This document shows, one piece after another, positions 1-32,245 of a DNA stretch of 32,245 nucleotides (positions within the stretch are counted from its first letter, which is position 1; the number at the start of each line of letters is the position of its first letter). The DNA is from a virus. The notes below the pieces were generated by a model. The model was not told where the DNA came from and searched no databases. It was given only the letters and a program-made list of their open reading frames with translations. Where the stretch lies: IMG/VR virus record IMGVR_UViG_3300022602_000227, positions 1 through 32,245 of that record; one strand, 5' to 3'. The translations under genes were made by a program, and so were the position numbers.

Positions 1-86
1 ATTATATATTCTGGTATAGAAATACTACTTAGTAGCCAAATCCAAAATAACGTAGATAAAATTATCCCAATAAAAAAATTTCTCAT
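1..86 (-). CDS. Partial small membrane protein, runs off the left edge
   Basis: An open frame starts at ATG 86-84 on the minus strand, 17 bases after the stop of the DUF4214-like gene, and stays open to the window edge (28 residues visible). It begins MRNFFIGIILSTLFWIWLLS, which is a typical uncleaved signal-anchor or signal peptide: one arginine followed by about 18 hydrophobic residues. No clear ribosome binding site is visible. Its position directly after a virion gene on the same strand suggests co-transcription. It could be a small membrane or exported phage protein. The rest of the gene is needed to say more. Confidence 0.45.
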   Translation of the reverse strand, partial: MRNFFIGIILSTLFWIWLLSSISIPEYI

Positions 87-103
87 TACATATTTTATAT
101 TAA

Positions 104-1021
104 TTAAGCAGGAATATAATCAATTCCGCTTGTAGACAAAACACCAGTTGTTGCTGGAGCAACACCTACTAATCCAATTGTTTGTTGGAATGTGGTAATA
201 TGTGCAGCGGCAGCCAAAAGTGCGGCTTCTGTTGTAGCACCCGTTGCCAATTGGGTAACATATGGAAGTGCCTGTGCCGGTGTTGGAGCAGTACCGACTA
301 CGTTTGTGTAAACTTGGTTTACAAAACTGGCAAAGTCACTGCCACCTGCGGCTGTGGTGAACACACTTGAACTAACGATTGCTTGAGCAACCTGAGCACT
401 GGTCTGTCCGCTGTCTTCAAGTTTGATACCAATACCTTCGTATGTTTTGCTCACAGTTCCGCCGAGGCTTGCTTTGAGCAATGCGTATACATCACCAGCA
501 GTACCAGTAATGTCAAACGCTGTGGCTTTATCTGTAAAGACAACACGCTCGTAATTTTCTAGTTTAAATGATACTTGTGTATCTAAAGCTGATGTTACAG
601 CGATGTCCTTGTTGGTAAGATCATTTACTACTGTAAAATTAGCACTTTTGTCGTTGAATGTATATGTATCAATACCAGTAGTTCCTGTTACGTCAATAAC
701 TGTATTGATAGTACCATTACCGATAGCACCTGTTCCAACTGTACCAAATGTAGCAATCTTGCCACCAGTGCCGATACTAGCAACAGTTAAGATATCATTG
801 TTGGTAGGTGCAGCACCTCCAAGGCTTGTACCTGGGATAGTGATTGTATCACCAACGGCATAACCAGTTCCTAAATTTGCTGTTTCAACAACTGTGGTGT
901 AAACACCATTGGTTTTTGTTACATCAAATTTAGCACCTGTGCCGGCACCACTTGTTGAGCCTGTTACGGCTGTGTAAGTTGCATTAACTGGCAGTTCGCC
1001 AATTGTTACTGTGATTGTCAT
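104..1021 (-). CDS. Putative virion protein with C-terminal DUF4214-like segment
   Basis: A 305-residue Gly/Thr/Ala-rich beta-type protein with very few charged residues in its N-terminal half. Residues about 49-83 contain the pattern LGTGYAVGDTITIPGTSLGG, a motif I associate with structural proteins of T4-like aquatic phages. The C-terminal part (about 228-290, FVNQVYTNVVGTAPTPAQAL onward) resembles DUF4214, a helical domain found in bacterial surface and phage proteins. An AAAGGA ribosome binding site lies eight bases before the ATG, and a near-consensus sigma70-type promoter lies at 1063-1091. No catalytic motif is visible. A structural or adhesion role is inferred from composition and domain resemblance only. 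Confidence 0.7.
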   Translation of the reverse strand: MTITVTIGELPVNATYTAVTGSTSGAGTGAKFDVTKTNGVYTTVVETANLGTGYAVGDTITIPGTSLGGAAPTNNDILTVASIGTGGKIATFGTVGTGAIGNGTINTVIDVTGTTGIDTYTFNDKSANFTVVNDLTNKDIAVTSALDTQVSFKLENYERVVFTDKATAFDITGTAGDVYALLKASLGGTVSKTYEGIGIKLEDSGQTSAQVAQAIVSSSVFTTAAGGSDFASFVNQVYTNVVGTAPTPAQALPYVTQLATGATTEAALLAAAAHITTFQQTIGLVGVAPATTGVLSTSGIDYIPA

Positions 1022-1062
1022 AAAAATTTTCCTTTATAAAAATGACTGTGTGTTAACATTTA

Positions 1063-1091
1063 ATTATACAGTGTAATCACTGAGAGGTCAA
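1063..1091 (-). promoter_or_regulatory. Sigma70-type promoter for the DUF4214-like gene
   Basis: On the minus strand TTGACC and TATAAT are separated by exactly 17 bases. The spacer ends in CTG, as at 1553-1581 and 21073-21101. It lies in the short gap between the SprT-like gene and the DUF4214-like gene and points into the latter. Confidence 0.8.
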
Positions 1092-1101
1092 GAAATTGAA
1101 A

Positions 1102-1527
1102 TTAAATATCAAGTATTTGGAAGATTTTGTTTGCCAAAATTCTTTCTTTACTGAATGCTTCCAATTCCCAAGGTTGATTAAAGTAGGTCTTGTTTACTTT
1201 CTTTCCCATCCAGTATCTAACCTGTGTGCGTCCTTTTATATCTTTTAACTGGCCACGAGCAAACTGTTTAACATGTACCATTTCGTGCGCCATGGTAACA
1301 ACAAACCTTTCTAGATCTAATCCAGAATCTAAAATCATTACAAGATCCTGTGGACCAACTTTGGTTACCATTCCGCGGCAGTCATCTGTTTTTGATAGTC
1401 TCCGCTTTGTGTAAACATCTAATTTCCATTTGCTGTTGTTTAATTTGAGTTCATTGCGAAAGAACATTAGTGTGTTGTTAACAAATGCTTCTGTGCCTTT
1501 ATTTCTAATGTTTAGTGTGATATCCAT
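1102..1527 (-). CDS. SprT-like zinc metalloprotein
   Basis: A 141-residue protein with a zincin motif HEMVH at residues 81-85 (H81 and H85 as zinc ligands, E82 as the catalytic base) and a downstream acidic segment PWELEAFS (120-127) that can supply the third ligand. Size and layout fit the compact SprT-like metallopeptidases common in T4-like aquatic phages. The zinc-ribbon tail of bacterial SprT is absent. SprT/Spartan relatives cleave proteins crosslinked to DNA, but a phage role is not established. The start is supported by a strong AGGAGG just upstream and a perfect consensus sigma70-type promoter at 1553-1581, which suggests early expression. Family confident, substrate unknown. Confidence 0.82.
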   Translation of the reverse strand: MDITLNIRNKGTEAFVNNTLMFFRNELKLNNSKWKLDVYTKRRLSKTDDCRGMVTKVGPQDLVMILDSGLDLERFVVTMAHEMVHVKQFARGQLKDIKGRTQVRYWMGKKVNKTYFNQPWELEAFSKERILANKIFQILDI

Positions 1528-1552
1528 CGATCCTCCTGTGTGTATAAGTTAT

Positions 1553-1581
1553 ATTATACAGTTCAAAATTGGTTTTGTCAA
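1553..1581 (-). promoter_or_regulatory. Perfect-consensus sigma70-type promoter
   Basis: On the minus strand TTGACA, a 17-base spacer and TATAAT match the bacterial housekeeping consensus at all twelve positions. It lies between the tmRNA terminator and the SprT-like gene, so that gene has its own promoter insulated from tmRNA transcription. It is probably used by unmodified host RNA polymerase early in infection. Confidence 0.88.
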
Positions 1582-1593
1582 TACAGGTTTTAC

Positions 1594-1618
1594 CAAAAAG
1601 AAACCCGCCGAAGCGGGT
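1594..1618 (-). terminator. Rho-independent terminator of the tmRNA gene
   Basis: The minus strand reads ACCCGC, a TTCG tetraloop, GCGGGT, then TTCTTTTT. The stem is six base pairs, closed by a stable UUCG loop, with the U-rich tract on the minus-strand side. It lies about 18 bases beyond the last hairpin of the tmRNA coding piece. Confidence 0.92.
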
Positions 1619-1656
1619 CCTGCTATTTTGGATGACAAGGTATAACTACCTCGCTA

Positions 1657-1695
1657 TTAGGCGTTTGCCGTTAATAGATATGTATCGTCGTTTGC
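1657..1695 (-). other. tmRNA tag reading frame (ANDDTYLLTANA, stop)
   Basis: Twelve codons run from the resume codon GCA (1695-1693) to TAA (1659-1657). With the alanine charged on the tmRNA itself the tag is A-ANDDTYLLTANA. The start matches the proteobacterial AAND pattern, and the bases around the resume codon (TCGCAAACGACGA) match the E. coli gene closely. The end is ANA, not the usual (L/V)AA recognised by ClpXP and ClpAP, so the fate of tagged proteins may differ. Confidence 0.9.
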
Positions 1696-1804
1696 GATTA
1701 CTTTTTGCGTGTCTACGACCGGGTCGCCCCAATCCTAACGGGTTTCACATTCCCGGATTGTCTGGTCAAATACTAATTACCCAATCGATCACCATGTCCG
1801 CCCC

Positions 1805-1921
1805 ATCAGAAGAATTCTGTCTAAGGAGCAGGTGTCGCTCTAATGTTACAGGTTCACTTGTTACTGCTTAACACCTTCACCGCACGGCTTAATGCCGGAT
1901 ACGGTACATTCAGAATTCTTT
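1805..1921 (-). other. Intervening segment of the permuted tmRNA precursor
   Basis: These 117 bases separate the CCA end from the mature 5' end of the coding piece. The ends form the ten-base-pair AAGAATTCTG stem stacked on the acceptor stem. Inside, CGGC-ATTAA-GCCG and the distant AGGTGT/ACACCT can also pair. Such segments are removed in known two-piece tmRNAs. Confidence 0.8.
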
Positions 1922-1981
1922 TGGTGGAGCGGGGGGTTTCGAAACCCCGTCTTGAATACTTTTCTTTTTCCTTCATACAAT

Positions 1982-2061
1982 CATAAATATTTGAGTAAGG
2001 TGTTAGCGGTAACTAACACCAACCCCGGGGTTACTCGGGACTGTCCTCAAATGTATTTATA
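1982..2061. promoter_or_regulatory. Inverted repeat with divergent late-promoter boxes
   Basis: The arms CATAAATATTTGAG (1982-1995) and CTCAAATGTATTTATA (2046-2061) are near-perfect inverted copies. Each carries a late box: CATAAATA on plus toward the homing endonuclease, TATAAATA on minus toward the tmRNA. Inside, GAGTAA/TTACTC (1993-1998, 2031-2036) encloses a perfect eight-base-pair hairpin GGTGTTAG-CGGTAA-CTAACACC (1999-2020) and the palindrome AACCCCGGGGTT (2021-2032). In RNA from either strand the whole element can fold. It probably is a bidirectional promoter region and may also act as RNA structure. Confidence 0.6.
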
Positions 2062-2074
2062 AGGGTTACACATC

Positions 2075-2827
2075 ATGTTCTATATTGTATATAAAACCAT
2101 CAATCTTGTCAACAACAAATTTTATATTGGGAAACATACCCAAGATTTAGATCCATATCAATTTGATGGTTATTATGGGTCCGGATCGCAGATAATAAAT
2201 GCTGTCAAAAAATACGGCAAAGAAAATTTTATAAGAGAAACTTTGTTTGTATTTAATAGCGAAGCGGAATGTTTACTCAAAGAAGAAGAAACCGTAGCAC
2301 CTCATTTAGGAAAACCATATTGTTATAATATGCGGTCGGGCGGTATAGGTGGATTTGAGCACATAAATTCTATACCAAAAGAAGACAGACCAAATATAAA
2401 GGCATATCGTCAAAAAGTTGATTCAGGTGAGATTATGGTAGGTGGGACTCAAAATTGGACCGAAGAAACCTACAACAAAGTCAGACAAACAGGTTGGTCT
2501 AAATTAGTAGAAATGGGATTGTTAAATCCTAATACTTGGGAAAATTTAACCGAAGAACAAAGAAAAGAAAGATCCGAAAACTTATCTAAAAAAGTTTCTG
2601 GTAGCAACAATGGATCTTATGGAACAAAATTCTACTACAACATAACAACAAAAGAAAAGAAACGATTTAGGCCCGAAGATATTATCCCCGACGGATGGGT
2701 AAGTTCTATAGATTATTTTGAATCAAAGAAAAAGACTCACTGGTATAACAATGGGTCTAAAAGTTTTTTACTTAAAATAGGTGATCCTAAAATTCAGCAG
2801 TTGGGGCTGGTCAAAGGAAGATTGTAA
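2075..2827 (+). CDS. GIY-YIG family homing endonuclease
   Basis: A 250-residue protein whose N terminus contains the GIY-YIG signature (YIVY at 3-6 and FYIGK at 16-20) within a nuclease domain of about 95 residues. The C-terminal half carries the segment SGSNNGSYGTKFYYN..KKRFRPEDIIPDGW, similar to the small DNA-binding repeats of phage homing endonucleases, and a second partial copy (KTHWYNNGSKSFLL) near the end. It is a free-standing gene on the plus strand, opposite to its neighbours, as expected for a mobile homing gene. Ribosome binding is weak (AAGGG nine bases before ATG). Such enzymes cut cognate alleles lacking the gene and spread by recombination. The target is not known, but the adjacent tmRNA locus is a candidate. 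Confidence 0.88.
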   Translation: MFYIVYKTINLVNNKFYIGKHTQDLDPYQFDGYYGSGSQIINAVKKYGKENFIRETLFVFNSEAECLLKEEETVAPHLGKPYCYNMRSGGIGGFEHINSIPKEDRPNIKAYRQKVDSGEIMVGGTQNWTEETYNKVRQTGWSKLVEMGLLNPNTWENLTEEQRKERSENLSKKVSGSNNGSYGTKFYYNITTKEKKRFRPEDIIPDGWVSSIDYFESKKKTHWYNNGSKSFLLKIGDPKIQQLGLVKGRL

Positions 2828-2885
2828 TACCTTTGTCCTACCAAAGTCCAGAACTCCTTCATCTTGAAGGGATTATAACTATTCT

Positions 2886-2969
2886 TTACCTATAATTCTT
2901 ATACCAATCCCATAGCCAACATCCAAATATAATGAGGACTATAAGAAAACCTAAAATAACATCATCCAT
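2886..2969 (-). CDS. 27-residue membrane micropeptide
   Basis: The frame starts at ATG 2969 with AGGGG seven to eight bases upstream. It encodes MDDVILGFLIVLIIFGCWLW then DWYKNYR and a stop. Two aspartates precede one hydrophobic helix of about 17 residues, with a WLWDW interface and a positive C terminus, which predicts an N-out/C-in single-pass peptide. It follows the foldable RNA segment on the same strand. Small phage membrane peptides include lysis regulators and superinfection or host-takeover proteins, but nothing here assigns a role. The good ribosome binding site is the main support for translation. Confidence 0.5.
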   Translation of the reverse strand: MDDVILGFLIVLIIFGCWLWDWYKNYR

Positions 2970-2990
2970 ATTATACCCCTAAAAATGTTA

Positions 2991-3076
2991 TCAGACTCCG
3001 CAGGGCCGGTGGGTCCTCTGATTAGACTGACGGGTTTCTCACCCGACTGCTATTTGCTACGCAAACATGCCCCTGC
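2991..3076 (-). ncRNA. Unassigned structured RNA candidate
   Basis: Several helices can form in one compact segment: a closing stem GCAGGG/CCCTGC (3000-3005 with 3071-3076), a hairpin TTTGC-TAC-GCAAA (3053-3065) and a hairpin CGGGT-TTCTC-ACCCG (3031-3045). TCAGA/TCTGA (2991-2995 with 3017-3021) is an alternative pairing. Local GC content is clearly higher than in the AT-rich surroundings. It lies between a sigma70-type promoter and the micropeptide on the minus strand, where a leader or regulatory RNA would sit. I could not match it to a known riboswitch, tRNA or intron core. Confidence 0.4.
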
Positions 3077-3081
3077 CAGAT

Positions 3082-3168
3082 TTACTCACCATTTTCGTGG
3101 TCTTTGAATCGTATAAGTGAGTAAACAATAACGATTCCTATAACAGCGAATAATATAGAGTATAACAT
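3082..3168 (-). CDS. Possible 28-residue membrane micropeptide
   Basis: The frame reads MLYSILFAVIGIVIVYSLIR then FKDHENGE, a single hydrophobic helix followed by a charged tail. It has no ribosome binding site, and its start codon overlaps the -10 element of the promoter at 3159-3187. It could therefore only be read from longer transcripts, or as a near-leaderless message from the AATAAATA box at 3175-3182. The protein-like hydrophobic pattern is suggestive, but support is weak. Confidence 0.3.
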   Translation of the reverse strand: MLYSILFAVIGIVIVYSLIRFKDHENGE

Positions 3169-3187
3169 AAAAATTATTTATTGTCAA
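3159..3187 (-). promoter_or_regulatory. Sigma70-type promoter of the intergenic transcript
   Basis: TTGACA (3187-3182), a 17-base spacer and TATACT (3164-3159) on the minus strand. It starts right after the stop of the M15-like peptidase gene and points into the foldable RNA and micropeptide. An AATAAATA late-like box is embedded in the spacer. Confidence 0.72.
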
Positions 3188-3188
3188 G

Positions 3189-4100
3189 TTAGGTCAATAT
3201 AGCAAGACCTGGGATAAATTGGGTAGTTGGACTAACAATCATATTAGCAACTCTATTACTTGTTTCTACTTTGGATCCATATCCACTAAAAACACTAACA
3301 TGTATCCAAATGGTATTTCCAGATTTTTCCTGTAGTAATTGATCAAAAGGTATGTTGTCACGGATCCATTTGGCTATCTCAAAGTGCTTGGCTCTGCTTA
3401 CTCCAGGGAATACCAAATCCATTGCTTGCCCAGTTCCATGTTGTTTTTGTTCATGTGCGCCACCAGGTGGGCCTTGACGAAATGTGTTGGTTACAACCAC
3501 ATTTGGAAATTGTGCCTTGATGGGTTCATAGGCATTAGAAGCAAGATTAGATAGATTATGTAAAATTTGTGGAACCGTTAATCCATATTGTGCTTTGATG
3601 TGCTTGTTGTCGCCCTTGCTTACACCAGTTACGTATTGTGAATTTACATTCATTGGCGTGGGTTGATTATTCCACAATGCCGCTTTGGTAGTAAATGTTG
3701 CTAGACTTGTGTTAGGAGTTAGCATCAAAGTATCATAAGGAATATTATTTTCGTTAAATTGACTCCAGTCTAATTTGGTAACTGTTGCGGCATTATTAGA
3801 TCCTGTGCTGTTATCTATGGGACCTACTGTAGTAGAGGTCAATGCTGTGCTGGTACTACTAATAGTACCGTTGCTGATACCTTGATTGATAATACCTTGT
3901 ATACCTGTTACACTAGAACTAGAAGCATCATCAGCATCACCCTGCTCTAAAGCATAACTTAAATCTGGAGCGGTAAGTCCAGATAAAAAAGCCGCAGTAT
4001 TAGCATGTTGTTGCCACAAGGCTATCTCTACGTTGTTTGCGTAGACATTGGGACTATGAAAAACGTCGGTTATACCAACTATACCTGGAATGACTGGCAT
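3189..4100 (-). CDS. Virion protein with C-terminal M15-like peptidase domain
   Basis: A 303-residue protein. The first about 165 residues are Ser/Thr/Asn-rich and lack recognisable motifs, like a virion attachment region. Residues about 165-270 resemble the D-Ala-D-Ala carboxypeptidase/L-alanyl-D-glutamate peptidase fold (M15): FRQGPPGG, then QHGTGQAMDL giving zinc ligands H221 and D228, and WIHVSV giving H267. This HxxxxxxD...H arrangement is diagnostic. Such domains cut peptide stems of peptidoglycan. The gene is the last of the long minus-strand block that includes other virion-type genes, which favours a tail-associated wall-cutting enzyme over a free endolysin. It follows the preceding gene by six bases and has no strong ribosome binding site, so translational coupling is likely. 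Confidence 0.75.
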   Translation of the reverse strand: MPVIPGIVGITDVFHSPNVYANNVEIALWQQHANTAAFLSGLTAPDLSYALEQGDADDASSSSVTGIQGIINQGISNGTISSTSTALTSTTVGPIDNSTGSNNAATVTKLDWSQFNENNIPYDTLMLTPNTSLATFTTKAALWNNQPTPMNVNSQYVTGVSKGDNKHIKAQYGLTVPQILHNLSNLASNAYEPIKAQFPNVVVTNTFRQGPPGGAHEQKQHGTGQAMDLVFPGVSRAKHFEIAKWIRDNIPFDQLLQEKSGNTIWIHVSVFSGYGSKVETSNRVANMIVSPTTQFIPGLAILT

Positions 4101-4106
4101 ATACTA

Positions 4107-4772
4107 TTATGGGCTAGGAACAGCATCTGATGCCGCACTAGAGGCCTGTACTGCTTTAGCTTTGATAACCTTTTCAGCATCGGCTGGTTTGAGCCAATCT
4201 GGTATTGTGATAAGATCAGAAATACTGTTGCCGATTTTCTTGAGCCACGATTTAATACCTGTGTAAACATAAGTCTGTGTTAACCAATCTGACATTTGGT
4301 TAAACAGGTTACTGCCCCAGGCTGTGACCACAGAAGTCATTTCTGTAGATTTTGCCATGATTTCACTGTTCTTGATATTTTCTTTTATGCGAGTAATAAT
4401 GCTAGGATATTGTACCGCAGGTAACTGAGCGTCAATCCGTGATTGTTCAGCATGAGCAATTAATTTATCGTTAGTTTCAATTTGATTTGTTGCCGCTACT
4501 GCTTGTATAGCAGAAGCATGTACGGTTGCTTGCGTTGAAGTTTTTGTAGAATCAGCAACATCACTAACAGCCTGTACAAGACTGTCTTGCTTATTTTTCA
4601 TCGATATCAAAGATTCATTAATTGATGCTGTTTGATCTGCTATTTTACCTAATGCGGCAGAAATCTTAAGTAACTCTGCGCTCAATAATGCGTTTTGTGC
4701 CAATATGGCAGCCGCGGCATCATCAATCAATGTTGCTGTACCAGGCCCTGTCATTGTTATAGTTGTTGGCAT
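4107..4772 (-). CDS. Coiled-coil virion protein candidate
   Basis: A 221-residue protein of unknown family. The N terminus is Gly/Thr-rich, then residues about 17-110 form a long Ala/Leu/Gln/Ser-rich helical stretch with heptad character (ILAQNALLSAELLKISAALG onward), fitting a coiled-coil oligomer. The C-terminal part is helical and amphipathic (NLFNQMSDWLTQ, GIKSWLKKIG). AGGGGA lies six bases before the ATG, and a CATAAATA late box lies at 4792-4799, so late expression is likely. It sits directly before the peptidase-bearing virion protein. A baseplate, tail or internal virion role is inferred. Confidence 0.7.
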   Translation of the reverse strand: MPTTITMTGPGTATLIDDAAAAILAQNALLSAELLKISAALGKIADQTASINESLISMKNKQDSLVQAVSDVADSTKTSTQATVHASAIQAVAATNQIETNDKLIAHAEQSRIDAQLPAVQYPSIITRIKENIKNSEIMAKSTEMTSVVTAWGSNLFNQMSDWLTQTYVYTGIKSWLKKIGNSISDLITIPDWLKPADAEKVIKAKAVQASSAASDAVPSP

Positions 4773-4791
4773 TTTTATCCCCTATTTAGAG

Positions 4792-4799
4792 TATTTATG
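4792..4799 (-). promoter_or_regulatory. T4-type late promoter box (CATAAATA)
   Basis: This minus-strand NATAAATA box lies 20 bases upstream of the coiled-coil gene start, overlapping the stop of the DUF2452-like gene. Position and sequence fit a gp55-type late promoter. Confidence 0.6.
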
Positions 4800-5286
4800 C
4801 GACAGGATTTCCGTCAGAGTCTGTTTCCATCCAAGTATGGTCTCCCATGTACCTAACTCTTGTTATATAATCATAATTAACAGGTTTTCCTGTGTTCCAA
4901 TCATCGGGACCGTGACTGGTTAAAATGGTCTTGTTTAGTCTAGTATCAACTGCTAACCAATAGCATTGACCCAGCACAACCTGGAACTGATATTCAGCGG
5001 CATAAACCATGTCAGTTACCTCAAGTCTACGTTTTATATCAGCGGCCTGTTTTTGTAGTACAGCGACCAATTCCATAATACGATCATATTCTTGCTGGGC
5101 ATAGATCCTAGCATGATTGATCATTACATCTTTTTGTTTGGTAACAGGAACTAGATCAAATTTAAAGCCGCCGGCTTCTGTGGCGTAGGGCATGATGTTT
5201 TTATTAAAAAATGGAACAACAACTCCTCCCATTTCTACATCATAACTGTCTTTGCCTTTTGATAAGTTACTGTTAACTTTTGCCAT
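4795..5286 (-). CDS. DUF2452-like conserved protein
   Basis: A 163-residue protein resembling DUF2452. The core runs from FKFDLVPVTKQKD (about 42-54) through a helix with EYDRIMELVAVLQKQA and DIKRRLEVTDMVYAAEYQFQ to VVLGQCYWLAVDT and the closing SHGPDDW (about 120-130). The function of the family is unknown; it occurs in T4-like aquatic phages and some bacteria. The start codon overlaps the stop of the Sm-like gene by one base (TAATG), which indicates translational coupling. Family assignment is from memory of the motif pattern. Confidence 0.7.
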   Translation of the reverse strand: MAKVNSNLSKGKDSYDVEMGGVVVPFFNKNIMPYATEAGGFKFDLVPVTKQKDVMINHARIYAQQEYDRIMELVAVLQKQAADIKRRLEVTDMVYAAEYQFQVVLGQCYWLAVDTRLNKTILTSHGPDDWNTGKPVNYDYITRVRYMGDHTWMETDSDGNPVA

Positions 5287-5573
5287 TATGCTAACGCAAT
5301 TCCTGTTGTACCTTGCGTATACTGTTTGGCGGCTTCAGTTTTACTTTCTACAATAAAAAATGTATTGGCCTTGCTTAATACAATATGATCTTCTTTGCCT
5401 AAAAATACCCAAGGAATCATTCCTAACCCTTGTCTATCCATGGTCAATGCCATTGGACGATTAATGGTAATTGTGTTATCATCTTCTCCGTCAAATCTGG
5501 CAATGATTTCATCACCATTAATAAGTTTGATGCTTACTACATCTCCTGAACTGAATCCTTTGTTGATTAACAT
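5286..5573 (-). CDS. Small Sm-like beta-barrel protein
   Basis: The start is taken at ATG 5573 because AAAGGA lies just upstream; an in-frame ATG at 5600 lies inside the preceding gene. The 95-residue protein begins MLINKGFSSGDVVSIKLING, followed by DEIIARFDGEDDNTITINRP, a pattern like the first strands of an Sm/LSm fold (GDxVxIxLxxGxxxxGxF). The C terminus ends in TQGTTGIALA. LSm-like small proteins of this type recur in T4-like aquatic phages without an assigned role. RNA binding is possible but not shown. It is translationally linked with both neighbours. Confidence 0.7.
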   Translation of the reverse strand: MLINKGFSSGDVVSIKLINGDEIIARFDGEDDNTITINRPMALTMDRQGLGMIPWVFLGKEDHIVLSKANTFFIVESKTEAAKQYTQGTTGIALA

Positions 5574-5586
5574 ATATTTCCTTTTT

Positions 5587-6045
5587 TTAATCTTCGCCAA
5601 TTAATTTTTCCATTAATTTATAATGGTCGTATGCTTTTTTAAGTGCCGCGTATTTTTCAAGTTTAGCAGGGTCTGGTTGTAGTATCGCAAGCCTATCATG
5701 AATGGCTTCTATCATTTTTCCAAGACTTTGTCCTTTCCATAGGATATCGCCGTCAAAACTGGCATCACCTTTGACATCTATTGAGTTGGTTGATTGCGTT
5801 GTTGCGATAGTATTTGACCAAGTGGGATTACTATTACTGCCATTTGAGTATAAGAAACTGCCCGAAGGACTTAACCCTCCGCCAATTACACCAATACTGC
5901 TGTAATAACTCGAGGTCGATGATAAAGAAACAGTATAACTTGGAGATGAATACAAATCAGTTGGTAATGTAACTGTGCTTATATCAACGGGCTCTTGTAT
6001 ATCGGTAATAGATATTACATCATCTATTGTTGTGTCATCATCCAT
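5587..6045 (-). CDS. Hypothetical virion-associated protein
   Basis: A 152-residue protein when started at ATG 6045, which has GAGG upstream and overlaps the glutaredoxin stop. Residues about 25-95 are Ser/Thr/Tyr/Gly-rich and of low complexity. The C-terminal part (about 105-152) is helical, with DILWKGQSLGKMIEAIHDRL then AILQPDP and KLIGED at the end. The segment IEAIHDRLAILQPDP recurs in unannotated proteins of T4-like aquatic phages. The phrase GDILWKGQSLG looks like a short beta-strand repeat of fibre-type proteins. Function unknown; a structural role is inferred from composition and gene order. Confidence 0.6.
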   Translation of the reverse strand: MDDDTTIDDVISITDIQEPVDISTVTLPTDLYSSPSYTVSLSSTSSYYSSIGVIGGGLSPSGSFLYSNGSNSNPTWSNTIATTQSTNSIDVKGDASFDGDILWKGQSLGKMIEAIHDRLAILQPDPAKLEKYAALKKAYDHYKLMEKLIGED

Positions 6046-6274
6046 TTTGAGCCTCAGCAAAATATTTTTTCAGTTCCGTAAACCCACCAATTAATTCACC
6101 ATTGATAAAAATTTGTGGAAGTGTGCGAGCATTAGGAACCGCTTCTAGCAATTCTTCTTTGCTCCAGCCATCTCCAAGTTTACGTTCCTCAAAAGGAATC
6201 TCACGTTGGCCTAACAACAACTTGGCCTGATCACAGTAAGGGCAGTGATACTTACTCCATACAATTGCTTTCAT
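6038..6274 (-). CDS. Glutaredoxin, dithiol type
   Basis: A 78-residue thioredoxin-fold protein with the active site C11-P-Y-C14, the cis-proline segment TLPQIF and the GG motif in GELIGGFTEL, the complete set for a classical dithiol glutaredoxin. It reduces disulfides with glutathione and probably re-reduces the C-terminal cysteine pair of the phage NrdA, as T4 NrdC does. AAGGAG lies seven bases upstream of the ATG. It is the last of the nucleotide-metabolism genes in the operon and overlaps the next gene by eight bases. Confidence 0.93.
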   Translation of the reverse strand: MKAIVWSKYHCPYCDQAKLLLGQREIPFEERKLGDGWSKEELLEAVPNARTLPQIFINGELIGGFTELKKYFAEAQNG

Positions 6275-6288
6275 ACTTGTTCTCCTTT

Positions 6289-6918
6289 TTATTCTGTATG
6301 ATTTATTTTATATACATTTCTATCAATATGTGTATCGGCAGCAGTTTCTCTGGGCCACAACGGAATACTCATACTTAATCTTTCTGAATTTGGTTCTGCA
6401 ACATGATGCATACCTGCCGGAATATATAACGCATCACCAGGCGACAATACTATGTCTATGGTCGCTGATTGGTCAATATCTTTCCAAATACGCCATGGTG
6501 TCCGTCCAACTGCCTGTATGATGATGTTTGGAGGATAATCTGTATGTATAGAAAAACTTCCAGAACCCTGTAAACCACCATACACATGTATGTCAGGAAA
6601 TACATCAAATTTTTCAGAGATACTTCTTAACAAACTTTCAGTATATCTATTGTAAAACCCATAGTTATTAATAAGAAATGCCGCACCTTGATTTATTTGG
6701 TCAAACAAATAAGATCTTTCGGGAATTAGTTTCTCAATCCATTTCTTTTTAAATTTAGGTATTGACGGTTTAAGATTATTAACAATTAATTCAACTTCAT
6801 AGAATTGCGGATTGCCAATACAATATTCAGCAGATTCCCAAGATAGATAGTTTTCAACATCTGTAAATAATTGTGGAAAATATCTAGGTTCATTATCAAT
6901 TGAAAACAAATTTACCAT
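6289..6918 (-). CDS. JmjC/cupin-type Fe(II)/2-oxoglutarate oxygenase
   Basis: Start chosen at ATG 6918, one base after the nrdB stop; the longer frame would begin with TTG inside nrdB. The 209-residue protein has a double-stranded beta-helix core: SFSIHTDYPPNIII with metal ligands H125 and D127, GRTPWRIWKD, then LSPGDALYIPAGMHHVAE with the distal ligand at H171 or H172, and LSMSIPLW. This HxD...H layout and the PGD.LYIPAG.HH phrase match JmjC-type hydroxylases related to the ribosomal oxygenases (cupin_4/ROX). The fold is confident. The substrate is unknown; protein hydroxylation is the usual activity. The genes before and after (nrdB, grx) suggest co-expression during DNA synthesis. Confidence 0.75.
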   Translation of the reverse strand: MVNLFSIDNEPRYFPQLFTDVENYLSWESAEYCIGNPQFYEVELIVNNLKPSIPKFKKKWIEKLIPERSYLFDQINQGAAFLINNYGFYNRYTESLLRSISEKFDVFPDIHVYGGLQGSGSFSIHTDYPPNIIIQAVGRTPWRIWKDIDQSATIDIVLSPGDALYIPAGMHHVAEPNSERLSMSIPLWPRETAADTHIDRNVYKINHTE

Positions 6919-6919
6919 T

Positions 6920-8020
6920 TTACAGGTCCGGCAATTCCTCAAGTACTACGTTATCGCTCATTACTCCAATAACGTAGTTAGTGCTTTCATTTTCTTGTAG
7001 TGCTGTTTGTTTCTTGTTGATGTTGACGTGTTTGTTAAACCATGGAATAGGACTTTGTCTTGGATAGTCTTCGAGATATTTGATACCAATTTCTTTTAAT
7101 CTTATAAATGCTGTGTAGTCAACAAAATCTTTTAGAATATTGGCATTAAGTCCGATAACAACACCCTTGCTGAACAAATACTCTGCCCATTCTTTTTCTT
7201 CACGAATAACATCTAAATATAATTGGTATACTTTATCTTTACATTCTTCAGCAATAGGTACAAAGTCCGCATCATCTTTTACCACTTGATTAATCAACCA
7301 AGCAGTCCATTCGCTATGTAAGATTTCATCTTGTAAAATCAAACTAATAATATTGCCATTACCAATATAGATTTTATTTTCAACCATTGCTAGACTTGTA
7401 GCAAATGATACCATGAAACGCAAGGCTTCCAACGCATATGACGCATGTAAGGCCATCCATATGGCTCGCTTATGTGTATGAATTGGAATTTCTTCGCCTA
7501 GTTCTTTACGACTGTTAAGAACATGTAAATCTTCGTAATAATGACCTACACTGGCAGCCATTCCTGCAATTTCTTTTGTATCGTGTATCTTGTTAAATTC
7601 TTCTTTAGGCACACCATACACATTACGAATGATATGACTATAACTCTTACTGTGAATACTAGTTTCAAAGAAACTCCATGTAAGTGTCAATGCTTCAAGT
7701 TCTGGAATTGAACTGACTGGTCCGAATACCTGGAAAGGCGCACGACCCTGAATGGAGTCCAAAGCAGTCTGGCGCAACAGATTGCTAGTAAAAATGTGTT
7801 TAACAGCCTCGCTAGCTTCCTTATGATCAATTTTATCTTTGGTTAAACTGATTTCTTCTGGAACCCAAAAGAAACCACGAGCAAGTTCTTCATACTTTTG
7901 TAGTTTAGGATATTTAACTTCTTCAAATCGTTGTACTGTAACTGGACCTGCTGGATCCAGAAACATTGTTCTTTTTAAGTAATTTGTCTGCTTACTGAAA
8001 TTGTATTGTGCTTCGCTCAT
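6920..8020 (-). CDS. nrdB: Ribonucleotide reductase class Ia beta subunit
   Basis: A 366-residue NrdB holding the di-iron site and tyrosyl radical that start catalysis in NrdA. Ligands by comparison with E. coli: D88 (LDSIQGRAP), E119 and H123 (FFETSIHSKSY), E198 (LEALRFMVSF), and E232/H235 (DEILH). The radical tyrosine would be Y127. The C-terminal tail ends in VLEELPDL, the expected NrdA-docking peptide. One oddity: E. coli has ETIH, with three residues between ligands E115 and H118, while this protein has ETSIH, an apparent one-residue insertion. Length is normal. The start overlaps the preceding small gene by four bases and the oxygenase gene follows after one base. Confidence 0.95.
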   Translation of the reverse strand: MSEAQYNFSKQTNYLKRTMFLDPAGPVTVQRFEEVKYPKLQKYEELARGFFWVPEEISLTKDKIDHKEASEAVKHIFTSNLLRQTALDSIQGRAPFQVFGPVSSIPELEALTLTWSFFETSIHSKSYSHIIRNVYGVPKEEFNKIHDTKEIAGMAASVGHYYEDLHVLNSRKELGEEIPIHTHKRAIWMALHASYALEALRFMVSFATSLAMVENKIYIGNGNIISLILQDEILHSEWTAWLINQVVKDDADFVPIAEECKDKVYQLYLDVIREEKEWAEYLFSKGVVIGLNANILKDFVDYTAFIRLKEIGIKYLEDYPRQSPIPWFNKHVNINKKQTALQENESTNYVIGVMSDNVVLEELPDL

Positions 8021-8202
8021 TTTGTTTTTAATATTATTTTATTGTCAATTGTTTCTATAGAATATATCAGTAATAATTGATTGTTTATTTCTACATATAC
8101 CGGAACGGCTGGAATAGATTTTTTTAATCCAGCACCACTTTCGGTGATAACTAAAGATCTCCAGTTATCTATTAATTTATGTGTTAGATCATAGGCATCC
8201 AT
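8017..8202 (-). CDS. Small hypothetical protein between iscU and nrdB
   Basis: A 61-residue protein (MDAYDLTHKLIDNWRSLVIT...). The N-terminal half is helical. The C-terminal half alternates hydrophobic and polar residues (PVYVEINNQLLLIYSIETID), suggesting a small beta-sheet. The start overlaps the upstream gene by one base (TAATG) and the end overlaps nrdB by four, so it is clearly a coupled member of the operon. I do not recognise a family. An accessory role in nucleotide reduction is possible from position only. Confidence 0.7.
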   Translation of the reverse strand: MDAYDLTHKLIDNWRSLVITESGAGLKKSIPAVPVYVEINNQLLLIYSIETIDNKIILKTK

Positions 8203-8384
8203 TATTCTTCTAAAAATTCTATGTTTAATCCACCTTCTTCGTCGACGTAAATTTTGTCTATGTCTTTACGTAAAGCCACTAGGATCATGGGCTTTGCTTC
8301 TTCTTCAATCTCAACATGTTCATGAATACCGTAATAACGTAACCATGTTAAAATTTCTTCATCGGTTGTTAATTCTTGATTCAT
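8202..8384 (-). CDS. Small acidic hypothetical protein
   Basis: A 60-residue, strongly acidic protein (MNQELTTDEEILTWLRYYGI at the start, GGLNIEFLEE at the end). It reads as an alpha-beta mini-domain with a helix at 7-18 and a strand pair near 32-57. The start overlaps the iscU stop (ATGA), and its stop overlaps the next start. I do not recognise a family. Size, acidity and tight coupling are typical of small phage accessory proteins that bind a larger partner. Confidence 0.7.
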   Translation of the reverse strand: MNQELTTDEEILTWLRYYGIHEHVEIEEEAKPMILVALRKDIDKIYVDEEGGLNIEFLEE

Positions 8385-8767
8385 GTTATACTTCTTTTTT
8401 CTTTATAATTCTGTACCGCGGCCTTAATTGCGTCTTCGGCAAGAATACTACAATGAATTTTTACTGGCGGGAGAGCAAGTTCTTCAGCAATGTCACTATT
8501 TTTGATATTGCCTGCTTGATCCAGGGTTTTTCCTTTGACCCATTCTGTGACCAGGCTAGAACTGGCGATCGCACTTCCGCATCCGTATGTCTTGAAACGA
8601 GCATCTCTAATAATACCATTCTCATCTACCTTTATTTGTAAGCGCATTACATCACCGCAAGCAGGTGCACCCACCATGCCAGTTCCAACGTCAGAATCAT
8701 CCTTGGAAAAAGAACCCACGTTACGTGGGTTTTCATAATGATCTATTACCTTGCTTGAATAACTCAT
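8381..8767 (-). CDS. iscU: IscU-type iron-sulfur cluster scaffold
   Basis: Started at ATG 8767 (MSYSSKVIDHYENPRNVGSF), the canonical IscU N terminus, overlapping the nrdA stop (ATGA). The 128-residue protein keeps the E. coli numbering: cluster ligands C37 (in GAPACGD, with D39), C63 (YGCGSA) and C106, plus H105. The LPPVK motif at 99-103, the binding site for the HscA chaperone, is intact. This is a complete and presumably functional scaffold that could work with host IscS and HscA/HscB. No other isc gene is seen. Its place between nrdA and nrdB suggests a supply of Fe-S clusters or iron during nucleotide synthesis. Host origin by transfer is likely. Confidence 0.93.
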   Translation of the reverse strand: MSYSSKVIDHYENPRNVGSFSKDDSDVGTGMVGAPACGDVMRLQIKVDENGIIRDARFKTYGCGSAIASSSLVTEWVKGKTLDQAGNIKNSDIAEELALPPVKIHCSILAEDAIKAAVQNYKEKRSIT

Positions 8768-11109
8768 AATTTGCAGGCCTCGCAATCCTCAACGTCATCA
8801 TATATTAACACATTGTCTGCGGCATTCACAACCGCTACCTGTTGTAGTGAGTTTGTATTGGTTACTGAAAGTTTGGCACCAACTTTGTTGATCAAACTAT
8901 AGTATACGGTCTTGAGTCCCCAACGATAGGCCAACATGAGATTTTTGGCAATAAGTGTACCTGGCACTTTTCCATCCGCAAAATGTGCTGGATTATAAAA
9001 AGTATTTGTACTCAGGCTTTGATCAACATAAGCGGCCAATACACAGGCTGTTTTTAGATAGCCAATACAGTCAGTTTGATCCCACATCAATTGATAACGG
9101 TTCTTTAGACGTTTGTATTCGGGTACTACTTGTACAAATGATCCAGCCTTTGATTCTTTTACACTGATCATTTCCATTGGCATTTCAATACCGTTAGTAC
9201 TATTCAATACAACTGAACTGGATTCTACAGGAGCAATTGCCATTAGTGTGGCATTACGAATTCCGTACTGTTTCATATTGGCACGTAGGGTTTCCCAATC
9301 TAAATTGGCACTGGGTGTAAAGTCTGCTAGTTCATTGACACCAGCGGCACGACGTTCCCATGGAAACACACCTTGACCATAATAGGTATATTCACTACGA
9401 GTGCATGGTCCTCTATCTTTTGCCAATTCAACACTGGCTTCTGTTAGGTAAAAAGCCTGATGTTCCATCCAACGTTTGACTTCGGCTAGAGCATCTGCTT
9501 CACCGTATTTGAAACTGCGGCGAGCATGCCAGTATGCTAGGTTTGTAACACCAACACCCAATGGCTCAAATTCAGAATTTGCTAATCGACTCTGTACGCT
9601 CAAAAAGTCTTGATAATTTAACAGATTACTTAAACTACGCACCAATACACGGCATGCCTTACGCATTTCATTTGGATTACGGAACGCACCCCAGTTTATT
9701 GACCCAAGAGTGCAAAGAGCAATTCGTCCCGCTGGATCTTCAATTCTCTGGAAAGGACGGGTGGGTAGTAGGATCTCTTGGCATAGATTTGATTGATATA
9801 TTGGATCTGTTGTTGTATCAAATGGACCTTGATTAATGACGTTGTCGATATTGACAAGATATATGCGCCCCGTATCAGTCCTTTCTTTAAGGATTCCATT
9901 TTTGAATATCTCAACTGCCGGTAATGTCTTTTTCTTAATTTTCGGATCTTGTTCATATTGTATGTACAACTTTTCAAATTCTTGACTATTTCTATAGTAT
10001 GCTTCATACAGGTCAGGAACTTCGTGTGGATCAAACAAACTGATGTTTTCTCCATTCTTATAGCGTTTCCAGAACAAAGCACTGACGACTACACTATAGT
10101 CCATTTGTCGTACACGTACTTCGTCAGTGCCTTGATTGTTCTTAAGAACAATCAAATCTTCAAATTGAGCATGCCATATGGGAAATGTAACTGTACACGA
10201 TGCGTTACGAATGCCGCCTTGGCTGCAACTACGTAAATCAGCAAACCATTTCTTTAAAAATGGAATCATGCCGGTGTGTTTAATTTCACCATTTCTAATA
10301 GGGGCTCCAAGTGGGCGAATTCTTCCAATTTCTAAACCAATGCCAGCACGTTTACTAGCGTACTTGGCCATCATTTCTCCAGCGGCAAAAATACTGTCTA
10401 ATGTATCATCACTGCTGATCAATACGCATGAGCTAAATTGCTTAGTAGGAGTACCAAGTCCTGCTAGTACAGGTGTTGCCAACGTAAAATGGCCATCTGA
10501 AGCGCATTCATAATAGTCTTTAACATATTTTAATCTTGTCTCCTTTGTTTCATTATGAAACGCAGTGGCTGCCGCAATAGCATAACGCACCTGCGGTGTT
10601 TCATAAATTTCTCCAGTAGCACGATTTTGTACCAAATATTTTTCTGCCAGTTGTGCAATAGCGGCAAATGTATAATTTTCATCTTTGGTATGGTCAATGA
10701 ATAAATCAATAATGTTCCATTCGTCTTCAGTGTACCAATCTAATAATTCTGAACTGTACATTGACAATTCAACATTACGTTTAACTATATCGTATAGTTT
10801 AGGAGGATCATAAGATCCGTAGACTTCTTTGCGTAGCATACTCACACGTTGTCTACCTGCTACATATTGATAATTTACGTTGTTTATTTCTGGATTTTCT
10901 GTTTCATCAACTAAATCGACCATGGCCTTGAGCAATAACTCATCTATGGTTTTAGTTGTCATTCCATCGTGTAATTCTATTTGTGCTTTAATTTCGATCA
11001 TAGACTGACTGACGCCATCTATGCCTCTACATGCATTGGCAACCTGTCTTTGAATCTTGCCCACATCTAGAGGAACTCGTTCCCCATTTCTTTTGACCAC
11101 TGTGATCAT
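8764..11109 (-). CDS. nrdA: Ribonucleotide reductase class Ia alpha subunit
   Basis: A full-length 781-residue NrdA that reduces ribonucleoside diphosphates in the cytoplasm. An ATP-cone allosteric domain occupies about 1-90 (MITVVKRNGERVPLD...). Catalytic residues are present: C228 and C466 (the redox pair), N441-C443-E445 in SNLCQEI (thiyl radical and acid/base), and the tyrosine pair Y736-Y737 of the radical path. The C terminus ends CEACKL, with cysteines C776 and C779 relaying electrons from glutaredoxin; the spacing is CxxC, closer than the CxxxxC of E. coli. No intein or intron interrupts the gene. AAGGT precedes the ATG. It is the first gene of the nrd-iscU-grx operon; no clear promoter was found in the short upstream gap. 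Confidence 0.97.
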   Translation of the reverse strand: MITVVKRNGERVPLDVGKIQRQVANACRGIDGVSQSMIEIKAQIELHDGMTTKTIDELLLKAMVDLVDETENPEINNVNYQYVAGRQRVSMLRKEVYGSYDPPKLYDIVKRNVELSMYSSELLDWYTEDEWNIIDLFIDHTKDENYTFAAIAQLAEKYLVQNRATGEIYETPQVRYAIAAATAFHNETKETRLKYVKDYYECASDGHFTLATPVLAGLGTPTKQFSSCVLISSDDTLDSIFAAGEMMAKYASKRAGIGLEIGRIRPLGAPIRNGEIKHTGMIPFLKKWFADLRSCSQGGIRNASCTVTFPIWHAQFEDLIVLKNNQGTDEVRVRQMDYSVVVSALFWKRYKNGENISLFDPHEVPDLYEAYYRNSQEFEKLYIQYEQDPKIKKKTLPAVEIFKNGILKERTDTGRIYLVNIDNVINQGPFDTTTDPIYQSNLCQEILLPTRPFQRIEDPAGRIALCTLGSINWGAFRNPNEMRKACRVLVRSLSNLLNYQDFLSVQSRLANSEFEPLGVGVTNLAYWHARRSFKYGEADALAEVKRWMEHQAFYLTEASVELAKDRGPCTRSEYTYYGQGVFPWERRAAGVNELADFTPSANLDWETLRANMKQYGIRNATLMAIAPVESSSVVLNSTNGIEMPMEMISVKESKAGSFVQVVPEYKRLKNRYQLMWDQTDCIGYLKTACVLAAYVDQSLSTNTFYNPAHFADGKVPGTLIAKNLMLAYRWGLKTVYYSLINKVGAKLSVTNTNSLQQVAVVNAADNVLIYDDVEDCEACKL

Positions 11110-11145
11110 TGTTATACCTTATTGTGTTTGTACGAGAAAAAATAT

Positions 11146-11580
11146 TTACCTAGGAATTTCTAGTTCTATATTATTTTCTAGGTAAAATGCTTCTGGTACA
11201 TTTTTTATACTTGCGGGCTCATTATCTATATAGTTTAATATCCATTCTGAATCTACGCATATAATATTGTACTGTGTTTTCTTTTGTTTGTCTACTAGGA
11301 TTTGTAATTCAATTTTTGAATTTCGATAACGGTTTGAGTACTTTAATGTCCATCCCATCATGATAGCTCTGGTAAAATCATCGTAATGATTCTCTGCTAT
11401 AATTTCCCAAGGAGTTGGCCAACTCCTAGGATTATAAGGATCGACATTTCGATTGTAAGGAATGTACGGGGCCTGATTCCAAAATTCACATACATCTCTT
11501 AATGGATCGTTGGAGATATCTACCGTAGTACGGAGGTTGGCCCACTGTGACAGCCTGTCATCAACGGATTTGTTAAACAT
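11146..11580 (-). CDS. Conserved hypothetical phage protein
   Basis: A 144-residue protein rich in aromatic and charged residues. The segment LRDVCEFWNQAPYIPYNRNV followed by DPYNPRSWPTPWEII is reminiscent of an unannotated family in T4-like aquatic phages. The C-terminal half is a predicted alpha-beta mix (SKIELQILVDKQKKTQYNII). It lies three bases upstream (in coordinates) of the tail-spike gene end and before nrdA in transcription order, so it links the virion gene to the nucleotide operon. The role is unknown. Confidence 0.65.
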   Translation of the reverse strand: MFNKSVDDRLSQWANLRTTVDISNDPLRDVCEFWNQAPYIPYNRNVDPYNPRSWPTPWEIIAENHYDDFTRAIMMGWTLKYSNRYRNSKIELQILVDKQKKTQYNIICVDSEWILNYIDNEPASIKNVPEAFYLENNIELEIPR

Positions 11581-11583
11581 AGT

Positions 11584-14352
11584 TTAACCTACCACTAAAT
11601 TAACTTGAAGCTCTAACGTCGATGCCACTGTAGAAGTAGTAACTTGAACTATGGCATAATTGTTGGCAATATTAACATTTGTTATGAATCTATTATCAGG
11701 TACTCCTAGTACACCAACTTCATATCGATTAGGAGTTATAGACCCAGTAAAATTAAATCCTGCTGTAGGATCGGTTGTTATCAAGAAAGTACCAGCAGTA
11801 CTGGTACTGGCATCTACCACAGAAAAAATATAGGCAGCCTGAGCAGAATTATTATCAATAATATAGTATTCGTCTGTGCTTGTTGATATAGTTGTGAATA
11901 CAGGATCACTTGAAATAAAACTATTTGTAACTGTATTGTTAGGAATATAATTAACACTATTTGTTACAGTTGTTAATATTTGATTGTAATTGTAATAATC
12001 AGTAATTGAACAGTAATTATCAGCAGTAATATTAACTAGTAATTCACCTTTTCTGCTGGTATAACTATTTGTTAATTGATAACGTATAGTGGCCATTTGA
12101 TCACTGCCAGTTAATGGAATTTTAATTATATTGGTAATTTGACCCGATGGTAAAGTTAAAACATAGGTAGCACCATCATCGAGTGTTGTCTTTCCAGTAA
12201 CCAATGGATTATAATAAAATAACCGAGAAGTGGTTTCACTTTCTGCTACCGCTCTACGAACAAATGTATCGTTGGTAGAAATATTACCATTTGATTGGAA
12301 TGTTATAACTGGATAGGCAGCCGCAAATGTTTGATCATCTATATATGGAGCATTTTGATCCATGTTAAGACCGTTACCAACCTGAACAAATGTATTTTCA
12401 ACGCTTCTATTGTTGGCATAAGCAGGACTAGATCCAGGGTTAGGACCGATAAAAATTCCCTGCTGTACAATGTTTTCAAAACGATTTTTTGATATAATAG
12501 CACTGCTAGGTCCAACTGTAAAATTGGTAGCAGAGAATACAATTCCATGATATAAATTATTAAACAAGTTACCTGTTATTATAGGATATGTTACAGTACC
12601 TGTGGCTACTATACCTATTCCCATGCCATCAAACACACAGTTTTCAACTGTGATATTTTTAGCAAGACTTGTGTCTCCAGAATTTAATCCATTATCATAT
12701 CCGCGCATTTCAATACCAGCACCGTAAGAAGTGATGCCATATGTATCTTTTAATGGATCAAATACTAAATTGTATGATGCCGATGGCACTGAAAAATCTA
12801 CACCAGCGTCAGATGTAACAAATATATTGGCATTTGTTGAAAAATCTCTAAGTTGCCAGGTTGATTGTGTAAAATCCCACGCATCTGCTGTATATAATAA
12901 AATAACATGAGGATTGGTTGTACTTGACACATAAGCAATCTTAGTCGATGAACTTGCGTTGTTGACATCAGATAGATAGTAGGTAAAGTCAATGATATTT
13001 AAATTACTATAAACTGAATGTGTTAATGTATTAACAGCAAAAACTCCTGCGGTAGCACCTATTGTTGAAGTAGTTGTTGCCATTGAATTTTGTATATACA
13101 CATCCAATGATACTTCAAACAATAATTTTGCCGAATCAGACAAGTCAGCATGTTCTACGTAATAATTTCCTTTTCGAAAATCAATGCCAGCAACAGCATT
13201 GCTTTTACTTAATCTATATGTGCCAGTGGTCTGACTTGAAAAGTCCCAAGATTGGGCAGTATATACAGTAACAATATGTGTTAATGAATTATAATGTGTG
13301 CCAGTAATTTGATTATAGATTCCAGTCCAAGCAGAATTTGTTTCGCCAGTTATATACCAAGTTGCAGTTGTAATATCAATACCAGTAAAGGCAGTATTTG
13401 TAAATGTGTTAACAGTTAACATACCTACGTTAGATAACGCAATAGAAGCTGTTACACCTGTGGCAATTGTATCAACAGATCTAAGAGCAACTGTATTTGT
13501 ATTTGATACATTTAATATAGGATTGATTCCTGTGGATATTGTTATTGGATTTGTAAAATAAGATGATGTGTTTGCCTGTGTAGAAAATTTTACATTTTTA
13601 ATATAAGCATCTTGTACATTGTCAAGAGACAACAAAGATTTTGTAGGATTGATACTAGACAAATACTGAATTGTCATATCCTGAAGAACAACATTTTTTG
13701 AGGCACGTGGACTGCCTGCCATTTGTCCACTGTCGAAATCAAACGGACCACCAAATTGTCCATCAGTACCATCAACTGTTCTAAACATGTTGTCTGAAGA
13801 TGTTGTTAATGTCAGTGTAGTAATTCCTTTACCTGATCCAGATAAACTTGTATACGGTGGAAGTTCAACAGCACGAGTTATATAATAGTTACCAGGCGGA
13901 ATTATTAATTGTCTACGAGCATCAAGTCGCTGAAGATCATTTGATGTTGAGTTTTGAAATAGGGTTGTAATAGCGTCTATTAAATTGCTTGTGATATCTA
14001 TTGGATCTGTACTAATTGCCACACCCCAATCTACCAAACTAGGATTCATTGAATCCAATTTGGTTTGAACACTGATCATGTGGCTGTCAATGTAACTGAC
14101 ACCTTGACGATATTTGTAAGCAGATGCTGCAGTACCTGTGCTCAGTGCCAGAGTTTGAAATTCTAATAAATCTAATTCAGTAAGAATACGTGTATTTTTG
14201 TCGTCAACAGCACCTTCGACAATACGTTTACCAATGAATAAATGCTCAGTGTCTTCCGCCCAAGCAAATTCGCCTGGATCTAATTGTGGAATACCTGTTT
14301 GAAGTTCTTGTCCTCTACGTATTTGCACTTTGGCAATTTCTATCACAGCCAT
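11584..14352 (-). CDS. Large tail fibre/spike protein with right-handed beta-helix
   Basis: A 922-residue virion protein. The N-terminal 65 residues (KVQIRRGQELQTGIPQLDPG, then EFAWAEDTEHLFIGKRIVEG, DDKNTRILTE) form a head conserved in T4-like tail fibre and baseplate proteins, probably the virion attachment end. The middle has pectate-lyase-like right-handed beta-helix coils, including TITVENCVFDGMGIGIVATG, ITGNLFNNLYHGIVF and IISKNRFENIVQQGIFIG, typical of receptor-binding or polysaccharide-cutting spikes. The C-terminal about 250 residues are beta-rich. No catalytic residue can be assigned by eye. AGGGGAA precedes the ATG, and a GATAAATA late box lies at 14374-14381. Host surface recognition is inferred. 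Confidence 0.8.
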   Translation of the reverse strand: MAVIEIAKVQIRRGQELQTGIPQLDPGEFAWAEDTEHLFIGKRIVEGAVDDKNTRILTELDLLEFQTLALSTGTAASAYKYRQGVSYIDSHMISVQTKLDSMNPSLVDWGVAISTDPIDITSNLIDAITTLFQNSTSNDLQRLDARRQLIIPPGNYYITRAVELPPYTSLSGSGKGITTLTLTTSSDNMFRTVDGTDGQFGGPFDFDSGQMAGSPRASKNVVLQDMTIQYLSSINPTKSLLSLDNVQDAYIKNVKFSTQANTSSYFTNPITISTGINPILNVSNTNTVALRSVDTIATGVTASIALSNVGMLTVNTFTNTAFTGIDITTATWYITGETNSAWTGIYNQITGTHYNSLTHIVTVYTAQSWDFSSQTTGTYRLSKSNAVAGIDFRKGNYYVEHADLSDSAKLLFEVSLDVYIQNSMATTTSTIGATAGVFAVNTLTHSVYSNLNIIDFTYYLSDVNNASSSTKIAYVSSTTNPHVILLYTADAWDFTQSTWQLRDFSTNANIFVTSDAGVDFSVPSASYNLVFDPLKDTYGITSYGAGIEMRGYDNGLNSGDTSLAKNITVENCVFDGMGIGIVATGTVTYPIITGNLFNNLYHGIVFSATNFTVGPSSAIISKNRFENIVQQGIFIGPNPGSSPAYANNRSVENTFVQVGNGLNMDQNAPYIDDQTFAAAYPVITFQSNGNISTNDTFVRRAVAESETTSRLFYYNPLVTGKTTLDDGATYVLTLPSGQITNIIKIPLTGSDQMATIRYQLTNSYTSRKGELLVNITADNYCSITDYYNYNQILTTVTNSVNYIPNNTVTNSFISSDPVFTTISTSTDEYYIIDNNSAQAAYIFSVVDASTSTAGTFLITTDPTAGFNFTGSITPNRYEVGVLGVPDNRFITNVNIANNYAIVQVTTSTVASTLELQVNLVVG

Positions 14353-14373
14353 ATTATAATTCCCCTAATATGT

Positions 14374-14381
14374 TATTTATC
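14374..14381 (-). promoter_or_regulatory. T4-type late promoter box (GATAAATA)
   Basis: A minus-strand NATAAATA box 22 bases before the beta-helix tail protein start, in an otherwise empty 76-base gap. Confidence 0.6.
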
Positions 14382-14428
14382 GGTAACATTACTAAATATT
14401 TGAAACTAGAAAACGTAATAAAGAAAAC

Positions 14429-15157
14429 TTATCTGTTTAAAGCATAGTATTCTTCAACTTTATCAAGCCACATATCTTGATATTTGTTAAAATCTTTTGG
14501 TAGTAGATCAAACTGTTGATATACCTCTCCACCAGGCTTCATTCCATCATCACCTCTACTAACCATAAAGATATGTCCTTCGCGCATATCAGTTCCATAT
14601 GTATTGTTATGTGCCATGATATATGCCACGAGTTGCAGATAATAATCTTCAACCCATTCTGCTTTCTTTGGACGATTAGTTTGTTTGTAATCGGCAATAC
14701 AAGGGTTACCTTTATAAACGCATACCAGATCAGTTGTGCCTGAAAATAGTCCCTTATAGTATAGACTTTGTTCCATCGCCCATACTTCATCAACGTACTT
14801 TAACCCATTTTCAATTATTACATTTGCCATAGCATTTGCTTTAACATGAACAGGATTGTTACCAGGTTGTCGTTGCTCTCCAATTAAAAATCTTTCTAAA
14901 TTAGCATGAAGACCCGTTCCAACTCCGGCGGCTTCCTTAGTAATCTGTGCGGCGTTGGCTTCACCTACACGTTTCCGCCATTCGTTTAGATGTGTCATGT
15001 CTTTGGTAGCACCTAGTATGGTTGTTACACTAGGAAGACGTTCTCCGTCAGGAGTTTGGTAAACACGCTTACGTGTTACTGGATCATTTATTTGTACGCA
15101 ATTTCGATATTGGAATCGTTCAACGAACGGAGGAGGAGTATAAGTTGTTATGGTCAT
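14429..15157 (-). CDS. PD-(D/E)XK family exonuclease (RecB/Cas4-like)
   Basis: A 242-residue nuclease. LPSVTTILGATKD (41-53) is the leading motif of this family. G80-G82-H84 with E88 supplies the helix motif. FSGTTDLV gives D143 and IADYKQT gives D156-x-K158, the PD-(D/E)XK core, followed by the Q175-containing helix EDYYLQLVAYIMAHN. Members include phage RecB-like exonucleases and the mitochondrial MGME1 type. In T4-like aquatic phages this protein is often called an exonuclease and is thought to act in recombination or host DNA breakdown. Its own sigma70-type promoter (15167-15195) suggests early expression. A ribosome binding site is not evident. Confidence 0.85.
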   Translation of the reverse strand: MTITTYTPPPFVERFQYRNCVQINDPVTRKRVYQTPDGERLPSVTTILGATKDMTHLNEWRKRVGEANAAQITKEAAGVGTGLHANLERFLIGEQRQPGNNPVHVKANAMANVIIENGLKYVDEVWAMEQSLYYKGLFSGTTDLVCVYKGNPCIADYKQTNRPKKAEWVEDYYLQLVAYIMAHNNTYGTDMREGHIFMVSRGDDGMKPGGEVYQQFDLLPKDFNKYQDMWLDKVEEYYALNR

Positions 15158-15166
15158 ATAAAATTA

Positions 15167-15195
15167 ATTATAACAACTTATATCTTTAAAGTCAA
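15167..15195 (-). promoter_or_regulatory. Sigma70-type promoter for the PD-(D/E)XK nuclease
   Basis: TTGACT, a 17-base spacer and TATAAT on the minus strand. The -35 overlaps the stop of the preceding gene and the -10 lies ten bases before the ATG, giving a very short leader, consistent with the missing ribosome binding site. Confidence 0.75.
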
Positions 15196-15536
15196 ATGTC
15201 TGGGGAAAGTTTTTTAGAGGCCGATTTGGCCATTTTGTCTACACTGGCACCAGTTGCTTGTTTAATTGGAGCATCTTTAACATTACTGGGATGATTGGTT
15301 TTAAGAACAACTGTACCATTGTCTAATATGTCGGCAATAACATCACCGCCCGGATCTACTTGGTTTTTAAGAGCAATAAGACCATCAGGTGTACTAATGC
15401 CTAAACCAAAAGGTCTAAGAACATTCATTACAACTGGAAAAGGCAGTTCTGATGACTGCCCTTCTTGATTTGCTAATCCTTGTAGAACCGCTAGAACATC
15501 TCTAGCAGATCCCAAGTCTACTTCAAATAATCTCAT
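15192..15536 (-). CDS. Conserved hypothetical protein
   Basis: A 114-residue protein beginning MRLFEVDLGSARDVLAVLQG. The N-terminal two thirds look like a compact alpha-beta domain (ELPFPVVMNVLRPFGLGIST, VDPGGDVIADI, NGTVVLKTN). The tail is lysine- and serine-rich (KMAKSASKKLSPDI). The stop of the large charged gene upstream is separated from its start by one base, so the two are co-translated. No family is recognised. The conserved look of the phrase PFGLGISTPDGLIALKN suggests a recurring phage protein. Confidence 0.65.
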   Translation of the reverse strand: MRLFEVDLGSARDVLAVLQGLANQEGQSSELPFPVVMNVLRPFGLGISTPDGLIALKNQVDPGGDVIADILDNGTVVLKTNHPSNVKDAPIKQATGASVDKMAKSASKKLSPDI

Positions 15537-15537
15537 C

Positions 15538-16956
15538 TTATTTTGCTAGTTTGGCCATGATGCTGTGTGACTCAGCAAGTCGACGAGCACGACGTTGTGC
15601 TTGGCTTTCACGTACTTCACGTCCTGTTGTACCAGCACCTGCGGCAGCATCGGCAGCTCCAAACTCATCACCGACTTCTGGCTCTGGATTCATTTCATCA
15701 GGAGCGGCAGCATCCATACCTGGCTCTACTGGAGGCATTTCTGGTTCCATGCCCATTGGCTCTTCAGGAGCGGCTTCACCAGCTAATACAGCAACAGCAC
15801 CACTGATGGCTTCGCGTTGTTGTGTTAGTGTTTCTAATGTAGATGCTAACGCTGGAGCAACTGTTTGTTTAAATGCTTCTGCTTCTGCGGCACCAAAGTC
15901 GGCCTTGATAGCATCTGACAACTCAATGATGGCCTTGGTTTGATATTGACCAACACGTTGCATCCAACTTGTAAAGTCATTAACAATATCGCTGGCGGCT
16001 GTAATTGCCTTGGCTTTGCCTTCTTCGTCTTCGGCTAACAAATAACCTAAACTTTCATTTACAAAACGAACATTGTGCTTAAACATACTTTCGTTGGCTT
16101 TCTTTCTACCAGCGGCAGCTTTCTTTTCCATGCCTTTTTTGCCGTACTTGTCACGACCAATTTTAGCGGCCAAACCAGCTGGATTAGTAACACCTTTTTG
16201 GTGGCTTAATTTCTTTTCTAATTTGCTAAAGTCGCTTTCCCACATGCCTGAACACTCATCGCAACCTTTAGTCATTTTAGTGTGACCATTAGAGCATGAT
16301 TTGCTTTCTTTAACTTTCTTGTCTTTTGGTTTATCTTCAGTACCGTTATCGTATGTGCTAGACTTACGTGTATAGATTGTTCCGCTAGTATCTGGATTTT
16401 TCTTCTTATCAAACTTACCAGTAGTTTTTTCTTTTTCAGCGCGAGCTTTAGCATCAGCTACTGTTGGGAAACCTTCTTCAACAGACTCATCTTTCTTGCC
16501 AAATGGTTTTCCTGATTTGGCAGCGGCCTTGGCACGCGAACCCCATACTTCGTCTTTTGGACTTTCAATTTTTCCATCGCCATCGTAGTCCTTGTCGGCT
16601 TTCTTAGTGCCTTTAGAAGCTTGTGGATGCTTGGCAACTTTAACACCTTTCTTGCCTTCGCTTAATTCAATCATCTTGTCTTTTAGTGCTTTAATGTTTT
16701 CGCCTAGCATTTCTTTAATCCTTGTATTGAGTAGTTGAAGCATCGCTTGATTTTTTTGATAGGTCTCATTGGTTAATAGATCATTGATACCTGACTCTGC
16801 TTCTTGTTGGAAAGTTATTGTACGTAATTTATTACGCATATCTTCCAATTGTTCACGAGTGTACTTGTTGAGGTTAACTCGGGTGCCAAATTGCTTTTCT
16901 AAATTTTCATTTAGTTTTGAGCTAGTTAAAGGTTGATAAAAATCAGTGGTTTTCAT
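15538..16956 (-). CDS. Large charged virion/scaffold-type protein with EF-hand-like loop
   Basis: A 472-residue protein of low complexity and high charge. An N-terminal helical part (1-100) is followed by a dockerin/EF-hand-like calcium loop (DYDGDGKIES, D123-D125-D127), then a Lys-rich linker, a possible zinc knuckle C221-H225-C232-C235 and a basic block (GKKGMEKKAAAGRKKANES). Residues 320-400 are helical, 400-450 Pro/Glu/Met-rich, and the C terminus basic. This layout resembles internal or scaffold proteins of T4-like capsids, but no homologue is firmly recognised. Several LxE sites (for example YLLAE, RRLAE) could be cut by a gp21-type prohead protease. A TATAAATA late box lies 29 bases upstream. 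Confidence 0.65.
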   Translation of the reverse strand: MKTTDFYQPLTSSKLNENLEKQFGTRVNLNKYTREQLEDMRNKLRTITFQQEAESGINDLLTNETYQKNQAMLQLLNTRIKEMLGENIKALKDKMIELSEGKKGVKVAKHPQASKGTKKADKDYDGDGKIESPKDEVWGSRAKAAAKSGKPFGKKDESVEEGFPTVADAKARAEKEKTTGKFDKKKNPDTSGTIYTRKSSTYDNGTEDKPKDKKVKESKSCSNGHTKMTKGCDECSGMWESDFSKLEKKLSHQKGVTNPAGLAAKIGRDKYGKKGMEKKAAAGRKKANESMFKHNVRFVNESLGYLLAEDEEGKAKAITAASDIVNDFTSWMQRVGQYQTKAIIELSDAIKADFGAAEAEAFKQTVAPALASTLETLTQQREAISGAVAVLAGEAAPEEPMGMEPEMPPVEPGMDAAAPDEMNPEPEVGDEFGAADAAAGAGTTGREVRESQAQRRARRLAESHSIMAKLAK

Positions 16957-16984
16957 AACAGTTCCAAATATGGTATATTAGTGT

Positions 16985-16992
16985 TATTTATA
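16985..16992 (-). promoter_or_regulatory. T4-type late promoter box (TATAAATA)
   Basis: An exact match to the T4 late consensus on the minus strand, 29 bases upstream of the 472-residue gene and just inside the end of the preceding gene. Confidence 0.75.
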
Positions 16993-17449
16993 CAAACTTT
17001 GTAAGTTTCTCAAAGCTTCTTAGTATGTCTCGTTTGAAACATTCTTTTTTAAACCTACTGATATCTAACTTGTTTAACATTAGCCCATAGTGTTCTATGT
17101 CTCTACTACGATCCATAGCACGTTTTTGTACTGCTTCTTCAAATGCCGCATATCCATAATGCCTATCAGCATTTAATAAAGTTTTATCTACAAATTTACC
17201 CAAGGATAGGTTGTTGGCCAACAGTATAGCAGTTTGTGGTAGGTTAATTTTATCAACAATTGTACATCCGTGCCAGTCATCTATTTCGAAGAATCCGTCT
17301 GATGTTTTCTTAACTGAGTAGTATCCAATACGTACACTGCCATCTGCGTTGCGTGTGGGAATTACGATTCCTTTCTTTAGAAACTGATTTTTAATTTCTT
17401 TAGAAAGTACATCTATCTGTTTATAAACTTTTTCAGGTATTGTCTTCAT
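16988..17449 (-). CDS. Conserved hypothetical protein
   Basis: A 153-residue basic protein (MKTIPEKVYKQIDVLSKEIK at the start). A beta-rich middle (GSVRIGYYSVKKTSDGFFEI) contains the phrase DDWHGCTIVDKINLPQTAIL. The C-terminal half is helical and charged. It overlaps the preceding gene by 17 bases, which fits an operon of coupled small genes. Similar proteins appear unannotated in T4-like aquatic phages. No catalytic motif is evident. Confidence 0.65.
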   Translation of the reverse strand: MKTIPEKVYKQIDVLSKEIKNQFLKKGIVIPTRNADGSVRIGYYSVKKTSDGFFEIDDWHGCTIVDKINLPQTAILLANNLSLGKFVDKTLLNADRHYGYAAFEEAVQKRAMDRSRDIEHYGLMLNKLDISRFKKECFKRDILRSFEKLTKFV

Positions 17450-17642
17450 TTAAGTTGTTAACCAATGTACGGCTATCTTTACTTATTGAATACACACCTT
17501 TCCTAACTAGATTTTGGGCCACCCATTGATCGTGCTCGTCAAGACTGTTGATGGTAATATTTTCGCGGTGGCGTTTTATGAATTTTAGTTCTTCATTTGT
17601 AATTGTGGTAGGAAGGCCGGTTAATAACTGAACTATTTTCAT
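17433..17642 (-). CDS. Small hypothetical protein
   Basis: A 69-residue mostly helical protein, MKIVQLLTGLPTTITNEELK to VNNLNEDNT. The region TNEELKFIKRHRENITINSL and the following DEHDQWVAQNLVRKGVYSIS with KDSRTLVNN look like a winged-helix-type fold (helix-turn-helix then short strands), the pattern of small MarR-like or phage regulator modules. This is only a structural impression. It overlaps the preceding Pro/Gln-rich gene by four bases and the following gene by 17. Confidence 0.6.
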   Translation of the reverse strand: MKIVQLLTGLPTTITNEELKFIKRHRENITINSLDEHDQWVAQNLVRKGVYSISKDSRTLVNNLNEDNT

Positions 17643-18121
17643 GATTGTTGTGTGGGTTGAAGCAATTGTTTAACAGGAATATAGAACTTGCCACCAATTC
17701 CTGTTTCTTTTGTTCCATCAAATTCTATGCTAGGACCTTGGGCTGTTGTCACAGTTTGTCCTACTGTAACTTTACCGGGGCCACCTAAGTCAATTTGTTT
17801 GCCTTGTTGGAAATTTTTTGCTATATCAGCTGAAGTAGGAACTTTAGGCATATTGGCACTTTTTGGTTGTTGTCCACCAGCTGTTTGATTAGTAGTGCCC
17901 AGGGGTGGAACTCCGTTTTGGGGAGTTTGTGTTCCACCACCTGGTTGTTGCTGTGCGCTGGCCTGCCCTGGTGTCATTGGTCCTACTGCGCCAATTGGAG
18001 GCTTTGGGGTTGCAGTGGCATTTTGATTCTTAGCATTTGGATCCTGTGAAGGTACAATCGCAGTTCTAATCAAATCTGCTAGATTTGGATTTGCTTCTCT
18101 GACAAATTCTCTTGCTCTCAT
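17639..18121 (-). CDS. Pro/Gln/Gly-rich protein with capsid-targeting-like N terminus
   Basis: A 160-residue protein. Residues 1-15 (MRAREFVREANPNLA) resemble the short leaders of T4 internal capsid proteins, and F-V-R-E followed by A is a plausible prohead-protease site. Residues 25-95 are a disordered Pro/Gln/Gly/Thr linker. The C-terminal 60 residues (KVTVGQTVTTAQGPSIEF to FYIPVKQLLQP) form a small beta-rich unit. No known domain is recognised. A virion or internal role is inferred from the leader and from neighbouring genes. Confidence 0.6.
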   Translation of the reverse strand: MRAREFVREANPNLADLIRTAIVPSQDPNAKNQNATATPKPPIGAVGPMTPGQASAQQQPGGGTQTPQNGVPPLGTTNQTAGGQQPKSANMPKVPTSADIAKNFQQGKQIDLGGPGKVTVGQTVTTAQGPSIEFDGTKETGIGGKFYIPVKQLLQPTQQS

Positions 18122-18122
18122 A

Positions 18123-18362
18123 TTATTGTGGCATCTTTGTTACAATTACACCTACTAGACTTAATATCGCTACAATAATAGTACCGGCAGTACCAATTAG
18201 TATTTTAGTGGTATTAAGACTACTTTTTTCTATAGTGTCTTGTAATACAGTGATTTTATTTTCAACGCTGTTTAATCTTTTTTCCAAAGCATCATAACGC
18301 TGTGCGCATAGCTCAACGTGTGCTTCTAGATTTTCTTTTTCAATCGCTGTCGGATTTGACAT
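18123..18362 (-). CDS. Coiled-coil/transmembrane protein, holin-like
   Basis: A 79-residue protein. Residues 6-50 form a charged coiled coil (ALEKRLNSVENKITVLQDTI), and 53-75 form one transmembrane helix (KILIGTAGTIIVAILSLVGV) with a short positive tail. This layout resembles XhlA-like and other single-pass holin-associated proteins, but also simple phage membrane anchors. GGAG lies nine bases before the ATG. No endolysin gene is adjacent; the lytic transglycosylase is 3 kb upstream in transcription. Holin function is possible, not shown. Confidence 0.6.
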   Translation of the reverse strand: MSNPTAIEKENLEAHVELCAQRYDALEKRLNSVENKITVLQDTIEKSSLNTTKILIGTAGTIIVAILSLVGVIVTKMPQ

Positions 18363-18408
18363 TACATTTTCTCCAAAGTTATAACTTATATGCTAAAAAC
18401 AAATTTGC

Positions 18409-18837
18409 CTAGGTATTGCCTTGAAGAGCCTGTATTATAGTATTTTTAAAACGTCCATCTTTAGTATCAAACATAGCCGTATTGATATTTATCGTTTCCG
18501 TAAGATTTAATACTATAGGAACTTCGTGTATGTCATTGATTAAAAAGCCAAATCTACCAGATATGGTATCTTCATATACGCCGGGACGATCAGTATTAAA
18601 GTAAAATGTCCATACACGATGTTTACCTTTAAACTCTGATCCAAATCCTAAATTTTTAACGTCAATGGTTTCTATTCTAGGAGGTTCGTCAAACAATATA
18701 ATTGCTCGCATTTCCAGGCATTGGCGTAAGGTATTAAAATTTCTATTTTGATCTAGTTCTATTTGTGTTCCGTGGGTTAGTCTAACTACTTTTGTCTGCG
18801 TGATATCAATTAATGTTCTGACTTCTATTATTTCCAT
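18409..18837 (-). CDS. Hypothetical protein, baseplate/tail-type
   Basis: Started at ATG 18837 (MEIIEVRTLIDITQTKVVRL), which has AGG upstream; a longer frame from 18867 would overlap the late box and terminator. The 142-residue protein is beta-rich. The segment GFGSEFKGKHRVWTFYFNTD followed by RPGVYEDTISGRFGFLINDI looks like an edge-strand beta-sandwich typical of small tail or baseplate proteins. The C terminus ends TKDGRFKNTIIQALQGNT. It is preceded by a CATAAATA box (18855-18862), so late expression is likely. No family is firmly recognised. Confidence 0.65.
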   Translation of the reverse strand: MEIIEVRTLIDITQTKVVRLTHGTQIELDQNRNFNTLRQCLEMRAIILFDEPPRIETIDVKNLGFGSEFKGKHRVWTFYFNTDRPGVYEDTISGRFGFLINDIHEVPIVLNLTETININTAMFDTKDGRFKNTIIQALQGNT

Positions 18838-18854
18838 AATATACCTATATAATG

Positions 18855-18862
18855 TATTTATG
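18855..18862 (-). promoter_or_regulatory. T4-type late promoter box (CATAAATA)
   Basis: A minus-strand NATAAATA box 18 bases upstream of ATG 18837, immediately after the terminator at 18872-18894. This supports the shorter gene start. Confidence 0.6.
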
Positions 18863-18871
18863 GTCAAAAGA

Positions 18872-18894
18872 AAAGGGAGTTAAAAACTCCCTTT
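18872..18894 (-). terminator. Rho-independent terminator
   Basis: A perfect ten-base-pair stem AAAGGGAGTT/AACTCCCTTT with a three-base loop, followed on the minus strand by TCTTTT. It ends the transcript of the 134-residue structural gene. Confidence 0.88.
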
Positions 18895-18913
18895 GTCTAG
18901 GCTTAATTAACTA

Positions 18914-19318
18914 TTAAGCAAATGTGAATGTACCGTCACCGTTCAATACTGTAGAAGCTGTAACTGTATAGCTACCTGCTGATCCACCGCATTGTGAAAC
19001 TAAAGCGTCGATTAAAGCGCCATATGTTCCCGATGTAGTTTGACCTGAACCACTATTAAAGTTTGTACCATCAACAACTGCTACGAATGTATTATTGGTT
19101 TGAGCACCTAACCATACAATACTAGCAACTGTTTCAAGAGCTTTAACAGCTTTACCGTAACCACCTTCTGTTACCAATGTATTACCACTGTATGGTGAAC
19201 CACTTGTAACTGTATCTGCTGTAAATGCGCCTGAAGCTGCAACTTTAACAACCGTTGGTTGCAGTCCGTAAAACGCGCCTGGTGCGGCTTCACCGTGTAC
19301 TTTTGTAAATCCTGGCAT
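18914..19318 (-). CDS. Small beta-rich virion protein
   Basis: A 134-residue Gly/Ser/Thr-rich protein (MPGFTKVHGEAAPGAFYGLQ at the start, TVLNGDGTFTFA at the end) with few charges, typical of capsid decoration or tail proteins. It forms its own transcription unit: a GATAAATA late box upstream (19371-19378), a leader hairpin, AAGGAG before the ATG and a strong terminator downstream. Monocistronic late expression suggests a protein needed in high amounts. No family is recognised. Confidence 0.7.
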   Translation of the reverse strand: MPGFTKVHGEAAPGAFYGLQPTVVKVAASGAFTADTVTSGSPYSGNTLVTEGGYGKAVKALETVASIVWLGAQTNNTFVAVVDGTNFNSGSGQTTSGTYGALIDALVSQCGGSAGSYTVTASTVLNGDGTFTFA

Positions 19319-19340
19319 AATATTTCTCCTTAATTTTTTT

Positions 19341-19362
19341 AAAGTTTCGCCAATGAAACTTT
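19341..19362 (-). other. 5'-leader stem-loop of the 134-residue virion gene
   Basis: AAAGTTTC/GAAACTTT form eight base pairs around a six-base loop. The stem begins eight bases downstream of the GATAAATA late box, near the expected transcript start. No T-run follows on the minus strand, so it is not a terminator in that direction. Confidence 0.6.
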
Positions 19363-19370
19363 TATGTTAA

Positions 19371-19378
19371 TATTTATC
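19371..19378 (-). promoter_or_regulatory. T4-type late promoter box (GATAAATA)
   Basis: A minus-strand NATAAATA box in the gap upstream of the 134-residue virion gene. Confidence 0.65.
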
Positions 19379-19408
19379 CTTTTGAATAAAAAATTGCTGT
19401 TATGCTAG

Positions 19409-19708
19409 CTAATCATCGTTTTTTAGGTTGCCTTCTATTACTTTTAGACCACGAACTGTATCTTTATTATCGCGTAATTTACGTATACTACGTACAAATT
19501 TAGCAGAATCACCACCTTTTATGCTATTAATTAACCTACGTTCTAGTTCGTATGCTTGTTCTGGTGTATAACTTTCTTTAATGAGAGCCAAAAGATTAAT
19601 AGCACCATCAATGATATGTGTAGCACGGCTTTCGATAAGAGCATCGCTGTGTTTTTTTTCGGCAATGGAATTAAGTTCTTCTAATAGGCTACGAGTTGTA
19701 CGCTTCAA
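19409..19708 (-). CDS. Conserved small helical phage protein
   Basis: A 99-residue helical protein. The start is taken as TTG 19708, with AAGGA seven bases upstream; a longer TTG start at 19726 lies closer to the promoter box and lacks one. The sequence contains TTRSLLEELNSIAEKKHSDA, LIESRATHIIDGAINLLALI and ELERRLINSIKGGDSAKFVR, a pattern that recurs in T4-like aquatic phages without known function. AATAAATA (19727-19734) just upstream resembles a late box. The protein is all-helical and could be an internal or DNA-associated protein. Confidence 0.65.
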   Translation of the reverse strand: MKRTTRSLLEELNSIAEKKHSDALIESRATHIIDGAINLLALIKESYTPEQAYELERRLINSIKGGDSAKFVRSIRKLRDNKDTVRGLKVIEGNLKNDD

Positions 19709-19726
19709 GATAGTGTCCTTTTTCAA

Positions 19727-19734
19727 TATTTATT
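19727..19734 (-). promoter_or_regulatory. Late-type promoter box (AATAAATA)
   Basis: A minus-strand NATAAATA match 19 bases upstream of the TTG start at 19708. Confidence 0.45.
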
Positions 19735-19766
19735 GATTGTAACATTTAAATTGAAAAAAGTAAAAT

Positions 19767-19805
19767 TTGTATTTTCTTAAGGAACAGCGTATACTCGTAT
19801 AAATA
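19767..19805 (+). promoter_or_regulatory. Tandem sigma70-type and late promoters of the plus-strand island
   Basis: TTGTAT (19767), a 17-base spacer and TATACT (19790-19795) resemble a host-type promoter. Three bases later TATAAATA (19798-19805) is an exact late box. Both point to the small ORFs starting at 19851, suggesting expression both early and late. Confidence 0.65.
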
Positions 19806-19827
19806 CTATTAGTAGAAACACTAATAG
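19806..19827 (+). other. 5'-leader stem-loop
   Basis: CTATTAGT/ACTAATAG pair perfectly over eight bases around AGAAAC. The stem starts directly after the late box TATAAATA, so it would be at the very 5' end of late transcripts. Confidence 0.65.
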
Positions 19828-19850
19828 ACACACATTAAAGGAGACACAAA

Positions 19851-20000
19851 ATGTCAAAACTATTATCAAAACTCAAAAAGTTTTTCCATACCCCAACAGC
19901 ATTAGAGTCATTTGTTATCAGTAAAAAGCCGACCAATGTTGCCGAAGCTGAATTTTGGATCAAACAATACAATCAAAATAGATTTGGAGGCCTAGTATGA
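19851..20000 (+). CDS. 49-residue basic protein, island ORF 1
   Basis: Starts at ATG 19851 with AAAGGAG upstream and encodes MSKLLSKLKKFFHTPTALES to NQNRFGGLV. It has a basic amphipathic N-terminal helix and a second part FVISKKPTNVAEAEFWIKQY. It belongs to a chain of four ORFs, with the next start overlapping its stop (ATGA). The pattern resembles short proteobacterial and phage proteins in the size range of DUF3563, but I cannot assign a family. Strong ribosome binding and coupling support translation. Confidence 0.7.
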   Translation: MSKLLSKLKKFFHTPTALESFVISKKPTNVAEAEFWIKQYNQNRFGGLV

Positions 20001-20101
20001 ACTCAATTAAACAATTTTTTAAAAACATGCTAGAAGCCATAGTAAAGGCTCGCAAAGCTCGTGCTGACCAATTGGTGAGTAGTCTTCATAACGGAAAGTA
20101 A
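19997..20101 (+). CDS. 34-residue basic micropeptide, island ORF 2
   Basis: ATG overlaps the preceding stop (ATGA) and GGAGG lies upstream. The sequence MNSIKQFFKNMLEAIVKARK then ARADQLVSSLHNGK is one amphipathic basic helix, similar in feel to small DUF1127-like peptides. Translation is likely from context; the function is unknown. Confidence 0.6.
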   Translation: MNSIKQFFKNMLEAIVKARKARADQLVSSLHNGK

Positions 20102-20104
20102 AAA

Positions 20105-20209
20105 ATGACGCAAATGATCAATAAAATTATCAAAGTTGAAGATATTGGTGTTAAATTTGCTCTAACCTGTCTTATTTTTATATTACTATATGTAATGGCC
20201 ACAGCATGA
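20105..20209 (+). CDS. 34-residue membrane micropeptide, island ORF 3
   Basis: ATG lies three bases after the previous stop. It encodes MTQMINKIIKVEDIGVKFAL then TCLIFILLYVMATA: a short charged N terminus followed by one transmembrane helix at the C-terminal end (a tail-anchored peptide). Its stop overlaps the start of the DUF3579-GNAT gene (ATGA). It could act as a membrane partner of the neighbouring proteins. Unknown function. Confidence 0.6.
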   Translation: MTQMINKIIKVEDIGVKFALTCLIFILLYVMATA

Positions 20210-21063
20210 AGTACTTAATAAAAGGCATCACCAATTCTGGTGTTGTTTTTCGTCCAAGTGATTGGGCTGATAGATTATGCTCTGTACTAGGACAGTTTGT
20301 TCCTGTTAATAAACCTACACTTGTTAAGGGAACAAATGTTGCTGTATTCTCTACATTGGTTATGCCCACTTTTATAGATGGTATTAGATCTGTTGTTATT
20401 GATAAAAAACTAAAAGAACTTGAACCGTTGGCATTAGACTTTGCTTTAAGTTTTGCAAGAGATAATAATTTAGTTGTAGAACATCAGGGTATAAATAAAA
20501 ATATGATTACTACAAGATTTTTATCTCCTAAAGAATATCACTGGTACGCAGACTGGATTAAAGAGCAAGACGATGAAACTATTCGAATGTTTTTTGGAAT
20601 GTCAGTAAGCGAATATTACATCGAAAACTTGGTAGAAAGTTTTGTAAAAAATACAGAAAATAATTATTTTTTAGTAGCAGAACGAAATGGTGTTTGGATT
20701 GGTACGGTACACATTGCTGTTGTTAACGATTCAGATATAGAGTTTGGTATTATTGTTGACCACAGTAGCCGTAAACAAGGTATTGCTGATACCCTGATGA
20801 AAGAAGCCATCGAGTGGGCAACACATAGAAAATACACACATCTATACATGCACTGCTTATCATGGAACAAACCAATTAGGCATCTATGCGAAAAACACGG
20901 ATTAGAAATTAAAAACTTTACTGATGGTAAAGAAGTAGAAAGTCGTTGTAAGTTACCGCCTTTAAAAATAACATCAAATGTTGGCAAAGACTTTTCAATG
21001 AAGAATCATAATTTGTATAGACTTATTCTACAAAGTGACGAAGAATTATTTCAAGGCATTTAG
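20206..21063 (+). CDS. DUF3579-GNAT acetyltransferase fusion
   Basis: A 285-residue two-domain protein. Residues 1-95 match DUF3579: KGITNSGVVFRPSDWADRLC near the start and KLKELEPLALDFALSFARDN near the end. This small domain of unknown role is found mainly in betaproteobacteria. Residues about 105-240 form a GNAT N-acetyltransferase with the acetyl-CoA loop RKQGIADTLM (189-198) after the strand FGIIVD and the later strand YTHLYMHCLSWN. It would transfer acetyl from acetyl-CoA to an unknown amine. In bacteria DUF3579 and GNAT genes often occur together, so the fusion suggests a joint role. Coupled to three micro-ORFs. Acquisition from a betaproteobacterial host is inferred. Confidence 0.78.
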   Translation: MKYLIKGITNSGVVFRPSDWADRLCSVLGQFVPVNKPTLVKGTNVAVFSTLVMPTFIDGIRSVVIDKKLKELEPLALDFALSFARDNNLVVEHQGINKNMITTRFLSPKEYHWYADWIKEQDDETIRMFFGMSVSEYYIENLVESFVKNTENNYFLVAERNGVWIGTVHIAVVNDSDIEFGIIVDHSSRKQGIADTLMKEAIEWATHRKYTHLYMHCLSWNKPIRHLCEKHGLEIKNFTDGKEVESRCKLPPLKITSNVGKDFSMKNHNLYRLILQSDEELFQGI

Positions 21064-21072
21064 TCAGAATAT

Positions 21073-21106
21073 TTTACAAACAGTTGGTACTACTGTATAA
21101 TAAATA
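21073..21106 (+). promoter_or_regulatory. Overlapping sigma70-type and late promoters
   Basis: TTTACA (21073), a 17-base spacer and TATAAT (21096-21101) form a strong host-type promoter. The late-type box AATAAATA (21099-21106) overlaps the -10. Both point to the 90-residue gene. Confidence 0.75.
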
Positions 21107-21107
21107 C

Positions 21108-21131
21108 TTAGGCAGTAAAGTTACTGCTTAA
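21108..21131 (+). other. 5'-leader stem-loop of the 90-residue gene
   Basis: TTAGGCAGTA/TACTGCTTAA form ten pairs (one G.U) around AAGT, two bases after the late box. The ribosome binding site AAGGAG lies further downstream and remains free. Confidence 0.65.
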
Positions 21132-21161
21132 ACAGACATACATACACATAAGGAGAATAAT

Positions 21162-21434
21162 ATGTCATTCGATACACCAAAACTTCCAGAAGTTAAATTT
21201 AATAAAAACGGCTACGAGATCCGTACAGACATCCTAGAGATGGCAAAGTCTTTAGTTACTGAAGACTTTCAAGTCAAGTTTGCTGGCTGGCAAATGACTG
21301 CCGCTAAGGATGAAAAAACTGGACAGATTGTTACACAGATTGGTATGCCAGAGTTTCCAGGGCTTGATAAAGTTCTAGAAACAGCAGAAAAAATGTATGG
21401 CTTTGTAAATCAAGGTTCTACAAAAAGCAAATAA
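21162..21434 (+). CDS. Conserved T4-like phage protein of unknown function
   Basis: A 90-residue protein. KFNKNGYEIRTDILEMAKSL is a strongly conserved-looking helical segment, followed by FQVKFAGWQMTAAKDEKTGQ and the C-terminal FPGLDKVLETAEKMYGFVNQ. This NKNGYEIR pattern recurs in T4-like aquatic phages. AAGGAG precedes the ATG, dual promoters and a leader hairpin lie upstream, and a terminator lies downstream, so it is a monocistronic, probably highly expressed gene. No function is known to me. Confidence 0.75.
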   Translation: MSFDTPKLPEVKFNKNGYEIRTDILEMAKSLVTEDFQVKFAGWQMTAAKDEKTGQIVTQIGMPEFPGLDKVLETAEKMYGFVNQGSTKSK

Positions 21435-21486
21435 TTAAAATAGGGCATAGCCCATAATAATAAAATAAAATTTGATTGTAGATACA

Positions 21487-21517
21487 AGCCCTGGTAGAAA
21501 TATCAGGGCTTTTTTTA
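21487..21517 (+). terminator. Rho-independent terminator
   Basis: AGCCCTG/CAGGGCT (21487-21493, 21504-21510) form a seven-base-pair stem with a ten-base loop, followed by seven T on the plus strand. It ends the plus-strand transcript just before the convergent transglycosylase gene. Confidence 0.88.
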
Positions 21518-22384
21518 TGATAAAAACTTTTCTAATCTATCTTTTACATCTTTAATTGTAAAGTAAGATTTTCCATCTGAAAATATAGGATTTTGTGCCC
21601 AGATGCGATTCATACTTAAATCGGTACCTGGCAGTATTCCGCCACCTTTTTTACCTAATACAATATTAGGATTTTTAACTCCAGCGTATGTAGGTATAAA
21701 TGTTAACATATACAGATCACCTATATCCATACCTGGTTTAACTCCCACGCTCTTATAAAACTTTTCTACATAATCTAATTGTTGTGTAGCAGTCATTGTG
21801 GCAAGTTTTTGTGTAGTTGTTCCTAACTGTTTAGCAGTTTTGGGTGTAAATTGTATAAGTCCAACAGCACCCGAATGTGGATTAGGTGTATGGTGTTTAA
21901 AATGAGATTCGTGTTTAATAATTCCTGCTAATACGTTTGGTAACACACCTAGAGAAGATGCAACTTTTTGTAACTTCTCAGCAAAGCCAGGTTCTTGTAA
22001 TGCGTTATTGCTGAGTTTTCCAGCCGGAGTATGTGCTGGTTCATTTGCGTGTTTGGTTGTACTAGGAGATGGTTTCACGTGTGGTTTTTCAGCAGGTACA
22101 GAAGTTTCGCCACCGGGCACCAATACTCGTTGATCAACTTCAAGTCTTGTGTTTTTATTAAAGCCATTGAGTTTATAAATCTCCTCAGGACTTACTCCAA
22201 AGTTTCTGGCTATGGAATAAATTGTATCGCCGGGACCTACTATTACTCGTTCAGTGCGTGGGGCTTTTTTTGCAAACGCATTTCCACCAGCGGCTGATAA
22301 ACCTAAACCACCAAGTGTCTTTAAAAATCCTCTGCGACTAGGAACAGCAGGATCTTCGGCTTCTAGAATATCTATTATTTTCAT
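21515..22384 (-). CDS. Lytic transglycosylase with Tat-type signal and LysM domain
   Basis: A 289-residue protein. A short leader MKIIDILEAEDPAVP is followed by the twin-arginine motif SRRGFLK (16-22), a hydrophobic stretch and AFA, a likely signal peptidase site near residue 38. LysM (about 46-91, VGPGDTIYSIARNFGVSPEE and RVLVPG) binds peptidoglycan. After a Pro-rich linker, an SLT-type domain (about 135-260) carries the catalytic glutamate in IIKHESHF (E159) and AVGLIQFTP. It would cut glycan strands from the periplasm. A Tat signal is very unusual for a phage lysis or virion enzyme. The start overlaps the stop of the HAD fusion gene (ATGA). The ILE-A leader could alternatively be a prohead-protease site of an internal virion protein. 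Confidence 0.85.
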   Translation of the reverse strand: MKIIDILEAEDPAVPSRRGFLKTLGGLGLSAAGGNAFAKKAPRTERVIVGPGDTIYSIARNFGVSPEEIYKLNGFNKNTRLEVDQRVLVPGGETSVPAEKPHVKPSPSTTKHANEPAHTPAGKLSNNALQEPGFAEKLQKVASSLGVLPNVLAGIIKHESHFKHHTPNPHSGAVGLIQFTPKTAKQLGTTTQKLATMTATQQLDYVEKFYKSVGVKPGMDIGDLYMLTFIPTYAGVKNPNIVLGKKGGGILPGTDLSMNRIWAQNPIFSDGKSYFTIKDVKDRLEKFLS

Positions 22385-23703
22385 TTCTTTTTAGCCTTTG
22401 CTCTGCCTGCTTTCATGTTAGCTAACCAGTGTGCCATACGAGCTTTTTCACCAGTACTGTGTTTAGCAGTTTTACGTAGACCGCTGACACTGGCTTTGGT
22501 GTTAACGCCACTGCGTTTAGCAAGGCCTTTGCGTCCAGGATTCTTACCATCGGCAAAGTTTTCTTTGATCCAATCATCTGGAATTTCATTATGCTTTTCT
22601 ACAAACTTATCGTGTAACTCTTTAGGAGTCATGTTATATTTTTTAGCTATAGCTTTCATCATATGATCTATAGCATCGTAACTGGTTGGATTTTTTAAAT
22701 CTTTTTCTAAATCTGTTACAGCACTTTCAGTAATAGGCTCACTACTTAGATATTCTGGATACTTTTTATTAAAGTGACGCATTACAATGCCAGCCATTGC
22801 GTGTGCTTGATTTTCTTGTGGACTACCTGTTGTTCCACTGTCACCATCTAACTCATGTTCTGTATCTTGTTTGTAATGACAAAGCTCATGTGCTATTGTA
22901 CGAAGAATATCATTAGGATGACGATTCATTAAGGCTACATGTAACGTTTTTTCATCATTAACATACATACCAAATGTAGGTTGTTCTAAATCATTTATAC
23001 TTGCCTGGAATTCCATCTTTGGTAGACTGGTTAATTTTAAATATTCCATTGCCACTGGTAAAAACTTTTTAAACATTTCAACAAAGTCTTTACGTTGAGC
23101 AGGAGTAATACTTTCATGTATGGTTGTACCACCAGTTGGTCCAACATAATAGGCACGAAAATCTATGTCAGGAAATTCTGACTTAAGGCTTTTGAATACA
23201 CTAAGATTGCTACGACTATCATCATATAATCTAATATGAGCATACCGTCCTGTTTTGGCATAGTTACGTACATATACCGCTTTCTTTTCAGCAGGTATAG
23301 CATCACCTGGTAAATTACCAGCACGGTGTACGTGTACACGACTCATGTCAATACCTAAGTCTGTAAATGTTTTTAAGAATTTATCTCTATCATCAAAATC
23401 TGCTCGAGCAGTTAGCATGATAACTTCACTGTTTGGGCTGTGTGCCAATATAGTTTTTAATTTATGTATCATTGGTTTAATAGGTTGGCTTTCTCTATTA
23501 AACTTTTCAGCATCCCGGAATTCACCAAAATCAAATTCTTCGCCTGGTTGTAATTCGTAATTGTTGAATTCTTGATTGGTTAATTCACGAACAGGGCGGC
23601 CGTCTTTGATTACACGTATTTTTGCCGTGGTATGAAGAAGTGTATCATCTATATCAAAGATGACCAAATCTTTTTTAGGTTGACTGAATTCTTTCGCTCG
23701 CAT
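22381..23703 (-). CDS. HAD phosphatase-metallopeptidase fusion protein
   Basis: A 440-residue protein with three parts. Residues 1-195 are a HAD-family phosphatase: motif I D17-I-D19-D20-T21, motif II at T98 (MLTAR), and the acidic motif D161-D162 (YDDS), similar to polynucleotide 3'-phosphatases. Residues 200-320 contain a zincin motif AHELCHYKQD (H272, E273, H276) with a downstream E297, similar to phage SprT-like proteins. The C-terminal 55 residues are a basic tail (GRKGLAKRSGVNTKASVSGL onward) resembling tails of other T4-like virion proteins. The first residues MRAKEFSQP echo the MRAREF leader of the Pro-rich gene. DNA-end processing plus proteolysis could be combined, but the substrate is unknown. 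Confidence 0.78.
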   Translation of the reverse strand: MRAKEFSQPKKDLVIFDIDDTLLHTTAKIRVIKDGRPVRELTNQEFNNYELQPGEEFDFGEFRDAEKFNRESQPIKPMIHKLKTILAHSPNSEVIMLTARADFDDRDKFLKTFTDLGIDMSRVHVHRAGNLPGDAIPAEKKAVYVRNYAKTGRYAHIRLYDDSRSNLSVFKSLKSEFPDIDFRAYYVGPTGGTTIHESITPAQRKDFVEMFKKFLPVAMEYLKLTSLPKMEFQASINDLEQPTFGMYVNDEKTLHVALMNRHPNDILRTIAHELCHYKQDTEHELDGDSGTTGSPQENQAHAMAGIVMRHFNKKYPEYLSSEPITESAVTDLEKDLKNPTSYDAIDHMMKAIAKKYNMTPKELHDKFVEKHNEIPDDWIKENFADGKNPGRKGLAKRSGVNTKASVSGLRKTAKHSTGEKARMAHWLANMKAGRAKAKKK

Positions 23704-23708
23704 TGTAA

Positions 23709-23716
23709 TATTTATG
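23709..23716 (-). promoter_or_regulatory. Late-type promoter box (CATAAATA)
   Basis: A minus-strand NATAAATA box only six bases from the ATG of the HAD fusion gene. It would give a leaderless or near-leaderless message, consistent with the absent ribosome binding site. Confidence 0.4.
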
Positions 23717-23815
23717 CTACTTTTAGGATACCGTTCCAGGGCACGACTCCATCAGTATCCAAGGCAGTAACCGCCTACACCACCGTTACGAATAACGGGT
23801 CCTAAGGTGATTCTT
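23717..23815 (-). other. Structured intergenic segment or gene remnant
   Basis: On the minus strand this gap can fold strongly: CCGTTA-TTCG-TAACGG (six pairs closed by a UUCG loop), GGCGG-TTA-CTGCC, GGATAC/GTATCC and an outer TTAGGA/TCCTAA that encloses the segment and competes with GGATAC/GTATCC. The same strand also reads as protein-like text, LGPVIRNGGVGGYCLGY then TGA, and in the next frame DGVVPWNGILKVA then TAA, as if one gene were broken by a frameshift. No start codon or ribosome binding site is seen. Either a structured RNA or a decayed gene fragment is possible. Confidence 0.4.
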
Positions 23816-24391
23816 TTAAACTCGATTTATTCTTTCTCGTATAGTATCAACTACTCTATTACTTATAATAACTTCGTAATGATTTAGGTCTATTTCTACA
23901 AATTCCATGTCTTTTCTGTGTTTCATGCTTTTAATAGTAACTATACCGTCATTATCTTCATATATCCAAGGGCTAGAACCTTTTGTAGTAACAACATTTG
24001 TCCAATTATCGGGTAATGTTAATTCATTAATCTTATACATATATTCGCTACGAGGTGTTATATCACGCATAAGTCTATTAAAAGGCAAAAAGTACCGAGC
24101 ATAATCTGCTTCAGTACTTCCGCCATATGGAGTACTTAATGTGACTCCACCAACTGTTTTTTCAGGGTAAATGTTTGCTAAGTGTAGAGCATATATACCA
24201 CCCAAGCTATGAGCAATAAAAAATATCTTTTCTACTGACTCAAGTTTTTTAGTCATTTGTTCTAAATTATGTTTAAATCCATCGTGACTATTATAATCTA
24301 ATACAATATCATTGCCGCCTAAATGTTCTCGTATATGAGTAAAACTTTCAGACGTAGCACTGGCACCATGGATATAAACCAATGTAAACAT
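23816..24391 (-). CDS. Alpha/beta hydrolase (lipase/esterase-like)
   Basis: A 191-residue cytoplasmic hydrolase. VYIHGASATSESF supplies the oxyanion-hole HG (8-9). FIAHSLGGIYALHLA carries the nucleophile S62 in the elbow GxSxG variant AHSLGG. The acid is in YEDNDGIV (D146 or D148), and H171 in LNHYEV completes the triad. The size is compact, with a short cap. Such enzymes cleave esters, lipids or lactones; the substrate is unknown. It has no signal peptide although it follows the secreted nuclease gene. CTGTATAAT ten bases upstream resembles the -10 region of the early promoters, but no good -35 is seen. Confidence 0.85.
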   Translation of the reverse strand: MFTLVYIHGASATSESFTHIREHLGGNDIVLDYNSHDGFKHNLEQMTKKLESVEKIFFIAHSLGGIYALHLANIYPEKTVGGVTLSTPYGGSTEADYARYFLPFNRLMRDITPRSEYMYKINELTLPDNWTNVVTTKGSSPWIYEDNDGIVTIKSMKHRKDMEFVEIDLNHYEVIISNRVVDTIRERINRV

Positions 24392-24466
24392 AATTATACA
24401 GGACTATAAGGATTCCTGAAGCGATCGTAACCGTTGTCTTCAGGATATACTGGATAATCGTTAGGA
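24392..24466 (-). other. Short gap with a hairpin and an unassigned open frame
   Basis: TCCTGAAG/CTTCAGGA (24414-24421, 24438-24445) form eight pairs around a 16-base loop. The minus strand also reads TNPNDYPVYPEDNGYDRFRN then PYSPV and a stop, a phage-like Tyr/Pro-rich peptide that would start inside the nuclease gene at a GTG without a ribosome binding site. I regard translation as possible but unproven. Confidence 0.3.
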
Positions 24467-25288
24467 TTAGTCGTCAGATGCGTTAGCACCACATTTTTGG
24501 CGTTTCATTTGAGTTAATTTTCCAAAATCCACACTCCATTCTTTACCGGGTTGTAGTTCTACTGCGCCTTGTGGCAAAGGAAATTGAACTCCTCCCGCTT
24601 GCTCAATTTGAGCGATTGGCAAACGAAATTTTGTTAGGTCATTGCCTAAGTTAGGATAAGGTGCTGTGTGTGGAAATGCCCAACCAGCAACTTCTTTGGT
24701 TTGATTATTAATAACAATTTTATAGAAACCGTGTGGAACAACAACACCTTTACCAATAGTTTTATCGCCTGGTCCATATACACCACCGGCAATAACTGTA
24801 AAGCTATTATTGTGTTGAACTGCCCAACCGCGTACACTTGTTTCTAGTAGTTTCCAAATACCGCGATTTAAACTACCTGCCTGTGGACTCATATTGGTCA
24901 TTAGGAATGATTCATATTCTACTTGTGGATCCCAACTTAGGTCACCATCAGGAGCCATATGTCCTTTGTCGTAGCCTGTTGCAGCATAGTCTTGTGGTGT
25001 AGCACCACCTGGTACTGATTGATCAGCGGCAAACGCATTTGTACGAGCAACACATCCTAATGCGTTAGGTGGTGTTAATTCATACATAACATAGTTTGGT
25101 AGCCTAGCGGCTGCATCGTATCCTACCAAATAAGCCTGACGGCAAATTGGTTGTAGTTGTTTAGCTGTCTGTGGAAATCCATACGGAGCATGTACCTGAC
25201 ATGCTTGAACTGGATTGGGTGCTCGTTGTGTCCATGCGTTAGCAAGGCCTGCGACTGTGAGCAACAGTACAAATAGAATCTTTTTCAT
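24467..25288 (-). CDS. Secreted DNA/RNA non-specific endonuclease (EndoG/NUC1 type)
   Basis: A 273-residue beta-beta-alpha-metal nuclease with a clear Sec signal peptide (MKKILFVLLLTVAGLANA, cleavage after A18). The family motif DRGHMAP appears as DKGHMAPDGD (107-116), with H110 as general base. SLNRGIWKLLE supplies N141 (metal) and E149. Four cysteines in the mature protein (C30, C49, C79, C267) could form periplasmic disulfides. AAAGGA precedes the ATG. The enzyme would degrade DNA and RNA outside the cytoplasm: host DNA after lysis, extracellular DNA or incoming phage DNA. The signal peptide on a phage nuclease is notable, and the family is typical of bacteria, suggesting transfer. Confidence 0.9.
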   Translation of the reverse strand: MKKILFVLLLTVAGLANAWTQRAPNPVQACQVHAPYGFPQTAKQLQPICRQAYLVGYDAAARLPNYVMYELTPPNALGCVARTNAFAADQSVPGGATPQDYAATGYDKGHMAPDGDLSWDPQVEYESFLMTNMSPQAGSLNRGIWKLLETSVRGWAVQHNNSFTVIAGGVYGPGDKTIGKGVVVPHGFYKIVINNQTKEVAGWAFPHTAPYPNLGNDLTKFRLPIAQIEQAGGVQFPLPQGAVELQPGKEWSVDFGKLTQMKRQKCGANASDD

Positions 25289-25302
25289 GATTATCCTTTA
25301 AG

Positions 25303-26760
25303 TTAAGTACTACTATTTAGTTTCTCGATATCTTCTCGGACCTTAGTTAGAACTGGATCCCACCCGCTGTTTAAAGTAGGCTGTCTATATAATTTAGCGG
25401 CCGGAAACCAAGGACTATCTTCTCTTCCAGTAATCCATCTCCAGTCCATACAGTATTGTATCATTATCCATGTTTCTACACCTAATGTAGAAGATAATAC
25501 AGGCACACTTGTTTCAGTACTTATAACCAAATCAAGACATTTAATAACTGCAGCGGTATCGCTAAAATCAGTTAATTGTTTATTGATAATTTTAATATCT
25601 CGGCGTTTCTTTAACGATTTTCGATCTTTTTCTTTGATTTCTTTTTGTAAACAGATATATTCAGGGCCAACTGGTAATGCTTTTACAAATTGTTCAAATG
25701 ACATACTGCGTTTGTGATCTACTGTGAATCCAGATTTTCCACTCCAAACTATTCCTATTCTTGTTTTTGTTTTAGGTCCAAGTATTTTGTTCCATTTATC
25801 AATCAATTCAGGATTGATGTCAATTTCGGGTACTGGAGGAATTGTATCAATTGTTGTTTTTAATAAGAACGGCAAAGATAATAAAGGACAATGCCAATCG
25901 TAATATGGTCTTGGATAACCACCTTTTTTAACAATGTAAGATATTTCTTTTATTCCACGGAATAACATTTCTAGTTCTGGTTCAGCTTCAACCACAACTT
26001 TTGCTCCAAGGTCGGTTAATTCTTTTACGTATCGAATAAATTGTATACTATCGCCATACCCTTGTTCTGTATGTACTATTATTGTTGTTCCGTTTAAATT
26101 GTCTATGCCATTCCAAGGTAAAGACATAAAATTTGCCATAGGAGCTGTACGTGCTAATTGCCATCTATATTCATACAACGACCATCCTTCTTTATAATTA
26201 CCTTCTCTTAGTGACATTAATCCTTTATTCCAATAAATTTCAGGATTGTTTGGATTTTTTAGTACGGCTTTGTCAAGTTCTTTTAAAGCTTCTTCAACAT
26301 TATTTGTTTCCATATATAATAATGCTAAATTAAGATCTGTTTCTAATAATTCTGGATTTAAAGATCTCGAAGTCTGATAATCTTTTAATGCTTCATCAAA
26401 CTGATTTAATCCTTTATAGACATTTCCTCGTGTTCCATAAGCAACTGCGCTGTTGGTGTCTTTTTGAACTGCTTTATTAGCACTTTCTAATGCTCCGACA
26501 AAATCAGACATTGACATTTGACATATGGCCTTATTTGCCCATACATCTGATGCGTCATAAACATCCAATATTTTATCTACAATTTCAATAGCGGTTTCGA
26601 AGTTATCTAGAGAATAATGGGTAGAAAATAATATTTCTAATGCCGCAGGATCACGTGGAGATTTTTTTAATATTTGAGAAACTATTTTTATTGCTGTATT
26701 ATAATCTTTAGATCTATAAGAAAAAAGAGCTTCGTGTATTAATTGATCGTATGTTGAAAT
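25303..26760 (-). CDS. TPR-repeat glycosyltransferase-like protein
   Basis: About 485 residues. Six or so TPR repeats (about 5-210; for example AVAYGTRGNVYKGLNQFDEA and EIYWNKGLMSLREGNYKEGW) precede a GT9/heptosyltransferase-like half (about 215-485): HTEQGYGDSIQFIRYVKELT, then RIGIVWSGKSGF, DTAAVIKCLDLVISTETSVP, DWRWITGREDSPWFP. This TPR-glycosyltransferase architecture occurs in aquatic phages and proteobacteria. It may glycosylate virion or host surface molecules. The only in-frame canonical start lies inside the upstream terminator. AAGGAG is placed seven bases before an ATT codon (26760-26758), so ATT initiation is the best reading. Confidence 0.82.
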   Translation of the reverse strand: MSTYDQLIHEALFSYRSKDYNTAIKIVSQILKKSPRDPAALEILFSTHYSLDNFETAIEIVDKILDVYDASDVWANKAICQMSMSDFVGALESANKAVQKDTNSAVAYGTRGNVYKGLNQFDEALKDYQTSRSLNPELLETDLNLALLYMETNNVEEALKELDKAVLKNPNNPEIYWNKGLMSLREGNYKEGWSLYEYRWQLARTAPMANFMSLPWNGIDNLNGTTIIVHTEQGYGDSIQFIRYVKELTDLGAKVVVEAEPELEMLFRGIKEISYIVKKGGYPRPYYDWHCPLLSLPFLLKTTIDTIPPVPEIDINPELIDKWNKILGPKTKTRIGIVWSGKSGFTVDHKRSMSFEQFVKALPVGPEYICLQKEIKEKDRKSLKKRRDIKIINKQLTDFSDTAAVIKCLDLVISTETSVPVLSSTLGVETWIMIQYCMDWRWITGREDSPWFPAAKLYRQPTLNSGWDPVLTKVREDIEKLNSST

Positions 26761-26800
26761 TTTATATCTCCTTATATTGTACAGGCAAATATTTAATAGG

Positions 26801-26823
26801 AAACGCGGCACAAGGCCGCGTTT
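26801..26823 (-). terminator. Likely Rho-independent terminator
   Basis: AAACGCGGC/GCCGCGTTT pair perfectly over nine bases around a five-base loop just after the stop of the 978-residue gene. The T-run is short (TTT then CCTATT), so efficiency is uncertain. Confidence 0.7.
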
Positions 26824-26842
26824 ATTGAAATGCTAAATTGTA

Positions 26843-29779
26843 TTAAGCCTGAGCTTCGGTCCAACTTAAACGAGCATTAATTGAATTGGTCGAACCAGCA
26901 GTTACATTTTGAGCACAAATTGTTACTATGTCAGGCCCATCGGGGTATTTGTTATTAGAAGTAGTCGGTACGTTAAAACTTTGCCCACCACCTAAAATAC
27001 TATTACCAATATCTCGAACAAGTGACAAGTCCTGCTGAGTAACACCAGGAGTATTGGTAAAGAATCCAAACATTGTCTCGCCGCCTGCAATTGTTTGTCC
27101 AGCTGAATGGTAAGCAACTTGGCTTAAACTAGAACCGCCAGCTGCAATAAATGTTCCACCAGATACAACACCATTCAAACGTAGTGTAATCAAGAAGGCA
27201 GTTGTTGTGGTTGCGGCAGCCGTTGTGAATGCGTCAACCTGTCGCATGATTAACTGCATACGATTAGTAAGTTCACGTTGTCCAAGAATACCAGTTAACC
27301 CAGAGTCTACACTAGGTGCCATACGAATACTGATCAGTGGTTGAATTGCATTTGGTAGGATGTTGGCAATGGTTGCCGTCATACCTGCAATAAACACCAA
27401 TGATTTATCATCATCGTAACGTCCGTCCATGGTAACACTAGATCCCCAGTGTCCGATGGTGGTGGCTGCTTGTGGGCCCCAGAAATAAACACCAACCGAT
27501 GATGTTGAATTGTAGGAGAATGTTGCAGCAGTAGATGTACCACCCATGCCGGTAAATCCACCCGGACCGGTTAAGTTTGTAACAGCGCGAGTTACACCTG
27601 TGAACTGTGTTCCATTGATGCCAGTATAGGTACAATATTCCATTATACCGCCAGCACCGGTTCCTGTGTTGTTTGGAGCGGCTAAAATAATATTTCCAGA
27701 TGATGGAAATCCTGTTGTACTGGCTACATTAATTGTAGTATCACCTACACCGACTGTTTGTGTAGTATTGGTTTTTGGATAAAATGTATTAACTTCATAA
27801 CGTCCAGGCATATTACCAGAACGCATGTAGGCTTCTGTGGTCAAGTTGGCATGTGCCGCTCTATGTACGTATTTGATTTCGCCTCGTTGGTCTTTGAATC
27901 CCCAACGGACAGCTCCAGCACCGTACCAGGCATAATCCATGTACCACATTTGCATTTTAGACATATCGAGATTAAAACTTGAATAACCAGTGCCATCACA
28001 GCGATCAATATTCCATTGACTCTGAGGATATTTAATATCAGTTGTTTTGTTAATAATAACCTGACTTGGAGAAGAAATAGTTGTACCCCTGTAGTCAGGG
28101 TAAATTGTTATTGAAGTATCACTCTCAATACTGGTAACAACATAGCTTGAACCACGTATAACAATATAATCACCAGGAACCAATGTCTTACTAAAATAGG
28201 TGTTTGTTCCTGTAATTATCTGACTACCCAATGTTGCTCCAGTTATATAACCCGACAACTGTGTTGTACTGTTTCTTTGAACAGCTGATATCTGTTGTCC
28301 ATCGTATTGGAAAAAGAATCCGTTGGCCTGATCAAACATACCAATACGTATCTGTCCACCATACCAGTTGATAGGTTGAACAGCAAATGAGCTGGCCGCA
28401 ACACTGGTTGCTACCTGACTTCCTGTACCTAGAGCAAAATAGGTAAATGTTGTGTCTGTTGGAATAGTAGTAACAATGAATGTACCATTAAATGCCGCTT
28501 GGTCAGCACCAGATACCTTAATTGTGGCCCCAACGCCTATGTTATGAACAAATTTAAGAGATACAGTAACTACATTACTAACAGAAATTAAACTGTCTGT
28601 TTGCCACAACTGACACATGTTACTACCAGTTGAGAATTGAATACCTTTACCAGATTGATAACGGAAATAACGTCGTGTTTGGCGAATCAATTGATTGCCG
28701 TGATATGGATATCCTGCTGTAAATGTCACGCCACCGTCATAGGCACGGTGAATACTTGATCCCCATGTTCTAACATAAACAATGGCATTTGCTGATCCTG
28801 AGATTGTACCAGTTGGAGCATTGATAACTGTGAATGTAAATTGATTTGATGTAGGTGTTGTTTGTACCCACCAAGAACCGTTAGGAGCATTGGTACTGGC
28901 ACTAGTACCTACAATATAAATGGCCTGTCCCGCAGTAAGTCCATGACTGTATGTTGTTGTACATGTTATAGTAGTACCACTGTATGTTAATGCGGTTGTA
29001 CCACATGGCAATGCCGCACCAGAGTAGAAGGCTCCGATAAACAAATAAGTTTTGGTGGCATCAAAAATAACCCCGTTGATTACGTTGTTACGAGCATAGT
29101 AGGTAAAACTGGTGTTAGCACTGACTGTATTAACCAAATACCAACCGTTGGCATTTTGATCTGTACAGTCTTGAATGTAAAACGGTGTACTTCCTGCTGT
29201 CAAACCAGTTGTGTTATTAATGGATACCGTAACCAAACGAGTACCATTACCGGCAATAGCACTAATTTGATACACTCCTACAACACCGCCTGGATTAGTA
29301 ATTGTACTAGATAACGAACTTATACCTTGAGTAGGATCGTAAAACGCACCAGGTCTATTATTAGTTAAACCAATAGTCTCCCATTTAGTACTTTGTACCC
29401 CATATTCAAAGTCAGTATCAATCAGCGCCTGTGGAGCACTTGTTCTAAATTTTCCAACAGGATCCATGTAAGTTTCAGCTGGTTGAAAACTTTCATTGAC
29501 TTCATCGACAATAATGCTAAGTTTGTCTGAACTAGACATTCCTGAGCATTGATTCATCAACGTAATTGTAGTTGTTTCTACATTGTTGGTAGTACTTATT
29601 TGATATCCGTTAGGATTCATTGCCCCGTTTGCTGTGTCAGAAAAATTATAGATTACCGTGTTCGATGTAACATTTAAAATTAAAATTAAACGTTCACGTT
29701 GAATTGTTTTTCCATTAATTGTTACTGTTTGCGTCGAGGGGGAAAATGTATACTGTTCGGCTATTACACGTTTTGCCAT
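26843..29779 (-). CDS. Large virion structural protein (baseplate/tail)
   Basis: A 978-residue beta-rich protein with very low charge. A beta-module with the pattern LTAG..(Y)I...NG.W.V.....T.FT(Y/F) occurs at least three times: GLTAGSTPFYIQDC (about 190), GLTAGQAIYIVGT (about 283) and IGVGATIKVSGADQAAFNGT (about 415). The central part holds NWYGGQIRIGMFDQANGFFF and DYAWYGAGAVRWGFKDQRGE, a conserved stretch I associate with structural proteins of T4-like aquatic phages. The C-terminal part ends with NSINARLSWTEAQA. AGGAT precedes the ATG. The size and late-region position support a tail or baseplate role. Precise homology to a T4 gene is not claimed. Confidence 0.78.
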   Translation of the reverse strand: MAKRVIAEQYTFSPSTQTVTINGKTIQRERLILILNVTSNTVIYNFSDTANGAMNPNGYQISTTNNVETTTITLMNQCSGMSSSDKLSIIVDEVNESFQPAETYMDPVGKFRTSAPQALIDTDFEYGVQSTKWETIGLTNNRPGAFYDPTQGISSLSSTITNPGGVVGVYQISAIAGNGTRLVTVSINNTTGLTAGSTPFYIQDCTDQNANGWYLVNTVSANTSFTYYARNNVINGVIFDATKTYLFIGAFYSGAALPCGTTALTYSGTTITCTTTYSHGLTAGQAIYIVGTSASTNAPNGSWWVQTTPTSNQFTFTVINAPTGTISGSANAIVYVRTWGSSIHRAYDGGVTFTAGYPYHGNQLIRQTRRYFRYQSGKGIQFSTGSNMCQLWQTDSLISVSNVVTVSLKFVHNIGVGATIKVSGADQAAFNGTFIVTTIPTDTTFTYFALGTGSQVATSVAASSFAVQPINWYGGQIRIGMFDQANGFFFQYDGQQISAVQRNSTTQLSGYITGATLGSQIITGTNTYFSKTLVPGDYIVIRGSSYVVTSIESDTSITIYPDYRGTTISSPSQVIINKTTDIKYPQSQWNIDRCDGTGYSSFNLDMSKMQMWYMDYAWYGAGAVRWGFKDQRGEIKYVHRAAHANLTTEAYMRSGNMPGRYEVNTFYPKTNTTQTVGVGDTTINVASTTGFPSSGNIILAAPNNTGTGAGGIMEYCTYTGINGTQFTGVTRAVTNLTGPGGFTGMGGTSTAATFSYNSTSSVGVYFWGPQAATTIGHWGSSVTMDGRYDDDKSLVFIAGMTATIANILPNAIQPLISIRMAPSVDSGLTGILGQRELTNRMQLIMRQVDAFTTAAATTTTAFLITLRLNGVVSGGTFIAAGGSSLSQVAYHSAGQTIAGGETMFGFFTNTPGVTQQDLSLVRDIGNSILGGGQSFNVPTTSNNKYPDGPDIVTICAQNVTAGSTNSINARLSWTEAQA

Positions 29780-29804
29780 TTATTTTATCCTATGATAGTA
29801 TTAA

Positions 29805-29831
29805 AAATATCCCTTAAAATAAGGGATATTT
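29805..29831 (-). terminator. Bidirectional Rho-independent terminator
   Basis: An 11-base-pair stem AAATATCCCTT/AAGGGATATTT with a five-base loop and T-rich flanks on both sides, after the stop of the 83-residue gene on the minus strand. Confidence 0.88.
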
Positions 29832-29832
29832 T

Positions 29833-30084
29833 TTATGCTGGTGGTGTACTTGGATCCTGAGTAGGATTTCCAGGAACTGCTGTTAAGAAATTTGGTAAAA
29901 CGGATCCGTCACCAATTTGATGTTTTACAGCAAATACTGTCATTCCCTGGTACTGAATTACGTGTGTATCTTCGCCACTTAATCTTGCACATACATCAAG
30001 TGCTTGACTCATGTCCATATTACCTACTGTATAAAAATAATAGTGATCTGGGAAAACTGTGTTTAAATCGTCATATAAAGCCAT
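29833..30084 (-). CDS. Small hypothetical protein, late-expressed
   Basis: An 83-residue protein (MALYDDLNTVFPDHYYFYTV at the start, a Pro-rich tail TQDPSTPPA at the end). The middle forms a small alpha-beta unit (NMDMSQALDVCARLSGEDTH, VIQYQGMTVFAVKH). It has an exact TATAAATA late box (30106-30113), AAAGGAG before the ATG and a strong terminator, so it is a monocistronic late gene. The function is unknown; a virion or assembly role is inferred. Confidence 0.7.
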   Translation of the reverse strand: MALYDDLNTVFPDHYYFYTVGNMDMSQALDVCARLSGEDTHVIQYQGMTVFAVKHQIGDGSVLPNFLTAVPGNPTQDPSTPPA

Positions 30085-30105
30085 TTTGCTTCTCCTTTAG
30101 TGTAG

Positions 30106-30113
30106 TATTTATA
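30106..30113 (-). promoter_or_regulatory. T4-type late promoter box (TATAAATA)
   Basis: An exact consensus on the minus strand, 22 bases upstream of the 83-residue gene and directly after the stop codon of the repetitive gene. Confidence 0.75.
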
Positions 30114-32245
30114 TTAATTCCAGAATTGTATAGGAGCAGAAACGGTAATTATAACCGGTGGTCTAAACGCAGGATCATAGAATAAATCCTGCGTTTTAGT
30201 CCCGCCACCACTGCTACCGCCACCACTGCTACCGCCACCCTGTCTATAATTATAAACATTGCCGATGCTAATTTTGTTTGCAAATATTCCGGCTACGTTG
30301 TTATTTATCTTTGTTTTACCTACAGTAATACTTACTGTGACACCGCGTATTATTTCAATTTGTTTGTTTAACTCAGATACTGCTGTATTAAAGGGAACAG
30401 ATCTTATAACTTCAATTTGTTTGTTCAACAATGTAGTACTTGTATTAATTGAAAATACTTGTGTTCCAAGTACAGCATTATTGACTGCTTGTGCTCTATT
30501 TTCTCTAATATAAGGTGATAAATTAAAGTAATATAAATTCTCTCTAGCACTATATGGAAGTCCAGTTACAACCACATTGTTCTGTAGGTATATTGGCGAA
30601 CTTGTTTCAAGTGTAAGAAAATTAGTAGAAGGTACAGTCCATGAAGGACGAGCAATAGAGATATTATTGTTTCCAACGGCCACCACAGTGGCATAGTAAA
30701 TTGCTTGACCGTTATTATAGTTAAACTTGACCGTAGATCCTACAGTAAATGGATTATAGACATTGTTTGGGTTTTGACTAGAATTTAAATTTACTAAATT
30801 AAAATAAAATGTTACCGTAGCGGCAGATTTTGAGTATGTCTTCAGCAGGTCGGAGTTAATTCCATAACTTAGATAATTAGCAATGGTTGTAGCAGTTGTA
30901 GCATTAGATGAACTCTGTATTATTACTTGATATTTAAAATCGCCAGGATTTGTACTCTGCGGAAATAATTCTAATTTATTTGTATTATTAAATAAACTCT
31001 TATCGCCACGTAGGACAGCATCCTCACTTAATTTATCTAATTTAATTATGGAACGATCAGCACGTACAACAATGGCTTCTGTTAATTTATAAAGAGACGG
31101 AATATCAAATGATTCAAGTGGTGTTGCTAATTTGTATTTTGTAATAGATCCTGTTAAAGGTTCTATAAGAATCTTTGTAATATCACGTACTACGATTCCT
31201 ACTACCAATTTGTTAACTGTAGGTGTAAAAAATACTTCGTTATTGGCATACGAGAATTTAGTTTTAAGAATTATACTACTTTTCAGTGTTGTACGATCAG
31301 CACGTACTATGATTGATTCTGTTAATTTGTTAACAGCAATTAAAGTTTTATCTCCACGCAATACTTCAAATTGCTTTGGCAACAGGCCAATTTTTACAGG
31401 CGTTAGATCACGTAATGTTTCAAATTGTTTTGGTAATAAACTTATTAATAATTTAGGAGTAACTTCGCGTAATGGCGTAACTTCAGATAATTTAGAAATG
31501 CCAGGAGCAAACAACACAGGACCAATACTTGGATACTTTAATTTTGTAACAACACTTGCCTTAATCAATGATGATAAGTCTGAACGTAATGTTTCAACCT
31601 GTTTTGGTAGTAGGCTAATTGTTATAGGAGCAATACCACGTACAATAACTGCTTCAGTTAATTTGTTAACTGTAGGTGTAAAAAATACTTCGTTATTGGC
31701 ATACGGGAATTTTGTTTTAAGAATTATACTGCTTGTCAATGTTGTACGATCAGCACGTATCACTTCAATTTGTTTTGGTAATTGACTTAAAATTATAGGA
31801 GTAATGCCACGTACCGCAACTGCTTCTGTTAATTTGTTAACAGCAATTAAAGTTTTATCTCCACGCAATACTTCAAATTGCTTTGGCAACAGGCCAATTT
31901 TTACAGGCGTTAGATCACGTAATGTTTCAAATTGCTTTGGTAATGTGGTAACCACTGGAACATTAAACACTTCAGTATTTGATGCTGGTAGTTTTGCTTT
32001 GACTATTACACTACTTGTCAATGTGGCACGATCAGCACGTACTATGATTGATTCTGTTAATTTGTTTACTGCAACAACAGTACTATCACCTTTTACTGTT
32101 TCAAATTGCTTTGGTAATGTGGTAACCACTGGAACATTAAACACTTCAGTATTTGATGCTGGTAGTTTTGCTTTGACTATTACACTACTTGTCAATGTGG
32201 CACGATCAGCACGTACTATGATTGATTCTGTTAATTTGTTTACTG
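30114..32245 (-). CDS. Repetitive fibre-like protein, truncated by the window end
   Basis: At least 710 residues are visible. The N terminus lies beyond the right edge, as the frame stays open with the same repeats. About 400 residues consist of degenerate units of roughly 17-19 residues built on (L/N)(P/K)(K/L)(Q/T)xExxxRxDxT, for example LPKQFETLRDLTPVKIG, LPKQFEVLRGDKTLIAV and NKLTEAVIVRGIAPITIS. A longer variant carries TKFPYANNEVFFTPTV. A beta-rich unit follows (about 460-610), then more repeats, a GGGSSGGGSSGGG hinge and a short end (RPPVIITVSAPIQFWN). An extended beta-strand fibre or tail-length-like role is plausible. Long perfect DNA repeats within the gene suggest frequent unit gain and loss. 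Confidence 0.8.
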   Translation of the reverse strand, partial: VNKLTESIIVRADRATLTSSVIVKAKLPASNTEVFNVPVVTTLPKQFETVKGDSTVVAVNKLTESIIVRADRATLTSSVIVKAKLPASNTEVFNVPVVTTLPKQFETLRDLTPVKIGLLPKQFEVLRGDKTLIAVNKLTEAVAVRGITPIILSQLPKQIEVIRADRTTLTSSIILKTKFPYANNEVFFTPTVNKLTEAVIVRGIAPITISLLPKQVETLRSDLSSLIKASVVTKLKYPSIGPVLFAPGISKLSEVTPLREVTPKLLISLLPKQFETLRDLTPVKIGLLPKQFEVLRGDKTLIAVNKLTESIIVRADRTTLKSSIILKTKFSYANNEVFFTPTVNKLVVGIVVRDITKILIEPLTGSITKYKLATPLESFDIPSLYKLTEAIVVRADRSIIKLDKLSEDAVLRGDKSLFNNTNKLELFPQSTNPGDFKYQVIIQSSSNATTATTIANYLSYGINSDLLKTYSKSAATVTFYFNLVNLNSSQNPNNVYNPFTVGSTVKFNYNNGQAIYYATVVAVGNNNISIARPSWTVPSTNFLTLETSSPIYLQNNVVVTGLPYSARENLYYFNLSPYIRENRAQAVNNAVLGTQVFSINTSTTLLNKQIEVIRSVPFNTAVSELNKQIEIIRGVTVSITVGKTKINNNVAGIFANKISIGNVYNYRQGGGSSGGGSSGGGTKTQDLFYDPAFRPPVIITVSAPIQFWN
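31318..31934 (-). repeat. Perfect 110-base repeat pair within the fibre-like gene
   Basis: 31318-31427 and 31825-31934 are identical, 507 bases (169 codons) apart. A third pair of about 46 bases occurs near 31207 and 31660 (offset 453). All offsets are multiples of three. Confidence 0.88.
31924..32245 (-). repeat. Two perfect 148-base direct repeats, 174-base period
   Basis: Positions 31924-32071 and 32098-32245 are identical over all 148 bases by direct reading. The period is 58 codons, so gain or loss keeps the frame. The repeat may continue past the window end. Confidence 0.92.

Follow-up and report, generated by a model that had tools for sequence, protein, structure and literature searches.

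A putative mobile cassette of GIY-YIG endonuclease gene, promoter and folded leader RNA at the 5' flank of a phage-borne permuted two-piece tmRNA gene

Phage-borne permuted tmRNA genes are already known: 53 two-piece tmRNAs have been reported in phage genomes, 50 of the 53 marine or aquatic, and they include that of the myophage Melnitz (Buchholz et al., 2022; PMC9004378). Homing endonuclease genes (HEGs) have in turn been described close to RNA genes. The free-standing GIY-YIG endonuclease gene segB of T4 sits in the tRNA gene region and drives its inheritance, other T4 HEGs carry embedded promoters that serve their neighbors, and stable RNA hairpins lie directly upstream of the ribosome-binding sites of I-TevI and of seg43(25) of Aeromonas phage 25 (PMC2988022). 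Group I introns that carry LAGLIDADG HEGs likewise use the tmRNA gene as a home (PMC11915505).

The locus described here lies in a 32,245-nucleotide stretch of viral DNA (the window; positions 1 to 32,245 of IMG/VR record IMGVR_UViG_3300022602_000227) and resembles each of these systems in part. As in Melnitz and the pelagimyophages, a two-piece permuted tmRNA matching RF04321 is found on a myophage; unlike the window, Melnitz is without a copy of the leader RNA and is reported with a glutamine riboswitch, and its tmRNA groups with the Alphaproteobacteria (PMC9004378), whereas the best subtype model for the window is beta. As with SegB, a free-standing GIY-YIG HEG lies near RNA genes, but its neighbor is a permuted tmRNA in divergent orientation, with a covarying leader RNA in between. 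In contrast to the LAGLIDADG HEGs, the putative HEG of the window is free-standing, of the GIY-YIG type and outside the gene, with no intron; and whereas the window shares with seg43(25) and I-TevI a stable hairpin just ahead of the ribosome-binding site of the HEG, its own is predicted to form a three-way junction with wobble pairs favoring the opposite strand. A permuted tmRNA on a phage, which the first-pass annotation had thought unusual, is therefore no novelty; what is new is a predicted HEG adjoining a tmRNA, a putative promoter reading into the tmRNA and a probable, previously unlisted folded leader RNA, none of which that annotation had noted. The features of the locus are:

1601 to 1620, minus: terminator-like hairpin with a run of T, downstream of the tmRNA; L240 and L265 have an identical hairpin sequence
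1657 to 1982, minus: permuted tmRNA gene (acceptor piece, intervening segment, coding piece to the tag stop), from RF04321
1657 to 1695, minus: tag frame ANDDTYLLTANA with UAA stop (GCA...GCC UAA)
1798 to 1804, minus: 5' acceptor strand GGGGCGG, start of the coding piece
1805 to 1921, minus: intervening segment; 10-bp closing stem in the MFE fold
1922 to 1982, minus: acceptor piece, with 5' helix strand GAUUG, T arm 1948-1933, 3' acceptor strand 1932-1926 and ACCA 1925-1922, from Rfam alignment and sequence
1982 to 1989, plus: CATAAATA, late-promoter-like, in the 3' strand of P1, toward the HEG; consensus match only
1983 to 2060, minus: putative structured leader RNA (P1, P2, P3 in a three-way junction, proposed kissing loop), from covariation, wobble pairs and models R1/R2
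2054 to 2061, minus: TATAAATA, T4-late-promoter-like, in the 5' strand of P1, toward the tmRNA; consensus match only
2075 to 2827, plus: predicted GIY-YIG HEG, 250 aa, at the 5' end of the tmRNA (PHROG 314)
2084 to 2112, minus: sigma-70-type promoter TTGACA-17-TACAAT (11/12), inside the 5' end of the HEG, toward the tmRNA

A covariance-model search of the whole window on both strands matched RF04321 at 82.1 bits against a cut-off of 47 (E 1.7e-14), with an alignment spanning positions 1-213 of the 213 in the model, bearing out the first-pass reading of a phage-carried permuted two-piece tmRNA. The parts which that reading had named were all recovered: on the minus strand, the acceptor piece (1982-1922) stands ahead of the coding piece, whose 5' strand (1804-1798) forms seven of seven pairs with CCGCUCC at 1932-1926, G3.U70 included; the tag frame, which comes after the resume codon, is complete and closes with a stop (1695-1657); and ten base pairs (1920-1911 with 1819-1810) close the intervening segment. 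The whole transcript region folds better than its shuffles (z -4.3). We are thus close to certain that minus 1982-1657 is a circularly permuted two-piece tmRNA, and processing into two RNAs, aminoacylation and tagging are plausible for its predicted product. Two other searches for a tmRNA gave less: RF01850 (beta_tmRNA) matched end to end (E 9e-16), but at 54.3 bits it stayed below the gathering cut-off of 84, the window differing from betaproteobacterial two-piece tmRNAs in its long intervening segment and short T arm, and ARAGORN made no call in the window. Beta is the best-scoring tmRNA subtype, which gives no more than a hint of a betaproteobacterial host; a search with the tmRNA stretch for the host lineage gave no match, and INPHARED phages held no close DNA relatives of either the tmRNA or the leader. 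No SmpB was found in the record, a 38-kb virus fragment; the tmRNA would therefore depend on the SmpB of the host, if none is encoded in the rest of the genome. Downstream of the tag, Rfam (E up to 1) returned a weak rsmX match.

Among related records, which are cited here by L numbers, the sister phage L240 has an orthologous permuted tmRNA adjoining the same neighbor gene, with a canonical T arm, the tag ANDEVYALAA and scores of 120 bits for RF04321 and 116 bits, above cut-off, for RF01850; the tmRNA of Melnitz was re-detected by RF04321 at 113 bits. Tags vary among these phages. That of the window, ANDDTYLLTANA, ends in ANA, not in the usual ALAA, as do ANDSQFLLAANA in L268 and L350 and ANDSHFLQAANA in L033, and this ending might alter the degradation of tagged proteins. 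Long tags of 22-34 aa occur in the permuted tmRNAs of L272/L352, L273/L349, L288, L296 and L310, a few of them without an AA end (AFV, LAV, IVA). The loose pattern scan for tmRNAs gave mostly chance matches and was therefore filtered; L351 was likewise rejected as a chance match.

The open reading frame at 2075-2827 on the plus strand is predicted to be a GIY-YIG homing endonuclease: it matches PHROG 314 (E 2e-30) and the I-TevI catalytic domain by profile (E 0.004) and by fold (probability 0.99), in a structure model that is confident only in the N-terminal domain. A Pfam search gave no match. For every homologue with at least 65% identity, the neighbor is a permuted tmRNA on the other strand, with the HEG immediately 5' of its acceptor piece; this arrangement recurs in eight phage backgrounds (the window, L265, L350, L354/L356, L353, L348, L352 and L349/L355, with near-identical contigs counted once), and in all eight the HEG start is at the same distance from the leader while most neighboring genes differ. 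Of 69 unique loci of HEG homologues overall, 36 have a tRNA or tmRNA gene no more than 300 nt away. For control ORFs the figure is 47 of 3573 with a tRNA nearby; the ratio is rough, since the control counts tRNAs only and its loci had been chosen for a tmRNA-like pattern. In L274, L278, L288, L290, L296, L297, L305 and L310 the geometry is different, a more distant homologue sharing the strand of a permuted tmRNA and directly preceding it, and many others adjoin tRNA genes. In L320, a 354-kb contig, an HNH nuclease ORF is followed by the remnant of a GIY-YIG HEG C-terminus (2478-3150) at the same tmRNA 5' site; nucleases thus seem to have landed at the 5' flank of the tmRNA more than once. A sigma-70-type promoter (12/12) lies over the start of the L320 HNH ORF and points toward the tmRNA; no leader was found at this site.

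With the promoter at 2112-2084 and the terminator-like hairpin at 1620-1601, the transcription unit of the tmRNA looks complete. The promoter is kept in 10 of 10 tmRNA-linked copies of the HEG, although its hexamers overlap conserved HEG codons and the conservation is therefore not independent and only suggestive; L313, in which no tmRNA was found, has lost the -10 and kept HEG and leader. T4 late-promoter motifs showed no excess in the whole window (5 against 5.1 expected), and several of them are 20-30 nt ahead of structural genes. Just past the tmRNA terminator, a perfect TTGACA-17-TATAAT promoter (1581-1553, minus) precedes a zinc-metallopeptidase-like gene with a HEMVH motif (1527-1102).

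Between the promoter and the acceptor piece are about 78 nt that probably form a structured leader on the tmRNA strand. Over an 81-nt stretch covering it, compared pairs of sequences are identical at 76-81 positions, including those in which identity of the HEG gene is down to 68%. The six distinct close copies differ at four base pairs, each of them changed on both sides; all cells pair (100%), and none of 500 shuffles reaches the covariation score. A search with leader model R1 brought up a diverged copy in L313, next to a different HEG (50 bits, E 3.6e-9), bringing the known leader sequences to seven only; with this copy added, 12 pairs show double-sided changes, in an alignment that was fitted to the model and so leans toward the structure. 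A kissing loop (GUAAC/GUUAC) is proposed with modest support, its one compensating change falling in L313 at an alignment insertion. Rfam (E up to 1) had no family at the leader, its matches elsewhere being the two tmRNA models and the weak rsmX. Pattern scans of all viral contigs placed the leader only beside this HEG clade; it was absent from 43 other phage records, and among other tRNA- or tmRNA-adjacent HEGs it occurs only in L313. Genomes from 84,980 species of bacteria and archaea held no true copy, two pattern matches failing to fit the leader model; L359, L360 and L361, from the pattern scan of these genomes, were rejected as chance matches.

Which transcript the leader serves is the point on which the main rival reading turns. 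It could be the HEG's own 5' untranslated hairpin, acting on the plus strand to control translation or timing of the HEG, with the tmRNA a bystander: on that strand AAGGG, the HEG's ribosome-binding site, comes right after the foot of the stem, hairpins and late promoters are on record for I-TevI, SegB and seg43(25) (PMC2988022), and the leader, which may thus serve the HEG, persists with it in L313, where no tmRNA was found. Against this, the wobble pairs number 12 GU to 1 AC, which places the folding on the tmRNA strand, where 100% of cells pair as opposed to 94% on the plus strand, and we hold control of the HEG to be possible but doubtful. Most likely, the leader would serve the tmRNA, in its expression and its trimming behind the insertion, though the nuclease at the same site in L320 manages without one, so that it is not always needed. 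It is rather improbable that the leader belongs to a new class of functional RNA, possibly a small ribozyme that cleaves itself or a processing signal, moving together with the HEG and freeing the mature 5' end of the acceptor piece; it would then do for a free-standing HEG what self-splicing does for an intron-borne one.

The T arm of the window (GGGG-U-UUCGAA-A-CCCC) is one base short of the canonical 5-bp stem and 7-nt loop, which most likely explains the failure of ARAGORN; the RF04321 cut-off does not demand a canonical T arm. An identical short T arm is present in L265 and L350, which come from other metagenomes, making a sequencing slip unlikely. Conceivably the HEG cuts the T arm of the tmRNA and the altered T arms of HEG-bearing alleles resist cleavage. 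Non-canonical T arms make up all three types linked to a leader-bearing HEG and 4 of the 32 in phage tmRNAs without a HEG (Fisher p 0.005, uncorrected for shared ancestry), but the HEG-free Melnitz and L176 share the GGCAG loop, the likewise HEG-free L173 shares UUCGAA, and HEG-adjacent tmRNAs of other geometry are mostly canonical. Since Melnitz has one of the T-arm variants without the leader cassette, target immunity of this kind is only a lead, and an unlikely one.

The short T arm and the missing ARAGORN call, together with the RF01850 score and the ANA ending of the tag, might also be taken as marks of a pseudogene decaying after HEG invasion. This is very improbable: every acceptor pair is intact, the helix before the tag shows a compensating change between the window and L265 (CGGG/CCCG for CGGC/GCCG), promoter and terminator are kept, the T arm is shared with L265 and L350, tags ending in ANA are also found in L350 and L033, and T loops of 6 nt occur in the tmRNAs of HEG-free phages as well.

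The window and L265 are different phages (77% DNA identity in the nrdA region) that are about 99% identical from ~2827 to ~1757, with a sharp drop on both sides; the block takes in the HEG, the leader, the acceptor piece and the intervening segment and reaches into the first part of the coding piece, and the tag of L265 is ANDAFYGEERLAA as against ANDDTYLLTANA. Between L350 and L354, the HEG (745/751) and the leader (81/81) are nearly or fully identical, compared with 23/42 in the T arm and 83/209 beyond the HEG. From the limits of these two blocks, HEG and leader together are the least that is shared, at times with the tRNA-like domain in addition, and the HEG module is probably mobile between phages. 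Co-inheritance of HEG, leader and tmRNA in one phage lineage without homing, for which it may be said that all these phages are uncultivated and that several contigs share other genes, fits poorly with near-identical, sharp-edged HEG-leader blocks in differing flanks of genomes otherwise diverged or unrelated, and is most unlikely. We infer homing as the cause of the movement, a reading that fits with SegB driving inheritance of the T4 tRNA region and with T4 HEGs embedding promoters of their neighbors (PMC2988022). Next to nrdA, the window has a NifU-like Fe-S assembly gene (8381-8785, minus), and an L265 ORF (2635-2961) resembles, by eye, an A-type Fe-S carrier.

Taken as a whole, we consider the following explanation likely. 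A pre-tmRNA on the minus strand would start at the promoter within the neighboring HEG, pass through the folded leader, the acceptor piece and the tag-coding piece, and stop at the terminator; removal of leader and intervening segment would leave two RNAs that pair as a tmRNA, which with host SmpB may free stalled ribosomes, ribosome rescue or tagging during infection being plausible. The 5' flank of the tmRNA would be the home of a mobile GIY-YIG cassette of HEG, promoter and leader RNA, moving between phages by homing and sometimes taking along the whole tRNA-like domain, which the permutation makes contiguous in the gene and so able to travel intact, while the tag region of the recipient stays. 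The leader would most likely let the displaced tmRNA be expressed and correctly trimmed downstream of the insertion.

How phage tmRNA genes spread has not been clear so far. The locus suggests one mechanism, in which a 5'-end HEG equipped with a promoter and a leader may swap the tRNA-like domain while the tag region remains in place, and it offers in the leader a compact covarying RNA without a named family, whose role is directly testable.
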